64,000 nucleotides of DNA from Caproiciproducens sp. CPB-2. Lineage in GTDB: Bacteria > Bacillota > Clostridia > Oscillospirales > Acutalibacteraceae. Shown one piece after another: positions 1 to 64,000 of the stretch. The stretch spans positions 2,976,001 to 3,040,000 of the forward strand of contig NZ_CP142860.1 of the NCBI RefSeq assembly GCF_036287215.1, in the 5' to 3' direction. Made by a program: the position numbers and the translations under genes. The notes below the pieces were generated by a model. The model ran no database searches. It worked only from the letters and a program-made list of their open reading frames with translations, and was not told where the DNA came from. Numbering within the stretch: the stretch's first letter is position 1; every line of letters starts with the position of its first letter.

Positions 1-292
1 TTCCGAAGGTGACGATGTCTTTCCATGCCGCCGCGCCGGGCTTGAGCTGCCAGATGCGGCAGCTTTTCAGGATGGCGGGCATGGCGTCCTCCGCAACAGA
101 CGGTGAATGACCGCTGGAGAGCCGCTCGTATACGCCGTCCGTCCAACGAGGCGACAGGCTGTTTTTTGACAGCCAGCGATTCAGCTCATCGTTTTGAAAC
201 ATGGTGTCCACCACGGCAGTATCCCGGTCGATATATCCGGCCGGGTTGCCGTAGTACCAGACGCAGCCGCTTCTCTGTTCAATGCCTGACAC
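1..292 (-). CDS. Partial mobile-element protein, possible YodL-domain start (C-terminus off the window)
   Basis: An open minus-strand frame runs off the left edge. A GTG at 290-292 is the likely start because an AAGGAGG sequence lies eight bases upstream of it; an in-frame GTG at 299-301 overlaps that ribosome binding site and is less likely. About 97 residues are visible. The last part contains CRIWQLKPG, which resembles the opening of YodL-type domains found in proteins of Firmicutes conjugative elements, but too little is present to be sure. It is the last visible gene of the minus-strand run that starts with the methylase gene, 14 bases after the DUF3849 gene. Function unknown. Confidence 0.55.
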   Translation of the reverse strand, partial: MSGIEQRSGCVWYYGNPAGYIDRDTAVVDTMFQNDELNRWLSKNSLSPRWTDGVYERLSSGHSPSVAEDAMPAILKSCRIWQLKPGAAAWKDIVTFG

Positions 293-305
293 GGCATCCA
301 CCTCC

Positions 306-1046
306 TTAGTTCATGGTCATTCCTCCGATCTCAGGCGCTGTCTGCCCGGTCAGCTCCGCCAGCCTTTCCCACGCCCAATCCGGCAGACATTCATCCCGGA
401 GTACGCCGATAAAGTCATGACGGTTCCAACGGGTTTCCTCTCCGTCCCCAAGGCAGGTGCAGCGGACGGAACGGCCAATGTCGTTTGGCCTGCAGCCGAA
501 ACCGTCGTGGGCATACCAGAGCTGATCCTCCGACCTCCAGCATTCCTCCTTCAGAATATCCGGCGAGAGTACCAGCACCTTGCCGGTAAAATCCAGCTTA
601 CTGGTGTCCTGCTCGCAACTCGTACTATCGAACAGACCCAGGTCCTGAACCGCCTCACGGTATTGATTGACGAACTGTTCCAGAAGTTCAGGGCGGACAT
701 CCACGCAGATAGTCTCCGGCTTTTTCTCCCAGCCGAGATCCCGAACAGGAGTCCGCCGCGCCCATGCCATGTTTTCCGGAGAATAGCGGCCGTCAGCGCC
801 ATTGACCAGCAGGGTTGTGACCAGCACCCAGTTGACGCGCTTATATCCGAACTCGGCAAGCACGCTCTGCACGCATCCCGGATTCAGATTCTTGCCATTT
901 AAGTCACGGCTGATGGTTTCTTCGATGACCGCGCGGCAGTCGGCGTTGGCTTTTCTGCTCTCCCGCCACAGCTTTATTTCCTTCTGCCGCCGCGCTTCCT
1001 CGAGAGAGTAGGGGTAGAGACCGGTGTTATTCACCATAGATGACAT
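306..1046 (-). CDS. DUF3849-type mobile-element protein
   Basis: This 246-residue protein opens with YPYSLEEARRQKEIKLWRES followed by a helix with NADCRAVIEETI, the pattern of DUF3849 proteins from Firmicutes integrative and conjugative elements. No catalytic motif or membrane segment is visible and the function of the family is unknown. The ATG at 1044-1046 sits only three bases after GGAGG, so an ATG at 1035-1037 is an alternative start. The gene overlaps the upstream gene by about 20 bases, so the two are probably co-transcribed. The C-terminus, PEIGGMTMN, belongs to the methionine-rich tail motif shared by several proteins of this island. Confidence 0.7.
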   Translation of the reverse strand: MSSMVNNTGLYPYSLEEARRQKEIKLWRESRKANADCRAVIEETISRDLNGKNLNPGCVQSVLAEFGYKRVNWVLVTTLLVNGADGRYSPENMAWARRTPVRDLGWEKKPETICVDVRPELLEQFVNQYREAVQDLGLFDSTSCEQDTSKLDFTGKVLVLSPDILKEECWRSEDQLWYAHDGFGCRPNDIGRSVRCTCLGDGEETRWNRHDFIGVLRDECLPDWAWERLAELTGQTAPEIGGMTMN

Positions 1047-1536
1047 CGTCCTCCATCAGATGTTCCTCCAGTTCGCAGACGCAGACGCCCGCCGTTACCA
1101 GCATCTCGAGCAGGTCGTCGGGGACGTCGGAGATGTCATGCTCATAATTGGCGCGACCTACGAGGATCAGACCCTCGTCCGGGTCGGCGTAAGCCTCCAG
1201 CTTGGCGCTGCGGGGAATATTCAACTCGTCCAGCAGCTCGGGCGGGATCTTGATCTCCTGTTCGCCCTCCAGCGTCTCATTGCAGGCGTCGCAGCCACCG
1301 CAGATGCCGCAGACGTCGGCAAGGTGCGTCGTCAGGGACTCCGCCAGTCCTGAGATTGATTCGATGGCTTCGATCAGTTCATAGGTGGTCATTTTTCCCT
1401 GCAGGACGGCGACGCAGTGCCGGAGCTGGTGCAGCTCCGCGCATTTTGCCTCCGCGATGCCAGAACCCTCCAGAATCGGAGAAGGAATGGTCATGCTGAG
1501 ATCAGTTCTTTTCGTGGTGTTCTGAGTGTTTTTCAT
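1027..1536 (-). CDS. Hypothetical protein with AbrB-like hairpin and cysteine cluster
   Basis: A 169-residue acidic protein. Around residues 85-92 it has a cysteine cluster, CGICGGCDAC, that could bind metal. It is followed by a stretch (IKIPPELLDELNIPRSAKLE) resembling half of an AbrB/MazE swapped-hairpin DNA-binding fold. A GGAGG six bases before the ATG fixes the start. The start overlaps the stop of the upstream methylase gene in an ATGA arrangement, so translation is probably coupled. A role as antitoxin or regulator is possible from the AbrB resemblance, but no toxin partner is recognisable beside it. Function not known. Confidence 0.6.
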   Translation of the reverse strand: MKNTQNTTKRTDLSMTIPSPILEGSGIAEAKCAELHQLRHCVAVLQGKMTTYELIEAIESISGLAESLTTHLADVCGICGGCDACNETLEGEQEIKIPPELLDELNIPRSAKLEAYADPDEGLILVGRANYEHDISDVPDDLLEMLVTAGVCVCELEEHLMEDDVIYGE

Positions 1537-2387
1537 AGTGCATCCTCCGTATAATCATTTTCTGTTTTCTGCCCATAATCGAAAAGGGTCATCTGACTCG
1601 GTTCGCAGCGGGCCCGTTCCCCGAGGTCGTAATTGCCGATGAGCAGCTCCGCGAACTGGCTGTTGGGGTCATATCTCTGCTTGATATTGTTGATGCGGGT
1701 GGTGGAGAGGATCTGAATTTCAGGCGCGTCATACAACTCGCGGATGAACTCGTCGTCGTTATAGGAGAGCAGGAACTTGCCCTGTATGCCGAGAAGCAAG
1801 TCCCGGAGACGAACATGGTCTTCTTCGGTGAAACCTGCTTCTCCGACGTTTTTGTAATAGCTTTCAGTGGCGTGATAGGGCGGGTCGCAATAAAAAAAGC
1901 TCACCGGGCGATCATACTGCCGGATGAGCTTCTCAAAATCCTTATTCTCCACCACGACCTTTGCCAGCCGTCGATGTGCCTGCTCGATGAGGGGGAAGTT
2001 TGCCCGCATATCATGGGGCTGACTACCGAAGCTGTCAAGACTGGAGGCGTAACTAAAGCGGATAAGCTGGTAAAACCACGCCGCTTTCTGCACATCGGAC
2101 GCGGGGCTGTCTCGGGCGAGACTATCCCTGACCAGTTCAAAATCTTCTCTGGAATTCAGAACGTATTGGAGCTTTTCCATCAGCTCCCGCGGTTTGTCCC
2201 GCACACAGCGATAGAGGTTGACGAGCAGACCGTTGAAGTCGTTGTAGACCTCGAAATCGTTGCCGGGCGGTTTTGCGAAGAGTATCCAGCCCCCGCCGCC
2301 GAACACCTCGATGTAGCGTTCATAGTACAGCGGGAACATGGGGAGAATTGTGTCGCGCAGGGCTTTTTTCCCGCCGATCCAGCTCAT
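1533..2387 (-). CDS. DNA adenine methyltransferase, Dam/D12 class
   Basis: The 284-residue product is a class D12 N6-adenine DNA methyltransferase. The AdoMet-binding motif I is seen as FGGGG near residue 30. The catalytic motif IV is YCDPPY near residue 168. The N-terminus, SWIGGKK, matches the usual WxGGK opening of the family. Length is typical for M.DpnII/Dam-like enzymes. No restriction endonuclease is adjacent, so it is best read as an orphan methylase of the mobile element, protecting it from host restriction or altering methylation-dependent regulation. The start codon lies just after the stop of the upstream winged-helix gene, and its GGAGGT is about 20 bases away, unusually far. The recognition sequence cannot be read from the protein. 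Confidence 0.9.
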   Translation of the reverse strand: MSWIGGKKALRDTILPMFPLYYERYIEVFGGGGWILFAKPPGNDFEVYNDFNGLLVNLYRCVRDKPRELMEKLQYVLNSREDFELVRDSLARDSPASDVQKAAWFYQLIRFSYASSLDSFGSQPHDMRANFPLIEQAHRRLAKVVVENKDFEKLIRQYDRPVSFFYCDPPYHATESYYKNVGEAGFTEEDHVRLRDLLLGIQGKFLLSYNDDEFIRELYDAPEIQILSTTRINNIKQRYDPNSQFAELLIGNYDLGERARCEPSQMTLFDYGQKTENDYTEDAL

Positions 2388-2395
2388 GAAGCTGT

Positions 2396-2728
2396 TCAGA
2401 GGTCATCACCTCCGCCCATGGGCAGGGAGGTCTGACCGGGATCGAACCGTGTACGCGCTTTTTTCAGCCCGCGGATCGCGCCGCTGATGCCGGCGATGCG
2501 GCTGGACATGTGTCTGATGGTTCGGAGCAGCTCCGCATCTGTTTCCGCGTAAAAATAACCCTTTTCATTACTGCAGATCGGAACACCGTCCCTGCGCAAG
2601 GCATTGATAAGTGCGCGCAGTTCTGCTCCTTTGATGCCAAACGCCATTTCAAGCTCCCGACTGACGGCCGCATATTGCTCGCCGCAATGAAAAATTTCCA
2701 TGTACCCTGCGAGCTCACTTTTGAGCAT
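2396..2728 (-). CDS. Small winged-helix-like protein of the mobile element
   Basis: A 110-residue protein with a GGAGG five bases before the ATG. The first two thirds look like a winged helix-turn-helix: helices around VSRELEMAFGIKGAELRALINAL are followed by a wing around GVPICSNEKGYFYAET. The C-terminal part is a basic helix. Similar small proteins sit next to methylase or replication genes in phages and conjugative elements. It is the gene directly upstream of the Dam-type methylase and is probably in the same transcript. DNA binding is inferred from the fold pattern only. The terminator at 2769-2814 separates it from the gene upstream. Confidence 0.6.
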   Translation of the reverse strand: MLKSELAGYMEIFHCGEQYAAVSRELEMAFGIKGAELRALINALRRDGVPICSNEKGYFYAETDAELLRTIRHMSSRIAGISGAIRGLKKARTRFDPGQTSLPMGGGDDL

Positions 2729-2768
2729 TTTTGCCTCCTTTTCCGGCGCGCTTTTCCGAAAAAGGGCA

Positions 2769-2814
2769 TAAAAAAGCAGGGGCCTTTGTCCCTTTCGGAA
2801 AAACGGCCCCTGCT
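2769..2814 (-). terminator. Intrinsic terminator after the 60-residue ORF
   Basis: A perfect 10-bp stem (2775-2784 with 2805-2814) is followed on the minus strand by a run of T residues. It stands between the small gene at 2830-3012 and the winged-helix gene at 2396-2728, so it ends transcription arriving from upstream on the minus strand. Confidence 0.85.
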
Positions 2815-2829
2815 ATGTAATTACACTAT

Positions 2830-3012
2830 TTACTTATGCGTTTTCTGATATGGTGAATCTGGGTGTTCATAGAATTGGCGTGCCTCCTCAATGGTGACCT
2901 GCTGCGTATTTTGCTTATTACACCAGAGAAGCAGGTCAAGGATGCCCCCATTGCTGCCGTAACGGTCCCCGCGCTTGGAGATGGCGTTAAGATATTCATT
3001 CAACGTTTTCAT
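2830..3012 (-). CDS. Hypothetical 60-residue protein
   Basis: A short minus-strand frame, MKTLNEYLNAISKRGDRYG onwards, preceded by a modest GGAAGAG ribosome binding site. No family is recognised. The composition is soluble and helical with no membrane segment. A strong terminator follows it, which supports it being the end of a transcription unit. It lies in the leftward unit that starts beside the XRE regulator and its operator cluster, so it may be controlled by that regulator. Confidence 0.5.
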   Translation of the reverse strand: MKTLNEYLNAISKRGDRYGSNGGILDLLLWCNKQNTQQVTIEEARQFYEHPDSPYQKTHK

Positions 3013-3066
3013 GGTTCAATTACTCTTCCTTCGGATTGATGCCGCTTACAGAGACGGCAGCAGTCA

Positions 3067-3285
3067 TTATTTTTTCAGGCTTATATCTGTTTCAATGGCG
3101 CTCTCGCTGATGTCCTTCTTGTGTACGATCTGAAATATCTTTTGCGGCTGGGGCGGATTGCCGCCTGCCGCTTTCCACCCGGCAAGAAAGGCGATGCGCA
3201 CCATGGCGAACAGCGCGTTTTCCGCCTGATCGTATTCCCGACGGTCAATGAAATCACTGAACGCCTTTTCAAAATCGTTATTCAT
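3067..3285 (-). CDS. Hypothetical 72-residue mobile-element protein
   Basis: The frame is open from further upstream, but the ATG at 3283-3285 has a GAGGTG nine bases before it and is the better start, giving MNNDFEKAFSDFIDRRE onwards. The longer version would run through the palindrome at 3301-3332, which is more likely an operator. The protein is predicted soluble, with a helix around ENALFAMVRIAFLAGWKAAGG. Small proteins of this look occur in conjugative elements of gut Firmicutes, but no function is known. It is the first gene of the leftward unit facing the XRE regulator. Confidence 0.55.
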   Translation of the reverse strand: MNNDFEKAFSDFIDRREYDQAENALFAMVRIAFLAGWKAAGGNPPQPQKIFQIVHKKDISESAIETDISLKK

Positions 3286-3300
3286 TATTGGATACACCTC

Positions 3301-3415
3301 TGTCGTTAATACGGAATACCGTATTAACGACATGCTACCACACTTTTCTTGCAATGTCTACGGAATTCCGAATGTAATTTTTGCGCGTATAGCAGATAAT
3401 AAATTCGGAATACCG
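3301..3415. promoter_or_regulatory. Operator cluster between divergent genes (three CGGAATWCCG sites)
   Basis: Three copies of the palindromic decamer CGGAAT(A/T)CCG lie at 3312-3321, 3361-3370 and 3406-3415. The first is the centre of a longer perfect inverted repeat with 14-bp arms (3301-3314 and 3319-3332). The sites fill the gap between the leftward gene at 3067-3285 and the rightward XRE gene at 3433. This is the usual arrangement for a repressor that controls both itself and the divergent operon. Binding is inferred. Confidence 0.7.
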
Positions 3416-3432
3416 TAGGTGGAGGTGAAAAC

Positions 3433-3675
3433 ATGGATAACAGCACACTGATCTCGCAGCGCATCTTGGAACTGTGCCGCGAGAGGAATATAACGGTTGG
3501 AAAGTTGTGCAGCACAGCGGGGACCACGGCGTCGACTGTCCATGATATTGTGGCCGGGGTAACGAAGAATCCGCGTGTTTTCACACTTAAAAAGCTATGC
3601 GATGCACTCGGCATTACACTTTCTGAGTTTTTTGATACGCCCGAATTTAATAGCATGGATGTTGAACTGGACTAA
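3433..3675 (+). CDS. XRE-family helix-turn-helix regulator
   Basis: An 80-residue DNA-binding protein consisting of little more than one HTH_3/XRE domain. The helix-turn-helix is seen at ITVGKLCSTAGTTASTVHDI, followed by the family's typical LKKLCDALGITLSEFF. A GGTGGAGGTG ribosome binding site precedes the ATG. It is divergent from the leftward mobile-element genes, and three identical palindromic sites stand just upstream. It is therefore most likely an autoregulated repressor of the element, comparable in position to immunity repressors of phages and conjugative elements. An intrinsic terminator follows directly. Confidence 0.85.
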   Translation: MDNSTLISQRILELCRERNITVGKLCSTAGTTASTVHDIVAGVTKNPRVFTLKKLCDALGITLSEFFDTPEFNSMDVELD

Positions 3676-3703
3676 AGAGCTTGCCGTCAGACGGCTCTTT
3701 TCT
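3674..3703 (+). terminator. Terminator of the XRE regulator gene
   Basis: AAGAGC at 3675-3680 pairs with GCTCTT at 3694-3699, with further pairing inside, and T residues follow. It begins inside the stop codon of the regulator and ends where the convergent gene at 3703 stops, so it may serve both directions. Confidence 0.7.
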
Positions 3704-4695
3704 TATGTCATAGTCATTCCGAAAAAAGTCTGTCCCACCTTTCCAACATAGGCGCTGTCATCGCGGGTCAGCAGGAAACCGCGCCGCTCCAGCAGAGCTG
3801 CGGCATATTCCTCATAGTGAAAGCTGGCCGCAACGGATTCAGGCAGGGCAACGCCCTGCTTTTTTAGCTCCTGCTCCGCATATTCCCGCAGGGAAACGTC
3901 GGGGATGATCTCATAGCGATTTAGGCTTTCGGCGATGTCCAGCGCCTCCGCCAGCGTGCGGCAATCCTCGTACTCCAGCGCGCCGGCGTACAGCTCCATA
4001 AAATTCTGCATGCCCTGGCCACGCTCGTCCAAGACAAAGCCCAGATTTTGCCCGTCGTAGACGAGGTCGGAAGCGCGGTCATACTGCTCCGTCAGGTCGC
4101 CGGCATCCGGCAAAATACACCGTGCCTCCAGCAGCGTGCATTCGTCCACGCCCTTGACACCCAACTCGTCCAGCGTTATTCGCATTTCGTCCGGCCTGCC
4201 ATCGTTTGCGTCCTCATAGTCCGGCAGCCGGAGCCACACGCCGTCGGGACAGCGTTCCGACGCCAGTTTCACCTTTACACTCCAGCCGTCGTCCACGCAA
4301 GCGGCAAGATTTGTGCCGTCGTAGCGGGTTGCGGGTCCCTGATAGGAATACTCTACATAGCAGTTGCCGATAAAAACGCCGGGATGCTCGTCCTCATAAT
4401 TCTTGCCCAGCTGTTCCAGATCAATGTAATCGCCAAGCTCCTGTGGGAGCTGCGCGTCATAATAGAGACAGAACCGTCCCAAGGCCTCATAACTTCCGGC
4501 CGGGTAGCATACCTCGTAATCGGACATGGTCTGAAAAATGTTGATGACATCTCTGGCGTCGCAAGCGGGTTTACCCATCAGAGCCGCGCTGAGAATGAGC
4601 GATTCCTTGACCGATAGCGTTTCCATCCGCTCCCGCAGCCACATCATTTCCTGCGGCGTAGAGGGAAGCCGGTTCAACGCTTCAAATGTTTTCAT
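3703..4695 (-). CDS. ArdA-like antirestriction family protein (paralogue 1)
   Basis: A 330-residue acidic protein. Around residues 95-125 it carries GDYIDLEQLGKNYEDEHPG followed by an aromatic Gly-x-x-Tyr-Val stretch. This matches the block D-h-x-x-h-G-(K/R) ... G-x-F-x-x-x-G-Y-V that characterises ArdA proteins and two neighbouring genes here. ArdA proteins mimic B-form DNA and block type I restriction enzymes; whether this longer relative keeps that activity is inference. The ATG follows the stop of the upstream paralogue directly (TAAATG) with GGAG nine bases before it, so the genes are coupled. The C-terminus ends FFGMTMT, one of the shared tail motifs. Confidence 0.65.
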   Translation of the reverse strand: MKTFEALNRLPSTPQEMMWLRERMETLSVKESLILSAALMGKPACDARDVINIFQTMSDYEVCYPAGSYEALGRFCLYYDAQLPQELGDYIDLEQLGKNYEDEHPGVFIGNCYVEYSYQGPATRYDGTNLAACVDDGWSVKVKLASERCPDGVWLRLPDYEDANDGRPDEMRITLDELGVKGVDECTLLEARCILPDAGDLTEQYDRASDLVYDGQNLGFVLDERGQGMQNFMELYAGALEYEDCRTLAEALDIAESLNRYEIIPDVSLREYAEQELKKQGVALPESVAASFHYEEYAAALLERRGFLLTRDDSAYVGKVGQTFFGMTMT

Positions 4696-5811
4696 TTACA
4701 GCATCTCCATTCCGTCCAGAGTTGGTTCTTCAAAGGGTGCCAGTATGGGCCGAAAATCGTCACGTGCCATGTGCCCGTAGGGCGTAATGACGGCGTTGTC
4801 ACGCTCCAACAGATCCCGACCGTATGCGGGCAGGTTCACATACTGCTGAAGCCGTTCCATATCGTTGTCACCGGCGATAAAGTTCAGTTCTGAAAGTGCG
4901 GCATCCTCCGGGCTGGAGATTTTGGCGTCCAGCATGTAATGATCCAGATTGTCCAGCAGAGCGACAGAGCTTTGTAGGCTATTGCATTTCGTTGCGGCCA
5001 GCACCGCCTTATAGCGGAGCATCTCTCTGTCCGTCATGCCGGACAGCCGCCCGGCGAATTCATTGACGACTGCAATGCTGCCGGATGCCTCGATTGACCC
5101 CATCAGCTGCGGAATCCGGCAGTCCAGACAGCGGCACAGCGTCGTATCGGGCAGCTTTGCCTGCGGCAATTTGAGCATACTGCCATCCTCCGACTCCAGC
5201 AGGATCTGATAGTCCGGCTGGTTGGGCGTGAGGTCAAGCGCGAAAAACGCCTCGTTCAGCTCTGTGTGCTGCACCACATAGCCCTTTTCCGTGAAAACGC
5301 CGCCCTCACCAATGCGGGCCTCCCGTCCAATCTTTTCAAAATCCAGCAGCTCGAACACCTTGTCCGGGAGCTGCTCCACCTCCGGCACAAAGCCGTTCTT
5401 GGCATAGAATCTGCCAAGCTGGGCGTCGTTCAGCGCATCCGCCACATGACAGCAGTCCGTGCTGTAGGCAAGGTCGATGAGCCGCAATATGGGAATGAGC
5501 CCCTGCTTTTTATTGACCTCCATCTGCACAAGGCCCTTGAAGGAAACCTGCTGCCGCTCGTCCAGCTCCGAGAGCTTCTGCGCCAGGGCGTTGAGCTCGT
5601 AGAGACCGGCGTTCCCAGAGAGCAGCGGTGCCAGATCCTCGAAATCATAGTATTCATTGATCTGCAGATAGGGCGCTTCGCCCTCGTCCAGCCGCAGCTT
5701 GTCCAGCGCGTCCAGCAGCTCATAGGGCGAAGCGGGCAGATCCAGATCCGCATACGCCTCGCTATACGGCGTGTTGGTTCTGGCAAGGTACACATTAAGA
5801 ATTTTACGCAA
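4696..5811 (-). CDS. ArdA-like antirestriction family protein (paralogue 2)
   Basis: A 371-residue acidic protein starting at a TTG codon with GGAGG eight bases upstream; the start overlaps the stop of the previous gene by eight bases. It contains FEKIGREARIGEGGVFTEKG followed by YVVQ, the clearest copy here of the ArdA signature. A second region is rich in Asp, Glu and Leu, as expected for a DNA mimic. Its organisation parallels the genes at 3703-4695 and 8860-10041, so the three look like diverged duplicates. The C-terminus, EEPTLDGMEML, is a variant of the shared methionine-rich tail. Antirestriction activity is inferred. Confidence 0.65.
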   Translation of the reverse strand: MRKILNVYLARTNTPYSEAYADLDLPASPYELLDALDKLRLDEGEAPYLQINEYYDFEDLAPLLSGNAGLYELNALAQKLSELDERQQVSFKGLVQMEVNKKQGLIPILRLIDLAYSTDCCHVADALNDAQLGRFYAKNGFVPEVEQLPDKVFELLDFEKIGREARIGEGGVFTEKGYVVQHTELNEAFFALDLTPNQPDYQILLESEDGSMLKLPQAKLPDTTLCRCLDCRIPQLMGSIEASGSIAVVNEFAGRLSGMTDREMLRYKAVLAATKCNSLQSSVALLDNLDHYMLDAKISSPEDAALSELNFIAGDNDMERLQQYVNLPAYGRDLLERDNAVITPYGHMARDDFRPILAPFEEPTLDGMEML

Positions 5812-6787
5812 GGGTCATTCCTCCCATCTTCGGTTCTTCCGGTTCATAGGCTTTCGGGTCCGCGCCGGGGACTGACCAGCCTGCCATGCTGCCGCACTCC
5901 ATAGCCTGCCGCTGGGCCGCCGTCACGCCGAGGCGTTCGTTGTTGTAGTCGGCCAGTTCCTTATTTTTCTCTCTGCTGTCAGTGCTCCAGTCGCTTTTGT
6001 AGTAGCCGCTCTCACCGCGCTTGATGCAGATGAGAGCGCCGGTGTCGGGCAGCGTGGAGAAGCACAGCTCCGGCAGCCCTTCCGCCAGTTTTGGGACGAA
6101 GCATTCCTGCTCGGTTCGGATGTTCCAGCTGCCCTCGCTGCTCCAGAAATGGGCGTAGAGCTCGCGGTCGCCGACTTTGATTTCTCTTTGCTCAAAGCCC
6201 TCGCCGAAGCCATCGCTGGCCTGCCCAGAGATGTACTCCTTCAGCGTGTACAGCTCCTTCGGCGTCAGCTCGCCGGTCACCTGACATTCCGCCACACCCC
6301 AGAGACTGCCGTCCCGCACCTCGGCGGTGAAATCACAGGACTTGACCTTCTGCTCCACGCTGTCGTTTTTATCGTAATAGTGCATGAGGCCGCGTTCCGT
6401 TTCGGTGGACAGCCGCTCCCGCATCAGCGCGGCGACAATGTGGTCCACATAGCCTGCCGCCGTGTGGTTGTCCAGCTCCGTGGGTTCGTCCTCGGTGTCG
6501 CCCCATTCATTTTTCTCGTAGCAATCCACGGTCATGGGCATATACAGCTTGAGGAGATGCGTTTCGGGCGGCAGGACGGTGAAGCTGTCCTCGCCGATGA
6601 CCAGCCCAAGGCTGCTGCCGTTGTCCCACTTCACATGGAATGTTCCGACGTCGTCAATGCAGTCCAGCGTCCCCATCGTCCCCGGCTCCATGGGGTGGTA
6701 CGGGTCTTTCATTTCCCGAAGTTTAATGCGGCTGCCTACGGGGAACTGATCCCGCAGGAATGACAGCCATTCATTCGAAATCGCCAT
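5804..6787 (-). CDS. DUF4314-domain mobile-element protein
   Basis: The frame opens further up, but the ATG at 6785-6787 has GGAGGT seven bases before it and gives a 327-residue protein, MAISNEWLSFLRDQFP onwards. Residues 15-75 form a small beta domain (VGSRIKLREMKDPYHP, then PGTMGTLDCIDD, then KWDNGSSLGLV), the DUF4314 pattern common in conjugative elements. A second, unnamed domain follows with an acidic character and aromatic residues. No catalytic motif is visible. It lies between the LPD28-like and ArdA-like genes in one tight minus-strand operon. The C-terminus is PEEPKMGGMTLA, matching the shared tail. Confidence 0.75.
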   Translation of the reverse strand: MAISNEWLSFLRDQFPVGSRIKLREMKDPYHPMEPGTMGTLDCIDDVGTFHVKWDNGSSLGLVIGEDSFTVLPPETHLLKLYMPMTVDCYEKNEWGDTEDEPTELDNHTAAGYVDHIVAALMRERLSTETERGLMHYYDKNDSVEQKVKSCDFTAEVRDGSLWGVAECQVTGELTPKELYTLKEYISGQASDGFGEGFEQREIKVGDRELYAHFWSSEGSWNIRTEQECFVPKLAEGLPELCFSTLPDTGALICIKRGESGYYKSDWSTDSREKNKELADYNNERLGVTAAQRQAMECGSMAGWSVPGADPKAYEPEEPKMGGMTLA

Positions 6788-6788
6788 T

Positions 6789-8132
6789 TTACATACCTCC
6801 AAAAGTCATTTCTGAACCGATCGGTTCCAGCCCCGCGATGCTGAGCTGCAATCGCGCGTCCGCTTCCTGTACGGTGCTGTCTGCGGCGAATCGGGGATTG
6901 TCCCGCCAACCCTCGTCCAGATGCGTTTCCCCGTCCTGGGCGATTGCCAGATAGACGGTGGCGACGTCATTCTTAGTGACGCACAGGCGCTTACTGTCGC
7001 AGGCAAGGCCGTTGAAGCGGTCAATTGCCCCGGTGAGGGAATCGGTGTCATGCCGTGTTTCACCCTCGCAGGCGAAGTTCTCCACCACAAACCAGCGGTA
7101 ACTGTGGGGCAGATTCGGATTCTCCGCGTTTTTAAGCGTCTCGCGGCCACGCTGCGTCAGGCCGTAATCCTCCAGCGGACGCGGGTTTTCCTCGCCGAAC
7201 AGATCGTAGAGGATATCGTCCGCGCCTTTTCGGACGGCGGGATCGTCCGTCAGCACCTCGTACTGAAAGCCGGAGGTGGGCTTGTATGGCAGCTCGTCGC
7301 GGATGACCTGCAAAAAGATGGCCGGATCGGTGTAGGCCAGCGTTTCACCGCTGGCAAAGTTGACCTTGCCGATGACGTGCGGCTCCTGCCGCAGCTCCTG
7401 CTGGCGCTTATCAAAGCAGGTCAGGTACGCCTGATAGTCTCCGGGCTTGGGATTGCAGCGCAGGCAGTAGCGGTAGTTCTCGGTTTCCGCCACATAGCCG
7501 TACTGGCCGGAATTCTTGCTTAACTCCCCGCCGTTGTCGTAGCAGTAGTTGGACATGGAGGGCAGGTCCTTCAACACGGTTTTCCGGAATTCATCCACCA
7601 CGCCATTCAGCTCCACTTTGAACTCCGGGGAGTTTAACGCCTCGTCGCCGCGCGGCCACCAGGTGTGCCAGAATTCTTTGCCGCCATGGCCAAAATCCAT
7701 TCGGACATGGCCAATACAGCCCAGCTCTGCGTCCTTCTCCGGCGTCATGGCATAAAAAAGGCCCGCCTCTGATACAGAAGCGGGTCGAAGCTTGAATGTT
7801 TGATTGTCCGCCGGGTAAGGGATATCATGTTCCTCACAGAACGCCTGAAAGGTCAGGTGCTCGTCAAGGAAATCCAGACTGTTTCCCAGTCGCAGGAAGC
7901 CCTCGCCGGGGATGTTGATTTTTTCATGGGTCAGGACGGAGCCGGCGTGGTTAATCACCACATACGGCTCAATGGTGACCGGCTCGCCCGGTTCGTCGTC
8001 GCTGCCGCGCAGGTCGTAGCAGTACCAGCCGTCCGGGACGCTGTTAGTCTGAATGCGGGCGCTGGTAAACAGCGCAGGTTTACCGAACAGCTCAATGTGT
8101 TCGTATTCTTCTTTTCTGGCATTTACGCGCAT
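6789..8132 (-). CDS. LPD28-like large polyvalent-protein-associated domain protein
   Basis: The best start is the ATG at 8130-8132, nine bases after GGAG; the ATG nine bases earlier touches the ribosome binding site. The 447-residue product opens with a domain containing ELFGKPALFTSARI, then VPDGWYCYDLRGSDDEPG and VVINHAGSVLT, which I recognise as LPD28, a domain of large polyvalent proteins of conjugative elements. A second region (HVRMDFGHGGKEFWHTWWP onwards) and a C-terminal region (YRWFVVENF onwards) are conserved-looking but unnamed to me. These domains are thought to act in the recipient or in defence evasion. The tail is SEMTFGGM. It heads the operon ending at 3703. Confidence 0.65.
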   Translation of the reverse strand: MRVNARKEEYEHIELFGKPALFTSARIQTNSVPDGWYCYDLRGSDDEPGEPVTIEPYVVINHAGSVLTHEKINIPGEGFLRLGNSLDFLDEHLTFQAFCEEHDIPYPADNQTFKLRPASVSEAGLFYAMTPEKDAELGCIGHVRMDFGHGGKEFWHTWWPRGDEALNSPEFKVELNGVVDEFRKTVLKDLPSMSNYCYDNGGELSKNSGQYGYVAETENYRYCLRCNPKPGDYQAYLTCFDKRQQELRQEPHVIGKVNFASGETLAYTDPAIFLQVIRDELPYKPTSGFQYEVLTDDPAVRKGADDILYDLFGEENPRPLEDYGLTQRGRETLKNAENPNLPHSYRWFVVENFACEGETRHDTDSLTGAIDRFNGLACDSKRLCVTKNDVATVYLAIAQDGETHLDEGWRDNPRFAADSTVQEADARLQLSIAGLEPIGSEMTFGGM

Positions 8133-8323
8133 AGACTTCATCTCCTTGTATGTTTTTTATAGCTATACAACATACCACAGTGTGGCGGCGATAGCTATTG
8201 TTTCTTGCGTGGGGAGGGCTCAGATGTTATACTGAACCCACAGACTTATCGGGATTTGATGAACAGAAAGTTGAATGTTATAGGTATAGTACCGACTACT
8301 TACTAAAATTGGAGATGATACCA

Positions 8324-8611
8324 ATGAAACAATACCATGTTATTAGTGCCAAAAATTTCGGGTATGAAAGTGATCTGGGTGATGGAACATATGACTATTT
8401 TGTATTTCCAGCAGATGAATTTAGTCAAAGTGACATTATGGGCTTGTTTGTAAGTGTTACTAAATACACACAAAAAAATAACAACGAATATCCTTATACT
8501 GCACATGAATATCAGGGTTCACAATATTGCAGTGACCTATACGGAAAACAATATTATCAGATAATATATGACGGATTATTTGATGAAGACAATGTTCCGT
8601 ATATCCCATAA
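8324..8611 (+). CDS. Hypothetical protein, AT-rich
   Basis: GGAG nine bases before the ATG at 8324 makes this the likely start of a 95-residue protein, MKQYHVISAKNFGYESD onwards, rich in Tyr, Asp and Asn. No family is recognised and no signal or membrane segment is seen. The DNA is clearly more AT-rich than its neighbours and the gene is on the opposite strand, so it looks like a separate insertion into the element. It is followed after about 50 bases by the SHOCT-like gene. Small Tyr/Asp-rich proteins in such positions are sometimes anti-defence proteins or immunity proteins, but nothing here proves that. Confidence 0.5.
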   Translation: MKQYHVISAKNFGYESDLGDGTYDYFVFPADEFSQSDIMGLFVSVTKYTQKNNNEYPYTAHEYQGSQYCSDLYGKQYYQIIYDGLFDEDNVPYIP

Positions 8612-8660
8612 TGTATAGATTCCCGTTTTGCGAGCAGATCACCAAGGGAGGAAATACGCC

Positions 8661-8834
8661 TTGAATTCTGATCCAGAATCCATAAAACAAGCGCCGCTGA
8701 CCAACGGGGACTTATATCGCCGTCAGATGGCCATGCTAAAGAGCTTTCTCGAACACGGAGCCATCTCGCTGGAGCAGTACCGCACCAGTGCCGATGGCTT
8801 AACTCGAAAAATGCATTTACAGCCGAAGAAATGA
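8661..8834 (+). CDS. SHOCT-like short helical protein
   Basis: A TTG start at 8661 is chosen because GGGAGGA lies eight bases before it. The 57-residue product ends with LKSFLEHGAISLEQYRTS followed by LTRKM. This helix-turn-helix hairpin pattern (LxxFLxxGAIxxxQYxxSxxxLxxKM) is typical of SHOCT-like C-terminal domains and occurs as stand-alone small proteins in Firmicutes mobile elements. SHOCT domains are thought to bind nucleic acid or mediate oligomerisation. A hairpin terminator overlaps the stop codon. Its function is not known. Confidence 0.6.
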   Translation: MNSDPESIKQAPLTNGDLYRRQMAMLKSFLEHGAISLEQYRTSADGLTRKMHLQPKK

Positions 8835-8850
8835 TCCTTCGGCTGTTTCT
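8820..8850 (+). terminator. Terminator after the SHOCT-like gene
   Basis: Nine-bp arms CAGCCGAAG (8820-8828) and CTTCGGCTG (8837-8845) form a hairpin followed by T-rich sequence. The stem overlaps the stop codon of the plus-strand gene and separates it from the convergent gene ending at 8860. Confidence 0.75.
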
Positions 8851-8859
8851 TTGCCCGTA

Positions 8860-10041
8860 TTACTCCATATTCATCTGCTGCCCCATATTCTCGGCAGGGT
8901 CGCCCTGCATCAGCTCGTCCAAACGGAGCGTGCCCTGATAGGCCACATAGCCCCGATCATTGAATTGTCCCTGCTCGTTTTCCATGCACTCCTTGCCGTA
9001 TTTGGCGAAGTCGATGTAACCGGCGAGATTTTCATCGTACTCATAATGGCCGGAATCCATGATCATGTACTTGCCGTATTCCTCCGGCGTATGTACCTTG
9101 GGAACGTAGTCGAACTGCTCCAACTCCTTCGCCAGATTGGTGATTTGGCTGGCCTGTTCCGGCCTGGTGAACAGGACGACCGCGCCCAGCTTCTCTCGCT
9201 CGGCCTGATTCAGCGGCTGGATGGCACGGCACATCTCATTGAGATCGGTCAGCCTTTCGTTGTCAAAATTCAGCGCCGCGTCAACTTCTTCCGGAAGCTC
9301 GCTTTCCAAAAAACGCAGGCACATATCTTCATAAAAGTTGCCCCCTGCTCGAGCTAAGGCACGCGCCTGCTGTATCTGTGTGATCGGCAGGTAGAGATAA
9401 GTTGCCGGACTGTCTGCCGACGTATATCGTGAACTCATCTCCACCTCCATAATGCAATCTTCGTAGCAATATTCCGGGAAAATACGGCCGTCATAGAGCT
9501 GCGACATTTCAAATCCGTTGTCATAGACCAAGCCGTAAGGTGTGACCCGTCCGACCTCGCCGTCGAGCAATGCCAGCGCCACCGAGCGGAAGTCCTTGCC
9601 CTGCATTTCCTCTATGGTCGCCCCGCCGCCCAGCGTCAGGTAGTGCCTGCGTCCAAGAGATTCCAGATTGTTAAAGTCCGTGACCACGGTGACCTCCTGA
9701 CAACAGAAGGTCAGGTTGATGAACTCATCGATACCGTGGAGATCCAGCCGGGAGGCCATGCCCTGAAACTGCGTTTTCTCATATTTATCGAAACTGTCCA
9801 GCCGTTTGGCGAGATAGTCCAGCTCATCAATATTGGTTACTGTCCTTTCCGTGTTCTTGAGAACCGGCCAGTGGTCGGAAATCTCATCAACTCGACAGTC
9901 ACGCTTTAATGGATCGCCAATCTCCAACGCCTCCAGCATTTCGATGATCTCATCGTACTGCTCCGCCGGGATGGGGAAAGGTACGGTAAGAACGCCGTAT
10001 TCTGGGTGCTGGGCATTGCTTAAAACCGCTTGATACTGCAT
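8860..10041 (-). CDS. ArdA-like antirestriction family protein (paralogue 3)
   Basis: A 393-residue acidic protein with AAGGAGG before the ATG. Near residues 345-375 it contains AGYIDFAKYGKECMENEQGQ followed by FNDRGYV, the ArdA signature block shared with the genes at 3703 and 4696. A second domain resembles the N-terminal part of paralogue 2, including short blocks around ERLTDLNEMCRAIQ and LKRDCRVDEISDHWPVLKN. It is third in the leftward run that starts at 11125. The C-terminus, ENMGQQMNME, is a looser version of the methionine-rich tail. Blocking of restriction enzymes by DNA mimicry is the expected role but is inferred. Confidence 0.6.
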   Translation of the reverse strand: MQYQAVLSNAQHPEYGVLTVPFPIPAEQYDEIIEMLEALEIGDPLKRDCRVDEISDHWPVLKNTERTVTNIDELDYLAKRLDSFDKYEKTQFQGMASRLDLHGIDEFINLTFCCQEVTVVTDFNNLESLGRRHYLTLGGGATIEEMQGKDFRSVALALLDGEVGRVTPYGLVYDNGFEMSQLYDGRIFPEYCYEDCIMEVEMSSRYTSADSPATYLYLPITQIQQARALARAGGNFYEDMCLRFLESELPEEVDAALNFDNERLTDLNEMCRAIQPLNQAEREKLGAVVLFTRPEQASQITNLAKELEQFDYVPKVHTPEEYGKYMIMDSGHYEYDENLAGYIDFAKYGKECMENEQGQFNDRGYVAYQGTLRLDELMQGDPAENMGQQMNME

Positions 10042-10053
10042 ATGTGTGCCTCC

Positions 10054-10425
10054 TTACATCATCATTCCAAAGGTTATTCCGGGTTCATCATCGTGAACCT
10101 CTGTCTGCGGTACGGCATCCAGTGAGAGCATATCAAGAAGCTGCTTCCCGCCAATCTGACAAGCCGCCTTAAAAGCCCCGTTGATGTCATCGTATTGACG
10201 CTCCATTTTGGGCGAGAAAACTGCCTCGCCGATATGCGGAAATGCGCCCTCGTATGTGCCGACCGTCAACTTGCCGACCGGGGACAGTCTCATATAGACA
10301 CCGTCCTCGCCGCCCGTGTAGTACAAGGCACCGTTTCCATTGAGTCGGGTAATGCTGTCCTCGACCCAGCGGCGGGCGTTGTTGGTGGTGATAGCTTTCC
10401 AATACTCAAATTCATGCTGATCCAT
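10054..10425 (-). CDS. Hypothetical mobile-element protein with methionine tail
   Basis: A 123-residue soluble protein with no recognised domain. A central beta-rich part (ALYYTGGEDGVYMRLSPVGK) is followed by a helix and an acidic linker, and it ends DDEPGITFGMMM, a clear member of the shared C-terminal motif. GGTGAAAC precedes the ATG. It sits 12 bases upstream of paralogue 3 and 16 bases downstream of the gene at 10442, so all three are probably one transcript. The presence of the tail on a protein unrelated in the rest of its sequence is the main point of interest. Confidence 0.6.
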   Translation of the reverse strand: MDQHEFEYWKAITTNNARRWVEDSITRLNGNGALYYTGGEDGVYMRLSPVGKLTVGTYEGAFPHIGEAVFSPKMERQYDDINGAFKAACQIGGKQLLDMLSLDAVPQTEVHDDEPGITFGMMM

Positions 10426-10441
10426 GTTTCACCAATCCTTA

Positions 10442-11125
10442 TCACATCATCTGCTGCTGAGAGGCGCCCTGCTCCATGGCCGCCTTCATCCGTTCAGCAT
10501 AGTCAGGCACCATCTCCATGATCTGCGTTTGGATTTCATCGATCCGCTCCTCTTGATCACAGGTGAGCGGTATGTCCGATGTCATCGTATCGGCACAGCA
10601 GCGGTAGATCTCGATGAGCTGCTCCGGCGTGAACTGCTCTTGCTCCTGCACAAGCCCGGAGCGAAGCGCAAAATCGTGTTTTGCCGCAGCGTAGTCATTT
10701 CCGAAATAGTGTCCGAGGGTAAGACCGTCCTTGTCATATGTCCACTGCCAGGTTGTTAACTGGACGCCGTGACCGCTCTCCATGCCGCCGAGGACATATC
10801 CGTTGAAGTCCGCCAGCAGCTTATACGGCGCGTCAAGGCTTGACGCTTTCAACGGAGGCGCGTTTTCCATAAGTTTCATGTATTCGGCTGCGGTTGCGGC
10901 AACTGATGTCGCTTTTTCAAGAGCGTCGGACATTACATCTGTGGAAACATCCTCGTGCCGATACCGAGTTCCTCCATTCTTGGTGATCTCACAGAGGGGG
11001 TTGCCGTGGAAGGAGACTTGGAGCAACTCGCCATCACCGGCGTGCGTATCGAAACCCTCGTGTGCGAGAAGGATGCTCGCTTCCTGAAAGTATTTGCCTT
11101 GTATTGTGTTGTCGGTTGATTTCAT
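10442..11125 (-). CDS. Hypothetical mobile-element protein, first gene of leftward operon
   Basis: A 227-residue acidic soluble protein preceded by GGAGG. No known domain is recognised. The N-terminal half has a beta-rich part (LLQVSFHGNPLCEITKNG, then TRYRHEDVS), the middle contains YKLLADFNGYVLGG and WQWTYDKDGLTLGHYFGNDY, and the C-terminal third is helical. It ends GASQQQMM, a weak version of the methionine-rich tail. It is the gene closest to the tRNA, and a strong hairpin with a T-run lies about 35 bases upstream on the same strand, so its transcription could be controlled by conditional termination. Confidence 0.6.
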   Translation of the reverse strand: MKSTDNTIQGKYFQEASILLAHEGFDTHAGDGELLQVSFHGNPLCEITKNGGTRYRHEDVSTDVMSDALEKATSVAATAAEYMKLMENAPPLKASSLDAPYKLLADFNGYVLGGMESGHGVQLTTWQWTYDKDGLTLGHYFGNDYAAAKHDFALRSGLVQEQEQFTPEQLIEIYRCCADTMTSDIPLTCDQEERIDEIQTQIMEMVPDYAERMKAAMEQGASQQQMM

Positions 11126-11154
11126 AATGTACCTCCAGTCGTTTTCTCACAGAA

Positions 11155-11192
11155 CGTAAAAAAGGCCGGTATCCATTTCTGAATACCGGCCT
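11155..11192 (-). terminator. Intrinsic terminator or attenuator upstream of the leftward operon
   Basis: Ten-bp arms AGGCCGGTAT (11163-11172) and ATACCGGCCT (11183-11192) are followed on the minus strand by six T residues. The hairpin ends about 35 bases before the first gene of the leftward operon, so it either ends transcription coming from the tRNA side or acts as a conditional terminator in the operon's leader. Confidence 0.75.
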
Positions 11193-11218
11193 CAATGAAA
11201 ATATAGTCACTATGTTTT

Positions 11219-11250
11219 GGTCTGTATCATTTTGTGATACAGACCTTTTT
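11219..11250 (+). terminator. Plus-strand intrinsic terminator-like hairpin
   Basis: Eleven-bp arms GGTCTGTATCA (11219-11229) and TGATACAGACC (11235-11245) are followed by five T residues. No plus-strand gene ends here within view, so it may be left over from element DNA or insulate the border. Confidence 0.6.
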
Positions 11251-11410
11251 AGACACAAAAAGTTAACAAATTATTTTTGCGAATATGGGGCTGCGTTACG
11301 GATTTCAGCCTCTGCAAAGGGGCAAAAGAGCACAGAATTTAGTTCAAGTCCCTACCAACAGGGGAGAATAGCCAGAGTTATCTTTTTTTTGCACTTGAAA
11401 AAGCGGACAC

Positions 11411-11444
11411 GAAAAAGCCCAGAAACCGTTGCGGTTTCTGGGCT
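11411..11444 (-). terminator. Terminator downstream of tRNA-fMet
   Basis: Thirteen-bp perfect arms (11416-11428 and 11432-11444, core AGCCCAGAAACCG) with a three-base loop are followed on the minus strand by five T residues. It lies about 35 bases after the 3' end of the tRNA gene and is its transcription terminator. Confidence 0.9.
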
Positions 11445-11477
11445 TTCCGGCAAGTTATCTTTTTTACTTGCACAATA

Positions 11478-11554
<77 letters not shown>

Positions 11555-12095
11555 ATATCTATTTGTGCATCTTCTCTAAACTCAGCGGTGATGCCTTGTT
11601 TAGAGCGCTTAACTATAATACCATTCCAAATAGCGAATGTCAAGACCTTTTTATAAAAGGTTGCTATTCATATGATAAGTGTAACTCAATCGGCACATGG
11701 TCACATAGAAGGAGCTATTCTTTGTTTTCTCCCATGTGCCTGAATTACATTAAGCTTTTTATAGGCCAACAAAACATTCCTATCAAGTATATGTCATTTT
11801 CATTTAAATATGAACGGATAAAAGGAAAAGTTCTTCCGGTCCCTCCGAGCCGATGACAAACATTCCCAGAAAAAAGGATTCGGCTGTGATGGGTTCTATC
11901 AGTCGGTCCACGCGGCCGTCATGACCGCGTGGACCGATTGTAATCGGTGCCCTGACTGGTATTTTCGGGCTGCGCAGCGCTTTTTTAGTTAGCGATGATA
12001 GTCGCCCGAATCTCTTGTGGGACTAATTGCACAAATGGGATCATTTTGTCGGGAACGGTTTCTATAATCTGGCTTCCGTTTCCGCTGTTAATTCT
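11555..12095. other. Non-coding stretch with an isolated strong hairpin
   Basis: No convincing gene is seen in these 540 bases; the longest frame lacks a ribosome binding site and family-like sequence. A perfect 13-bp hairpin (TCGGTCCACGCGG at 11903-11915 with 11925-11937) stands alone without a T-run. A short GCTGCGCAGC palindrome followed by six T residues lies at 11969-11986 on the plus strand. The chemoreceptor gene ends at 12096 and has no obvious terminator of its own. Confidence 0.5.
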
Positions 12096-13799
12096 TCATT
12101 TAAGTGGTTTAAGCTTAAATCGGTCGACAAGTTCTTTCAGGTTTTGGGACTGCAGAAAAAGTTCCCGGCTGGCCGCGGCACTCTCCGCAGCTGTTGAAGA
12201 ATTTGTCTGAACCACACCCGTGATTTGATCCAATCCCATCCGAACCTGATTGATGGCCTCCGACTGGTGGTCCGACGCTTTGGAAATTCGACCGACCGCA
12301 TTCAAAACGCTCTGCGTGCTGGTGACAACCTTCCGAAGGGCACCGGCAGTTTCATCAGCGATTTTCGCACCGTTTCTCACCTGTTCCAGAGAATTTTCGA
12401 TGAGCTTGCTTGTATCTTTCGCCGCCTGAGCGCTCTTTCCGGCCAGATTTCTCACTTCATCCGCCACAACGGCGAAGCCTTTTCCGGCCGATCCCGCCCG
12501 CGCCGCTTCGACGGCTGCGTTGAGCGCCAGAATGTTGGTCTGAAACGCAATCTCATCGATCGTTTTATTGATCTTCCCAATCTCCAGCGAGGAACCGTTG
12601 ATCTGGGACATCGCGGCGACCATTTCACCCATGCTTCTGTCGCTCAGCTCCAAATCCGACTGAACGCTCCTGACTTTACTGCCGGCCTCCGCCGCATAGG
12701 ACGCATTATCTTTCGCATGTTCCGAGATATCCGAAACGGCGGCTGAAAGTTCTTCAATGGAGCCCGCCTGCTGAGCGGCCCCCTGCGAAAGGATCTGCGA
12801 ACCGCGCGAGACGCGGCCGGCTCCGGTTGAAACCTGCTCCGAAGCCCGGTTGATCCGGCTCAGAGCGTCGTTCAGCGAAAACACGATGCCCTCATAGGCA
12901 TTTTTCAGTTCTGCGTAATCTCCGATATATTCCAGACTGGAATCCGCACATAAATTCCCGTCTTTCACTTCATCAAGAAGGTTGGTTATATCCGCTATGT
13001 ATGCGCGAATCGACTCCGCAGACTGATTGATGGAATCGCCGAGCTGTTTGATTTCCTTGATTGAGCTTCCGTTTACCCGGACATCCAGGCTTCCCTTCGC
13101 CATCTTCAAAGAAGCACCTGACATTTCATTGACCGGTCTGCTGATCTTTCGGGAAGTGCTGCGGGCGATCAGAAGGGAAAAGACAAGAGAACCCAGGATG
13201 ATCAGGATCATCAGCAGACTCGTTCTGAACCCTTCTTCCTCAAGCTCCTGCGAAATCTGTTTTCCCGCCGTGCTTTTTTCCGTTAAAAGGGCGGCCGTTG
13301 ACGCCTGGATCTTCTCCGCGACGGGACCCAACTGATCCGTAAGCAGTTTCTCCGCGCCTGTTTTATCCTTTTTATCGGCAAGGGAAACAATCTGGTCTTT
13401 AATCTGATTGAAACTGTCCAGATTTCCCTTGATATCATTATAATAATAAAGCTCTTCGCTGGTGACCATGCTGCCTTTTATGGCCGCAAAATACATATTG
13501 GTTTTGGCAATAGACGTTGCCATCTGATTCAGGGACATCTTTCTCCTGTTTTCATCGCCTGCGTTGATGACATCCCTGATAACGGTCTGACTGTTGTTGA
13601 ACTCAGTATTGAAAATCCCCACATCACCCTGGGAAAAGCCGTACATCGTCAGCGCTTCTCCATAGCTTTTGTCCATTCTGTTCATTTCAATGAGACCGGA
13701 TATCCCGGATATCGCGGAGATCAGTACCGCTGCGGTGAAGGTCAGGATTAATCTCTTTCCTATTTTCATATTTTTTAACATTGATCTCTGCATCTCCAA
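12096..13799 (-). CDS. Methyl-accepting chemotaxis protein
   Basis: A 567-residue transmembrane chemoreceptor. A first membrane segment lies at about residues 16-38. A mostly helical extracellular sensor of the four-helix-bundle MCP type follows, then a second membrane segment near residue 190-212 (LLMILIILGSLVFSLLIA). A HAMP region precedes a long coiled coil with the signalling tip EIAFQTNILALNAAVEAARA, which binds CheA and CheW. The receptor is read in the same direction as, and downstream of, the sugar importer genes, separated by a terminator. It may sense the sugar directly or through the neighbouring binding protein; that is inference from position. Confidence 0.95.
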   Translation of the reverse strand: MEMQRSMLKNMKIGKRLILTFTAAVLISAISGISGLIEMNRMDKSYGEALTMYGFSQGDVGIFNTEFNNSQTVIRDVINAGDENRRKMSLNQMATSIAKTNMYFAAIKGSMVTSEELYYYNDIKGNLDSFNQIKDQIVSLADKKDKTGAEKLLTDQLGPVAEKIQASTAALLTEKSTAGKQISQELEEEGFRTSLLMILIILGSLVFSLLIARSTSRKISRPVNEMSGASLKMAKGSLDVRVNGSSIKEIKQLGDSINQSAESIRAYIADITNLLDEVKDGNLCADSSLEYIGDYAELKNAYEGIVFSLNDALSRINRASEQVSTGAGRVSRGSQILSQGAAQQAGSIEELSAAVSDISEHAKDNASYAAEAGSKVRSVQSDLELSDRSMGEMVAAMSQINGSSLEIGKINKTIDEIAFQTNILALNAAVEAARAGSAGKGFAVVADEVRNLAGKSAQAAKDTSKLIENSLEQVRNGAKIADETAGALRKVVTSTQSVLNAVGRISKASDHQSEAINQVRMGLDQITGVVQTNSSTAAESAAASRELFLQSQNLKELVDRFKLKPLK

Positions 13800-13844
13800 A
13801 CGTTAAACGCCATTATTTGAACTTTATATCTTGAAAAAGAAAAA

Positions 13845-13881
13845 ATATTGAAAACTGGCACCGTTTTTCGGTGCCAGTTTT
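13845..13881 (-). terminator. Terminator of the sugar importer operon
   Basis: Thirteen-bp arms AAAACTGGCACCG (13851-13863) and its complement (13869-13881) with a five-base loop, followed on the minus strand by T-rich sequence. It ends the transporter operon just before the chemoreceptor gene. Confidence 0.85.
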
Positions 13882-13914
13882 GCAGGTGAATTCTTGGGAT
13901 GCTATGCAAGGAAA

Positions 13915-14943
13915 TTATTGGAACACATAGCCTTTCGCGTTGTCGGGCGTAACGAGCTCGGTGCCGATGGAAATGGTCGGAGGAGCATCGTTCGCCTTAC
14001 CCTCAGCGGCTTTTACCGCCCAGTCAACAGCGGTGGTGCCCAGACTCTTGAACTTCTGTGCGACAGTGGCGGTAATTTTGCCCTCAACTATTTTCTGTAC
14101 GCATTCGGTAGAGCCGTCGTATCCAATGATCTTAACGTCTTTTCTATTGGCGCCTTCCAGAGCCTGCAGAGCACCCAGGGCCATCGTATCGTTTTCTGCG
14201 TAGACGAGGTCGATTTTTGGCTGCGCCTGAATTACGTTCTGCATAACGGAGAACCCGGTCTGGGTGTCAAACTGACCGTTCACCTGCGCAACGACTGCAT
14301 TTTCAAGCGGGCTGCCCTTGATGCCCTGCATAAAGCCTTCATACCTCTGCTTGTCTGCATCAACACCCGAGGTGCCCCTGAGGATAACGATCTTAGGATC
14401 TTTGACATCCTTGAGCAGTTCCACCGCATATTTACCCGCGTCAACAGCGCCGGTAACATTGTCGGTAACATCCTGGGTCACAAATTTGCACTGATCCTTC
14501 GTGTCGATGACACGGTTGAAGCCGACGATCGGGATATTGGCGTCGTTCGCCACCTTGACGGTGTTTATGGCAGAATTGGCGTCATTCGGCAGCAGGCAGA
14601 TCGCCGCAACCTTTTTGGAAACTAAGTTCTGCACATTCTGGAGTTCGGTGTCAGAGTTGTCCTGGCTGTTAAGAACAGTGGTGGTGTAGCCGAGTTCTTT
14701 TGCTTTAGCTTCCATAGCCTCTTTCATCGTGACGAAAACCGGATTGTTCAGGTCGGTAAACACGATACCGATTTCTTTGGATCCCGATGCCGCGGGAGCC
14801 GTACTTACCGGCGCAGCGCCGGAATTTTCCGCCGGGGTGCTTGCAGAGGGGGATGTGCCGCATCCTGCCGCGACCATCATGAACGCCATTGCGCAGGACA
14901 ATACGGCGGCCCATCTTTTCTTCATTGTCGATCTTCTCATCAT
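13915..14943 (-). CDS. Sugar ABC transporter substrate-binding lipoprotein (RbsB-like)
   Basis: A periplasmic-binding-protein family 4 (RbsB/GGBP) lipoprotein of about 342 residues. A basic N-terminus and hydrophobic segment lead to the lipobox VAAGC, so it is anchored outside the membrane. The mature part starts GSKEIGIVFTDLNNPVFVTM, typical of ribose/allose/galactose binders, and keeps hinge motifs such as VYAENDTMALGALQAL. An ATG at 14941-14943, ten bases after GGAG, is preferred over the upstream TTG. It is the last gene of the importer operon. Ligand identity cannot be read, but the divergent operon suggests an unusual sugar. Confidence 0.93.
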   Translation of the reverse strand: MMRRSTMKKRWAAVLSCAMAFMMVAAGCGTSPSASTPAENSGAAPVSTAPAASGSKEIGIVFTDLNNPVFVTMKEAMEAKAKELGYTTTVLNSQDNSDTELQNVQNLVSKKVAAICLLPNDANSAINTVKVANDANIPIVGFNRVIDTKDQCKFVTQDVTDNVTGAVDAGKYAVELLKDVKDPKIVILRGTSGVDADKQRYEGFMQGIKGSPLENAVVAQVNGQFDTQTGFSVMQNVIQAQPKIDLVYAENDTMALGALQALEGANRKDVKIIGYDGSTECVQKIVEGKITATVAQKFKSLGTTAVDWAVKAAEGKANDAPPTISIGTELVTPDNAKGYVFQ

Positions 14944-14996
14944 TTTCAATTAACTCCTTCTTATCTTTAATTTTGAATAATGCGCTGAATCAGTGA

Positions 14997-15998
14997 TTAT
15001 TTTGCCATTTTGCGCTTGCTGAGCACATCGGCTACAACTGCGAGAAGGATGATAACGCCTTTTACAACCTGTGTCCAGTAAACATCTATATTGAGCAGCA
15101 CAAGTCCGTTGTTGAGCACGCCGATGATAAACGCGCCGATGAGCGCACCCATAATTTTTCCTTTTCCACCGGTAAGGCTGACTCCGCCGATTACCGCTGC
15201 CGCTATGGCGTCCATTTCCGACCCGTTGCCGGCGGTCGGCGTTGCGGAATTGACACGGGAGGCAAGAATCATGCCGGCAATGCTGGCTGTAGCCGCGCAG
15301 ATCATATAGATTCCCATAATAATTTTAGTGGTGTTGATACCGCTCAGCCGGGCGGCCTCCTTGTTGCCGCCGACCGCATAGACATACCGGCCGAAGCAGG
15401 TGTGCTCCAGAACATAATAGGCGATTGCGTAAAACGAAATCATAATGATGACGTTGATCGGGATCGGCCCAAGATATTTCACGCCGATAAAGCTGAAGGT
15501 TTCCCCCAACTGCGAAACGGGGTTGCCCTGCGAGACCACCATCGTCATCCCTCGGAAAATAGTCATCATAGCCAGTGTAACAATGAAAGGCTGCAATTCA
15601 ATTTTGCTGATAAAGAAGCCGGAAACCGCCCCGACCAGGACGCCGATGCCGATGCCTGCGGCAAGCGCGACCACAATATTGCTGCCGAACGGATTGCCGC
15701 TGACGAGCAGCATCGCCGTAATCAGCGAGGTAAATGCCGCCACCGAACCTACGGAAATATCGATTCCGCCCGTAAGCAGAATAAAAGTCATTCCAATCAC
15801 AACGATTCCGTTCACGGAAATCTGCGAAAGGACATTGATTACATTGCTGACCGTCAGAAAAGTTGCCGGGCGCGCGATTCCCAACGCCACACACAGCAGC
15901 AGGAAGATAATCAGTGTTCTTGACAGATCGTTGTTCATAAATTTCTTGAATACATTTTCGCGCTTTTCAACAGTTGAAGTGTTTTCCATTATACTCAT
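14997..15998 (-). CDS. Sugar ABC transporter permease (RbsC-like)
   Basis: A 333-residue hydrophobic protein with eight to ten predicted membrane helices. It carries the BPD_transp_2 family signatures VVIGMTFILLTGGIDISVGS near residue 70 and FGRYVYAVGGNKEAARLSGI near residue 205, and ends with VIGGVSLTGGKGKIMGALIG and a final helix. This is the membrane channel of a CUT2-type carbohydrate importer. Its start overlaps the stop of the ATPase gene by four bases, indicating coupled translation, and the binding-protein gene follows after 53 bases. Length is normal for the family. Confidence 0.95.
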   Translation of the reverse strand: MSIMENTSTVEKRENVFKKFMNNDLSRTLIIFLLLCVALGIARPATFLTVSNVINVLSQISVNGIVVIGMTFILLTGGIDISVGSVAAFTSLITAMLLVSGNPFGSNIVVALAAGIGIGVLVGAVSGFFISKIELQPFIVTLAMMTIFRGMTMVVSQGNPVSQLGETFSFIGVKYLGPIPINVIIMISFYAIAYYVLEHTCFGRYVYAVGGNKEAARLSGINTTKIIMGIYMICAATASIAGMILASRVNSATPTAGNGSEMDAIAAAVIGGVSLTGGKGKIMGALIGAFIIGVLNNGLVLLNIDVYWTQVVKGVIILLAVVADVLSKRKMAK

Positions 15999-17497
15999 CC
16001 CTTCTCATTTCCGAATGCACACAAGCCGACGGCTTCTTCACTAAGCTCTTCATGGCTGAACTGACCCGTGATGGCGCCATTGTACATTACCAGCACCCTG
16101 TCGCTGACTCCCACCACTTCGGGAAGATCGGAAGAGATCATAATAATGGACACCCCTTCTTCCTTCAGCTTGTTCAGGATCTGGTAGATACTGACCTTTG
16201 CGCCGACATCGACGCCGCGCGTCGGCTCGTCGATGATGAGCACCTTCGGCTTCGTGAGAATATATCTTGCCAGCAGGACCTTCTGCTGATTTCCGCCGCT
16301 GAGTTCCCGCACAATTTTCCGTGGTGATTCCGTCTTAATGGAGAGCTCGCGTATGATATTGACAATCCGGCTATTTTCGGTCTTTCTGTCAATTCCCCTG
16401 AATTTGTTCAGGCATTTTTTCAACACGGAGATACTGGTATTAAATCCAACGTGCATGTCGAGCATCAGTCCGAACTCCTTGCGGCTCTCCGTAATGTAAG
16501 CCACGCCGTGCCTGATGGCATCCGTCGGGTTTTTCATCTGGACGCGCTCGCCGTCAACCTCAATTGTGCCGGAGCTTTTGTGGTCGGCCCCCATCACACA
16601 GCGTGCAAGCTCGGTTCTTCCCGCCCCTACAAGGCCGTACAGGCCCAATATTTCTCCTTTATGGGCCTCAAAGGAAATATTTTTTAAGAAACTGCCCTGA
16701 CAGACATTTTCAACCTTCAGCGCAACATCGCCGTGGACGGATTCCGCATACGGATACTGTTCCGTAAGTTTGCGCGCCACCATCATCTGCACAATCTCTT
16801 CCTTGGAACGCTCCCCAATGCCGCCGGTATAGATCAGCTGCCCGTCACGGAAAATAGAAATCATGTCGCAGATATATTTCAGCTCGTCAAGCCTGTGCGA
16901 TATGTAAATAATGGTCTTTCCTTCCTCTTTAAGGCGGTGAATCAGTTTGAAAAGCTGCTCGGTTTCTTTGCCCGTCAGAACCGCGGTCGGCTCATCCATG
17001 ACAATCAGCTTGGAATCCATCGAAATGACTTTTATAATTTCAACCATCTGCTGCTCGGCAACACTGAGCGTGTTGATTCTTGCCTTTTCATCAAAAGAGA
17101 TATCAAACGAGCGCAGCAGCTCTTTCGCCTTTCTGTTCGTTTCGTTCCAGTCGATCTTTCCGGCCTTGCCGGTTATCTCTCTGCCCAGGAAGATATTCTC
17201 GGCCACCGTCATCTCCGGAATCAGGTTCAGTTCCTGATGAACGACGCCGATTCCGATTTTCTGTGCTTCATGAGGGGTAAGCTGCGTAACCTTTTTGCCT
17301 TCAAACTCAAAATATCCCGAAGTCGCAGGACATGCGCCGCTGATGATATTGACCAGCGTGGATTTGCCTGCTCCGTTTTCACCAACCAGCGCATGAACGG
17401 AAGCTTTTTGAATGCCGAGACTGATGTCCTGGAGTGCTACATTTCCCGGAAATACTTTGCAAATATCATAAGTTTGAAGTATGTACTCCACACCCAT
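15995..17497 (-). CDS. Sugar ABC transporter ATP-binding protein (RbsA/MglA-like)
   Basis: A 500-residue protein with two fused ABC ATPase domains, the CUT2 layout. The first has Walker A GENGAGKST near residue 40, a signature region LSVAEQQMVEI and the Walker B LIVMDEPTAVL. The second has a degenerate Walker A (GLVGAGRTEL), a good signature LSGGNQQKVLLA and LIIDEPTRGVDVGAK. This asymmetry is normal for RbsA and MglA. GAGGTGAG six bases before the ATG supports the start. It lies between the M24-like gene and the permease in one operon and powers import of the sugar bound by the RbsB-like protein. Confidence 0.95.
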   Translation of the reverse strand: MGVEYILQTYDICKVFPGNVALQDISLGIQKASVHALVGENGAGKSTLVNIISGACPATSGYFEFEGKKVTQLTPHEAQKIGIGVVHQELNLIPEMTVAENIFLGREITGKAGKIDWNETNRKAKELLRSFDISFDEKARINTLSVAEQQMVEIIKVISMDSKLIVMDEPTAVLTGKETEQLFKLIHRLKEEGKTIIYISHRLDELKYICDMISIFRDGQLIYTGGIGERSKEEIVQMMVARKLTEQYPYAESVHGDVALKVENVCQGSFLKNISFEAHKGEILGLYGLVGAGRTELARCVMGADHKSSGTIEVDGERVQMKNPTDAIRHGVAYITESRKEFGLMLDMHVGFNTSISVLKKCLNKFRGIDRKTENSRIVNIIRELSIKTESPRKIVRELSGGNQQKVLLARYILTKPKVLIIDEPTRGVDVGAKVSIYQILNKLKEEGVSIIMISSDLPEVVGVSDRVLVMYNGAITGQFSHEELSEEAVGLCAFGNEKG

Positions 17498-17556
17498 TCA
17501 GGGCTCACCTCTTTCATTTTTATTAATATCAGGAAGAAAAGGGCCGCCGTACCCCG

Positions 17557-18663
17557 CTAACGCAGAAGCATATCGGGCAACTCAATCACCTCTCCATTTA
17601 TCTCATATTTTCTGACGGGCCAGTTTCCGGCGGCGGAAAGCACTTCGTGCCTGCCGTCCGAATAAAGGCTCAGCTCCTCCACTTTTGCGCCGGTGACGGT
17701 GATAAACCAGTCATATGCTTCTCTGTCGGCAATGCATTTTTTCGGGTCCAGCGAAAAATCCGCCTCGCACACCGGATATCCGGTGCGTCCGCCGGGAAAA
17801 TGTCCGCGCCATTCTTCTTCATAACCCCTTTCGGCAAGCATGGATTTCTGCATTTCCAAAATATCGCTCCAGCGTCTGCCGGCCACACAGGAAGCAATGC
17901 AGGCTGCTTCAATATCCATTACCGCGCGGTAGGGCCTTTCAATTTCTTCGGGAAGCGTGTCACCAAAATAAACGCTGCGCGTCACATTTGCATGAAGCCC
18001 TTCAAACCGGGCCGCCGGATGCAGCAGCACATATTTTCCGAGCCTGGCGCCCGCCGGGCTGGGATGGCGGTATTTCGCGATCCGCTCGTCGGTGCCGACC
18101 AGCAGAACGTCACACTGGATATTTTGGGAAGCAAACTGCCCCAGCAGCATCGCTTCGACTTCGTAGTCGACCATCCCCGGCTGAATCCTATAGGCGGTAC
18201 GGGTTAAAATTTCATCCACCGTTCTGCCCAGCCACCGCAGCTTGCTGATTTCGTTTTCCGTGAGCGGATAATGCAGCGCATATAGATCGGAAAGGACCTC
18301 CCTCGCTCCGTCCGCCGGAACATCCGCCGCCGGCGCACTGCCCGCAAGCGCAAGCGCTTTTTGCATGATGGGACCTTCATACCAGTGAAGCGGTACATAT
18401 TCCAGCTCAATTCCGGCAAGCTCCTCGTCCAGCAGCCTTTGGCCGTCCATGACCTGGGCGACCAGATAAAGGTGGTCCATCGTAACCACCAAAGCGCCTA
18501 CGCCCTCCTGTACAGGTACCACAACGCGGTTGTTTCCGCCGCATGAAAGCCAGCTGAAATTGTCCTTGCGGGCAAGCACCACCCCCGTGAGTCCCGAACG
18601 CTTCATATATGTACGGACTCTGGATAGTTTCAGCTCCATTTCAGCCCGATCCGGTTGATTCAT
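17557..18663 (-). CDS. M24 (aminopeptidase P/creatinase) fold protein lacking the usual metal ligands
   Basis: A 368-residue protein of the M24 pita-bread fold: an N-terminal creatinase-like domain (RVRTYMKRSGLTGVVL, then NFSWLSCGGNNR) and a C-terminal domain starting near residue 125. In true M24 peptidases an Asp-x-Gly and a Ser-Asp-x-Thr-Arg bind two metals. Here the corresponding strands read LLHPAARFEGLHANVTRSVY, without the two aspartates, and the usual His-Gly-x-Gly region reads HFPGGRTGYP. The active site is therefore changed or lost. It is the first gene of the sugar importer operon, so a role on a sugar-derived substrate, or as a sensor, is more likely than peptide cleavage; this is inference. 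Confidence 0.8.
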   Translation of the reverse strand: MNQPDRAEMELKLSRVRTYMKRSGLTGVVLARKDNFSWLSCGGNNRVVVPVQEGVGALVVTMDHLYLVAQVMDGQRLLDEELAGIELEYVPLHWYEGPIMQKALALAGSAPAADVPADGAREVLSDLYALHYPLTENEISKLRWLGRTVDEILTRTAYRIQPGMVDYEVEAMLLGQFASQNIQCDVLLVGTDERIAKYRHPSPAGARLGKYVLLHPAARFEGLHANVTRSVYFGDTLPEEIERPYRAVMDIEAACIASCVAGRRWSDILEMQKSMLAERGYEEEWRGHFPGGRTGYPVCEADFSLDPKKCIADREAYDWFITVTGAKVEELSLYSDGRHEVLSAAGNWPVRKYEINGEVIELPDMLLR

Positions 18664-19035
18664 AATATCACCTATATTTCGTTTTATTTATTTCTTTTTT
18701 GAAAAATAATGAAAAATCGATCCTGTAATGACGTAAATGAAATAATTAATCTACATTTTTATTCGAAATTGCGATTGATAATTTGTGCGTTTTTCTATAA
18801 CACCTGTATTATACATCACAAATTTTCATAATTCAATTGATCAATATGAAAAAATGAAAATTATTATTTTATGTATTTTTCACAATAATATCTTTAAACT
18901 GTAAAGAGTAGTTGCAATTTTAAAATAAAATGCTATAATCTTAGTAAAAAGTGGTTGTATTTCAATGATCTATTATATGCAGCTGTTTTTGTTTTTCAAA
19001 TTAAATAATGAAAATTGAAAAGTGAAGGTGAAAAA
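18664..19035. promoter_or_regulatory. Divergent promoter region of the carbohydrate locus
   Basis: This AT-rich gap separates the importer operon from the catabolic operon. For the rightward operon a promoter is seen as TTGCAA (18912-18917) and TATAAT (18934-18939) with 16-base spacing. Upstream lies a nested inverted repeat. AATTTTCAT (18821-18829) pairs with ATGAAAATT (18854-18862), TTCATA pairs with TATGAA inside it, and the palindrome ATTGATCAAT (18836-18845) lies at the centre. Several further TGAAA/TTTCA elements occur. RpiR-type regulators often bind TGAAA-type palindromes, so these are candidate operators for the regulator encoded at 25090. Confidence 0.6.
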
Positions 19036-19659
19036 ATGGACGATAAGCAAATTATCTCCGAAATCAACCGCACCCTTGAGATGGAAGCGGCATCCGTTCT
19101 GAAACTGAAAGAAACGCTTAACTGCGGCGCAATGCTCGCGGCGCTCAAAGCGATCGCGGAATGCAAGGGGAAAATTGTAATTTCCGGCTGCGGGACCTCG
19201 GCTATGGCCGCAAAAAAGGCGGTGCATTCACTGAACTGTATTGAGTGCCCGGCGCTGTTTCTCACCCCGTCCGACGCCGTGCACGGCGGGCTTGGAGTGC
19301 TGCAGAAGGAAGATATCCTTATATTGGTGAGCAAGGGCGGCAACACGGACGAGCTCGTCAGCCTGATTCGCGCCTGCCGCACCAAAGGCGCAATGCTGAT
19401 TGGCGTAACCGAAAACCCGGAGTCCAAAATCGGCCGGGCCGCCGATCTTCTCTTAATGGTAAAGGTTGACCGGGAACCGTGCCGCTTCAACATGCTTGCC
19501 ACGGCAAGCACCCTTGCGGTGATCGCCGTTTTCGATTCAATCTGCATTGCGCTGATGCAGTACAAAGGATATACGCGCGAACAGTTTGCAGTCATCCATC
19601 CGGGAGGGGCCGTGGGCGACCGGCTGCTTGGCAAAACGGACGACCCTATTCAAGAATGA
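19036..19659 (+). CDS. SIS-domain sugar-phosphate isomerase-like protein (KpsF/GutQ type, no CBS domains)
   Basis: A 207-residue protein made of one SIS domain. Motifs include VISGCGTSAMAAKKAVHSLN near residue 50, DILILVSKGGNTDELVSLI near residue 95 and the C-terminal VIHPGGAVGDRLLG, which is typical of KpsF/GutQ/KdsD arabinose-5-phosphate isomerases. Unlike those enzymes it stops after the SIS domain and lacks the CBS pair. GAAGGTG precedes the ATG at 19036. It is the first gene of the catabolic operon, so it may interconvert an aldose and ketose phosphate made in this pathway. The exact substrate is not known. Confidence 0.8.
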   Translation: MDDKQIISEINRTLEMEAASVLKLKETLNCGAMLAALKAIAECKGKIVISGCGTSAMAAKKAVHSLNCIECPALFLTPSDAVHGGLGVLQKEDILILVSKGGNTDELVSLIRACRTKGAMLIGVTENPESKIGRAADLLLMVKVDREPCRFNMLATASTLAVIAVFDSICIALMQYKGYTREQFAVIHPGGAVGDRLLGKTDDPIQE

Positions 19660-19681
19660 CATAGAGAAAGGAACCGGTATT

Positions 19682-20737
19682 ATGGAAGGAAAGATGAAGG
19701 CGGCAGTTTTTAAGGACATAGAAAACATCGTTGTTGAAGAACGCGACATCCCCGAATGTCCCCGGGATGGGATGCTTGTCAAAGTCGTGGCCTGCGGAAT
19801 TTGCGGAGGCGACGTCAGGAATTACCACAACGGGCTCAAAGACGGCATCAAAAACCAGATTATGGGGCATGAAATCGCGGGCGTCGTCGTGGAAACGGAC
19901 AACACGGTCACACGGTTCAAACCGGGCGACCGGGTGGCGCTTGCCCCCGACGTAAGCTGCGGCCAGTGCTGGTACTGCAAACGCGGGCTTGTCAACCTGT
20001 GCCTTTCGCACCGGATGCTCGGCACGCATTTCCCCGGCGGTTACGCGCAGTATATCGCATTGCCCTCTGATGTAATGCACCGCGGTTTCATCGAAAAAAT
20101 ACCGGACGGGATGAGCTTTGACCACGCGGCTTTCGCCGAAACGGCTTCCGCAGTCATCGCCTGCCAGAAATACAACGATGTTTCGCTGGGGGATACGGTA
20201 GTCATCATCGGGGACGGCCCTGTGGGATGCCTTCACATTGAGGTCGCGCGGGCAAGGGGTGCCAAAAAAGTAATTATGGTGGGTATGGATAAGCTGGAAC
20301 TCGCCGAAAGCTTCGGAGCCGATTATCTTTTTAAGAACACCGACCAGGAGAAAGTGAAGGCTTCCGTACTGGAACTTACTGACGGAATCGGCGCGGATAT
20401 CGTAATTTGTGCCGTGCCCTCGGTGGCGGTTCAGGAACAGGCGCTCGAAATGGTGCGAAAGCGCGGACGGGTTGTCATCTACGGCGGCGTTGCCAAAACA
20501 AAACAGACCGCGCAGCTGAACTCCAATCTGATTCACTACAACGAAATTATGGTGCTGGGCGCCTTCTCATATCCGGCTACCGGGCTGGCCGACGCGCTGA
20601 GCGCCATCCATTCCGGAAAAATACACGCGGAAAAGTACATCAGCGCGCATGTGCCGCTTGAAGGGGTTGTCGGGGGCATGGAACTTGTTTCTTCGGGAAA
20701 GGCGCTGAAGGTGATTATTGATCCCTGGTTAAAATAA
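19682..20737 (+). CDS. Zinc-dependent medium-chain alcohol/polyol dehydrogenase
   Basis: A 351-residue medium-chain dehydrogenase of the sorbitol/threonine dehydrogenase class. The catalytic zinc site is seen as ACGICGGD and IMGHEIAG in the N-terminal GroES-like domain, and the structural zinc loop as SCGQCWYCKRGLVNLC. The Rossmann domain has GDGPVGCLHIEVARARGAKK for NAD binding. The ATG at 19682 is preceded by AAAGGA nine bases away; the frame continues upstream but without such a site. It follows the SIS gene by 22 bases and probably oxidises or reduces a hydroxyl of the sugar or sugar acid handled by this locus. Confidence 0.9.
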   Translation: MEGKMKAAVFKDIENIVVEERDIPECPRDGMLVKVVACGICGGDVRNYHNGLKDGIKNQIMGHEIAGVVVETDNTVTRFKPGDRVALAPDVSCGQCWYCKRGLVNLCLSHRMLGTHFPGGYAQYIALPSDVMHRGFIEKIPDGMSFDHAAFAETASAVIACQKYNDVSLGDTVVIIGDGPVGCLHIEVARARGAKKVIMVGMDKLELAESFGADYLFKNTDQEKVKASVLELTDGIGADIVICAVPSVAVQEQALEMVRKRGRVVIYGGVAKTKQTAQLNSNLIHYNEIMVLGAFSYPATGLADALSAIHSGKIHAEKYISAHVPLEGVVGGMELVSSGKALKVIIDPWLK

Positions 20738-20770
20738 CATTTTGATTATCAATAAAGGTGGTATATAATT

Positions 20771-22069
20771 ATGTATGAAATTGATTCCAAACTGGCAAAA
20801 CTCCACGAAGAGGGCAGGCCGATCCACGTAGGTCTGATCGGTGCAGGGCAGATGGGCAAGGATATTGTCGCCCAGATTGCAAAAATGAAGGGCATGGAAT
20901 GCGACGTTGTTGTGGATCTTACCCCCGAAATTGCCAAAGACGCTTATCTTCAGTCGGGATACGAGGGCGACATCGTAGAGGTTTCCACGGCCGCGGAGGC
21001 TCAGAAGGCGATTGCCGATGGGAAGAAGGTAGTTTCTACAAACTACAGGGTCGCAGTCGAAACCAGCCAGATCCAGAGCGTCATTGACGCAACCGGGTCC
21101 CCGGAGATGGGCGCTCACATTACAATGGACTGCATTTTCTTCAAAAAACACATCGTCATGATGAATGTGGAATGCGATATCACCATCGGTCCCATTCTCC
21201 GCAAGCTCTGCGAACAGGCCGGCATTGTTTATTCCCTTACCGCCGGCGACGAGCCCGGCTCCATCGTAGAGGTTTACCGCTTCGCAAAGGCACTCGGCTT
21301 TAAAGTCGTCGCGGCCGGAAAAGGAAAGAACAATCCGCTCGACATCTACGCAAACCCCGGCATGAAAGAGTGGCAGGACAAAGCCGCGGCGCGCAACATG
21401 AACGCGCGTATGCTGCTTGAGTTCGTGGACGGTTCCAAAACCATGATCGAGATGACCGCCGTTTCCAACGCCACCGGGCTTGTTCCCGACTGCCGCGGAA
21501 TGCACGGCCCGCACTGCAACGTGGAGGACCTCAAAACCGTGTTCAGCCTGAAGTCCCAGGGAGGCATCCTTGACAGGGAGGGCGTGGTCGATTTCGGTAT
21601 CGGCAACATCAACCCGGGCGTATTTGTCGTAGTCACCACCGACCAGAAGAGGATCGTCGACGGCCTTGTACAGCGCGACATGGGCGAAGGCCCCAACTAC
21701 CTGCTTTACCGTCCCTATCATCTCTGCTCCATTGAAACGCCCATCACCGCGGCTCAGGCCGTACTTTACGGAGAATCCACCGCGCATCCGATGGACCATC
21801 TGGTTTCGGAATGCATCACCATCGCGAAAAAGGATCTTAAAAAGGGCGAAAAGCTCGACGCAATCGGCGAATACTGCTACCGCGGCAGCATAGAGCTTGC
21901 GGACGTCGCCCGCAAGGGCAACATGCTCCCGGTCGGTCTGGCCAAAGGCGCGGTGATGAAATGCGACCTGAAGCGCGATGAAGTCATTACCTATGATATG
22001 GTTGAGCTGAACAACAATTCCGTGCTTCTGCAGCTCCGCCGCATGCAGGATCAGTTAATGGGGAAATAA
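20771..22069 (+). CDS. NAD(P)-dependent oxidoreductase with C-terminal SAF domain (COG4091 type)
   Basis: A 432-residue protein. The N-terminal Rossmann fold shows VGLIGAGQMGKDIVAQIAKM, followed by a homoserine-dehydrogenase-like catalytic part (ITMDCIFFKKHIVMMNVECD, then AGDEPGSIVEVYRFAKALG). The C-terminal 80 residues (EYCYRGSIELADVARKGNML onwards) form a SAF domain. This matches the COG4091 group, often called predicted homoserine dehydrogenase. Its members occur in sugar-acid and branched-sugar gene clusters and may catalyse oxidoisomerisation. The neighbours here point to carbohydrate, not amino-acid, metabolism. AAAGGTGG precedes the ATG. Substrate unknown. Confidence 0.8.
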   Translation: MYEIDSKLAKLHEEGRPIHVGLIGAGQMGKDIVAQIAKMKGMECDVVVDLTPEIAKDAYLQSGYEGDIVEVSTAAEAQKAIADGKKVVSTNYRVAVETSQIQSVIDATGSPEMGAHITMDCIFFKKHIVMMNVECDITIGPILRKLCEQAGIVYSLTAGDEPGSIVEVYRFAKALGFKVVAAGKGKNNPLDIYANPGMKEWQDKAAARNMNARMLLEFVDGSKTMIEMTAVSNATGLVPDCRGMHGPHCNVEDLKTVFSLKSQGGILDREGVVDFGIGNINPGVFVVVTTDQKRIVDGLVQRDMGEGPNYLLYRPYHLCSIETPITAAQAVLYGESTAHPMDHLVSECITIAKKDLKKGEKLDAIGEYCYRGSIELADVARKGNMLPVGLAKGAVMKCDLKRDEVITYDMVELNNNSVLLQLRRMQDQLMGK

Positions 22070-22105
22070 AAATTTAATTTATAATACGTCAGGAGGATTT
22101 GTATC

Positions 22106-23521
22106 ATGGATCACAAAGTTGTCATCGGATATGCTCCCACGCGCAGAAGAATTTTCAGTGTAGAGGACGCCTTAAAGTACAAAAAGATTATCAGAGACAA
22201 ACTCAGCGAGCTTGAGATCGAATTCGTGGACATTGAAGACATCAACGAAGAAGGATTGCTCCGCTGCGCCGAAGATGTCGAGCCTGTCATTGAAAAATTC
22301 AGGGCGGCTAAAGTTGACGCGCTGTTCATCCCGCACTGCAATTTCGGTTCCGAGCACAGCTGCGGTAAAGTGGCGCGCGCCCTGAACGTCCCCGTCCTTC
22401 TCTGGGGTCCGAGGGACGAAGCGCCGCTGGAGGACGGAAGCCGGCTTCGCGACACCCAGTGCGGCCTTTTCGCAACCGGAAAGGTCCTGCGCCGGATGCA
22501 GGTTCCTTTCACCTATATTCCCAACTGCAACGTCGGCGATCCTCAGTTTGCGGAAGGCGTCAGGAATTTTGTCGCTGCCGCCAATGTGGTAAAAGAATTC
22601 CGCAGAGCGCGCATTCTCCAGATTGCAACGCGTCCGACGGATTTCTGGACGATGATTTGCAACGAGGGCGAACTTCTTGAAAAATTCGGGATTCAGCTTT
22701 TCCCGATCACGATGGTGGAATTCACCGAAAGAGTGAAGGAACTCGCGGCGTCAAAGAATGAAGAAGTGGACAAGACGGTTTCCCTGATTCACGAAAAAAT
22801 GAAGGTCTGCATTCCCGAGGAAGACGTCCGCAAAGTTGCCGCGCTCAAGACGGCCATGAAGCTGTTTGCAGTTGAAAACGGCTGCAACGCGGTTGCGATT
22901 CAGTGCTGGGATGCCCTGCAGCAGGCCCTGCATATGATGCCCTGCTGCGCGAATGCCCTTCTTACCGAAGAAGGGATTCCCGTAGCCTGCGAAACCGATA
23001 TTCACGGCGCCGTGACTTCCATCATGACGATGGCCGCCGGCATGGGAAAAACTCCGTCCTTCTTCGTCGACTGGTCCGTCCGCCATCCCAGCAACCCGAA
23101 CGGCGAACTGCTGCAGCACTGCGGTCCCTGGCCGCTTTCGCTGGCAAAATCCACACCGGTGCTCGGCAGGCCCTTTGCTTTCCCCGAGCACTGCCCGGGC
23201 TCCGTATCCGCAGAAATCAAAGGCGGGCCGATCTCCCTCTTCCGCTTCGACGGCGACAACGGCGAGTACGGAATGCTCATGGGGAATGCCAAAGGCATCG
23301 AGGGGCCGTATACGAACGGAACCTACCTGTGGGTGGAAGTTCCCAACTGGCCGAAAGTGGAATCCATGATCGTCAAAGGCCCGTATGTTCATCATGCCGT
23401 GGGCATTCACGGCAATCTGCTGCCGGTCATGCTCGAGGCGCTGACCTACATAAAGGGGGTACGTCCCGATTTCTACGACGAGGAGCAGGAACGCAAAACA
23501 AGAAACTTTTATTTTGAGTAA
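22106..23521 (+). CDS. L-fucose/L-arabinose isomerase family protein
   Basis: A 471-residue member of the fucose isomerase superfamily (COG2407 type). Visible features are VVIGYAPTRRRIFS at the N-terminus, DALFIPHCNFGSEHSCGKVA in the first domain, and AIQCWDALQ, PVACETDIHGAVTSIMTM and the His-containing VRHPSNPN in the catalytic domain. The glutamate and aspartate in ACETD fit the metal-binding pair of this fold. AGGAGG lies before the ATG. Fucose isomerases proper are near 590 residues, so this is the shorter subgroup with many substrates unresolved. It should turn the imported aldose into a ketose for the downstream kinase. Confidence 0.88.
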   Translation: MDHKVVIGYAPTRRRIFSVEDALKYKKIIRDKLSELEIEFVDIEDINEEGLLRCAEDVEPVIEKFRAAKVDALFIPHCNFGSEHSCGKVARALNVPVLLWGPRDEAPLEDGSRLRDTQCGLFATGKVLRRMQVPFTYIPNCNVGDPQFAEGVRNFVAAANVVKEFRRARILQIATRPTDFWTMICNEGELLEKFGIQLFPITMVEFTERVKELAASKNEEVDKTVSLIHEKMKVCIPEEDVRKVAALKTAMKLFAVENGCNAVAIQCWDALQQALHMMPCCANALLTEEGIPVACETDIHGAVTSIMTMAAGMGKTPSFFVDWSVRHPSNPNGELLQHCGPWPLSLAKSTPVLGRPFAFPEHCPGSVSAEIKGGPISLFRFDGDNGEYGMLMGNAKGIEGPYTNGTYLWVEVPNWPKVESMIVKGPYVHHAVGIHGNLLPVMLEALTYIKGVRPDFYDEEQERKTRNFYFE

Positions 23522-23573
23522 TACCATTCGGGAATATCTCTTTTAAAATATGCCGTCGTCTGGAGGATAAAAA

Positions 23574-25085
23574 ATGAAACTAATGGGTGTCGACGTTGGC
23601 ACGACCGGCGTGAAAGCCGCAGTATTTGATCTGCAGGGCGATATGCTTGGCTATGGTTTCCATGAATACGACGTGATCTGCAAAAAGAACGGCCTGGCGG
23701 AACAGGATGCCGAGCTCGTCTGGAAGTATACGAAAGAAGTCATGGCGGCTGCGGCCAGGCAGTCCGGAGATGATATTGCAGCCATCAGCATTTCAACGCA
23801 GGGGGACGCCGTGATCCCAATGGACCGGCAGCGAAACGCACTGGGACATGCGCATCTGGGGATGGATTATCGCGGAACCCGTGAAGCGGCGGACATTTCA
23901 GCTCTTCTGGGCGACCGGCATATTTTCGATATCACGGGCATGCGGCCGCACCCCATGAATTCCATGGTAAAAATCATGTGGATTGTGCGCCATCAGAAGG
24001 AACTGTGTGAAAAAGTCTGGAAATTCGTCACCTATTCCGATTTTCTGCTTGCTAAAATGGGAAGCGACGAACCGGTAATGGATCTTACAATGGCCTCCCG
24101 CAGCATGGGGTTGGATTTGAAAACGGAACAATGGTGCCCGGAAATCCTGAACGCAGCCGGAATCGACATTTCATGGCTGAGCCGTCCCGTCGAATCGGGG
24201 ACCGTGGTCGGAGAGCTGTCCCCCGCGCTTTGCAGCGAGCTCGGCATACGAAAAGGTGCGAAGCTGACGGCCGGAGGCCACGACCAATGCTGCGCGGCGC
24301 TGGGAGCCGGAATCGCCGGGGAAAACATGGCGCTTGATTCCCACGGCACCGCGGAAGTCGTATCGACCGCTTTTGGAAAAGAGCAGCTCAGCGACATTAT
24401 GTACGAAAGCTATTTCCCATGTTACCGGTACGCGGCAAAAGGAATGTATTTCACCTTTGGGCTCAATCATACGGCGGGTATTTTGATGAAATGGTATCGG
24501 GATAATCTGGGGCTTCCGGAAGTAGCGCAGGCCGAACGGCTGGGAGAGCGCCCGTTTGAGCAGATAGCCAAAACCGCCACGCCCGGGCCGTCCCCCCTGC
24601 TGGCGCTTCCCCACTTTAACGGCAGCGGAACGCCGACCTGTGACACGCAGTCAAAGGGCGCGATTCTGGGGCTGACGATGGCATCCACGCGCTTCGACAT
24701 CGCAAAGAGCCTGATGGAAGCCACCGCTTTTGAGCTCAGGGGCAACCTCGAGAGGATGGAAAAAACCGGAGTCGGGATCGAAAGCCTTCTTTGCGTAGGC
24801 GGCGGAGCCCGCTCGGCGATTGATCTGCAGCTGAAAGCAGATATTCTGGGAATTCCGGTTTCAACCCTGAAAATCCGGGAAGCGGCCTGCCTGGGAGCCT
24901 CTTTCCTGGCGGGAATAGGGGTTGGGGCGTACGACGGTCCTACAGACGCCGTCAGCCGTGTCCAATCGGATAAAACATACGATCCCGACAAAAAGAACCA
25001 CGCAAGGTATCATGACAAGTATCAAATTTATACCGGACTTTACAAATTATTAAAAGATTTAAATCATAAACAGGAATGCTGGTGA
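23574..25085 (+). CDS. FGGY-family carbohydrate kinase (xylulokinase-like)
   Basis: A 503-residue sugar kinase. The N-terminal phosphate-binding strand is MGVDVGTTGVKAAVFD, followed by the family block ISISTQGDAVIPMD and GMDYRGTREA. The second domain carries TAGGHDQCCAALGAG and the C-terminal signature CVGGGARSAIDLQLKADILG. Length and domain order match XylB-like kinases. A GGAGG eight bases upstream supports the start. It follows the isomerase gene and precedes the RpiR regulator by four bases, so it most likely phosphorylates the ketose made by the isomerase-family protein. The sugar cannot be named from sequence. Confidence 0.92.
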   Translation: MKLMGVDVGTTGVKAAVFDLQGDMLGYGFHEYDVICKKNGLAEQDAELVWKYTKEVMAAAARQSGDDIAAISISTQGDAVIPMDRQRNALGHAHLGMDYRGTREAADISALLGDRHIFDITGMRPHPMNSMVKIMWIVRHQKELCEKVWKFVTYSDFLLAKMGSDEPVMDLTMASRSMGLDLKTEQWCPEILNAAGIDISWLSRPVESGTVVGELSPALCSELGIRKGAKLTAGGHDQCCAALGAGIAGENMALDSHGTAEVVSTAFGKEQLSDIMYESYFPCYRYAAKGMYFTFGLNHTAGILMKWYRDNLGLPEVAQAERLGERPFEQIAKTATPGPSPLLALPHFNGSGTPTCDTQSKGAILGLTMASTRFDIAKSLMEATAFELRGNLERMEKTGVGIESLLCVGGGARSAIDLQLKADILGIPVSTLKIREAACLGASFLAGIGVGAYDGPTDAVSRVQSDKTYDPDKKNHARYHDKYQIYTGLYKLLKDLNHKQECW

Positions 25086-25089
25086 TAAA

Positions 25090-25974
25090 ATGCTAGATCT
25101 CGTGCCTTACATTAATGACCCGAATTCGCTCATCTCGCATAAATGCCTCGTGAAAATCAACGCGGTTTACAAATCCCTCAAATCGGCGGAAATGAAAGCT
25201 GTTGACTTCATGCTCAACCATCCTCTGGAATTTGCCAACAACACCATCGTCGATCTGGCCGCGCAGGCGGGGTGCAGCGAAGCTACGATTGTCCGGGTGG
25301 CGCGCAAGCTCGGATTCAGCGGATACGTGGAGCTGAAGGGATCGCTGCTGCGCACAAAAAATGACAGCGACGTGCTCTATGAAGCGATTTCTTCGGAAGA
25401 CAATGAAATGGATGTCGTCCGCAAAGTATTCCAGACCTCCATTCAGGCTGTTTCCGATACATTGAACATCATTGACATTTCCCACTACGAACAGGCCGTC
25501 GGGGCCCTGCAAAAAGCTGGCAAGGTCCTCTTCATCGGAGCGGGCGACGCGTCGACGGTCGCGATGACGGGGTACTATAAATTCAGCAGGATGGGCATCA
25601 ACGCCATATTCTCACAGGACTACGATATTCAGCTGATTTCCGCTTCCCAGCTCGATAAAGGGGACGTAGTGATAGCAATCTCGCATTCCGGGCAGACGAA
25701 AACGGTGATCGATGTTGTCCGCGCGGCGAAAGGCGAAGGCGCAACCATCATCAGCATCACTAATTTCCCGATGTCGACGCTGGCAAAGCTGTCCAACATT
25801 TCTCTGATCACCGCAGCCTATGTCAAAAACGTTATCGGAGAAATCATGACAAAACGTATTCCCGCGCTTTGCATTATCGAAAGTCTTTATATCAGTCTGG
25901 CTCGTAAAATGGACATGGCCATTGCGGTTGCGATGGAAAAATCCAACGAGATTCTCACCACCAATAAAATATAA
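25090..25974 (+). CDS. RpiR/MurR-family transcriptional regulator
   Basis: A 294-residue regulator with an N-terminal RpiR helix-turn-helix (residues about 15-90; TIVDLAAQAGCSEATIVRVA then RKLGFSGYVELK) and a C-terminal SIS domain (VLFIGAGDASTVAMTGYYKF, then DVVIAISHSGQTKTVIDVV). SIS domains of this family bind sugar phosphates and switch DNA binding. It is the last gene of the catabolic operon, separated from the kinase gene by four bases. It is expected to control both divergent operons through palindromes in the 18664-19035 gap. A 20-bp-arm hairpin follows as terminator. Confidence 0.93.
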   Translation: MLDLVPYINDPNSLISHKCLVKINAVYKSLKSAEMKAVDFMLNHPLEFANNTIVDLAAQAGCSEATIVRVARKLGFSGYVELKGSLLRTKNDSDVLYEAISSEDNEMDVVRKVFQTSIQAVSDTLNIIDISHYEQAVGALQKAGKVLFIGAGDASTVAMTGYYKFSRMGINAIFSQDYDIQLISASQLDKGDVVIAISHSGQTKTVIDVVRAAKGEGATIISITNFPMSTLAKLSNISLITAAYVKNVIGEIMTKRIPALCIIESLYISLARKMDMAIAVAMEKSNEILTTNKI

Positions 25975-26096
25975 TTCTACTCACAGATTTTTAAGAACGG
26001 GTTCCCAGCCTCTGCCGCAAGCCAAAGATTTTTAGTCCCATGTTTCACGCAATTTTCTTGAGAGAACAGCCGTCATATCAAAGGGGCCGCCCCCGA

Positions 26097-26140
26097 TAAA
26101 TCGAAAGCGCAGGAAGAAAACTTCCTGCGCTTTCGATTTA
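26097..26140. terminator. Very strong hairpin ending the carbohydrate operon
   Basis: Perfect 20-bp arms (26097-26116 and 26121-26140) separated by AAAA. The stem reads TAAATCGAAAGCGCAGGAAG and its complement, with A/T-rich outer ends that can act as the T-run in both directions. It lies about 120 bases after the RpiR gene and insulates the CRISPR operon. Confidence 0.9.
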
Positions 26141-26436
26141 CCCTATGATCCAGACTGCGAGCGAATGTTTTCCATTGCTGTCCGCATGATTTTTCTTTAT
26201 TATCGCCATCAAGACGGTCAGGGGCTTAAAAAATGATTCACTTTAAAAAGAAGGAAGGCATCCTGAAATTACGACGCCATGATGGATTTTGATATTATGA
26301 TAAAAATCAACTTGCAATATGTAAAATTATAGTTAAAATACCAAAATTTTGTCGGCTTATTATTGATATATTTATATTCAGGAAGTATACTGGAAAAAAG
26401 TATCCCTTTTAAACACGAAAATTCAGAGGTGGACAA
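26141..26436 (+). promoter_or_regulatory. cas operon promoter region
   Basis: The gap between the RpiR terminator and cas3 becomes AT-rich near its end. A promoter with TTGATA (26363-26368), 17 bases of spacing and TATACT (26386-26391) lies 46 bases before the cas3 ATG. No other gene or obvious operator is seen here. Confidence 0.65.
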
Positions 26437-28902
26437 ATGGAAGATCACCGCATTTTAGCACACATCGATCAAAAAACCGGCCGCGAACAGCCGCTTTCGG
26501 AGCACAGCCGGAACGTGGCCGCATCCTGCGGGAAATCCTGTGAAAAAATCGGGCTTTCTTCCCTTGGGCTGCTGGCCGGCCTCCTGCATGACAGCGGCAA
26601 GGGAACGATGCAATTCCAGCGCTATCTGCGCGGCGGAGACGCGTCGCAGCGGGGGAAAATCCCCCACTCCTTCTGCGGAGCCCGGTACTGCTATGAAAAC
26701 TGGGGATTGGACGGCTCCGTCAAGGGGCTTACGGCGGAACTTCTTGCCGCCGCTGTCTGCGGGCACCACGGCGGGCTGCCGGATGTAACGGGCGTTACCG
26801 GGGACGACTGCCTGCGGCGGCGCGCGTGGCCCGAAAAGGAGATCAGCTACGAAGAGGCTTTACAAAACTATTTTCAGGAAAGTTCCTGTCCCCGGGAACT
26901 GGACGATCTGTTTCTGAAAGCGCAGCAGGAGGTTGGAAAGCTCGGAAATTCCATCCGAAGCCTCTGTGAAAAAATTCCCGCCGGCGGCAGAAGGAAGGCG
27001 TTCTGCTTTCTTTTGGGAATGGTCCAGCGGTATCTGCTGAGCTGCCTGATCGACGCCGACCGGTATGACACCTTTTTATTTGAAGCAAACGAGCAGGAAC
27101 CGCAGCCGCCGGATCTGCATGCTTTATGGCGGGAGCTTTCCGAAAAATTGGAAAACCATCTGCGGGGATTCTCCGGGCAGTCCCCCATCGACCAAAAGCG
27201 CCGGGCAATTTCCGGGCAATGCCTTCGGTTCAGCAAAAACGGCAGCGGAATCTACCGGCTGTCCGTACCGACCGGCTCCGGAAAAACGCTCAGCTCCCTG
27301 CGCTACGCCCTGAACTGCGCAAAGGAAAACGGCAAGGAGCACGTCTTTTACATAGCCCCCTATAAAAGCATTCTGGAGCAGAACGCTTCGGATATCCGGG
27401 CCGCCCTCGGCCTGGATGACGAGAATGCACAGACGGCCAGAATCCTGCTGGAACACCACAGCGACGTGGTTGTTGACGACGAGGAAAAGGAGGAGGCCGG
27501 CCGCCGCGAGCTCCTGACCCAGCGGTGGTCGCCGCCGGTGATCCTCACCACCACGGTACAGTTTCTCAACACGCTTTTCGACGGGAGGACCGGATGCGTA
27601 CGACGCATGCACAGTCTGGCAAATTCCGTGATTATTCTGGACGAGGTTCAGGCGATCCCTGTGAAATGCACGCTTCTGCTCAACGCGGCGCTGGATTTTC
27701 TCGCGTACGTCTGCAACTGCGCGGTCGTTCTCTGCACCGCGACCCAGCCGAGTTCGGAGGAGCTAAAAGTTCCGGTTATTCCGGGCGAGCCAGCGCAGAT
27801 GACCGAAAATCTGGAAGAGACGTTCGCGGCCTTCCGACGCACCCGGGTCGTGGACAAAACCGCCCAAGGCGCTTTTTCCGCGGACCGGCTGGCGGATTTC
27901 TGCGCCGGCCGGCTGGACGGCTGTGAAAACCTGCTGGCAATTCTGAACACAAAATCCGCCGCAGCTTCCCTGTACCGCACACTGCAGTCCCGCATGGAGG
28001 AGCTCCCGCGGGAAGAGCGCGTGCCGCTCTATTTCCTGAGCACCAGCCTGTGCCCGCAGCACCGTATCGACCGGATCCGGGAAATCCGCGACAGGCTCAA
28101 GGTTCCGGGCGCCGGCCGGATGGTCTGCGTCAGCACCCAGCTGATCGAGGCCGGGGTCAACCTGTCTTTCCAGTGCGTGATCCGCTCTCTCGCCGGGCTG
28201 GACAGCATTGCGCAGGCTGCCGGGCGCTGCAACCGCCACGGGGAAAGCGCCTGCCGCGATATTTTCATTGTGAAATGCGCGGATGAAAATCTCTCCTCGC
28301 TTCCAGATATCCAAAAGGCACAGGAGGCCGCCGCCGAAGTGCTGGATGCCTTTCGGATCAATTCCGGGCAATTCGGGGACGACCCGCTTTCCCCCCGGGC
28401 GGTCAGGCGATATTACCACGACTACTATCATCTACAGGAGCATCAGCTTCCTTATCCCGTCAGCGAAAAAGACGATCCCAAGCTCTTCGCTCCGACCGAT
28501 TTGTTCGATCTCTTATCCGAAAATTCCCTGTCCCGAAAAAGCAGTGCGGAAAACCGTGTTCCCCGCCCGCCGCACCCGATGCATCAGGCGTTTGAAACGG
28601 CGGGAAAGCTTTTTGAAGCCATTGAAAAGGGCGGCCTTGACGTGATCGTTCCGTATGGGGAAGGAAAAAACCTGATCGCGGAGCTGTGCGCGGAACCCGA
28701 TCTGCGCGAGCTGCCGGGGCTGATCCGGCGGGCGCAGCGTTTTACCGTCCACCTGTTCGACGGCGAGCGGAGAAAGCTCAGCGATCTGGGAGCGATCCAT
28801 ATTCTGCCCGACAGCGGCGCGGCCATTCTGCGCGAAGGGTTTTACCACCCCGACCTCGGCGTACAGACACGCCGCGCGGAAATGGACACACTGATCGAAT
28901 AA
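26437..28902 (+). CDS. cas3: CRISPR-associated nuclease/helicase Cas3 (type I-C)
   Basis: An 821-residue protein with an N-terminal HD nuclease domain (His23 in LSEHSRN, His51-Asp52 in LLHDSGKG, then a GHHGGL motif) fused to a superfamily 2 helicase. The helicase has Walker A VPTGSGKTLSS near residue 277, the DEVQ box in VIILDEVQAIP near residue 400, CTATQPS and the later motif AAGRCNRHG. In type I systems Cas3 is recruited by Cascade and degrades target DNA. AGGTGGAC precedes the ATG. It is the first gene of the operon with a promoter just upstream. All catalytic motifs look intact, so interference should be active. Confidence 0.95.
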   Translation: MEDHRILAHIDQKTGREQPLSEHSRNVAASCGKSCEKIGLSSLGLLAGLLHDSGKGTMQFQRYLRGGDASQRGKIPHSFCGARYCYENWGLDGSVKGLTAELLAAAVCGHHGGLPDVTGVTGDDCLRRRAWPEKEISYEEALQNYFQESSCPRELDDLFLKAQQEVGKLGNSIRSLCEKIPAGGRRKAFCFLLGMVQRYLLSCLIDADRYDTFLFEANEQEPQPPDLHALWRELSEKLENHLRGFSGQSPIDQKRRAISGQCLRFSKNGSGIYRLSVPTGSGKTLSSLRYALNCAKENGKEHVFYIAPYKSILEQNASDIRAALGLDDENAQTARILLEHHSDVVVDDEEKEEAGRRELLTQRWSPPVILTTTVQFLNTLFDGRTGCVRRMHSLANSVIILDEVQAIPVKCTLLLNAALDFLAYVCNCAVVLCTATQPSSEELKVPVIPGEPAQMTENLEETFAAFRRTRVVDKTAQGAFSADRLADFCAGRLDGCENLLAILNTKSAAASLYRTLQSRMEELPREERVPLYFLSTSLCPQHRIDRIREIRDRLKVPGAGRMVCVSTQLIEAGVNLSFQCVIRSLAGLDSIAQAAGRCNRHGESACRDIFIVKCADENLSSLPDIQKAQEAAAEVLDAFRINSGQFGDDPLSPRAVRRYYHDYYHLQEHQLPYPVSEKDDPKLFAPTDLFDLLSENSLSRKSSAENRVPRPPHPMHQAFETAGKLFEAIEKGGLDVIVPYGEGKNLIAELCAEPDLRELPGLIRRAQRFTVHLFDGERRKLSDLGAIHILPDSGAAILREGFYHPDLGVQTRRAEMDTLIE

Positions 28903-28928
28903 TCTGTTTACAGAAAGGAGAATCATCA

Positions 28929-29678
28929 TTGGAATATGAAAACAGCGTAAGTTTTCTGGTTTCCGGCAAAATGGCGCTTTTCAGCGACCCGGTCACAAGG
29001 GCCGGAGGGGAAAAATGCAGCTACCAGGTACCGACCTATCAGGCGCTCAAGGGTATTTTGGAATCCGTGTACTGGAAACCGACTTTTGTGTGGCATGTGG
29101 ACGCGGTGCGGGTCATGAACCCCATCTGCAGCCGGTCGGAGGGGATCCGCCCCATCGGTTATACCGGCGGGAACACGCTTTCCATTTACACGTACCTGAC
29201 CGACGTCGCCTATGAGGTAAAAGCCCATTTTGAGTGGAACGAAAACAGGCCCGACCTTTCGGGCGACCGCAATGAAAACAAGCATTACCTGATCGCGAAG
29301 CGCATGATCGAACGCGGCGGGCGGCGCGACGTATTCCTCGGCACAAGGGAATGCCAGGCGTATGTCGAGCCCTGCGAATCCGGGTTTTCCGATACGGCGA
29401 AAGGGTATTACCGAGATACGCCCGAGCTTTCCTTCGGCCTGATGTTCCACGGATTCAATTATCCCGACGAAACCGGACGGAATCAGCTGGAAAGCCGCTT
29501 CTGGTATCCGAAAATGAGAAACGGCGTCATCGAATTCTGTACCCCCGGGGACTGCCCCGTGGTAACGGTCATTAAAAAGCAAAAGCCAAAGGCGTTTGTA
29601 ATCGGGCAGAACATGTCCGGCTGCGACGGTCCGGCAAAGGAGGCGGCACCGAATGGGCTGGATGCAGAAGCTCTATGA
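28929..29678 (+). CDS. cas5c: Cas5d/Cas5c, crRNA-processing subunit of type I-C Cascade
   Basis: A 249-residue RAMP protein. A TTG at 28929 is the best start: AAAGGAG lies nine bases upstream and the frame then begins LEYENSVSFLVSGKMALFSD, the usual Cas5 N-terminal strand; the frame further upstream lies inside cas3. The glycine-rich PIGYTGGNTLSIYTYLTDVA and the aromatic C-terminal strands fit Cas5d. In type I-C this subunit replaces Cas6 and cuts the repeat to make the 5' handle of crRNA. Its 3' end overlaps cas8c by 26 bases. Confidence 0.93.
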   Translation: MEYENSVSFLVSGKMALFSDPVTRAGGEKCSYQVPTYQALKGILESVYWKPTFVWHVDAVRVMNPICSRSEGIRPIGYTGGNTLSIYTYLTDVAYEVKAHFEWNENRPDLSGDRNENKHYLIAKRMIERGGRRDVFLGTRECQAYVEPCESGFSDTAKGYYRDTPELSFGLMFHGFNYPDETGRNQLESRFWYPKMRNGVIEFCTPGDCPVVTVIKKQKPKAFVIGQNMSGCDGPAKEAAPNGLDAEAL

Positions 29679-31623
29679 AACCTATGAAAACTGCCAAAGC
29701 CTTGTGGGCGTAAAGGAAGGCGAGCTCCCTCCCCTCATGCCCATTTACCACACCATCCAACAGGCGCACGTGGAAGCGGTCATCGACACCAACGGCTGCT
29801 GGCGGCCCGGCCGCGCGAAGGTCCTGGCCGACAAAAAGGACCGGGCCACGCTGATTCCCTGTACGGAACAGTCGTCCGTCAGAACCAGCGGCCCCGTACC
29901 CCACCCGCTGTTTGACGGTCTGAAATACATTGCGGGGGACTACGGAAACTACCGTGACCCGAAAAGCAGCCACTACGCCGAATATATTGAGCAGCTTTCC
30001 GCATGGTGCGGTTCGCCGTACGTCCATCCGAAGGTCCGCGCCATTCTGGAATATCTGAAAAAGGGAACGCTGATGGCCGATTTGATTCGCGACAATATTT
30101 TATACCGGGAGGAATCCGGGCGGCTGCCGGAAAGCTGGGACGGCAAAAAAGAAGATACCCCTCCCATTTTCAAAGTGTGCTCCAAGGACCAGGCCGATGC
30201 CTTTGTCCGATTTTGGGTGGTTCCGGCGGACGGCTCGGAGGATTTGCAGAGCCGACCGTGGGAGGATGAAACCGTTTGGAAAAGCTTTATCGACTATCAG
30301 AACAGCCTGCAGACGGACCGGGGCTACTGCTATGTTTTAGGAAAAGAGATGCCCGTGTCTTCCTTCAGCCCGAAATATATCCGACGGCCGGGCGACGGCG
30401 CAAAGCTGATTTCCGCCAACGACGACAGCAGTTTCACCTACCGCGGCAGATTTGAAACGCCTTCCCAGGCGTTCTGCGTCGGGCGGGAAACGACGGAAAA
30501 AGCCCACAACGCCCTAAAATGGCTGATTCCCCGGCAGGCTTATGTCAACGGGGACCAGATCATCCTTTCGTGGAGGACGGACGGCAGCAAAGCGATCGAC
30601 CCGTGTGAAGGAGCGCTGGATTTGCTGTTCGACCTTGAGCCCGACCCGCCGCCGGTCACGACCGGGGAGGAATTCGCGGCGCGTTTTACAAAAGCGATGG
30701 CGGGATACGGCGGCAATCTGAAAGGCTGGGAGGACATGTGCGTCATCGGGCTGGATTCCGCCACACCGGGCCGGCTTTCCGTTTTTTACTACCGTGAAAT
30801 GCAGGCGAAGGACCTTTTTACGCGCGTGAAAAGCTGGCACGACACCTGTTCCTGGGAGCTGTACGGCTTTCCTGAGACCGCTTGGAAGTCGGGTGAAAAA
30901 ACAAGGCCGATGCCTTTCCGGGGCGCGCCTTCCCCAAAATCCATTGTGAAGGCGGCCTACGGCAGCCGCGCCGACGACAAGCTTATGAAAAGCGCCGTAC
31001 AGCGCCTGCTGCCGTGTATTGTGGACGGCGCTCCCCTGCCCGAAGACCTGATGCTCTGCGCAGCCCGGCGCGCCTCCAACCCCGAGGCAATGGACAAAGG
31101 GGAATACCGAATGACGCTCGGGGTCGCCTGCGCCTTAATCCGCAAATACCGCAACGACCGCATCAACCATAAACAAATCAAGGATGAAACATACAGGGAG
31201 GTTTGGACCATGGCATTGAATCCGGAGGAAAACGACAGAAGCTACCTGTTCGGCAGGGCGCTCGCCTACGCGCAGCAGATCGAAAGCTATTCGCTCGGGC
31301 TGTCGGAAACATCCCGCAGCACCAACGCGGAGCGGGTGCAGGCGGCGTTCAGCCAGCACCCCGCGAAAACATGGAAAACGTTATACCATCAGCTTCTGCC
31401 CTATCTGCAGAAGCTCGGCGACAGGGGGAAACGGTACCGGGAGGAGCTGGACGAAGTGATTTCCCGTATTCCCGTCAGTGAATTTTCAAACGCTCCGCTC
31501 TCCGAAATTTATCTGCTGGGCTATGCGTGCCAGATGCAGAAATTTCATGAGGAAAAGCAGGAAAACATCCGTAAAAAAATGGAAGCTGCTGAAAGCAGTA
31601 CAAAAGGAGAGGAAAATAAATGA
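29653..31623 (+). CDS. cas8c: Cas8c/Csd1, large subunit of type I-C Cascade
   Basis: A 656-residue protein beginning MGWMQKLYETYENCQSLVGV, the typical Csd1 opening, and positioned between cas5 and cas7 as in all type I-C operons. The N-terminal part is a large non-enzymatic domain that recognises the PAM. The C-terminal helical part (from about residue 450, with LGVACALIRKYRNDRINHK and SYLFGRALAYAQQIE) contains the region that in many I-C systems is also translated separately as the small subunit Cas11c. The start overlaps cas5 and the stop overlaps cas7 by four bases, so expression is tightly coupled. Confidence 0.94.
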   Translation: MGWMQKLYETYENCQSLVGVKEGELPPLMPIYHTIQQAHVEAVIDTNGCWRPGRAKVLADKKDRATLIPCTEQSSVRTSGPVPHPLFDGLKYIAGDYGNYRDPKSSHYAEYIEQLSAWCGSPYVHPKVRAILEYLKKGTLMADLIRDNILYREESGRLPESWDGKKEDTPPIFKVCSKDQADAFVRFWVVPADGSEDLQSRPWEDETVWKSFIDYQNSLQTDRGYCYVLGKEMPVSSFSPKYIRRPGDGAKLISANDDSSFTYRGRFETPSQAFCVGRETTEKAHNALKWLIPRQAYVNGDQIILSWRTDGSKAIDPCEGALDLLFDLEPDPPPVTTGEEFAARFTKAMAGYGGNLKGWEDMCVIGLDSATPGRLSVFYYREMQAKDLFTRVKSWHDTCSWELYGFPETAWKSGEKTRPMPFRGAPSPKSIVKAAYGSRADDKLMKSAVQRLLPCIVDGAPLPEDLMLCAARRASNPEAMDKGEYRMTLGVACALIRKYRNDRINHKQIKDETYREVWTMALNPEENDRSYLFGRALAYAQQIESYSLGLSETSRSTNAERVQAAFSQHPAKTWKTLYHQLLPYLQKLGDRGKRYREELDEVISRIPVSEFSNAPLSEIYLLGYACQMQKFHEEKQENIRKKMEAAESSTKGEENK

Positions 31624-32480
31624 GCACACTGGCCAACAAGATCGACTTCGCGGTAATTTTGTCCGTAAAAAATGCAAACCCGAACGGCGACCCGCTGAAC
31701 GGCAACCGTCCCCGCGAGACCTATGACGGCATCGGCGAAATTTCGGACGTATGCATCAAACGGAAAATCCGCAACCGCCTGATGGATATGGGGCAGCCTG
31801 TTTTCGTCCAGTCCGATGACAAACGCGCGGACGGCTTCAAAAGCCTGAAGGAACGCGCGGATTCCGTAGACGAGCTGAAAAAGACAAAAGACAGTGAGCT
31901 CTATGCGAAAGTCGCCTGTGAAAAATGGATGGATGTGCGTTCCTTCGGGCAGGTCTTCGCTTTCAAAGGCAACGACGTCTCCGTCGGCGTACGCGGTCCC
32001 GTTTCCGTCCACCCGGCCTTCAGCGTCGACCCCATCGACATCGCCAGCATCCAGATCACCAAAAGCGTCAACAGCGTGACGGGAGATAAGAAATCCTCCG
32101 ACACCATGGGGATGAAGCACTGCGTTCCTTTCGGCGTCTACGTGTTTTACGGCAGTATCAACTGCCAGCTGGCGGAAAAGACGGGATTTACGGAAGAGGA
32201 CGCAGAGCTCATCCGCAAAGCACTGATTTCTCTGTTTGAAAACGACAGCTCCTCGGCGCGGCCGGACGGAAGCATGGAAATCTGCAAGGTATTCTGGTGG
32301 AAGCACAACTGTAAAACCGGACAGTACTCTTCCGCCAAGGTGCACCGTTCCCTACACATTGACCAGATCGAAGGCAAAAAGGCCCCGGGCGGCAATCTGC
32401 CTTTCCGTATGGAGGATTACTATACCGTCACGGTCGATACGCTGGACGGACTCACCCCTGAAATTTACGATGGAATATAG
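31620..32480 (+). CDS. cas7c: Cas7c/Csd2, backbone subunit of type I-C Cascade
   Basis: A 286-residue RAMP protein with the Csd2/Csh2 signature: ILSVKNANPNGDPLNGNRPR near residue 20 and GVRGPVSVHPAFSVDPIDIA near residue 120, followed by MGMKHCVPFGVYVFYGSIN. Several copies coat the crRNA spacer in Cascade. The ATG overlaps the cas8c stop (ATGA), and the stop lies 11 bases inside the cas4 start, so the genes are coupled. No sign of damage. Confidence 0.95.
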   Translation: MSTLANKIDFAVILSVKNANPNGDPLNGNRPRETYDGIGEISDVCIKRKIRNRLMDMGQPVFVQSDDKRADGFKSLKERADSVDELKKTKDSELYAKVACEKWMDVRSFGQVFAFKGNDVSVGVRGPVSVHPAFSVDPIDIASIQITKSVNSVTGDKKSSDTMGMKHCVPFGVYVFYGSINCQLAEKTGFTEEDAELIRKALISLFENDSSSARPDGSMEICKVFWWKHNCKTGQYSSAKVHRSLHIDQIEGKKAPGGNLPFRMEDYYTVTVDTLDGLTPEIYDGI

Positions 32481-33135
32481 CGAGGAGGAATTTCTGAGCA
32501 TCGCCGGCCTCCAGCATTTCGCTTTTTGCCGCCGCCAGTGGGCGCTCGCCTATCTTGAGATGCAGTGGAACGAAAACCTGCGCACCGCCGAGGGCCACAT
32601 CCTGCACGAGAACGCGCACGACTCCTTCTCCGCTGAAAAGCGCGGAGACCGGATTATTTCGCGCGGGATGGCTGTGTTTTCCCGCAGACTCGGCGTAAAC
32701 GGAGTCTGTGACATCGTGGAATTTCACGCTTCTCCCCACGGCGTGCCCATTTTCGGCCGCGAAGGGAAGTGGCTTCCCGTGCCGGTGGAATATAAGCGCG
32801 GGGCGCCGAAAGAAAACGACGCCGACCGTCTGCAGCTGTGCTGTCAGGCCATGTGCCTGGAAGAAATGCTCCTGTGCGGAGAAATTCCAAAGGCCTATCT
32901 GTATTACGGAGAAACCGCCCGCAGGACCGCCGTCCCTCTGGACGAAGCCCTGCGCGGGAAAGTCGCCGCCATGCTTTCGGAAATGCACGAGCTTTCCCGT
33001 CGGAAATATACACCCCGCGTAAAGCCGGCAAAAAGCTGCAACGCCTGCTCGCTGAAAGGGCTTTGTTTACCAAAGCTGTGCCGCGGCGGTTCTGCGGCGG
33101 ATTATCTGAAAAAGCGTCTGGAGGAATTTTCGTGA
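32470..33135 (+). CDS. cas4: Cas4, spacer-acquisition exonuclease
   Basis: A 221-residue RecB-type nuclease. The ATG at 32470 overlaps the end of cas7 and starts MEYSEEEFLSIAGLQHFAFC. Iron-sulfur cysteines are seen at Cys in AFCRRQWAL and in the C-terminal CNACSLKGLCLPKLC. Nuclease residues are seen in GVCDIVEFH (Asp), VPVEYKRG (Glu and Lys) and QLCCQAMCLEEML (Gln). Cas4 trims prespacers and selects those with a correct PAM for Cas1-Cas2. A much longer upstream frame exists but lies inside cas7. The stop is part of the GTGA overlap with cas1. Confidence 0.93.
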   Translation: MEYSEEEFLSIAGLQHFAFCRRQWALAYLEMQWNENLRTAEGHILHENAHDSFSAEKRGDRIISRGMAVFSRRLGVNGVCDIVEFHASPHGVPIFGREGKWLPVPVEYKRGAPKENDADRLQLCCQAMCLEEMLLCGEIPKAYLYYGETARRTAVPLDEALRGKVAAMLSEMHELSRRKYTPRVKPAKSCNACSLKGLCLPKLCRGGSAADYLKKRLEEFS

Positions 33136-34163
33136 AGATATTGGGAAACACGCTGTATGTTACTTCACAGGACGCCTATCTGGCGCTGGACGGTGAAAAC
33201 GTGGTCATACAAAGGGAAGAAAGCGAAACCCGGAGGATTCCGCTGCATAATCTGGACGGAATCGTCACCTTCGGCTATACGGGCGCCAGCCCCGCCCTGA
33301 TGGGGGCCTGCGCCGAACGCGGCGTCGTGCTGACCTTTCTCACCATGCACGGGCGTTTTCTGGCGCGCGTATCGGGAACGGAACAGGGAAACGTGCTGCT
33401 GCGCAAAACCCAGTATCGCTTTTCCGATGACGAGGCGCAAAGCGCGGGGATCGCCCGGGGTTTTATTACCGGAAAACTATTTAATTCCCGCTGGATTGTC
33501 GAGAGGGCCGCCCGGGATTATCCCCTGAGACTGGACAAGGAAAAACTGAGCGGCGTTTCCGCTTCTCTGGCGGACGCGATCCGAAGCCTTCCGTGTGCGG
33601 AAACACTGGAAGATATCCGGGGGATCGAGGGGAAAGCGGCGACACAGTATTTTTCCGTGCTGGACGATATGATCCTGCAGCAGAAGAACGACTTCTTCTT
33701 CCGCAGCCGCAACCGCCGCCCTCCCATGGACAACGTCAACGCGATGATATTCTTTGTCTACACCCTTCTCGCCCACGATACGGCCTCCGCTTTGGAAACC
33801 GTGGGGCTGGACCCTTATGTCGGGTTTCTGCACCGCGACCGGCCGGGAAGGCTTTCCCTCGCGCTGGATCTGATGGAGGAGTTCCGTTCGGTTCTGGCAG
33901 ACCGCTTTGTTCTGACTCTGATCAATACGAAGCAGGTCAACGGCGGAGGTTTTATCCAGAAAGAAAACGGCGCCGTCCTGATGGACGATGATACGCGAAA
34001 AACCATTCTGACTGCCTGGCAAAAGAAAAAGCAGGAACAGATCACCCACCCAATGCTTGGAGAAAAAATGGAGTGGGGCCTTGTCCCGTATTCGCAGGCT
34101 TTGCTTCTTGCGCGGTACCTGCGCGGAGACATGGATGTTTATCCGCCGTTTTTATGGAAATAG
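33132..34163 (+). CDS. cas1: Cas1, CRISPR integrase (type I-C)
   Basis: A 343-residue Cas1. The start is a GTG at 33132 in a GTGA overlap with the cas4 stop, giving VKILGNTLYVTSQDAYLALD, the conserved I-C opening. The catalytic metal residues are in FFFRSRNRRPPMDNVNA (upstream helix with Glu in this family seen near GIEGKAA), VGFLHRDRPGRLSLALDLME (His and the Glu/Asp helix). Cas1 with Cas2 inserts new spacers at the leader end. Intact length for the family. An open frame further upstream is a shadow within cas4. Confidence 0.94.
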   Translation: MKILGNTLYVTSQDAYLALDGENVVIQREESETRRIPLHNLDGIVTFGYTGASPALMGACAERGVVLTFLTMHGRFLARVSGTEQGNVLLRKTQYRFSDDEAQSAGIARGFITGKLFNSRWIVERAARDYPLRLDKEKLSGVSASLADAIRSLPCAETLEDIRGIEGKAATQYFSVLDDMILQQKNDFFFRSRNRRPPMDNVNAMIFFVYTLLAHDTASALETVGLDPYVGFLHRDRPGRLSLALDLMEEFRSVLADRFVLTLINTKQVNGGGFIQKENGAVLMDDDTRKTILTAWQKKKQEQITHPMLGEKMEWGLVPYSQALLLARYLRGDMDVYPPFLWK

Positions 34164-34173
34164 GAGAAGTCAT

Positions 34174-34464
34174 ATGCTCGTATTAATTACTTATGATGTA
34201 AATACGGAAACCCCGGCCGGGCAAAAACGATTGCGCAAGGTCGCAAAAGTATGCGTAAATTACGGACAGCGTGTCCAGAATTCCGTATTTGAATGTATTA
34301 TGGACGCCGCCCTGTGCTGCACGGTCAAGCATCAGCTCGAAAAAATAATCAACCCGGAAAAAGACAGTCTCCGTTTTTACTACCTTGGCGATCACTACAA
34401 AACAAAGGTCGAACACATGGGAGCAAAACCCTCTTTTGATGTTACGGAACCGCTTATTTTATAA
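34174..34464 (+). CDS. cas2: Cas2, CRISPR adaptation protein
   Basis: A 96-residue protein with the Cas2 ferredoxin fold: MLVLITYDVNTETPAGQKRL at the N-terminus carries the conserved Asp8, followed by NYGQRVQNSVFECIM and the C-terminal DSLRFYYLG. TAGGAG lies eight bases before the ATG at 34174. It dimerises and bridges two Cas1 dimers during spacer integration. Last gene of the operon, 173 bases before the first repeat. Confidence 0.95.
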   Translation: MLVLITYDVNTETPAGQKRLRKVAKVCVNYGQRVQNSVFECIMDAALCCTVKHQLEKIINPEKDSLRFYYLGDHYKTKVEHMGAKPSFDVTEPLIL

Positions 34465-34637
34465 GGTGCGAACGGCAAGCGCACATGCTTTTACTCTGCT
34501 GTTCGCACCTTATAATGTTTTATTATTATTTCTATTAGGAATTATATTCTGATTTTTTGAGATGATCTCCAGCCAATTTATAGGAAAATCGCTGTTATCT
34601 TTCTTGATAACATGCGATTCATTTGTTACTTTTTGCT
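34461..34637 (+). promoter_or_regulatory. CRISPR leader with a 13-bp inverted repeat
   Basis: The leader runs from the cas2 stop to the first repeat. It begins with perfect 13-bp arms, ATAAGGTGCGAAC (34461-34473) and GTTCGCACCTTAT (34501-34513), around a 27-base centre; the left arm overlaps the cas2 stop codon. The right arm runs into TATAAT (34511-34516), which with TTTACT upstream could be the array promoter. The rest is AT-rich. New spacers are added at its downstream end. Confidence 0.75.
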
Positions 34638-37600
34638 GTCGCTCCCCACACGGGAGCGTGGATTGAAATAAGAATTTGGTTGCTCCTGCTCAGGCTCCGA
34701 AGGGTCGCTCCCCACACGGGAGCGTGGATTGAAATGGTATCAAGGACAAACCTATGCGAAAGAGCGGAAGTCGCTCCCCACACGGGAGCGTGGATTGAAA
34801 TCCTATTCGGCTGATTCGGATAGGCTATGCACTGCGTCGCTCCCCACACGGGAGCGTGGATTGAAATGGCTCGGACGGCAGCACCGAAGAATAAGGCCCG
34901 CGTCGCTCCCCACACGGGAGCGTGGATTGAAATACTATGAACGATCAGAAGAAAAACGAGATCATCAGTCGCTCCCCACACGGGAGCGTGGATTGAAATG
35001 CGAGCTGCTCGACCTCAAGGCCGGAGCTCCCGCGTCGCTCCCCACACGGGAGCGTGGATTGAAATGACAAGCACTTCGCCTCGAATCTCGGGACGATCGG
35101 TCGCTCCCCACACGGGAGCGTGGATTGAAATGAGTCACGGGACGCGAAGGCCGTCCTCGGCGTCTGTCGCTCCCCACACGGGAGCGTGGATTGAAATGCA
35201 CTCGGCACCAACGTCAAATATGCGGCGACGCGTCGCTCCCCACACGGGAGCGTGGATTGAAATGCCTTGCACCACGCAAGGAAGTCGTCGTAGTCGTGTC
35301 GCTCCCCACACGGGAGCGTGGATTGAAATGGTATGCGTGGTACAATTCCACATGCAACCGCAGGTCGCTCCCCACACGGGAGCGTGGATTGAAATCTCAC
35401 AGCGACCGCCAAGTTCACCGGGGCGCCGAGTCGCTCCCCACACGGGAGCGTGGATTGAAATCTCTCCCACGCTACGGGGCCGTGGCTCGACCTCGTCGCT
35501 CCCCACACGGGAGCGTGGATTGAAATCTCCAAGCGCTGTTTTAAAGCCTTACGAGCTTCGGTCGCTCCCCACACGGGAGCGTGGATTGAAATAAACTCAG
35601 CCGCTTATTGAGAAGATGCAAGAGGAGTCGCTCCCCACACGGGAGCGTGGATTGAAATGATTGAGGGGATATAATTGTCGGAAGCCCAGGTAGTCGCTCC
35701 CCACACGGGAGCGTGGATTGAAATCATCCGTACAGTCATATACCGTTGCGGCCAACTTGTCGCTCCCCACACGGGAGCGTGGATTGAAATAGAATGGCGA
35801 ACCGGGTAAAAGTGGAAGATAGAAGTCGCTCCCCACACGGGAGCGTGGATTGAAATAATATGGTTGCAATGAAATCCATACAGCAAAGATGTCGCTCCCC
35901 ACACGGGAGCGTGGATTGAAATACTGACGTCTGCGCAGCGGTAGATATCCTTACCAGTCGCTCCCCACACGGGAGCGTGGATTGAAATGTAATGCCTGAG
36001 CATAAAACCCACTGGAAAAAGCGTCGCTCCCCACACGGGAGCGTGGATTGAAATTTGCTGGAGGTTACAATATCCAACGTCTTCACAGTCGCTCCCCACA
36101 CGGGAGCGTGGATTGAAATTGCACTCAGTGCCCCCGCCTCCATCAACTCGTGAGTCGCTCCCCACACGGGAGCGTGGATTGAAATGCATTACTTTGCGGG
36201 CCGCGCGCTGCCTGTCTATGTCGCTCCCCACACGGGAGCGTGGATTGAAATGCATTACTTTGCGGGCCGCGCGCTGCCTGTCTATGTCGCTCCCCACACG
36301 GGAGCGTGGATTGAAATGTATTCGCGTAAACCTCAACCCGTGGAGCCAGAGGTCGCTCCCCACACGGGAGCGTGGATTGAAATTATTCCGGTACTCCGGG
36401 GAGTGGAAAAAGCTTAAGGTCGCTCCCCACACGGGAGCGTGGATTGAAATACCACGCCGCAATCCTGTTTCGAGTAAGAATGAAGTCGCTCCCCACACGG
36501 GAGCGTGGATTGAAATATCCCATGATCTTTAGCCCAATTGATACTCGCATGTCGCTCCCCACACGGGAGCGTGGATTGAAATGACAAAGGCCATATTTTA
36601 CCTCCTTAAAATGAGGTCGCTCCCCACACGGGAGCGTGGATTGAAATGATTTTATCGTTACGACTATGGAGGCGTGGCTTGGTCGCTCCCCACACGGGAG
36701 CGTGGATTGAAATGATTTTATCGTTACGACTATGGAGGCGTGGCTTGGTCGCTCCCCACACGGGAGCGTGGATTGAAATCATCATCTGAGCACTGTACCA
36801 AGTCGGCAGCACGGTCGCTCCCCACACGGGAGCGTGGATTGAAATATGATGACGAATCGAATTATCTTGATCAGCTCCCGTCGCTCCCCACACGGGAGCG
36901 TGGATTGAAATTTATTCCGAAAAACAGACACTGGCAAGGAAAAGGGTCGCTCCCCACACGGGAGCGTGGATTGAAATTCGATGGACTCTTTGAATGCATT
37001 CAAGCCGCTTGGTCGCTCCCCACACGGGAGCGTGGATTGAAATGGTTATTACCTACACAGCGGGCTATGATGCCGATGTCGCTCCCCACACGGGAGCGTG
37101 GATTGAAATATTCACCGTACTGGACATCCTTCGGGGCCTTGAGTCGCTCCCCACACGGGAGCGTGGATTGAAATATGGCTGCAAGCCTTTATGAACTGCG
37201 TGAAATCGTCGCTCCCCACACGGGAGCGTGGATTGAAATATGGCTGCAAGCCTTTATGAACTGCGTGAAATCGTCGCTCCCCACACGGGAGCGTGGATTG
37301 AAATGACATTTGCCCTGTCTGCGGATGGGAAAATGATGGGTCGCTCCCACACGGGAGCGTGGATTGAAATCAATTAATCAAACGGCAAATCTTCTGCCGC
37401 AATAGTCGCTCCCCACACGGGAGCGTGGATTGAAATCTTTCTATCGGTTTCTCCGGCATTTTTAGGTCGCTCCCCACACGGGAGCGTGGATTGAAATTTT
37501 CATGTAGCCATAAATTGCATGCTCAACTTTAGGTCGCTCCCACACGGGAGCGTGGATTGAAACAACTCTCATGTAAGCGCATAATTAATGATTATGCGTC

Positions 37601-37674
37601 GCTCCCGCACGGGAGCGTGGATTGAAACTTCCTCCTGTTCCGGCTTGTGGGCGTAGGCAAGGTCGCTCCCATAC
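34638..37674 (+). CRISPR. Type I-C CRISPR array: 46 full repeats plus a truncated one
   Basis: The 32-base repeat starts GTCGCTCCCC and ends GTGGATTGAAAT; its inner GCTCCC/GGGAGC forms the hairpin cut by Cas5d. Counting by eye gives 46 full repeats from 34638 to 37628 and a decayed last copy at 37662-37674. Spacers are mostly 33-35 bases, one is 29 (37437-37465). Three adjacent spacer pairs are identical: 36186/36252, 36648/36714 and 37175/37240. The repeats at 37340, 37533 and 37598 are 31 bases (one C missing), and the last two end GAAAC. The distal, oldest end is therefore degenerate while the leader end is uniform, as expected for an array grown from cas2. Confidence 0.97.
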
Positions 37675-37800
37675 AAAAACTAACTGCGCGCTGAACGTTC
37701 TGCGTAAAAATCCAATTTGGAATTTTAATTGCACAATCATCCGGTATCCTTGATAGCAGGGCCTTGTATAACGTCGATCTGAAGGAAGGACGGTGACCGC

Positions 37801-38331
37801 TTGAAACACATTCCGAATATTCTCTCTATCAGCAGGATCGTGCTTCTGCTCTTTCTGTTTTTTACACTTCACAATCCTCCGCTGTTTTCTGTAATCTATC
37901 TTTTCTGCGGACTCAGCGATATTCTGGACGGCTATATCGCGCGGAAAACGAAAACGCAAAGCGATCTGGGCGCCCGACCGGATTCCATCGCGGACTTTCT
38001 CCTGTTCACGGTCATAACCGTATCCGTTATTCTGTGGATCGGGGAAAAGGGCCGGGTATTTCTTCCCCTTGTTATCGCTGTTGCCCTCATTCGTCTTGCA
38101 AATATTGTAATGGCTGCCCTGAAATACCATACTCTCGCCATGCTGCACACCTGGGGAAATAAACTGGCGGGATTTCTTCTTTTTATAACCCCGTTTTTCC
38201 TTCTTTACCAGCATACACAGATTCTCTGGCCCGTATGTATCGTCGCGGCCCTGTCCGCAGCAGAGGAAAGCCTGATCCATCTCACCTCCCCCACCCTTGA
38301 CCTCAACAGAAAAAGCATCTTTAAATTTTGA
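37801..38331 (+). CDS. CDP-alcohol phosphatidyltransferase family membrane protein
   Basis: A 176-residue protein with about five to six membrane helices. It carries the family signature in SDILDGYIARKTKTQSDLGA followed by RPDSIAD, where the two aspartates of DGxxAR and the two of DSxAD bind metal and the CDP-alcohol. Such enzymes join an alcohol such as glycerol phosphate, inositol phosphate or serine to a phosphatidyl group in the membrane. Which alcohol is used here cannot be told. The TTG start at 37801 follows a GGAAGG. It stands alone between the CRISPR array and a bidirectional terminator. Confidence 0.85.
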   Translation: MKHIPNILSISRIVLLLFLFFTLHNPPLFSVIYLFCGLSDILDGYIARKTKTQSDLGARPDSIADFLLFTVITVSVILWIGEKGRVFLPLVIAVALIRLANIVMAALKYHTLAMLHTWGNKLAGFLLFITPFFLLYQHTQILWPVCIVAALSAAEESLIHLTSPTLDLNRKSIFKF

Positions 38332-38350
38332 CATTACAGAGACCAAATAG

Positions 38351-38380
38351 AAAAAAGGCCGTTAAAACGGCCTTTCTCAC
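38351..38380. terminator. Bidirectional terminator
   Basis: Nine-bp arms AAAGGCCGT (38354-38362) and ACGGCCTTT (38367-38375) with a four-base loop, A-run on the left and T-rich on the right. It separates the convergent phosphatidyltransferase and cohesin-like genes. Confidence 0.85.
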
Positions 38381-38434
38381 GGTAAAATATTATCGTATAC
38401 CGACGGCCGTCAGGCCGTTTTCTTTTTATGAGCG

Positions 38435-39565
38435 CTATTCCCTGGGCTTGATTTTCAGATAAAGGCTGAGCGCAATTCCAAGCAGTATGCACAAAGCGGC
38501 TGTAAGCATTCCATTCACATAGACGGGCATCTGATTCCCGATAATATAAATATTCCTGCCGCCATAGCCGGTATTTGCATATGGCTGGGCAGCCGTCTGT
38601 ACCGCCTGCGGCTGAGCCGGATTCTCCGCTTCCGCAGCCGCTGAAAAATCATCTTCCCCTTGCGCTGCCATTTCTTCTGTTTCCTTTTCAGGCAGTTGGG
38701 CCTTCCCGGCATCCGTTTTCTCCGGCCCGGATGCCTTTTCACCGGAACGCGGCGGATCCGAGCTGAGTCCGGCAGACCCCGCGGGTTTTTCAGCCCTGCT
38801 GACAAGGACGACATACTGTACCTGATTTGTTTTATCGGCGGAAGTGACCGTCGCGACAATGGGCGTATCCGTGCCGGGCTTGAAAAGGGATTTCCGGTTG
38901 ATTTTGACCGTCCCGCCTTCTTCCGCGCGGGCGTAAAATTCCACCGACTCCACCGTGTAACCGACGGACATCCGGTATTGATAGACGTCGGGGGAAAATC
39001 CCGGTACCAGCTCGCCGTTATACGGGTCCAAGCGGGAAAGCGCCGCCTCGTCGGAAGGCTCTTCCTCCGGCGGTTCGATGGAAACGGTCAGATTCTCCTC
39101 AATATCCACATCCAGCTGCTTCGCCGCATAGTTGCACACTTCGTCGATATGCGCGTTGATCGCCGTATCGCCCGAAGAAGCGCCGTCCCTGACCTGAAAC
39201 ACAAAGGAAATGATATTCCCGGAAAGCTGGGGCGCGGCGCCCTGATCCACGTTGCACACATAAACGCTGCAGATCGGGTTCGACACGCTGTTTGTGACCA
39301 TCGTCCCGCTTTTGATCTGCGAGGACGTCTCGGTACGGACAAAGCTGAGCGCTTCGGCGTGATACCCAATCCGCATCCGGAACCCGGCCGCGGTGTCGGG
39401 GACCTGCCCCGCGTTGATCTGCAGCTTGACCAGCTCCCCGCGCGCGGCGGAGGACTTGTCCACGCTGTATGTAAAATAGGGTACGGTAGCGGCGTGCGCA
39501 GGAATCCGTAAAATCACCGGAAGCAGCAGTAAAAGCAAAAAGGCGCGAAGATCCTGTTTTTTCAC
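38435..39565 (-). CDS. Membrane-anchored surface protein with cohesin-like and cadherin-like beta domains
   Basis: A GTG at 39563-39565 with GGGGGGAG six bases upstream gives a 376-residue protein. It starts with a signal peptide (KKQDLRAFLLLLLLPVILR, cleavage near AHA-ATV). Residues about 28-160 form a cohesin-like beta sandwich (SAARGELVKLQINAGQVP, GFRMRIGYHAEALSFV, FVFQVRDGASSGD). A second beta domain follows (LSRLDPYNGELVPGFSPDVY, then YVVLVSR), the cadherin-like PF12733 pattern. A Pro/Glu/Ala-rich linker leads to a C-terminal membrane helix and a KIKPRE end. This is a cell-surface protein; dockerin binding or wall interaction is possible but unproven. Confidence 0.75.
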   Translation of the reverse strand: MKKQDLRAFLLLLLLPVILRIPAHAATVPYFTYSVDKSSAARGELVKLQINAGQVPDTAAGFRMRIGYHAEALSFVRTETSSQIKSGTMVTNSVSNPICSVYVCNVDQGAAPQLSGNIISFVFQVRDGASSGDTAINAHIDEVCNYAAKQLDVDIEENLTVSIEPPEEEPSDEAALSRLDPYNGELVPGFSPDVYQYRMSVGYTVESVEFYARAEEGGTVKINRKSLFKPGTDTPIVATVTSADKTNQVQYVVLVSRAEKPAGSAGLSSDPPRSGEKASGPEKTDAGKAQLPEKETEEMAAQGEDDFSAAAEAENPAQPQAVQTAAQPYANTGYGGRNIYIIGNQMPVYVNGMLTAALCILLGIALSLYLKIKPRE

Positions 39566-39593
39566 AGACGGCTCCCCCCAACGGCAGATAGAT

Positions 39594-39632
39594 AAAAACC
39601 AGCTGAGCCGGTTTTCCGGCAAAGCTGATTTT
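39594..39632 (-). terminator. Terminator after the CrtO-like gene
   Basis: AGCTGAGCCGG (39601-39611) pairs imperfectly with CCGGCAAAGCT (39616-39626) around TTTT, followed on the minus strand by a T-run. It lies directly downstream of the CrtO-like gene. Confidence 0.6.
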
Positions 39633-39650
39633 TAAAAAACATTTGATTTA

Positions 39651-40160
39651 TCAAGCGGTAACGGTCTGCCCCATTCCGTTCGCGCGCAGATCGCGTAAGA
39701 GTTTTTTACGCAGGACTTGCAGCCGGAAACGGTTATACCGCTGGATGATGGCAAAGGGCAGGTTTCCAAGCATAATCAAAAAAGAAAACACGATTCCCAC
39801 TAAAAAGGGGTTAATCAGCATTGTAACGACAATACAGATACAGTTTTTCAGATGCACCCACTCGCCCCTGCAGGTTTCAAAAATAAACTCGTCGACATAA
39901 TCAATGGAAATATCCGTAAGATGCTCTTTGGAAAAGCCGTCTTTGCCGATATGCTGCGGCACTCTGTCCTTCCAAAGCTGAATCTTCAATTTATCCCTGT
40001 ACCAACGCCCGCCGTGTTCCCATTCCTTCGGCGCGTAACGCTCCTTCTGGGAAATGGAATGGGGAAGCTTGACACCGGCCAGAAAGACCGTCAAATGCCA
40101 GACGCCGATAATAAAAAGATTCCATAGAAACATGTTGAGAAATGATAGATTTTTCAGCAT
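39651..40160 (-). CDS. CrtO-like acyltransferase family membrane protein
   Basis: The ATG at 40158-40160 has GGGAAGGG eight bases upstream and gives a 169-residue membrane protein. Helices lie near residues 8-30 and 110-145. The central part has KIQLWKDRVPQHIGKDGFSK and the membrane part ends NLPFAIIQRYNRFRLQ. This pattern (KxWKDxLP, GFSK, RAEWVHW-like, IxIQRYNR) is that of glycosyl-diaponeurosporenoate acyltransferase CrtO of staphyloxanthin synthesis. No carotenoid gene is nearby, so the protein probably acylates another glycolipid or is an uncharacterised relative. Monocistronic with its own terminator. Confidence 0.7.
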   Translation of the reverse strand: MLKNLSFLNMFLWNLFIIGVWHLTVFLAGVKLPHSISQKERYAPKEWEHGGRWYRDKLKIQLWKDRVPQHIGKDGFSKEHLTDISIDYVDEFIFETCRGEWVHLKNCICIVVTMLINPFLVGIVFSFLIMLGNLPFAIIQRYNRFRLQVLRKKLLRDLRANGMGQTVTA

Positions 40161-40274
40161 TTGTAATCCCTTCCCTGTAAAAATGAAAGTCCGGCCAATC
40201 ATAATATGCATGTGATAATATTAACGTACACATATTATAATACAATTTACAGGCATGTGCAAGATGAAAGCCGA

Positions 40275-41651
40275 TCAGCGTTCCCTGTATTTTTTTACAA
40301 TCATGTTCGCGCATTTGTAAACGTCGCCGCCGCCCAGGGTAAGGATCAGATCGCCGTCTTCCGCGTTGGCGGTCACGTACTCCGTAATTTCCTCAAAGGT
40401 TTTAAACCATACGCTGCCCGGGATTTTGTCGGCCAGATCCTTTGCGTAAATATGGTAGGTGTTCTCCTCGCGCACCGCGAGGATTTCGGAAAGGACAACC
40501 CTGTCCGGGATGGAAAGCGCCTTTGCGAATTCGTCCAGAAGCAGGTAGGTTCTGGAATAGGTGTGGGGCTGGAAAACCGCCCACACGCGCCGGAAATTCA
40601 TTTTCATGGCGGCGGAAAGGGTCGCCGTCAGTTCCGTGGGATGGTGCGCAAAGTCGTCGGCAACCGTAATCCCGCCGAACGTGCCGAGGATTTCAAAACG
40701 CCTGTGGACGCCGGTAAACTGGTGCAGGCTTTCCGCGATGGTGTCTGCCTTAACGCCCATGCTGTCCGCCGCGGCAAACGAAGCCAGCGCGTTATAGATA
40801 TTGTGCTTTCCGGGGATACTCAGCGTTACATCCGCGAGCTTTTCCCCGTTTTTCATCACCGAGAAGCATTCCCTTGCCCCTTTTGTGTCCGCGATATGAT
40901 CGGCGTAATACTCATTGGACGGGTTCAGGCCGAACGTAACGACGGACGCATTTTTTATGCCCTCCACCGCCTTCATGGTATTGGCGTCGTCGCCGTTGAC
41001 AATGAGCGTCTTTGACGTCTGGAGCGCAAACTGATGGAAGGATTTTATGATATTCTCCACCGTCCCGAAGTAATCCAGATGGTCGGCGTCTATGTTGAGG
41101 ATGATCGACGTTTCGGGGTTCAGCTGCAAAAAGGTGTCCACATATTCGCACGCCTCGCAGACGATGGTGCCGGATTTGCCCACGCGCCCGTTCCCGCCGA
41201 TCAGCGGGAGCTTTCCGCCGATGACAGCCGAGGGGTCTTTTCCCGCGTGAAGCAGAATCTGGGTAATCATCGCGGTCGTGGTCGTCTTGCCGTGCGTACC
41301 GGAAACCGCCACCGGGTGCGGGTAGCGGCGCGTCACCATGCCGAGCATGACGGAGCGCTCCACAACCGGGATTCCCTTTTCGCGGGCGGCGACAAGCTCC
41401 GGGTTGTCGGCCTTGACGGCCGCCGTGTACACGAGCATTTCGGCGTCGCCTATGTTTTCCGGCCTGTGACCCATTGAGACGGGAATTCCGTAGGAACGGA
41501 TCCTGGCGAGCGTATCGGACTCGTTGGTGTCCGACCCGGTCAGTTCATAGCCGCGGTGGTACAGGATTTCAGCGATCGGGCACATGCCGGAACCGCCGAT
41601 TCCCACAAAATGTATTTTCTTAACCTTGGATAAAGTATCTTGATAATCCAT
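40275..41651 (-). CDS. murC: UDP-N-acetylmuramate--L-alanine ligase
   Basis: The 458-residue Mur ligase adds L-alanine to UDP-MurNAc in the cytoplasm, the first amino acid of the peptidoglycan stem. The N-terminal Rossmann-like domain shows HFVGIGGSGMCPIAEIL, the central ATPase domain GTHGKTTTTAMITQ, and later motifs NIDADHLDYFG and GVHRRFEILG with DDFAHHPTE. Length and motif order are normal for MurC. It stands alone on the minus strand. A structured sequence at 41701-41789 lies about 50 bases before its start and may be part of its leader. The start ATG is preceded by AAGGAGCTC. Confidence 0.96.
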   Translation of the reverse strand: MDYQDTLSKVKKIHFVGIGGSGMCPIAEILYHRGYELTGSDTNESDTLARIRSYGIPVSMGHRPENIGDAEMLVYTAAVKADNPELVAAREKGIPVVERSVMLGMVTRRYPHPVAVSGTHGKTTTTAMITQILLHAGKDPSAVIGGKLPLIGGNGRVGKSGTIVCEACEYVDTFLQLNPETSIILNIDADHLDYFGTVENIIKSFHQFALQTSKTLIVNGDDANTMKAVEGIKNASVVTFGLNPSNEYYADHIADTKGARECFSVMKNGEKLADVTLSIPGKHNIYNALASFAAADSMGVKADTIAESLHQFTGVHRRFEILGTFGGITVADDFAHHPTELTATLSAAMKMNFRRVWAVFQPHTYSRTYLLLDEFAKALSIPDRVVLSEILAVREENTYHIYAKDLADKIPGSVWFKTFEEITEYVTANAEDGDLILTLGGGDVYKCANMIVKKYRER

Positions 41652-41700
41652 GCTTGTTGAGCTCCTTAAATGAGATAATGTGACAGCGTTTCCAATTCAA

Positions 41701-41789
41701 TTGCAGCGTTTTCGGTTAAACCGCTCCTCACCTTCCGTGAGGAAAAAGCCGTTCGGTCCCGTGACCCGGCGCAAATGAAACCGCTGCAA
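41701..41789 (-). promoter_or_regulatory. Structured leader candidate upstream of murC
   Basis: An 8-bp outer stem, TTGCAGCG (41701-41708) with CGCTGCAA (41782-41789), encloses a hairpin CCTCAC/GTGAGG (41726-41731 with 41737-41742) and a smaller GGTC/GACC hairpin. This multi-stem shape is placed like a 5' leader of murC. It lacks the T-box consensus and matches no riboswitch I know. The remaining gap to dpaA holds only the dpaA ribosome binding site and AT-rich sequence. Confidence 0.35.
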
Positions 41790-41947
41790 AATATTGATCC
41801 TCTCTATTATATTGCCATACCTGTTTATAATAAACAGTTTTTCGGATATTTGCAATAAAAAATAAAATCAAAACGAAAATACCGCGTAATCACACCGAGC
41901 GTTCCATCTCCATAATATGGAGAAAGAAGTTTGTGGAGGTTTGTACA

Positions 41948-42808
41948 ATGGTCGATATAAACAGTTTCGGCGTACTGGGCGGTGACAAACGCCAGATTGC
42001 GCTGGCCGAATCCATTGCGTCGGACGGCTACACCGTCTATGTCTATGGATTTGACAACATCGAATTTTCCAAGGACGTAAAAAAGGCGGATCTTGAAGAA
42101 ATAATAATCCGGTGTGAAAATATGATCCTTCCGCTGCCGGTTACGGCGGACGGCAGTCATCTGAATATGGTTTTCAGCGAAAACAGCATCGAGCTGAACG
42201 ACAGCTTTGCCGAACTGATGAGAAATAAACAGGTTTACGGAGGAATGATGGGAAAGCTTTACCAGACCAGCGACGTGTGGGATTCCATCGACGCCTATGA
42301 TTATTATACCCGGGAGGAATTCGCCGTGCACAACGCCGTTCCCGCCGCGGAAGGCGCGATCGAGATCGCGATGCGCGAGTACCCCGGTACCGTCAGCCAG
42401 AGCAAATGCCTTGTTGTCGGCTACGGAAGAATCGGAAAAATTCTGGCGATGATGCTGCGCGGGCTGGGAGCTTCGGTGACGGTGAGCGCCCGCAGATATT
42501 CCGATATCGCCTGGATCGAATCCTTCGGGTATTCCTCCGCCCTGACGGACAAAATCTGCGACAAAGATCAGTACGACGTTATTTTCAACACGGCGCCCGC
42601 TTTGATATTCAACCGGCGCATGCTTTCGAAGATGCGCTCCAAACCGCTGATCATCGACCTTTCGTCCCCGCCCGGCGGCGTGGATTACGAAGCCGCGCAG
42701 AAATTCGGCATCAAGGCGATCCACGCTCTTTCCCTGCCCGGAAAGGTCGCTCCGAAAACCGCCGGTGAAATCATCAAAAATACCATTTATAATATGATGG
42801 AGGAGTGA
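41948..42808 (+). CDS. dpaA: Dipicolinate synthase subunit A
   Basis: A 286-residue NAD(P)-binding protein of the DpaA/SpoVFA family. It begins VDINSFGVLGGDKRQIALAE and has a Rossmann motif CLVVGYGRIGKILAMMLRG near residue 160, then IDLSSPPGGVDYEAA near the end. With DpaB it makes dipicolinic acid from dihydrodipicolinate in the mother cell during sporulation, giving spores heat resistance. The ATG at 41948 is chosen because GGAGGT lies seven bases before it. dpaB follows after three bases. Its presence marks the organism as an endospore former. Confidence 0.95.
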   Translation: MVDINSFGVLGGDKRQIALAESIASDGYTVYVYGFDNIEFSKDVKKADLEEIIIRCENMILPLPVTADGSHLNMVFSENSIELNDSFAELMRNKQVYGGMMGKLYQTSDVWDSIDAYDYYTREEFAVHNAVPAAEGAIEIAMREYPGTVSQSKCLVVGYGRIGKILAMMLRGLGASVTVSARRYSDIAWIESFGYSSALTDKICDKDQYDVIFNTAPALIFNRRMLSKMRSKPLIIDLSSPPGGVDYEAAQKFGIKAIHALSLPGKVAPKTAGEIIKNTIYNMMEE

Positions 42809-42811
42809 AAG

Positions 42812-43384
42812 ATGAAAAGCCTTACTTTCGGTTACGCCCTCTGCGGTTCCTTCTGCACCTTCGACAAGGCGATCGAGCAAATCCGCGTCCTTGTTGAAGC
42901 GGGGTACGACATTCTGCCGATCATGTCGCAGAACGCCGCGACGACGGACACCCGCTTTGGGAAAGCGGACGATTTTATCTGGGAGATCGAAGACCTCTGC
43001 GATAAAAAAATCATCAAAAGCATGGTGGAGGCGGAACCCATCGGGCCGAAAAAGATGGTCGACCTGATGATCGTCGCTCCCTGCACCGGCAACACGCTGG
43101 CCAAAATCGCGAACGGAATCACCGACACCACCGTGACCATGGCGGTGAAGTCCAACCTGCGCATCGGCAGGCCGGTGCTTCTGGCCCCTGCCACAAACGA
43201 CGCGCTCGCCGCGTCGGCGCAGAATATCGCAAAATTACTCAATACCAAAAACATCTATTTCGTTCCTATGAAACAGGATGACCCTGGCAAAAAGCCGACC
43301 TCCGTGGTCGCGGACTTCAGCCTGATTCAGCCCGCGGCGCTTGCCGCGCTGGAGGGAAGGCAGCTTCAGCCCATCCTGCTGTGA
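42812..43384 (+). CDS. dpaB: Dipicolinate synthase subunit B
   Basis: A 190-residue flavoprotein-fold protein of the DpaB/SpoVFB family, starting SLTFGYALCGSFCTFDKAIE. It carries MVDLMIVAPCTGNTLAKIAN and LLAPATNDALAASAQNI, the flavoprotein family blocks. It forms the second subunit of dipicolinate synthase with DpaA, whose gene ends three bases upstream. GGAGGAGTG precedes the ATG. Expression is expected in the mother cell from a sigma-K type promoter, but none was firmly identified. Confidence 0.95.
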   Translation: MKSLTFGYALCGSFCTFDKAIEQIRVLVEAGYDILPIMSQNAATTDTRFGKADDFIWEIEDLCDKKIIKSMVEAEPIGPKKMVDLMIVAPCTGNTLAKIANGITDTTVTMAVKSNLRIGRPVLLAPATNDALAASAQNIAKLLNTKNIYFVPMKQDDPGKKPTSVVADFSLIQPAALAALEGRQLQPILL

Positions 43385-43473
43385 GGATGGATATTCATAA
43401 ATATTTATGCGGATTTCTTGTAAGTTAGTCAATAAATGTGATATGATAAAGCAATGAAATGGAAGTGAAAGGA

Positions 43474-44019
43474 ATGCTGTACTGCCCTAAGTGCCAACTG
43501 CTCATCGACAGCGACGCCGACCGCTGCGCCGCGTGCGGTTCCAAAAAGCTGCGGGAGCCCGGACCGGACGACCCGGTGCTTTTGCTGACGACGGACGAAA
43601 CGAATATCATCATGATCCGGTCCGTCTTTCAGGAAAACGGAATCGTATTTGTCGAGCAGGACAGCGGCTTCGGCTCGCCGCCTTCCATATTGCTTGGCAG
43701 CAGGCCCTTTTACGGGTCCCGCAATATTTTTGTGGCTTTCCGGGATCTGGATACCGCCAAAGAGCTGCTGAACGGGATCGGAATCGCGGACGCGGGGGAC
43801 GCGAAGCTGGAAAGCAGCACCCCTGCGCCGGAGGAAGGGCCCGGACCCGAAGGACCGTCCGAACCGAAAGAGGAGCCGGAACCGATGAGTTCCCGCAAGC
43901 GCTTTTTCTGGCGGATCGTTTCGGCAATGATGTTTATTCTGATTGTGTGGGGCGTTGTGGCGGCGGCCGACTTTCTGGCCAACGCGCTGAAAGCGTTTTT
44001 CACAAAAGGCGGATTTTAA
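43474..44019 (+). CDS. Zinc-ribbon, DUF2007-like membrane protein
   Basis: The start is ambiguous: the ATG at 43474 puts the zinc ribbon at the very N-terminus (MLYCPKC, then CAACGSKKL) and has GGAAG eight bases upstream; an ATG at 43459 would add five residues. The 181-residue protein continues with a DUF2007-like domain (VLLLTTDETNIIMIRSVFQE, then SRNIFVAFRDLDTAKELL), a Pro/Glu-rich linker and one C-terminal membrane helix. DUF2007 proteins are proposed signalling or chaperone-like proteins, without firm function. It lies 18 bases before the sulfhydrylase gene and is probably co-transcribed with it. Confidence 0.7.
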   Translation: MLYCPKCQLLIDSDADRCAACGSKKLREPGPDDPVLLLTTDETNIIMIRSVFQENGIVFVEQDSGFGSPPSILLGSRPFYGSRNIFVAFRDLDTAKELLNGIGIADAGDAKLESSTPAPEEGPGPEGPSEPKEEPEPMSSRKRFFWRIVSAMMFILIVWGVVAAADFLANALKAFFTKGGF

Positions 44020-44037
44020 AGTGAAAGGAAAATTCCA

Positions 44038-45312
44038 TTGAGCCATTACCATCTTGATACGGACTGCATCCACGCGGGTTACGAACCGGGAAACGGAGAA
44101 CCGCGCGCACTGCCCATTGTGCAGAGCACAACCTTTAAATACGACAGCGCGGAAACGCTCGGCGAGCTCTTCGACCTGAAGGCCGACGGATTCTTCTACA
44201 CCCGCCTGGGCAACCCGACCATTGACGCGGTGGAAAAAAAGATCGCCGCCCTGGAAGGCGGCGTCGGCGCGCTGCTGACCTCCTCCGGTCAGGCGGCTTC
44301 CCTGATATCGGTGCTCAACATCTGCCCCGCGGGCGGCCATGTGGTCTGCTCCAGCGCAATTTACGGCGGCACCTTCAACCTGTTTTACAAAACCATGCGC
44401 GAAATGGGACTGGAATTCACCTTTCTTGCCCCCGGCTGCACGAAGGAAGAGCTGAACGCCGCTTTCCGGCCGAACACGCGCTGCGTATTCGCGGAGACGC
44501 TGACCAATCCTTCGCTCGTCGTAACCGATTTAGAGCTGTTCGCGAAAACGGCGCACGCGCACGGTGTCCCCCTCATTGTAGACAACACCTTCCCCACTCC
44601 CATCAACTGCCGCCCGTTTGCTTTCGGCGCCGACATCGTCACCCACTCCACCACGAAGTACATGGACGGTCACGCCGTTCAGGTCGGCGGAGCGATTGTG
44701 GACAGCGGGAATTTCAACTGGGAAAACGGAAAGTTCCCCGGCCTGACCGAACCGGACGAATCCTATCACGGAATCGTCTATACAAAGCAGTTCGGCAAAG
44801 CGGCCTACATTGTAAAAGCCCGCGCGCATCTGATGCGGGACCTTGGCGCGCAGTCGAGCCCGAACAACGCGTTCCTGCTCAACCTGGGATTGGAAACGCT
44901 CGCGCTCAGAATGGAACGGCACTGTTCCAACGCGCTCGCCGTGGCGACGCATCTGGAGCAGAATGACAAAATCGCGTGGGTAAACTATCCCGGCCTGAAA
45001 AGCAGCAAATATTACGAACTCGCGAAAAAGTATATGCCAAACGGCACCTGCGGCGTGATTTCCTTCGGGATAAAGGGCGGGCGCGAAGCCGCCGCCGGAT
45101 TTATGGAGGGCTTAAAGCTCGCGTCCATCGTCATCCATGTGGCGGACCTGCGCACCTGCGTGCTTCACCCGGCCAGCACGACCCACCGCCAGCTGAACGA
45201 CGATCAGCTCAGGGAGGCGGGCATCGGCCCCGACATGATCCGGATGTCGGTCGGCATCGAAAACATCGCGGATATCCTTGAGGATATCGACCAGTCGCTG
45301 AATAACCTGTAA
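44038..45312 (+). CDS. metY: O-acetylhomoserine sulfhydrylase (MetY type)
   Basis: A 424-residue PLP enzyme of the Cys/Met metabolism family. A TTG at 44038 with GAAAGGAAA upstream starts the frame at SHYHLDTDCIHAGYEPGNGE. Family blocks are ALLTSSGQAASLISVLNICP, VDNTFPTPINCRPFAFGADI and VTHSTTKYMDGH, which holds the PLP lysine, then DLRTCVLHPASTTHRQL. Length is that of MetY (about 425), longer than cystathionine synthases. It makes homocysteine from O-acetylhomoserine and sulfide, though a cysteine-forming or other gamma-elimination role is possible. A terminator follows. Confidence 0.9.
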   Translation: MSHYHLDTDCIHAGYEPGNGEPRALPIVQSTTFKYDSAETLGELFDLKADGFFYTRLGNPTIDAVEKKIAALEGGVGALLTSSGQAASLISVLNICPAGGHVVCSSAIYGGTFNLFYKTMREMGLEFTFLAPGCTKEELNAAFRPNTRCVFAETLTNPSLVVTDLELFAKTAHAHGVPLIVDNTFPTPINCRPFAFGADIVTHSTTKYMDGHAVQVGGAIVDSGNFNWENGKFPGLTEPDESYHGIVYTKQFGKAAYIVKARAHLMRDLGAQSSPNNAFLLNLGLETLALRMERHCSNALAVATHLEQNDKIAWVNYPGLKSSKYYELAKKYMPNGTCGVISFGIKGGREAAAGFMEGLKLASIVIHVADLRTCVLHPASTTHRQLNDDQLREAGIGPDMIRMSVGIENIADILEDIDQSLNNL

Positions 45313-45325
45313 ATCATAACATACG

Positions 45326-45356
45326 AAAAGGCGGAACAGCTGCTCCGCCTTTCTAT
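45326..45356 (+). terminator. Terminator after metY
   Basis: AAAGGCGGA (45327-45335) pairs with TCCGCCTTT (45344-45352), followed by T-rich sequence. It ends the zinc-ribbon/metY transcript. Confidence 0.85.
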
Positions 45357-45379
45357 AATTTAACCAAATTTGCTGAATC

Positions 45380-45480
45380 GGGAACTCCCTCAGTCAGGAC
45401 CTCGCCGGTCCGGGCTCCGCCTGCCCCAAACTCCTGCCTCCCTCAAAGAGGGATTTGTTTCGGAGTGCTCCGAGACCGAT
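45380..45480. repeat. Possible degenerate intergenic repeat element
   Basis: The gap between metY and the glutamate synthase operon contains CTCCCTCAGTC, CCTCGCCGG, GGCTCCGCC and CCTCCCTCAAAGAGGGA in order. This resembles the small imperfectly palindromic intergenic repeats spread through many gut Clostridia genomes. Only one copy is in the window, so the assignment is by resemblance alone. Confidence 0.3.
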
Positions 45481-45548
45481 TCAACATGCAACTATTCGAG
45501 AGTATGGCCGAAGGCGCTTCCCGACCGGTAGGTCCGGCAGCCTGCGCT

Positions 45549-46271
45549 TCAGTTAAATGTATAGAGCGATTTATACGGATTTTTCGTATTGGGCGTTAAG
45601 ACATAGAAGTTTCTGGAAAGCACTTCCCGCTTATCGATATGGAAAATACCGCAGAATTCGTCGAGATGGCCGTCGATTGCCGCCATGTCCTCCGGGGAGG
45701 CGGGGGCCGCCTGCACCTGCTTCGGCAGATCCTCCGGAAGCGCCTCGCAGCGGAGGTAAATTTTGCCGCCGTGCATTCCCGTTCCGCAAAGGTTGCCCAC
45801 GGGCACCTTTTTTTCGGAACCCAGGCCCAGCACGACGATAGTGCCGCCGGCCTGGTACTCGCCCAGAAAGTTGCCGGTCTCGCCGCCGATCATGATCAGC
45901 GGCTGGTGCGTCTGATACGCCTTCATATGGATGCCCGCGCGGTACCCCGCGTTGCCCCGCACGAGGATTTTTCCTCCGCGCATCGCGTAGCCGGTGGCGT
46001 CTCCGCTGGAACCGTTGATGATGATGGTCCCCTCGTTCATGGTGTCGCCGGTGGCGTCCTGCGCGTTGCCGTTTACCCGGATGGTGGCGCCGTTCAGATA
46101 GCAGCCCAGATCGTTGCCCGGCACTCCGTTGATCGTGATGTTTTTCCCGCTCATGCCGGAGGCGATGTAGCGCTGCCCAAGGCAGTTGTCCACCGTGATA
46201 TCCGCTTCCGAGGAGACACGGATTTCGTTGTTCAGGTCTTTGAAATGTTGATTGTCCGCATTGATTTTCAT
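45549..46271 (-). CDS. Split glutamate synthase, GXGXG (GltB C-terminal) domain subunit
   Basis: A 240-residue protein consisting of the beta-helix GXGXG domain found at the C-terminus of bacterial glutamate synthase. Regular glycine-rich turns are visible: GMSGKNITINGVPGNDLG, ATGDTMNEGTIIINGSSGD, AMRGGKILVRGNAGYRAG and GGETGNFLGEYQAGG. In archaeal-style split GOGAT this domain is a separate gene; it links the glutaminase and FMN domains of the complex. It is the last gene of a five-gene operon, overlapping the FAD reductase gene by four bases. Confidence 0.92.
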   Translation of the reverse strand: MKINADNQHFKDLNNEIRVSSEADITVDNCLGQRYIASGMSGKNITINGVPGNDLGCYLNGATIRVNGNAQDATGDTMNEGTIIINGSSGDATGYAMRGGKILVRGNAGYRAGIHMKAYQTHQPLIMIGGETGNFLGEYQAGGTIVVLGLGSEKKVPVGNLCGTGMHGGKIYLRCEALPEDLPKQVQAAPASPEDMAAIDGHLDEFCGIFHIDKREVLSRNFYVLTPNTKNPYKSLYTFN

Positions 46272-47509
46272 TCTTTGGCACCTCCGAGCTTAACGGCCCT
46301 TTCTGACGCGGTAAACGCCATGAGCTGCGGTTTTTCCTTAATCAGTTCGTAATCGACGGTGTCGAGCGGGGTCCTTTCGCGGATCAGCGAAGTGTAGATT
46401 CCCGCCCTGGCGACGTCGCCGATCAGGATGAAGCCCTTTAACAGATTGTCTTTCGAGACCAGCTTTTTATAAGTCTGTTCGGTCCGCACCACATAGGCCT
46501 CTCCGTCGTAGCTTCCGGCGGTGATGATATGCAGCCCGAAAAATCCGATCGCGTTCATCGGGATGGCCTTGTCGTAGACCTTTTCCCCGCCCGCCATATT
46601 GATGCCTGCGGTCTCGCCCTGCATATACGCGTTGGGCAAAAGGGCGAGCACGCGGTACTGACCGGAGGTGATGTCGTAGCTTTCACTGCAGTCGCCCGCC
46701 GCGTAAACGCCGTCCAGATTCGTGGCGCAGTGGATGTCGGAAACGATTCCCTTATTGACCTTGCAGCCGATGTCCGCGGCAAGCTTCGTCTCCGGGCGGA
46801 CGCCGACCGCGACAATCAGGACGTCGAACTCCAGCTTTCCGCCGCTTTTCAGCAGAGCGGAATTTTTGGTAAACTGTACGACGCTGTCGCTGAGGATAAA
46901 GGTTACCCCCTGCTCCTCAATATGCTTCTGCACGATTTCGGAGCCCGCTTCGTCGAGGATGCTCGGCAGGATGCGGGGCGCCAGGTCCACAACGGTAATC
47001 TGCTTTACCTTGCTGCAGATTCCCTCCGCGCATTTCAGGCCGATCAGGCCCGCGCCGACGATCAGCACGCGGCTTTCCTGATCAATGACCTTCTGTAAGG
47101 CCGCCGCGTCGTCCAGCTTCATAAAGCTGAACTGATTCTCCACTTCCCCCAGCCCCGCCATGGGCGGAACAAAGGGGGAGGAACCGGTCGCGAAAAGCAG
47201 CTTGTCAAATTCGATCCCGTCCCCGCTGTCCAAAAGGACTTTTTTGTTTTCGTAATCCACCCCGGTAACCGTAACCCCTAAAAGCGGGGTCACCCGGTTG
47301 TCTTCATAAAAGGTGTCCGGACGGTACTTCATGCGCTGCCGGGTGGTTTTTCCGTAAAGGAGGTAGGAAATCAGCGGACGCGAATAAACATGATGCGGCT
47401 CTTTGGAAATCACCGTGATGTTTCCGGCTTTATCCACGGAGCGGATGCCTTCGATGCAGCCGACAGCCGCAGTCGAGTTTCCGATAATGACATAATTCAT
47501 TCTGCTCAC
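46268..47509 (-). CDS. FAD/NAD(P)-dependent oxidoreductase of the split glutamate synthase operon
   Basis: A 413-residue pyridine nucleotide-disulfide oxidoreductase family protein. The FAD site is MNYVIIGNSTAAVGCIEGIR, and the NAD(P) site VLIVGAGLIGLKCAEGI near residue 145. The second FAD motif is GVYAAGDCSESYDI near residue 265. It resembles NADH-rubredoxin reductases and the nitrite reductase large-subunit N-terminus. Within this operon it most likely passes electrons from NAD(P)H to the ferredoxin next door and on to the FMN synthase subunit, replacing GltD; that role is inferred from position. The start overlaps the ferredoxin gene by four bases. Confidence 0.88.
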   Translation of the reverse strand: MSRMNYVIIGNSTAAVGCIEGIRSVDKAGNITVISKEPHHVYSRPLISYLLYGKTTRQRMKYRPDTFYEDNRVTPLLGVTVTGVDYENKKVLLDSGDGIEFDKLLFATGSSPFVPPMAGLGEVENQFSFMKLDDAAALQKVIDQESRVLIVGAGLIGLKCAEGICSKVKQITVVDLAPRILPSILDEAGSEIVQKHIEEQGVTFILSDSVVQFTKNSALLKSGGKLEFDVLIVAVGVRPETKLAADIGCKVNKGIVSDIHCATNLDGVYAAGDCSESYDITSGQYRVLALLPNAYMQGETAGINMAGGEKVYDKAIPMNAIGFFGLHIITAGSYDGEAYVVRTEQTYKKLVSKDNLLKGFILIGDVARAGIYTSLIRERTPLDTVDYELIKEKPQLMAFTASERAVKLGGAKE

Positions 47510-47937
47510 CTCTCCTCAAAAACGATCGCCTTGTTCGGGCAGCCCCGCACGCACGCCGGCTCTCCGAAGCTGTTGTTCGTGCAGAGCTCGCATTTCTGAA
47601 TGACGCTGCCGTCGTTCCCCGGCATGATCGCGCCGTAGGGGCATATCATAACGCAGGTGTAGCAGCCCACGCATTTGTCCTTGTCGACCTCGATGACTCC
47701 GTTATCCACGCTGAGCGCGCCGGTAATGCAGCTTTTCACGCAGAGCGGTTCCGTACAGTGGCGGCAGGAAACGGCAAAGCTGATCCCCTGGTTTTCCTCG
47801 ATCCGTATCCTCGGGTTGATATGAATATCCTTGAGCGCCTTGACCATATCGTCGCTGCCGGAATTGGCAAAAGCGCAGTTGTATTCGCAAAGATGGCACC
47901 CGAGACACCATTTCTCATTTACATAGATCCTTTTCAT
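47506..47937 (-). CDS. Four-cluster 4Fe-4S ferredoxin of the split glutamate synthase operon
   Basis: A 143-residue iron-sulfur protein of the DMSO-reductase beta-subunit type. Four cysteine groups are visible: CLGCHLCEYNC, CRHCTEPLCVKSC, CVGCYTCVMICPYG and CELCTNNSFGEPACVRGCP, enough for four 4Fe-4S clusters. It should carry electrons between the FAD reductase and the FMN-containing glutamate synthase subunit. It sits three bases after the latter gene and overlaps the former by four. Confidence 0.92.
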   Translation of the reverse strand: MKRIYVNEKWCLGCHLCEYNCAFANSGSDDMVKALKDIHINPRIRIEENQGISFAVSCRHCTEPLCVKSCITGALSVDNGVIEVDKDKCVGCYTCVMICPYGAIMPGNDGSVIQKCELCTNNSFGEPACVRGCPNKAIVFEER

Positions 47938-47940
47938 CGC

Positions 47941-49449
47941 TTATTCCCCCGCATGCTTGATACCAAGAATCTCAAGCTCTTTCTCATTTAATCCGATCCC
48001 GCGAAGCATCAGGCGGTTGCCCTTGAGCGCTTCAATCGAATTGATTCCCATGCCGCCCATCATTTCCTTGATTTCGTGCTGCCACGCGGAGACAAGGTTG
48101 ACGAGGCGCTTATAGCCGATATCGGGGTTCAGGCGTTTGACAAGGTCCGGCCGCTGGGTCGCGATGCCCCAGTTGCATTTGCCCGTCTGGCAGCTGCGGC
48201 AAAGGTGACAGCCAAGCGCCAGAAGCGCCGCCGTCGCGATGTACACCGCGTCCGCGCCTAAAGCGATGGCCTTGACGATATCCGCGGAGTTGCGGATGCT
48301 GCCGCCGACGACAAGGGAAACGTTGTTGCGGATTTTCTCCTGACGGAGCCGCTCGTCCACAGCCGCGAGCGCAAGCTCGATCGGGATACCGACGTTGTCG
48401 CGGATTCTGGTCGGGGCGGCGCCGGTGCCGCCGCGGTAGCCGTCGATGGCGATGATGTCCGCTCCGCTGCGGGCAATGCCGCTGGCGATGGCGGCGACAT
48501 TGTGCACCGCCGCGATTTTTACAATGACCGGCTTTTTATAGTTGGTGGCCTCTTTCAGGGAGTAAACCAGCTGGCGGAGGTCCTCGATCGAATAGATGTC
48601 GTGATGGGGCGCAGGAGAAATCGCGTCCGAGCCCTCCGGGATCATTCTGGTGCGGGAAACGTCGCCGACGATCTTCGCTCCGGGCAGATGCCCGCCGATT
48701 CCCGGCTTCGCGCCCTGACCGATTTTGATTTCAATTGCCGCGCCGGCTTCCAGATAGTCCTTATGTACCCCGAAACGTCCGGACGCAACCTGCACGATGG
48801 TGTTCGCGCCGTACCGGTAAAAGTCCTCGTGCAGCCCGCCCTCGCCGGTGTTGTAGTAAATGCCCAGTTCCTGGGCGGCCCTCGCAAGGCTTTCATGCGC
48901 GTTGTAGCTGAGGGAACCGTAGCTCATGGCGGAAAACATCACCGGCACGGAAAGCTCCAGATTCGGGGGAAGGTTTTCCGTGTTGAGGCTGCCGTCCGCG
49001 TTGCGCTCCAGTTTTTCCGGCCGCTTGCCCAGAAAGGTTCTGGTTTCCATCGGCTCGCGCAGCGGGTCGATGGACGGATTCGTCACCTGCGACGCGTTGA
49101 TCAGGATCTTATCCCAGTAAACCGGATACGGCTTCGGGTTGCCCATGGAGGAAAGCAGCATGCCGCCCGATCCGGCCTGACGGTATACCTCGCCGATGAC
49201 CTCGTTCGTCCAGTTGGCGTTCGTCTTGAAGGTGTGGTCGGACTTTACGATTTTCAGGGCCCTTGTCGGGCAAAGCGCCACACAGCGGTGACAGTCGACG
49301 CACCTGGACTCGTCGCTCTTCATCAAATTCAGTTCCGCGTCGTAGGAATGCACCTCGTTGGCGCACTGTCGTTCGCACACGCGGCAGGCAATGCAGCGCT
49401 GCGGATTGCGGATCACTTCATATTCAGGATATAAGAAATCGACAGGCAT
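47941..49449 (-). CDS. Split glutamate synthase, FMN-binding synthase subunit with N-terminal ferredoxin domain
   Basis: A 502-residue protein with a 2[4Fe-4S] domain at the N-terminus (CIACRVCERQCANEV and CVDCHRCVALCPTRAL), followed by the glutamate synthase central barrel. Blocks include VPVMFSAMSYGSLSYNAHES, GQGAKPGIGGHLPGAKI, GADIIAIDGYRGGTGAAPTR for FMN binding, and the iron-sulfur loop CHLCRSCQTGKCNWGIATQ. It makes glutamate from 2-oxoglutarate and ammonia delivered by the amidotransferase subunit. Bacterial GltB fuses these parts; here they are separate as in archaea and many Clostridia. It starts one base into the end of the amidotransferase gene. Confidence 0.95.
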   Translation of the reverse strand: MPVDFLYPEYEVIRNPQRCIACRVCERQCANEVHSYDAELNLMKSDESRCVDCHRCVALCPTRALKIVKSDHTFKTNANWTNEVIGEVYRQAGSGGMLLSSMGNPKPYPVYWDKILINASQVTNPSIDPLREPMETRTFLGKRPEKLERNADGSLNTENLPPNLELSVPVMFSAMSYGSLSYNAHESLARAAQELGIYYNTGEGGLHEDFYRYGANTIVQVASGRFGVHKDYLEAGAAIEIKIGQGAKPGIGGHLPGAKIVGDVSRTRMIPEGSDAISPAPHHDIYSIEDLRQLVYSLKEATNYKKPVIVKIAAVHNVAAIASGIARSGADIIAIDGYRGGTGAAPTRIRDNVGIPIELALAAVDERLRQEKIRNNVSLVVGGSIRNSADIVKAIALGADAVYIATAALLALGCHLCRSCQTGKCNWGIATQRPDLVKRLNPDIGYKRLVNLVSAWQHEIKEMMGGMGINSIEALKGNRLMLRGIGLNEKELEILGIKHAGE

Positions 49450-50543
49450 TATGCATCCACCCCCTCATTTAACGTTACGATGACCGGTTCTCCGCCTCTG
49501 GGGGCGAAGGTTCTGTCCGGGTCCGGCTCAATCGCGCGGATCGCGCATTCCTCGCTTGCCACATAGGCCATGTCGCCCTTTTCGGCGACGACCATGGAGC
49601 GCAACTTCAGACGGTCGTTCAGCGCCATCATGCCGCCGCTGAAGCCCAGCAGGATGGAGAACGGGCCGGTAATCAGCAGGCTGGAAAACACGTTTCTCAG
49701 GTAGGTGAACTTTTTGCGTTCCGCCTCCGGCATCCGGTCGATCTCACTCCAGAACGGGGCGGCGATGACGTCTGCGGCCTCTTTCAGGCTGAGCCCCTGT
49801 TTCCGGTTCAGGTAATCGATAATATAGGTAATCACTTCGGTATCGGTCAGAAGCGTACATTTGTAGCCGAACATCTCAATGAAACGGCGGTTCGCGTCGT
49901 AGGAGGAAATTTCACCGTTATGTACAATGGAATAGTCCAGCATGGCGAACGGGTGCGCCCCGCCCCACCAGCCCGGCGTGTTGGTCGGGTAACGCCCGTG
50001 CGCCGTCCAGCAGTAGCCCTCGTAGTTTTCCAGACAGTAGTATCTCCCCACATCCTCCGGGAAGCCGACCGCCTTGAACACGCCCATGTTCTTTCCGCTG
50101 GAAAACACATAGGCGTCCTTGATCTGCGTGTTGATCTTTACCACGCAGCGCGCGACAAATTCCCTTTCGTCCAATTGCGTATCCTTGAGCAGCTTTTCAA
50201 ACGGCAGGCCGAAATAGCGCCATATTGCAGGTTCATCCGTAATTTCCGGCATTTTTCGGGTCGGAATCTTTTCCGCGACCGTCACGTCGAAGTTCGCCAT
50301 GATCTCTTTTTCGCATTCCTCTTTGGCGCGGGCGCTGCCGTAGAAAACATGGAACGCGTACAGATCCCTGTTATGCGGATAAATTCCGTAGGCCGCAAAT
50401 CCTCCGCCCAATCCATTGCTGCGGTCGTGCATGGTGGTAATGGAACGAATGATGGCCTCGCCATTCATTTTCTTTCCGCTGCGCGAAAAAATTCCCGATA
50501 TGGCGCAGCCCGAAGGTATCCTTACATCTCCCTCTAATTGCAT
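49449..50543 (-). CDS. Split glutamate synthase, class II glutamine amidotransferase subunit
   Basis: The ATG at 50541-50543 with GGGAGGT upstream gives 364 residues. The protein starts MQLEGDVRIPSGCAISGIFS, so the expected catalytic cysteine is residue 13 and must be exposed by removal of a 12-residue propeptide, as in other Ntn amidotransferases. Further class II motifs are TAHGRYPTNTPGWWGGAHPF and VHNGEISSYDANRR. It releases ammonia from glutamine and channels it to the FMN subunit. First gene of the operon, divergent from the glutamine synthetase gene, so the two nitrogen enzymes share a regulatory gap. Confidence 0.93.
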   Translation of the reverse strand: MQLEGDVRIPSGCAISGIFSRSGKKMNGEAIIRSITTMHDRSNGLGGGFAAYGIYPHNRDLYAFHVFYGSARAKEECEKEIMANFDVTVAEKIPTRKMPEITDEPAIWRYFGLPFEKLLKDTQLDEREFVARCVVKINTQIKDAYVFSSGKNMGVFKAVGFPEDVGRYYCLENYEGYCWTAHGRYPTNTPGWWGGAHPFAMLDYSIVHNGEISSYDANRRFIEMFGYKCTLLTDTEVITYIIDYLNRKQGLSLKEAADVIAAPFWSEIDRMPEAERKKFTYLRNVFSSLLITGPFSILLGFSGGMMALNDRLKLRSMVVAEKGDMAYVASEECAIRAIEPDPDRTFAPRGGEPVIVTLNEGVDA

Positions 50544-50801
50544 AAAAAATTGACCTCCCTGCAATTTCGTATTCCGACGCATTTTATGCCCCGTCAGCAA
50601 AAATTGCGAAATTCACAGCTTTCGGCTGTTTACTAAGATTTGCGTTTTTTTATAATATAATGTTTAGGCTCTAATGTCAATAGATTTTGCATAATTATGG
50701 TATTAAAATTGCAGGTTAGTGCAATTTTCCATAAAACTTTATTAATAACAGGACGGTTATGCATGTAATATTATCAAATCCTGCAAATTTTTATTTTTTT
50801 A
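50544..50801. other. AT-rich divergent gap between glutamate synthase and glutamine synthetase
   Basis: Very AT-rich sequence with runs of A and T, holding the unassigned promoter of the leftward glutamate synthase operon. No gene or clear operator was identified apart from the glutamine synthetase promoter at its right end. Confidence 0.5.
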
Positions 50802-50830
50802 TTGACATTCCGTCCCGGCTGTCATATAAT
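50802..50830 (+). promoter_or_regulatory. Perfect consensus promoter of the glutamine synthetase gene
   Basis: TTGACA at 50802-50807 and TATAAT at 50825-50830 with exactly 17 bases between: a full sigma-A consensus. Such strength suggests that control is applied after initiation, which fits the hairpins directly downstream. Confidence 0.9.
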
Positions 50831-50831
50831 A

Positions 50832-50888
50832 AGCGCATAGCAGCAAAGGCGCTGTAGGGATTTGCCCTATAGTGTCTTCTTTTTTTAT
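50832..50888 (+). promoter_or_regulatory. Probable transcription attenuator in the glutamine synthetase leader
   Basis: Directly after the promoter, AGCGC (50832-50836) can pair with GCGCT (50849-50853). CTGTAGGG (50852-50859) can pair with CCCTATAG (50865-50872), and a long T-run follows. The two stems share two bases, so they compete. The second with its T-run is an intrinsic terminator in front of the gene. The layout recalls antitermination leaders controlled by ANTAR proteins, but the hexaloop consensus of those is not clearly present. Confidence 0.6.
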
Positions 50889-50921
50889 TCTTTTTTGTAA
50901 TTTATGTAGGGAGTGATTTTC

Positions 50922-53015
50922 ATGAGCAATATTCCTGAAATGTTCGGCAGCATGGTCTTCAACGATACAGTCATGAAGGAAAGACTGCCAAAGGACACCT
51001 ATAAGGCTCTGAGAAAGACCAGGGAACAGGGCAAGCCGCTGGATCTGCAGGTCGCAAACGTCGTTGCAAACGCGATGAAGGACTGGGCGGTGGAAAAAGG
51101 CGCGACCCATTTCACCCACTGGTTCCAGCCGATGACCGGGATCACCGCGGAAAAGCACGACAGCTTTATCTATCCGGTGGAAAACGGCAAGATCATTATG
51201 GAATTTTCAGGGAAGGAACTGATCAAGGGCGAACCCGATGCTTCCAGCTTTCCGTCCGGCGGACTGAGAGCGACCTTTGAGGCAAGAGGCTACACGGCCT
51301 GGGACCCTACCAGCAATGCGTTCATCAAAGACGGCTCCCTCTGCATTCCCACGGCGTTTTGCTCCTACGGCGGCGAGGCGCTCGATAAAAAGACTCCCCT
51401 GCTGCGTTCCATGGACGCGATCGACAGGCAGGCGATGAGAATCTTAAAGCTGTTCGGCAACACGGAAGCCCACCGGGTCATCACCACGGTAGGACCGGAA
51501 CAGGAATATTTCCTCATTGACAAGGCGATGTACGAAAAAAGAAAAGACCTGATCTACACCGGCAGAACGCTGTTCGGCGCGAAGCCCCCGAAAGGACAGG
51601 AGCTTGAGGACCACTATTTCGGCGTAATCAAGCCGAGAGTGTCCGCGTACATGAAAGAACTGGACGAAGAACTCTGGAAGCTTGGTATTTTCGCCAAGAC
51701 AAAACATAATGAAGTCGCTCCTTCCCAGCATGAACTCGCTCCCATTTTCACCACAAGCAACGTAGCCTCCGACCAGAACCAGCTCACCATGGAGGTCATG
51801 AAGAAGGTCGCCACAAAGCACGGCCTGACCTGTCTGCTCCATGAGAAGCCGTTCGCGGGCATCAACGGAAGCGGTAAGCACAACAACTGGAGCATTTCGA
51901 CCGACACCGGCGTAAACCTCCTTGAGCCGGGCGATTCTCCCCGCGAGAACGCGCAGTTCCTCCTTTTCCTCGCCGCGATCATCCGAGCGGTCGACGAGCA
52001 TCAGGACCTGCTCCGCATCTCCGTCGCGAGCGCGGGGAACGACCACCGTCTGGGCGCGAACGAAGCCCCCCCGGCGATCGTCTCCATGTTCGTGGGCGAC
52101 GAGCTGGCCAGCGTGCTGAAGTCCATTGAGGACGGCTCCTCCTATCATCAGCAGGACAAAGTTTCCATGAAAATCGGCGTCGATGTTCTGCCCGCTTTCC
52201 CGAAGGATTCCACGGACCGCAACCGCACCTCCCCGTTCGCTTTCACCGGCAACAAGTTTGAGTTCCGTATGCTCGGCTCCACCGTTTCCATCGCGTGCCC
52301 GAACATCATGCTCAACACGATCATTGCCGACGCCCTGTGCACTTTTGCGGATGAGCTGGAAAAGGCTGATGATTTCAACTCCAAGCTGGCTGAGATTATC
52401 AAGGATACGATCAAGGAGCACAGCCGTATCATCTTCAACGGCAACAACTATTCCGAAGAGTGGGTCGAGGAAGCGGAAAAACGCGGCCTGCTGAACCTTC
52501 GTTCCACCGCGGACGCGCTGCCGTACTATATCAGCGACGCCAATATCGCTTTATTTGAAAAATACAACGTGCTGACAAAAACGGAAGTTCATTCCCGCTA
52601 TGAAATCCAGCTGGAAAACTACTGTAAACAGCTCCACATTGAAGCGCTGACCATGGTGGATATGATCAAAAAAGACATTCTGCCGGCGGCCTGCTCCTAT
52701 ATGAAGGACATCAGCAAGGAGGCCATCAACAAGAAGCAGCTCTGTGCGGACATCTGCTGCGAACTGGAAGAGACCCTGCTGAAAAAGCTTTCCAGCCTCA
52801 GTTCCGACCTGTACAAAAAAATGCTTGTTCTGGAAGAGACCGTCGTACCGGAAAAAGAATTCAAGGATGTTCTGGAACAGGCAAAATACTACCGCAATAC
52901 GGTTTTCGCGGAGATGGAAGCAACCCGTGTCATCGCGGATGAAATCGAAAGCCTGGTCGGCGCGAAATACTGGCCGTACCCGACCTACGGCGACCTGCTT
53001 TTCAGCGTGATGTAA
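50922..53015 (+). CDS. glnN: Glutamine synthetase type III
   Basis: A 697-residue GSIII enzyme that makes glutamine from glutamate, ammonia and ATP. It begins [20 protein letters not shown] and has [14 protein letters not shown] and the GSIII box [20 protein letters not shown]. Catalytic blocks are [40 protein letters not shown] and [15 protein letters not shown]. The long C-terminal helical part is typical of the type III enzyme, which is common in Bacteroidetes and Clostridia. GGGAGTG before the ATG at 50922 decides the start over an in-frame GTG nine bases earlier. Divergent from the glutamate synthase operon. Confidence 0.96.
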
Positions 53016-53068
53016 AAAGCGGGAACAGCATTGGCTTGAGAGGGTATCTTGTAATATAATGCACAAGG

Positions 53069-53113
53069 GCGTGTATTCTGTTATAGCTTGCAGAATACAC
53101 GCTTCTTTTTTAT
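53069..53113 (+). terminator. Terminator of the glutamine synthetase gene
   Basis: Perfect 12-bp arms GCGTGTATTCTG (53069-53080) and CAGAATACACGC (53091-53102) followed by TTCTTTTTT. Confidence 0.9.
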
Positions 53114-53222
53114 CAGCCGCCCGGCGGCCTGCCGCGTCCCGGCAAACCATCGGTAAAAAGATACGGCGCCTGCCGGGTGTATATTCATTCAGAGTACAAG
53201 ATCTTTACATATCTTCCTATAT

Positions 53223-53263
53223 AAAGTGGGCGGTCTGTCATTCCGGCAGGCCGCCCGCTTTAT
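53223..53263. terminator. Second terminator-like hairpin
   Basis: Fifteen-bp stem (53223-53237 with 53247-53261, core GGGCGGTCTG) with A/T-rich ends on both sides. It probably insulates the DUF1538 gene from upstream transcription. Confidence 0.7.
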
Positions 53264-53427
53264 ATATTGTCTTGATATTATGAACACTTTTTGAACTCTT
53301 TGTATTATCCGGTCTATTTTATACAAAATATGTTATAATTTTAGTAAAAGATGCGGTCGACACCATGAATGGCTGAATGGCTGGTTTGAAAGCTGAAATA
53401 GAGAACAGGAACGAAAGGAAGTTGAGA

Positions 53428-55074
53428 ATGAATGGAGTAATGACCGAAAAACTGAAAGAATCCGTGCAATCCGTTCTGCCTGTCGGCATCATCGTTTTTC
53501 TGCTGAACTTTACAATCGCGCCCATGCCCACAGGCACTCTGATGATGTTCCTCACCGGAATGGTTCTGCTGATCGTTGGGATGAGCATTTTCACTCTGGG
53601 CGCGGAAATATCGATGATCCCCATGGGAGAAACCATCGGTTCGGTGCTGACCAAATCGCGCAAGCTCTGGCTGATGGTGGTAAGCAGCTTTGTCCTGGGC
53701 GTCGTGGTGACGGTGGCGGAGCCGGACCTGCAGGTGCTGACCAAGCAGGTGCCCGCCGTGCCGGACGCCGCTTTGATCGCGTCTGTCGCGTGCGGGGTGG
53801 GACTTTTTCTGGTGCTTGCGCTTCTGCGCATCCTGTTCCAGATGAATCTTTCCCACGTTTTGATCGTCTCGTATGTTTTTGTATTTATTATAGCCGCGCT
53901 GACGGCCCCGGACTATCTGGCTGTCAGCTTCGATTCCGGCGGCGTAACCACCGGACCGATTACCGTGCCCTTTATTCTGGCGCTTGGCCTGGGCATTTCC
54001 GCGGTGCGCGGCGGCAGCACCGCGGAGGGGGACAGCTTCGGGCTGTGCGCCCTGTGCTCCATCGGTCCCATTCTGGCGGTGCTGATCACGGGAATGTTTT
54101 TCGATCCCTCGGGAACGGGGTTCGCGTTTGAGTCCGCCGCCACCGTAGACAGCGCCGGCGAACTGATCGCGCTGTTTGCGAACGGCTTTCTCCAGTTTTT
54201 CAAGGAAGTCTGTATTGTTCTGCTTCCCATTGTCGTGATTTTCGTATTCCTCCAATTGATCCATCTAAAGCTCCCGAAAACCAAACTGATCCGCATTATG
54301 ATTGGGATTATATACACCCTCGTCGGGCTTTCGGTCTTTCTGACCGGCGTCAACATCGGCTTTATGCCCGCCGGTACCTACCTGGGACGCTCCATCGCGT
54401 CCCTTCCCTACCGCTGGATTCTTATTCCGCTGAGCGCGGCGATCGGGTGCTGCGTCGTCTTTGCGGAGCCTGCGGTTCATGTTCTGAACAACCAGGTGGA
54501 GGATATCACCAGCGGCGCGATCTCCGGAAGGATGATGATGGCCGGCCTTTCCATCGGCGTAGGGCTTGCGCTGGCCCTGGCCATGATCCGCATCATGGCG
54601 CACATCCCCATCTGGTTCTTCCTGCTTCCGGGCTATGCCGTTGCGCTGGCAATGACCTTTTTCAGCCCGAAAATTTTTACCGCTATTGCTTTCGATTCCG
54701 GCGGCGTCGCGGCCGGGACCATGGCCGCGGCGTTTCTGCTCCCGTTTGCTTCCGGCGCGTGCGAAGCCATGGGAGGCAATATTATGACGGACGCCTTCGG
54801 CATGATCGCCATGGTGGCCATGATGCCGATTATCACCGTACAGGCAATCGGCATTATTTACCGGATCAAGCTGGACCGCGCGGAAAAGGCGCAAGAAGCG
54901 GACAACGCACTGCCGGAGGACGGGGTTCCATCGTCTGAATTCCCGGAGGAAAATCCGGAATTTCCGGAAGAATCGGAGGAAAATAAGGGAAAAGTGGAAA
55001 ACCCTATTGCAAATTCCGAGGAAACCAGCGAAAATAGAACAGATGGCGACAATTTGTTGGAAAGGGAGGAATGA
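53428..55074 (+). CDS. DUF1538 membrane protein with internal duplication
   Basis: The ATG at 53428, after GAAAGGAAG, gives 548 residues with about twelve to fourteen membrane helices. The two halves repeat each other: VAEPDLQVLTKQV and FDSGGVTTGP in the first, FAEPAVHVLNNQV and FDSGGVAAGT in the second, each with a GMSIF/GLSVF-like opening. This is the DUF1538 family, thought to be a transporter though its substrate is unknown. A hydrophilic Glu/Pro-rich tail of about 65 residues follows. The next gene, two bases away, encodes a double PII-like protein, and the nitrogen genes precede it, which points to nitrogen-linked control or transport. Confidence 0.85.
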   Translation: MNGVMTEKLKESVQSVLPVGIIVFLLNFTIAPMPTGTLMMFLTGMVLLIVGMSIFTLGAEISMIPMGETIGSVLTKSRKLWLMVVSSFVLGVVVTVAEPDLQVLTKQVPAVPDAALIASVACGVGLFLVLALLRILFQMNLSHVLIVSYVFVFIIAALTAPDYLAVSFDSGGVTTGPITVPFILALGLGISAVRGGSTAEGDSFGLCALCSIGPILAVLITGMFFDPSGTGFAFESAATVDSAGELIALFANGFLQFFKEVCIVLLPIVVIFVFLQLIHLKLPKTKLIRIMIGIIYTLVGLSVFLTGVNIGFMPAGTYLGRSIASLPYRWILIPLSAAIGCCVVFAEPAVHVLNNQVEDITSGAISGRMMMAGLSIGVGLALALAMIRIMAHIPIWFFLLPGYAVALAMTFFSPKIFTAIAFDSGGVAAGTMAAAFLLPFASGACEAMGGNIMTDAFGMIAMVAMMPIITVQAIGIIYRIKLDRAEKAQEADNALPEDGVPSSEFPEENPEFPEESEENKGKVENPIANSEETSENRTDGDNLLEREE

Positions 55075-55075
55075 A

Positions 55076-55759
55076 ATGACGCAGACAAATACCGGATCGG
55101 AATCGACCGTACTGATGATCACGATTCTCAACCGGGGAAACGGCAAAAAAATTGCAGATCTGTTTTCCGGCAGAGGTGTGCGCCTGAATTTCCTGGCTTT
55201 GGGAAAAGGAACCGCGGATTCAAAAATCCTGTCCTACTGGGGCCTTGGCGAAACGGAAAAAGACGTTCTGTTCAGTGTGATGCCCGGGGAAACAGCCGAG
55301 AGCTTTATGGAAGAACTGAATGAAAAAATAGGCAGGCCCGGAAGCGGCATTGCCATGACCATACCGATCAGCGGTGCCGCGGGATGCAGGGAAGAGACTC
55401 TCTGCCATACCGTATTACAGAAAACAGGAGGGAGCTTTATGGACCAATCCTTTGAACACGCACTCATCGTTGCGATCGCCAATCAGGGCTTTTCAGATGA
55501 AGTGATGGATGCCGCAAAGGCCGCGAAAGCGACCGGGGGTACCGTGATCCACGCGCGGGGCGCCAGTGTGAAGGATGCCGAAAAATTCTTCGGCATTACG
55601 ATTCAGCCGGAAAAGGAATTGATTCTGATTTTAACAAAAAGCGAACACCGTGAAGAAATCATGCAGGCGATTACGCGCGAAAAGGGCCTTCATACGGACG
55701 CCAAAGCCATTGCGTTCTCCCTGCCGGTCAACGGGGTGGCAGGGCTGCCCGCTTTATAG
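55076..55759 (+). CDS. Tandem PII-like signal protein
   Basis: A 227-residue cytoplasmic protein with GGGAGG before the ATG. Two GlnB/PII-like ferredoxin folds follow each other. Domain one is residues about 12-105, with VLMITILNRGNGKKIADLFS and ending GIAMTIPISGAAG. Domain two is about 120-227, with ALIVAIANQGFSDEVMDAAK, then GGTVIHARGA, and ending AIAFSLPVNGVAGL. The T-loop tyrosine of classical GlnB is not recognisable. PII proteins report energy or nitrogen state by binding ATP, ADP and 2-oxoglutarate and often gate a membrane transporter. The coupling to the DUF1538 gene suggests exactly that. Confidence 0.82.
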   Translation: MTQTNTGSESTVLMITILNRGNGKKIADLFSGRGVRLNFLALGKGTADSKILSYWGLGETEKDVLFSVMPGETAESFMEELNEKIGRPGSGIAMTIPISGAAGCREETLCHTVLQKTGGSFMDQSFEHALIVAIANQGFSDEVMDAAKAAKATGGTVIHARGASVKDAEKFFGITIQPEKELILILTKSEHREEIMQAITREKGLHTDAKAIAFSLPVNGVAGLPAL

Positions 55760-55855
55760 CCTGGATCCGGCACGATCCCGGAATTTCCGCCGCAATAACA
55801 GTATTTTTTGTTTTAAATGATACATTCTGTATTATTTAAATGCGCAATGAAAGAC

Positions 55856-55898
55856 AAAAAGACGAAAGCCTGCTGAAACAGCGGGTTTTCGTCTTTTT
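55856..55898 (-). terminator. Terminator of the RNase P RNA gene
   Basis: AAAAGACGAAA... pairs with ...TTTCGTCTTTT with an inner CCCGCTG/CAGCAGG stem, followed by T residues on the minus strand. Confidence 0.8.
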
Positions 55899-55901
55899 GA
55901 T

Positions 55902-56242
55902 GCGACCAGGCCTGTAAGCCGAGTTCTGTCGTGAACAGCCATCTATCTTGGCCGGATGTTGCCATCGCGGCTCAGTGCCACCTTCTCGGGACGCGCCGGG
56001 CCGGCGCATAAGTCCCTCTGCGGTGTTGCTCCGAATAGGGTTTGCAGAGCCGCGCGGTCTCCCGCGCGCTGGTGAGCTCTTACCTCGCCTTTCCACCCTT
56101 ACCGTTACCGGCGGTATCTCTCTGTTGCACTTTCCCTGGGGTCGCCCCCGGCGGCCGTTAGCCGTTATTCTGCCCTGTGGAGCTCGGACTTTCCTCGGGC
56201 ACGTCCTTTCGGACTGTGTCCGCAGCCGTTCAGCCTGCTCGC
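55902..56242 (-). ncRNA. rnpB: RNase P RNA, type A
   Basis: On the minus strand the conserved P4 strands are seen as GAGGAAAGTCCGAGCTCC near the 5' end and ACAGAACTCGGCTTACA near the 3' end, with the usual CAGGGAAAGTGCAACAGAGAG and GGTAAGGGTGGAAAGGCGAG blocks between. The ends pair as the P1 stem (GCGA-GCAGGC with GCCTGG-TCGC), which fixes the borders to within a few bases. It is the catalytic RNA that matures tRNA 5' ends. Its length and domains are complete. A terminator follows directly. Confidence 0.96.
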
Positions 56243-56334
56243 TAAACTATTTTAATCGATGAAAGGCCGTCTGTCAACTGCAGATTATGGAAGCGGCCTT
56301 CCGCCGGCTGAAGCGCGGATGCGATACCATGCCG

Positions 56335-57792
56335 TCAAAAGCTGTGCTCGGAGATCAGGCGGTTTTTCTCGTCCCAAAGCTTCTGCGACAAATCCACATA
56401 ATACTGGTGCGGATTTTCAAAACGCTTCACTTCGTCCCAGAGCGTGTCCACCTGCTGCAGGCAGTATTCCTTAATTTCGTCCAGGTCGCGCGGCTTTGTC
56501 AGGCTCTTTCCGTTTTCAAACAGCTTCTGGCGCAGCTCCACCGCGCGGAAGTTTTTGACAATTTTCCGCTTCCAGATATGCTCGGGGTCAAACAGCTCGT
56601 ACGGCTTGGTGTCGTCGATCACTTCTCCGTGCAGAGTAATCAGGTCGGCAATCGCCTTGCCGCTTTCCCGGTCGAACAGCCTCCAGAGATTTTTAAAGCA
56701 GGGAGTGGTAATTTTCGCCACATTCTCACTGATTTTAATTTTCGGAGTGACGTTCCCCTGCGCGTCCTCGACGCCGCTCAGCTTGTAGACACCGCCGAAA
56801 ACAGGCTCGCTGGCCGCGGTAATCAGGCGCTCGCCCACGCCGAAGCTGTCCACACAGGCACCTTGCATCAGCATGTCGCGTATTATATACTCATCGAGGG
56901 AATTCGACGCGCAGATCTTGCAGTCCTCAAATCCGGCGGCGTCCAGCATTTTTCTCGCTTTTCGGGAAAGATAAGTAATGTCGCCGCTGTCGATGCGGAT
57001 TCCCGCGGGGCGGAACCCGAGGGGGAGAAGCTCCTCGTTGAACACGCGGATCGCGTTGGGAATGCCCGATTTCAGGACATTGTAGGTATCGACCAGCAGG
57101 GTACACTGGTTCGGATATTCCCGGGCATAGGCGCGGAAGGCTTCCAGCTCGCTGTCAAACAGCTGGACCCAGCTGTGCGCCATGGTGCCCAGCGCCTTTA
57201 CGCCGTAATCACGGTCGCAGAGGGTGCAGGCGGTCCCGCAGCACCCGCCGATATAGGCCGCCCGGGCCCCGAGAACGGCTCCGTCCGGTCCCTGCGCGCG
57301 GCGGGAGCCGAATTCCATGACCGCTCTTCCCTGCGCCGCGCGGACAATCCTGTTGGCCTTGGTGGCAATCAGGCTCTGGTGGTTAATACAGAGCAGAATC
57401 ATGGTTTCAATGAACTGCGCCTGGATCACCGGGCCGCGCACCGTAACGATGGGCTCGGTCGGAAAGATGGGGGTTCCTTCCGGGACCGCCCACACGTCGC
57501 AGGCGAACCGGAAGTTCTGCAGATAACGGATAAAATCCTCGTTGAAAATCTTGCAGTCCCGCAGATACTGAATGTCCTCTTCGGTAAACTTCAGGTTCTC
57601 CAGATACTCCACGGCCTGCTGGACACCGGCCATAATCGCATAGCCTCCGTCGCTTGGCACGCGCCGGAAAAACATGTCGAAATAGACGACCGTGTCCTGA
57701 TAGCCGTTTGTAAAATAGCCGTTGGCCATGGTGATTTCATAAAAATCGGTCAGCATGGTCAGGTTGGTTTTGAATCCGTTCTGTTCATTCAT
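56335..57792 (-). CDS. pncB: Nicotinate phosphoribosyltransferase
   Basis: An ATG at 57790-57792 with GGAG eight bases upstream gives 485 residues starting NEQNGFKTNLTMLTDFYEIT, the conserved opening of the enzyme. Other blocks are FGSRRAQGPDGAVLGARAAY, AHSWVQLF near the histidine that is phosphorylated in this family, LVDTYNVLKSGIPNAI and RIDSGDITYLSRKAR. It converts nicotinate and PRPP to nicotinate mononucleotide in NAD salvage. An in-frame start 19 codons earlier lacks a suitable ribosome binding site. It is monocistronic, ending about 90 bases from the RNase P RNA gene. Confidence 0.95.
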   Translation of the reverse strand: MNEQNGFKTNLTMLTDFYEITMANGYFTNGYQDTVVYFDMFFRRVPSDGGYAIMAGVQQAVEYLENLKFTEEDIQYLRDCKIFNEDFIRYLQNFRFACDVWAVPEGTPIFPTEPIVTVRGPVIQAQFIETMILLCINHQSLIATKANRIVRAAQGRAVMEFGSRRAQGPDGAVLGARAAYIGGCCGTACTLCDRDYGVKALGTMAHSWVQLFDSELEAFRAYAREYPNQCTLLVDTYNVLKSGIPNAIRVFNEELLPLGFRPAGIRIDSGDITYLSRKARKMLDAAGFEDCKICASNSLDEYIIRDMLMQGACVDSFGVGERLITAASEPVFGGVYKLSGVEDAQGNVTPKIKISENVAKITTPCFKNLWRLFDRESGKAIADLITLHGEVIDDTKPYELFDPEHIWKRKIVKNFRAVELRQKLFENGKSLTKPRDLDEIKEYCLQQVDTLWDEVKRFENPHQYYVDLSQKLWDEKNRLISEHSF

Positions 57793-58220
57793 CCTGTTCA
57801 GCTCCAATAAATTAAATTTTGCTGTAACTCCACCTGTGCTGGTTATCATATTATAGAACAGCAGTAAAGTGTCTCATGGATACCGTAACGGCATCCGGTT
57901 TATAGAAAAATCTCTTTCTGAAAATTACCATAAATTATAAGCCGTATGAAGAATATTATAACAAGGTTAAGGCAAAATAACAAATAAGAAATGCAAATAT
58001 GATGAAATAATTACTAATTTGAAAAATATTGGTTCATTATGTGAAATTTTTTTATATTTTATTGCATTATAAACAATAAAATATTATACTATATGACATT
58101 AACAGAATTTACGATGGTAAATTTCCAATGATTTGTAAATTTCCAGGAAATTTTGTTACAGGCGCTGTGCAGATGGAATATGTATGTGCGTAAAAAATAT
58201 TTCGTGGGGAGATGAATTCA
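57793..58220. promoter_or_regulatory. AT-rich gap with palindromic operator candidate before the XRE gene
   Basis: Extremely AT-rich. TAAATTTCCA occurs at 58118-58127 and again at 58136-58145. The second copy is part of a perfect palindrome AAATTTCC-A-GGAAATTT at 58137-58153, about 70 bases before the XRE gene. These look like operator sites for that regulator. No gene is seen. Confidence 0.5.
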
Positions 58221-58469
58221 GTGAGATTACGCAAACAGGCACTTGGAACCCGTAATTTAGTCGGTGCGCGTGTGGAGATGGCACGCAAAAACCAGGGGAT
58301 GAAGCAGAAAGAGCTTCTGGCTCAGCTTCAGGTTAACGGTGTCGATATGAACGCCTCCGGCTTGTCTAAATTGGAAGGCCAAATTCGCTATGTAACGGAT
58401 TTTGAACTTTCTGCTTTAGCTAATATTTTAAATGTTTCAGTCGACTGGCTTTTAGGCCGCGAAAAATAA
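58221..58469 (+). CDS. Small XRE-family regulator
   Basis: A single helix-turn-helix domain protein of about 82 residues. GGGGAG lies nine bases before a GTG at 58221; an ATG at 58212 is in frame but touches the ribosome binding site. The core reads ARKNQGMKQKELLAQLQVNG, then MNASGLSKLEGQIRYVTDFE and LANILNVSVDWLLGREK, the usual ending of XRE proteins. It lies alone, with a palindrome upstream, so autoregulation is likely. The target genes are not known. Confidence 0.8.
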   Translation: MRLRKQALGTRNLVGARVEMARKNQGMKQKELLAQLQVNGVDMNASGLSKLEGQIRYVTDFELSALANILNVSVDWLLGREK

Positions 58470-58551
58470 TCGTATTTGAATAACGGGGCAGGTTGAGGCG
58501 CTTCGCGTTGAGCGGGGCGCTCTTTTTCTGCTTTCTTTTTTGCAAAAGATC

Positions 58552-58702
58552 GAATATAATGATATTATATTACGGGTTGTAGACAAACTGTCAGACTGCG
58601 GCAAATCGTGCAAGTGCAGGCAACACGGAAAGCAAAATTGCTTTGCAATCTTTCGGTTGCGCGGCTTTGTCGTCAGTCTGGAATATAACGATATTATATT
58701 AC
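58552..58702 (+). repeat. Two 22-bp direct repeats containing an inverted repeat, upstream of the YtvI-like gene
   Basis: GAATATAATGATATTATATT followed by AC occurs at 58552-58573 and again, with one base changed (T to C), at 58681-58702. Each contains the inverted repeat AATATAAT-GAT-ATTATATT. The second copy ends about 35 bases before the gene. They resemble paired operator sites; which protein binds is unknown. The sequence between them holds no gene. Confidence 0.6.
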
Positions 58703-58737
58703 TATTTTGGACAAAAAAAGGCAAGGAGGATATGATT

Positions 58738-59865
58738 TTGTTTGACAGGCGACAGCTTACCCGGTTAAAGCCGCTGCTGGTCTTTTTCGCAGGGTTTACT
58801 TTGCTTTTCTATTTTTTCGCGCTTACGCTGAAATTCACGTTCCCTTTTCTGGCGGGATTTCTGCTGGCCCTGATCGTACAGCCCGTCATCCGCCAGCTGA
58901 AAAAACGGATGCATTTCAACCCTTCGGCGGCCGCGGCGCTTTCCACGGTTCTGGTTTTTGTAGTGGTTTTCGGCCTTCTGTTCCTGCTGGGTTACTGGCT
59001 GATTTATGAAATCAGCAACCTGCTGAACAACCTGACCACGGACGTAGGCGCTTTGACCGCGCCGGTCAACAGCCTGATCAGCATGGCGGGAGAGTATTTG
59101 AATCGGATCAACTCCAAATATATCGAACAGAATCAGCAGCAGATTCTGAATATCGCCCAGTCCGGCGCCGGAATCGTAAAAACGATTTTGGCGAGCGTGC
59201 TCACCTTCCTGACCTCCCTGCCGGCCATTTTCACCATGTTTATCGTCATGATCCTTTCCACGTACTTCTTTTCAAAGGACATGACCTCGATCAAATCGCA
59301 CATCATGTCGCTGTTTTCCCAAACCACCGCGCTCAATATCCGCTCCGCGTCGCGCCACGGAATGAATATGAGCGGAAAATACGTCGGCTCCTATCTGCTG
59401 ATTTATTTCATCACCTTTGTCGAAACGCTGATCGTCTTTTCCGCGCTGGGCGTCCCGTATCCGCTTGTGCTGAGCATTGTGACCGGCATCGCCGATATTC
59501 TGCCCGTGCTCGGCCCCGGAACCATTTATATCCCCCTGACGCTTCTTTACCTTGTAAGCGGCAGCTTTTTCAAAGCGGGCGCGCTTCTGGTCTGCTGGCT
59601 GCTGATTACCGCCATCCGCCAGATCATCGAGCCGAAACTGATCTCCTCTTCGATCGACATTCATCCGCTGACCATGCTCGCGGCGATCTATTTCGCGCTG
59701 GTGGCCCAGAATTTTCTGATTCTGATCTACTGTTCCGCGCTTTTGATCCTTTACAAGATCCTGACCCAGATCGGCGTGCTCCCCACCCTGTTTGAAGCGA
59801 AGCCCGCCGGCGGCGAGGCCTCAAAATCCGCGCCGAAAAACGATCCGCCGCCACCAAAAGTCTGA
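58738..59865 (+). CDS. ytvI: YtvI-like AI-2E family membrane protein
   Basis: About 375 residues with seven or eight membrane helices, of the AI-2E transporter/PerM family. The conserved end region VPYPLVLSIVTGIADILPVL followed by GPG, and the later IIEPKLISSSIDIHPLTML, are family hallmarks. Sporulation member YtvI has the same layout, fitting a spore former. AAGGAGG lies eight bases before a TTG at 58738, which I prefer; an ATG two codons earlier sits only two bases from it. A basic Pro/Lys-rich tail ends the protein. Substrate unknown; the AI-2 label of the family is historical. Confidence 0.82.
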   Translation: MFDRRQLTRLKPLLVFFAGFTLLFYFFALTLKFTFPFLAGFLLALIVQPVIRQLKKRMHFNPSAAAALSTVLVFVVVFGLLFLLGYWLIYEISNLLNNLTTDVGALTAPVNSLISMAGEYLNRINSKYIEQNQQQILNIAQSGAGIVKTILASVLTFLTSLPAIFTMFIVMILSTYFFSKDMTSIKSHIMSLFSQTTALNIRSASRHGMNMSGKYVGSYLLIYFITFVETLIVFSALGVPYPLVLSIVTGIADILPVLGPGTIYIPLTLLYLVSGSFFKAGALLVCWLLITAIRQIIEPKLISSSIDIHPLTMLAAIYFALVAQNFLILIYCSALLILYKILTQIGVLPTLFEAKPAGGEASKSAPKNDPPPPKV

Positions 59866-59936
59866 CAGAAGAAAAAACCCGGCCATAAACGTTTTTCTCC
59901 GCTGTTTTTCCATTGTTGACAGTTTTGTAATGATGA

Positions 59937-59992
59937 TTGACTTATGGAAGGTTGCATGCTATAGTCTAACTGTACTAATCTTAATAATACAG
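59937..59992 (+). promoter_or_regulatory. Promoter and GntR/YtrA operator
   Basis: TTGACT (59937-59942) and TATAGT (59960-59965) are 17 bases apart. Just after the -10 lies the imperfect palindrome CTGTACTAAT...ATAATACAG (59970-59992), placed to block transcription. It suits the GntR-family regulator encoded directly downstream. Confidence 0.75.
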
Positions 59993-60012
59993 AAAACACA
60001 GAAGAGGTGAGA

Positions 60013-60387
60013 ATGGTGTTCACACTCGATTATAAGAGCCGGCTGCCGATTTACGAGCAGCTGTACAAAAGCATACGGCGCATGGCCGCCGTGGGCGCTG
60101 TGGACCAGCGGGAGCCGCTTCCGAGCGTAAGGGCGCTGGCGCAGGAGCTGGGGGTCAACCCGAACACGGTGCAAAAGGCCTACCGGATGCTTGAACACGA
60201 CGGCATTATCTGTTCCGTCCCGGGGAAAGGGTCCTTTCTTTCCGAGGACCTCTCCGCAATTTCCCAGCAGCGGGAAATCGCGCTGGAAAAGCTGGACGAC
60301 GCAATCCGGTCCGCCGCGGATCTTGGAATCACAAAAAATCAAATCATTGTAAGGGTGGAAAGCCTTGTAAGCGGGAGAGGTGAGTGA
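60013..60387 (+). CDS. GntR-family (YtrA subfamily) transcriptional regulator
   Basis: A 124-residue repressor. The winged helix-turn-helix contains DYKSRLPIYEQLYKSIRRM, LPSVRALAQELGVNPNTVQK and AYRMLEHDGIICSVPGKGSF, the GntR signature. A short two-helix tail follows in place of a ligand-binding domain, which defines the YtrA group. The ATG at 60013 follows GAGGTG closely; a GTG at 60016 is possible. YtrA-type regulators control the ABC transporter genes next to them, and here the ATPase gene starts three bases after the stop and an operator-like palindrome overlaps the promoter. Confidence 0.9.
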   Translation: MVFTLDYKSRLPIYEQLYKSIRRMAAVGAVDQREPLPSVRALAQELGVNPNTVQKAYRMLEHDGIICSVPGKGSFLSEDLSAISQQREIALEKLDDAIRSAADLGITKNQIIVRVESLVSGRGE

Positions 60388-60390
60388 GCG

Positions 60391-61290
60391 ATGATAGAAG
60401 CAAAAAAACTAACGAAGAAATTCGGCGCGGCCACCGCGCTGGATGAGATATCTTTTTCCATCGGGTCGGGCTCGGTGTTCGGGCTGGTCGGTTCCAACGG
60501 CGCCGGAAAATCCACATTTCTGCGCACGCTCGCGGGAATCTACCAGCCGGACGGCGGCGAAGTGCTTCTGGACGGAGCGGCGCCGTTTGAAAACTCGGAG
60601 GTCAAGTCGCAGATTTCCTTTATATCGGATTTCCCCTATTTTCTGCCGCAGGCCACGCTGAGGGAAATGGCGGGGTTTTTCTCCCGCGTTTACCCCGGCT
60701 GGAGCCAAAAGCGGTTTGAAGAGCTGTGCGGGCTGTTCCCGATCGACAGCAAGAGCAAAATCGTCAATATGTCGAAGGGGATGCAGCGGCAGGCGGCGAT
60801 TATCTGCGCGATCGCAACCCAGCCGAGCTGCCTTCTTCTGGACGAGGTGTTCGACGGCCTTGACCCGGTAATGCGCCAGCTTTTAAAGCGTATTGTTTCC
60901 GGGGAAGTCGCCCAGCGCGGCATGACGGTGATCATCGCCTCGCACAATCTGCGGGAGCTTGAAGATTTCTGCGACCATGTGGGGCTGTTCCACAAGGGCG
61001 GCGTCGTGTTCGAGCGCGACCTTGACGAGCTGAAGCTCGGCATCAACAAGGTGCAGGCGGTGTTCAAGCCCATGCCCGAAATCAGCGCCTTCGCGCCGCT
61101 GGAAATCATTAAGACCGAAATGCACGGTTCTCTGATTAATCTGGTGGTCCGGGGTTCAAAAGACGAGATTCTGGAAAAAATAAACGGGTTGAACCCCGTT
61201 TTCGCGGAAGTGCTTCCGCTCACTCTGGAAGAAGTATTTATCAGTGAAATGGAGGTGGCCGGTTATGACCTCGAAAACATCCTCAATTAG
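60391..61290 (+). CDS. ABC transporter ATP-binding protein
   Basis: A 299-residue ATPase. Walker A is GSNGAGKSTFLRTLAG near residue 35. The signature region is unusual: VNMSKGMQRQAAIICAIATQ carries SKGMQ where most have LSGGQ, typical of YtrB-type exporters. Walker B is CLLLDEVFDGLDP, with a valine where most have proline, and the His-loop lies in IIASHNLRELEDF. It is translated with the GntR regulator and overlaps the permease gene. It likely powers an exporter of antimicrobial peptides or cell-wall active compounds, as inferred from the YtrA-type operon. Confidence 0.92.
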   Translation: MIEAKKLTKKFGAATALDEISFSIGSGSVFGLVGSNGAGKSTFLRTLAGIYQPDGGEVLLDGAAPFENSEVKSQISFISDFPYFLPQATLREMAGFFSRVYPGWSQKRFEELCGLFPIDSKSKIVNMSKGMQRQAAIICAIATQPSCLLLDEVFDGLDPVMRQLLKRIVSGEVAQRGMTVIIASHNLRELEDFCDHVGLFHKGGVVFERDLDELKLGINKVQAVFKPMPEISAFAPLEIIKTEMHGSLINLVVRGSKDEILEKINGLNPVFAEVLPLTLEEVFISEMEVAGYDLENILN

Positions 61291-63127
61291 ACGCAGGAAA
61301 GAGTTTTGGGAAACCTATCTGTGGTCGCTGAAGAAAAACCGCGGTATGATGGCGCTTCTTACGCTTCTGATGTTTATCGCGCTGCCCATGATCCTGATGA
61401 TCCTGATGGCGAACACGCAGAATCGGATTACCACCGAGGTTTACACGCCCGAAATGTGGACGCAGGCCTATCTGAGCAGCGTCACAGGGCTGACCGCTCT
61501 GCTTGTCACCCCGATGGCCCTGATTTTCGTTCTGGTGATTTCCGTCTCCCTGTTCGGATATATGCATCAAAAGCGCAGCGTGGATTTGTTCCATGCGCTA
61601 CCGGTCGGCAGGACGCCCATGATTTTGGGGCGGCTGCTCGCCGGCCTGACCGCGCTTTACGCGCCTATTTTACTGAATTTCGCCCTGATATTCGTTGTGG
61701 GAGCGGCCTACCCCGTACAGCTTCCGCTTTGCTGGGTCACCGTATTTTCCTATCTGCTGTGGCTGCTGCTGATCTGTGCGGCGGCTCTGTGCCTTTCCTC
61801 TTTCATGGCGGTCTGTACCGGAATGACCACCGACATGATCCTGTCCCTGCTGGGCATTAACGCGGCATATCCTCTTCTGATTTTCCTGGGCGACCGGTTT
61901 GCTTCCTCGCTTTTGCCCGGCCTGCATACCGGATTAACCCCAAGCTCTCTGATTATGACCGCGCTTTCCCCCTTTATGGCCGCTTTCATGCCGTATATTG
62001 TGAGCGGAAGCCAGGCTCGCAGCGGCGTTCTGGCCGTGGATACAGGCTTTTATATCTGGTGGATCGTGTTTACCCTTGTGCTTCTGGCGGGCACCGTCCT
62101 TCTCTACCGGAAACGCCGCAGCGAATGCGCCGAAAGCAGCTTTGCCTTTTCCCTTCCCAAAAACGGGATCCGGTTCATGATCACCGCCGTAACGGGCCTC
62201 GGACTGGGACTGCTGCTCCAGAGCGGAACGGAAAGCTCCGGAAACTTTTTCATCGGCCTGATCGCCGGGTCCCTTGCCGCGCATATTGTGACGGAGACCA
62301 TTTATTCCCGCGGGTTTAAGCAGCTGAAAAAGAGCTTCGTCGGATACGGCGTTTTCATGGCCGTGTTTGTGGCCGCTTACGCTTTTCTTGCCACGGGCGC
62401 TTTGGGCTATGACACCCGCGTTCCCCTGGCGGAGGACGTGGCAAGCGTCACCGTCCGGGATCCCTATACGAATAACGGCGGGATTCTTGACGGGAACCAC
62501 CGTTTGCTTGCCTCCATTACGCCGACGCTGACGGAAAAAGCCAACATCGCGAAGGTAACCGATTTCCATAAGAAAATTGTGCAGGATAAGAGAAGCCATT
62601 CTTATCCTTATTCCCTGAACGGCGGAAACGGCACTTCCTTCACTTTGACCTATCATCTGAAAAACGGCGGCGCCGTAGACAGAACTTATTATTTTGAATA
62701 CAAGAATGACGGACAGGGAAATCCGATCTCTCCGCTGGGCGAAATCGCCGACACCAGGGAATACAAGGAAACGCAGGATCTCCTGTTTTATGTTGAGCCG
62801 GAGTACATGAAAAGCGTCGACCTGGAGCCATGGAGCGGGGAAGAAAGCACCACCTTCGCGCCGGACCTGAACACCAAAAAGGAACTGCTGGACGCAATGA
62901 GGCAGGATTACCTGGACGGCAAGCTCAGCAACGGCAAAAATCTTGCCGCAGATTCCTCTTATCTGGTGATCGAATACAAGTCCCCCCTTCAGGTGAAGGA
63001 CGGGAAACTGAAGGCCCTGCTGAACGGATACGAAGGCGATATTTACCTGTATATGAACAGCTACAACTTTTTGAACAACTCCAGCAAAACCGGAGAATTG
63101 GTGGAAAAACTCGGCTGGAACAAATAA
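61265..63127 (+). CDS. ABC transporter permease (YtrC/D-like, large)
   Basis: GGAGGTGG precedes the ATG at 61265, inside the end of the ATPase gene. The 620-residue protein starts with a basic stretch and a first membrane helix (MMALLTLLMFIALPMILMIL). Further helices lie between residues 80 and 370, including a MHQKRSVDLFHALPVGRT block typical of ABC2-type permeases that work with YtrB-like ATPases. A long extracellular C-terminal region of about 220 residues follows the last helix. The substrate is unknown; export or sensing of cell-wall antibiotics is the usual role of related operons. Confidence 0.85.
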   Translation: MTSKTSSIRRRKEFWETYLWSLKKNRGMMALLTLLMFIALPMILMILMANTQNRITTEVYTPEMWTQAYLSSVTGLTALLVTPMALIFVLVISVSLFGYMHQKRSVDLFHALPVGRTPMILGRLLAGLTALYAPILLNFALIFVVGAAYPVQLPLCWVTVFSYLLWLLLICAAALCLSSFMAVCTGMTTDMILSLLGINAAYPLLIFLGDRFASSLLPGLHTGLTPSSLIMTALSPFMAAFMPYIVSGSQARSGVLAVDTGFYIWWIVFTLVLLAGTVLLYRKRRSECAESSFAFSLPKNGIRFMITAVTGLGLGLLLQSGTESSGNFFIGLIAGSLAAHIVTETIYSRGFKQLKKSFVGYGVFMAVFVAAYAFLATGALGYDTRVPLAEDVASVTVRDPYTNNGGILDGNHRLLASITPTLTEKANIAKVTDFHKKIVQDKRSHSYPYSLNGGNGTSFTLTYHLKNGGAVDRTYYFEYKNDGQGNPISPLGEIADTREYKETQDLLFYVEPEYMKSVDLEPWSGEESTTFAPDLNTKKELLDAMRQDYLDGKLSNGKNLAADSSYLVIEYKSPLQVKDGKLKALLNGYEGDIYLYMNSYNFLNNSSKTGELVEKLGWNK

Positions 63128-63167
63128 CAAGCTGCATCATCACGCAAATACAGCATATCAATACAGG

Positions 63168-63200
63168 AAGGCGGCCGGCTCTCGGACCCGGCCGCCTTTT
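63168..63200 (+). terminator. Terminator of the GntR-ABC operon
   Basis: Eleven-bp arms AAGGCGGCCGG (63168-63178) and CCGGCCGCCTT (63188-63198) followed by T residues, 40 bases after the permease stop. Confidence 0.9.
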
Positions 63201-63267
63201 CTATCCGAAAATACCGTCATGCGCTCCTCCGGTCCATACTGTGCCGGTTAAAAATTGGTCCTGAAAT

Positions 63268-64000
63268 ATGTTTTGGGAGGAACCTGAAATTATAAACACT
63301 GAAAATCAAAAGGAATACGAAGAGAAAAGAAAAATCACCGGCATTGTTTCCGTTTCCGTGCTGCTCCTTTTGTTTGCGGCAGCCACCGCGCTGCTTTGGA
63401 GGCCGCTGATCGACACCATCTCCAACCCGGAGCAGTTCCGCGCGTGGGTCAACCTGCACGGCGTGGCGGGAAGATTCGCCTTCGTCGGTATGATGGTCCT
63501 GCAGATCATCTTTGCCGTCATCCCCGGCGAACCGATGGAGGTTGGCGCGGGATACGCCTTCGGCACTCTGGAGGGCACCCTGCTGTGCCTGGCCGGAGCG
63601 GCGGTCGGCTCGTCCGTTATTTTCCTGTTTACAAAGCTTTGGGGGAACAGATTGGTGGAAGCGTTTATCAGCCGGGAAAAAATCCATTCCCTGCGCTTTA
63701 TGAAATACAGCAGGAATCTGAACTTCATCGTATTTTTCGCGTTCCTGATTCCGGGAACCCCGAAGGACCTTATGACCTATTTCATCGGTCTTACGTCCAT
63801 GAAGCTGAAAACCTTTTTAATTCTGACCAGCATTGCGCGGATTCCTTCCGTGATCACCTCTACGATTACAGGCAACGCGCTGGGAATGCAGGATTACAGG
63901 ATCGCGGCCATCATTTATTCCATCACGGCGGCCGCCAGCCTGATCGGCGCGATTGCTTACCGCAAAATTTCCAGACGGTACCGACAGGACAAAAAAGAAA
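63268..64000 (+). CDS. TVP38/TMEM64 (SNARE-associated/DedA-like) membrane protein, cut by the right edge
   Basis: The frame runs off the window with about 244 residues visible. After a charged N-terminus it has a membrane helix (ITGIVSVSVLLLLFAAATAL), then the family block VIPGEPMEVGAGYAFG with a glycine-rich re-entrant region (GTLLCLAGAAVGSSVIFLF), then FFAFLIPGTPKDLMTYFIGL and two further helices, and a basic tail. This is the TVP38/TMEM64 family, proposed to act on lipid or peptide distribution. An ATG at 63268 opens the frame. However, the only good ribosome binding site (GGGAGG at 63275-63280) is inside it, eight bases before an ATT at 63289, so an ATT start is possible. Confidence 0.85.
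   Translation, partial: MFWEEPEIINTENQKEYEEKRKITGIVSVSVLLLLFAAATALLWRPLIDTISNPEQFRAWVNLHGVAGRFAFVGMMVLQIIFAVIPGEPMEVGAGYAFGTLEGTLLCLAGAAVGSSVIFLFTKLWGNRLVEAFISREKIHSLRFMKYSRNLNFIVFFAFLIPGTPKDLMTYFIGLTSMKLKTFLILTSIARIPSVITSTITGNALGMQDYRIAAIIYSITAAASLIGAIAYRKISRRYRQDKKE

Follow-up and report, generated by a model that had tools for sequence, protein, structure and literature searches.

A shared methionine-rich C-terminal tail on unrelated conjugative-element proteins and relaxases as a candidate type IV transfer signal

Introduction

Passages of PMC10025392 record two types of C-terminal signal for type IV systems, one hydrophobic and the other positively charged, and also describe the Xanthomonas XVIPCD, a C-terminal domain with a Gln-rich tail that contacts VirD4. 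Gram-negative type IV substrates, such as Agrobacterium VirE2 and VirF with their Arg motif and Legionella Dot/Icm substrates with their E-block, likewise carry short C-terminal signals on unrelated cargo. Passages of PMC5512222, on the polyvalent proteins of conjugative elements, report that effectors accompany DNA through type IV systems and that pSa ArdC is transferred as a protein; the word ‘methionine’ is absent from the main text, and these passages describe no common C-terminal motif. In the F-type system pED208, ParA, ParB, SSB, PsiB and others move into the recipient, and the abstract part of PMC8406263 mentions no common short tail.

Here we describe a tail of consensus M-G-G-M-(T/E)-(M/L)-x, preceded by a Gln/Glu/Pro-rich linker, on proteins of an element in a 64,000-nucleotide stretch of the Caproiciproducens sp. 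CPB-2 genome (the window). The Glu/Gln-rich linker resembles the Legionella E-block, and a basic K/R tail found in a second class of elements resembles the Agrobacterium Arg type. The Agrobacterium-type motif, however, needs positive charge, which the Met tail lacks (linker frequencies relative to the body of 0.89 for Arg and 0.75 for Lys). The passages of PMC10025392 list no GGM(T/E)M signal, and the tail differs from the Gram-negative signals in belonging to Gram-positive conjugative elements, in being more uniform and in its presence on many relaxases. The proteins considered here share kinds of domain (LPD, ArdA and ArdC types) with the polyvalent proteins (passages of PMC5512222), and pED208, although Gram-negative, offers a likeness in its ParB-type cargo (abstract part of PMC8406263), since ParB-domain proteins adjoining PF03432 relaxases here have basic tails. 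XVIPCD spans ~120 residues with several motifs, whereas the part shared here is shorter than 10 residues plus a linker.

The C-terminus of GroEL ends in GGM repeats. It thus has Gly-Gly-Met and a flexible end in common with the tail, but no GroEL domain was found in the Pfam-scanned bearers, and the tail follows element class. A literature search, with subscription papers mostly outside its range, found no motif of a similar kind described.

Results

Tailed proteins of the window element

An earlier note on this DNA had listed eight open reading frames (ORFs) with related Met-rich ends, and all eight are present in the sequence with those C-termini, on the minus strand (Table 1). The ATG starts that it gave for the DUF4314 gene (6787) and the LPD28 gene (8132) are possible, and slightly longer alternative ORFs are also present for both. 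Its description of the bodies as different families held for DUF3849, ArdA, DUF4314, LPD28 and proteins outside Pfam, but with three ArdA-like proteins among the eight, the strict bearers, six in number, represent about five families. Pfam matches to ArdA were obtained for two of these three, and the match of the third, at 3703–4695, scored 24.1 bits, under the Pfam cut-off of 27. Both looser tails were found as described; relatives of the 10442–11125 protein end in HNQGGMRFE and SPEQSGMTMK. The tail of the ArdA protein at 4696–5811 reads QGGMEMM, QGGMEML and LGGMEML in relatives from three loci (L023–L025).

The tailed run extends beyond the start of the window, into the YodL gene. Further left in the same element, SpoVG ends in SCQSM, a protein without a Pfam family in MQMGQQM, and a Toprim_2/DUF3991 protein in KMTMEME. 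The element's own MobL relaxase ends in QRQDYIIPY and has no tail.

Table 1. Window-element genes and the C-terminal ends of their products (window coordinates; tail codons in parentheses)
Feature	Position	Strand	C-terminal end and context
YodL protein, 5' part, continuing outside the window	1–301	−	DFGMKMTL; whole gene at 2975741–2976301 of genome G000
DUF3849 protein	306–1046	−	PEIGGMTMN (GGMTMN, 309–326); GGAGG lies 3' of the stop, for the next gene
Tail-less operon neighbour	1027–1536	−	Cluster 0/18 tailed
Tail-less D12-class adenine methyltransferase	1533–2387	−	Cluster 0/23 tailed; 0/20 non-redundant
Tail-less operon neighbour	2396–2728	−	Cluster 0/17 tailed
ArdA-like protein (weak)	3703–4695	−	FFGMTMT (3706–3723); no possible close downstream start
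ArdA protein	4696–5811	−	PTLDGMEML (4699–4716); stop followed directly by the next ATG
DUF4314 protein	5804–6787	−	PKMGGMTLA (5807–5824); GGAGGAATGACCCTTG resembles the next gene's ribosome-binding site and TTG start
LPD28 protein	6789–8132	−	SEMTFGGM (MTFGGM, 6792–6809); GGAGGTATGTAAAATG also resembles the next gene's ribosome-binding site
ArdA-domain protein	8860–10041	−	Looser, MGQQMNME (8863–8886); no possible close downstream start
Protein without a Pfam family in the scan	10054–10425	−	GITFGMMM
Protein without a Pfam family in the scan	10442–11125	−	Looser, QQQMM; GM in the last 8 residues in 4/11 of its cluster

Enrichment at C-termini of element proteins

The shared Met-rich tail is real, and its concentration at protein ends greatly exceeds chance expectation. 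Of the 14 ORFs called in the window element, 6 have GM within the final 8 residues, compared with 5/330 chromosomal ORFs (4/292 in 15 chromosomal stretches and 1/38 from the window's chromosomal portion; Fisher P = 6e-7). The tail is kept in homologous elements, with 100/494 ORFs in 32 related loci, a biased sample because six loci (L118–L123) were obtained by the tail pattern and one of the six query peptides for L023–L054 adjoins the DUF4314 tail. Loss of the tail in such elements, or an equal frequency in chromosomal proteins, had been named as findings that would count against a tag; neither was seen. Internal 8-mers contain GM in 1.1–1.9% of cases, and ~1.4% of ORFs meet the rule by chance; gene calls were made by a custom script and include some antisense or truncated frames. 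Within the related loci (134,542 aa in total), the pattern GM[TESDKN][MLFI] was found 64 times in last-8 segments and 17 times at other positions. Chance as the origin of the tail is rejected by these counts and the Fisher test.

A genome-wide search with GGNGGNATGRMNATGNNNTRR matched 64/394 genomes, and a reversed control gave 7 matches in 6 genomes, but these counts were excluded from the evidence, as many of the inspected matches were short frames on the antisense strand, GroEL-like ends or motifs with TGG in place of a stop. Searches of phage and plasmid collections gave distant or partial matches (12, 10 and 5 records) that were uninformative about tails.

Distribution among families

Among 62 clusters with at least three members, the tail, defined here as GM or MxM within the final 8 residues, is present in at least half of the members in 9 clusters and in no member of 45. 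Tailed members make up 46/68 of the ArdA-like proteins (about a third are thus without it), 21/25 of DUF4314, 13/16 of LPD28, 9/10 and 4/4 of the two DUF3849 clusters and 6/8 of element-borne SpoVG; the bearers also include YodL, the Toprim protein and many MobL relaxases. The tail is rare in the transfer machine itself (non-redundant clusters: TrbL, 0/10; VirB4-like, 0/8; coupling protein (T4CP), 1/7) and absent from the D12 methylase cluster. A membrane-like protein ending in SLGGMF (4/6) also meets the rule, probably by accident.

In an alignment of 12 DUF3849 proteins, with bodies 32–55% identical to the window protein, G241, G242 and M243 are invariant and M245 nearly so, while the linker before GGM varies and 4 of the 12 have additional sequence ahead of the tail. 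The AlphaFold model of the DUF3849 protein, the one bearer modelled, gives pLDDT <50 at residues 240–246, suggesting a flexible, exposed end. Descent of a single family-bound C-terminal domain, another explanation named at the outset, is rejected, as the bodies of the bearers are unrelated and the tail spans many clusters. A neutral, functionless tail spread by common descent or repeated 3'-end shuffling might account for the near-identical tails among close relatives, and gene-end recombination is plausible; a neutral disordered end would nevertheless be expected to drift, and the invariant GGM behind a variable linker makes this explanation scarcely credible.

Overlap with ribosome-binding sites

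The tail might instead be a by-product of tight operon packing, in which GGAGGNATG at a gene end, serving as the Shine-Dalgarno (SD) sequence and start of the next gene, reads Gly-Gly-Met. The tail codons at 5804–5824 and 6789–6800 have exactly this appearance. A possible gene start lies −25 to +20 nt from the stop in 94/119 unique tails, compared with 262/504 untailed genes of the same loci, and an SD-like word is present in 72/119 tailed and 148/504 untailed genes, including 69 of the 94 tails with a close possible start. Gly codons in the tails are biased to GGA (39%, versus 13% in the bodies). The closer downstream starts, SD-like words and GGA skew together point to RNA-level selection on part of the tails.

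However, 25/119 tails have no close start, and just 3 of these are SD-like; their Gly codons are GGC (10), GGA (6), GGG (6) and GGT (3), and chance probably accounts for a few of the 25. Within this operon, the tailed genes at 3703 and 301 (YodL) have no start nearby, and tightly packed genes (1027, 1533 and 2396) are tail-less. DUF3849 tails keep their residues while the codons vary, and the relaxases' MxM ends do not resemble SD sequences. Overlap with ribosome-binding sites as the sole cause is ruled out by the 25 start-less tails and is very unlikely as the main explanation, but it is retained as a partial cause.

Relaxases, tail class and coupling proteins

Relaxase C-termini were readable in 24 of 30 sampled MobL loci, the remainder having run off or contained a stop. 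Eleven of the 24 end in Met (control, 5/330), and 13 have a Met-type end, defined as M in the last 3 residues or GM or MxM in the last 8 (control, 23/328); the other 11 do not. Thirteen MobL loci, picked partly by their tails, gave no tblastn match to four machine proteins; in these, the strict tail is present on 8 relaxases and on only 4 of ~198 other ORFs.

Tail class matches relaxase class. Among DUF3849 and YodL proteins encoded no more than 40 kb from a relaxase, Met-type ends were found in 9/10 near MobL and 2/16 near PF03432, and basic ends (at least 3 K/R in the last 8 residues, of the type KKREPER near PF03432) in 0/10 and 10/16. For this count, 31 DUF3849 proteins (30 of the 31 matches from one search and one from another) and 30 YodL proteins with loci were collected with profiles that stop short of the tail, and relaxase positions were transcribed by hand; 3 and 13 C-termini, respectively, were unreadable, and proteins for which no relaxase was located in that range are outside the 10 and 16. 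The PF03432 neighbour search spanned genomes up to about G178, with G196 and G222 outside it, and two of the 16 ends near PF03432 (L318 and L330) are identical. One DUF3849 protein beside MobL (L309) lacks the tail. Both forms of DUF3849 occur in a single genome, G121, one ending in KKREPER and the other in SMEGMKME.

Among the matches listed, 18/30 PF03432 relaxases end in R and 9/30 in ER, and an ArdC-type protein adjoining a PF03432 relaxase ends in QQKRRERER; the regions L158–L177 and L255–L272 were chosen after the relaxase tails were visible. Coupling proteins were compared across all 30 loci (one without a T4CP found, five outside both groups). The seven near MobL form one group (60–92% identity), from which the 17 near PF03432, among the matches listed, stand apart (19–26% identity). 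Their charge, computed by a uniform rule, ranges from −33 to +5 near PF03432 (4/17 positive) and from −8 to +7 near MobL, a weaker and only partial contrast. Whole element lineages carry tail class and relaxase class together, and the independent events behind these associations may therefore be few.

Discussion

We consider it likely, though well short of certain, that the tail is a short, flexible C-terminal signal for docking to, or translocation by, the type IV transfer machine in one class of integrative conjugative element, that with a MobL relaxase, TrbL_5 and one coupling-protein group. The disordered Gln/Glu/Pro-rich linker would display M-G-G-M-(T/E)-(M/L), to be recognised by the T4CP or an adaptor. 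Many MobL relaxases, among them some of small elements without detected transfer-machine genes, would use a similar end to pass the channel with the DNA. The tailed anti-restriction and establishment proteins (ArdA, DUF3849, DUF4314, LPD28, YodL, SpoVG and the Toprim protein) could then reach the recipient as ready-made copies alongside the strand. Binding to the T4CP and delivery to the recipient are steps that we infer from sequence patterns. In the second element class, with PF03432 relaxases, the basic K/R..EPER tail would often take this part. The translocation or partner-docking tag proposed in the earlier note is thus supported by the pattern of MobL ends and by the way the tail tracks relaxase class.

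The tail may otherwise dock onto an element-encoded partner, such as an assembly or relaxosome hub, either retained by the donor or active in the recipient, and not be a secretion signal. Being common to the relaxase, the Toprim protein and DNA-directed proteins, it might, by analogy with SSB tails, collect them on the transferred strand. Its concentration on relaxases in the partly tail-chosen MobL loci without detected machine genes is a better fit to recognition by a foreign machine, and we regard an element-encoded hub as unlikely. Binding to a host partner, as a host-protease degron or chaperone contact, seems quite unlikely. Flexible hydrophobic C-termini are typical contacts of proteases and chaperones, and the pattern search also found GroEL-like C-termini ending in GGMDMY (L072 and L081; identity by eye). 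Yet a host-directed tag would have no need to differ between element classes or to be on relaxases, and within the one host G121 the tail class still tracks transfer class.

The transfer-signal reading can be extended, more tentatively and with no better than an even prospect of being right, to a two-letter C-terminal address code in conjugative elements of Gram-positive gut bacteria. The Met (GGMTM) and basic (KKREPER) addresses would each be read by their own machine and would mark relaxases and a whole anti-defence kit, so that the DNA would arrive together with a ready-made set of proteins; a domain could switch address between element classes, and mobilizable elements could copy an address to hijack a machine.

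The marks for type IV transfer of proteins and relaxases in Gram-positive bacteria are poorly known, and a passage of a 2025 review describes the experimental evidence for relaxosome–T4CP contact in these bacteria as limited (PMC12857230). If the tail is such a mark, it would allow the delivered cargo of conjugative elements to be predicted from sequence, would show which mobilizable element rides which machine, and would provide a small peptide for direct binding and delivery assays as well as a search handle for unknown anti-defence proteins.

Element and tailed proteins

The eight tailed proteins described in the earlier note are present in the sequence with the C-terminal ends given there, and their Pfam matches are to DUF3849, DUF4314, LPD28 and, in two clear cases and a weak one, ArdA. 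The tailed genes are part of an integrative conjugative element extending left beyond the window (G000:C1:2976001-3040000, G000 being the same genome), where it encodes a MobL relaxase with Sel1 repeats, a T4SS-DNA_transf coupling protein (T4CP), a VirB4/TraG-like ATPase, TrbL_5, a Toprim_2/DUF3991 protein and an integrase. A tRNA-Met gene is a likely candidate for its integration site. The named records that match the DUF4314 protein most closely over its full length are from Oscillibacter (94% and 90% identity), so the host is probably a member of the Oscillospiraceae.

Tad/Flp-pilus-like genes (RcpC/CpaB and a T2SSE ATPase) lie near the tail cluster, and their protein clusters have members in up to 6-8 loci; a pilus of this type within a conjugative element seems unusual. 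A BREX BrxC-type ATPase adjoins the transfer module, so a defence system may travel along with the element. The faecal contig MT835617.1, filed as phage, encodes relatives of both LPD28 and DUF3849 and is perhaps a misfiled conjugative element.

Coordinates of features in the window and in fetched loci (L)
Feature	Position	Remark
Tailed proteins	window 10054-10425; 10442-11125	No family in Pfam scan
DUF4314 tail codons	window 5804-5824	Resemble ribosome-binding site and TTG start of ArdA gene
Further tail	window 6789-6800	Resembles Shine-Dalgarno of next gene
tRNA-Met	window 11478-11554	ARAGORN; just outside element's last gene in window
tRNA-Lys	window 6939-7031	ARAGORN; within LPD28 gene, opposite strand; probably false positive
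Tad/Flp-like genes	L007:9401-12539 (G000 2965401-2968539)	Left of window
BrxC-type ATPase	L006:3970-7497 (G000 2939970-2943497)	
Met-rich protein	L007:2792-3790	Ends EMQMGQQM; no Pfam match
Related protein	L025:6827-7729	Ends KMQMGQQM
PF03432 relaxase, own genome	L274:9932-10954 (G000 about 1686 kb)	Ends EQEQDMNLTM; Met-type, unlike most of family

Tail frequency and distribution among families

The tail is more frequent than chance predicts. GM was found in the last 8 residues of 6/14 ORFs in the element part of the window and 2/101 in loci L003-L007, while internal 8-mers contained it at 1.1-1.9%. The enrichment at C-termini of element over chromosomal proteins, proposed as a check in the earlier note, was borne out: 100/494 ORFs of 32 loci with related element genes (L118-L123 having been fetched by tail pattern) versus 4/292 across 15 chromosomal stretches from the genome that holds the window, and 1/38 where the window itself is chromosomal. 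In the related loci, the C-terminal 8 residues account for 64 occurrences of GM[TESDKN][MLFI] and all other positions for 17. The 119 unique tails anchored on GM, of which about 8 may be chance matches by the control rate, have G at -1 in 77; position -2 is M in 41, position +2 is T or E in 55/100, and position +3 is M or L in 70/84. Relative to the bodies, the preceding linker is enriched in Q (2.6-fold), P (1.8-fold) and E (1.5-fold).

Clustering of 1,084 ORFs gave 62 clusters with at least 3 members. Counting as strict any tail with GM or MxM among its final 8 residues, 9 clusters have it in half or more of their non-redundant members, and 45 have it in none. The wider "Met-type" rule also admits ends with M among the final 3 residues; 23/328 chromosomal ORFs qualify by it, compared to 6/328 by the strict rule. 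A tail is also present on individual proteins with DUF7768 or a weak Ank match and, in a further Met-rich form, on two related proteins of L007 and L025. The strict tail was absent from non-redundant members of the D12 methylase (0/20), TrbL (0/10) and VirB4-like (0/8) clusters and of two uncharacterised operon-neighbour clusters (0/10 and 0/14), and present in 1/7 of the T4CP cluster.

Tails among non-redundant members of protein clusters
Cluster	Strict tail	Wider rule	Remark
ArdA-like	46/68		
DUF4314	21/25		
LPD28	13/16		
DUF3849 (two clusters)	9/10; 4/4		
DUF3849 (third)	0/3		Ends APVMM
SpoVG, element-borne	6/8	8/8	
Toprim	2/4		
Amidoligase	2/3		
Membrane-like protein	4/6		Ends SLGGMF, probably by accident
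YodL	3/7	7/7	
MobL	8/20	15/20	

As a control, the top-scoring SpoVG genes within the order were taken as chromosomal; the 24 of 30 ends read had no strict tail (0/24), and 3/24 (L191, L202, L203) had M in the last 3. A further 11 SpoVG ends, of both kinds mixed, include QSM (L212) and one with M among its final 3 residues (L215).

When 12 DUF3849 proteins are aligned, there is no variation at G241, G242 or M243 and almost none at M245. In four rows (L118, L119, L120, L123) the first half is missing and additional residues precede the C-terminus, yet these proteins also terminate in GGMTMT, GGMEMT or GGMNMT. The AlphaFold model of the window's DUF3849 protein has a mean pLDDT of 84.7, with residues 1-4, 105-108 and 240-246 below 50. 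A stretch conserved yet predicted to be disordered suggests a candidate short binding motif.

Overlap with ribosome-binding sites

Two tails in the window resemble translation signals of the next gene, and in the DUF4314 tail the same bases look like both protein motif and start signal. A possible start (any ATG, GTG or TTG opening 60 codons or running off, -25 to +20 nt from the stop) lies near 94/119 tails, 262/504 ORFs that share these loci but lack a tail, and 117/290 chromosomal ORFs; within the final 27 nt, an SD-like word is present in 72/119, 148/504 and 65/290, respectively. Tails and tight gene coupling therefore go together, and the bases serve both purposes in many operons, which explains part of the tails. 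However, the tail residues are also kept in the 25/119 tails where no start is nearby, of which 3/25 are SD-like and whose Gly codons are GGC (10), GGA (6), GGG (6) and GGT (3).

Tail type and relaxase class

A second, basic end (last residue R and at least 3 K/R in the last 8) was found in 42/296 ORFs around PF03432 relaxases and 14/128 in DUF3849 loci of the PF03432 kind, compared to 8/328 among chromosomal ORFs, 12/623 in the Met class and 7/358 in MobL loci. For the strict Met tail, the counts in these five sets are 4/296, 2/128, 6/328, 135/623 and 23/358. Bearers include an ArdC-type protein (QQKRRERER), YodL-DUF3846 (DRKERER), DUF3848, DUF3849 and a ParB-domain protein adjoining the relaxase. 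Since 40/60 basic tails have a possible start nearby, some as ATGA overlaps (none nearby in 20/60), gene coupling may also have influenced some of them.

Tail type tracks relaxase class rather than protein family. In profile searches excluding the tail region, with the nearest relaxase within 40 kb, Met-type DUF3849 ends were 5/6 near MobL and 1/10 near PF03432 (L305, KGKEMEL), and basic ones 0/6 and 7/10; for YodL, Met-type ends were 4/4 and 1/6 (L304, KLRDMER), and basic 0/4 and 3/6. Combined, this gives 9/10 versus 2/16 Met-type (Fisher P = 1.6e-4, kinship ignored), with no strict tail among the 16 near PF03432. Genome G121 has one DUF3849 ending KKREPER 3.6 kb from a PF03432 relaxase and another ending SMEGMKME 21 kb from MobL, and the window's own genome also has a PF03432 element with basic ends (L273). 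A host-directed tag is an alternative reading, but such a tag need not vary between elements in one host.

The T4CPs near MobL (n = 7) form a single group (60-92% identity, support 1.0), while those near PF03432 (n = 17) share 35-95% identity among themselves and 19-26% with the MobL-side group. Their net charges are -8 to +7 (1/7 negative) and -33 to +5 (13/17 negative), respectively, a less clean separation than in an earlier hand-picked set.

Many relaxases themselves have such ends. Among the 24 MobL relaxases whose ends were read, the final residue is Met in 11, and 13 qualify as Met-type, frequently with DDHEEEQ in front (WGMSMQ, NMGGMTMGGW, DGFTMSM, EEQDFKMHM). The MobL relaxase encoded by the element in the window has the end QRQDYIIPY, which counts against the pattern. 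In 13 MobL loci, tblastn with three Met-class machine proteins and one basic-class T4CP gave no match; here 8 relaxases have a strict tail versus 4/~198 other ORFs, in loci selected partly for their tails and including some close relatives. Among the matches listed, 18 of 30 PF03432 relaxases end in R (KERGAER, RNYER, RIEYER) and 2 in Met. Four PF03432 relaxases have Met ends (L226, L237 and L240 of the 30, and L274 of the window's own genome), a hint that tail and relaxase family can separate.

Meaning of the tail

A literature search for a described tail of this kind found none. Hydrophobic and positively charged type IV signals are on record (PMC10025392), ArdC and TraC1 are transferred as proteins (PMC5512222), and an F-type system carries ParA, ParB, SSB and PsiB across (PMC8406263). 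We propose that the tail would be a label recognised by the transfer machine, which explains its presence on relaxase and cargo, its scarcity on the machine and the difference between classes. As judged from sequence, the tail may bind that machine, and the tailed proteins may be delivered by it.
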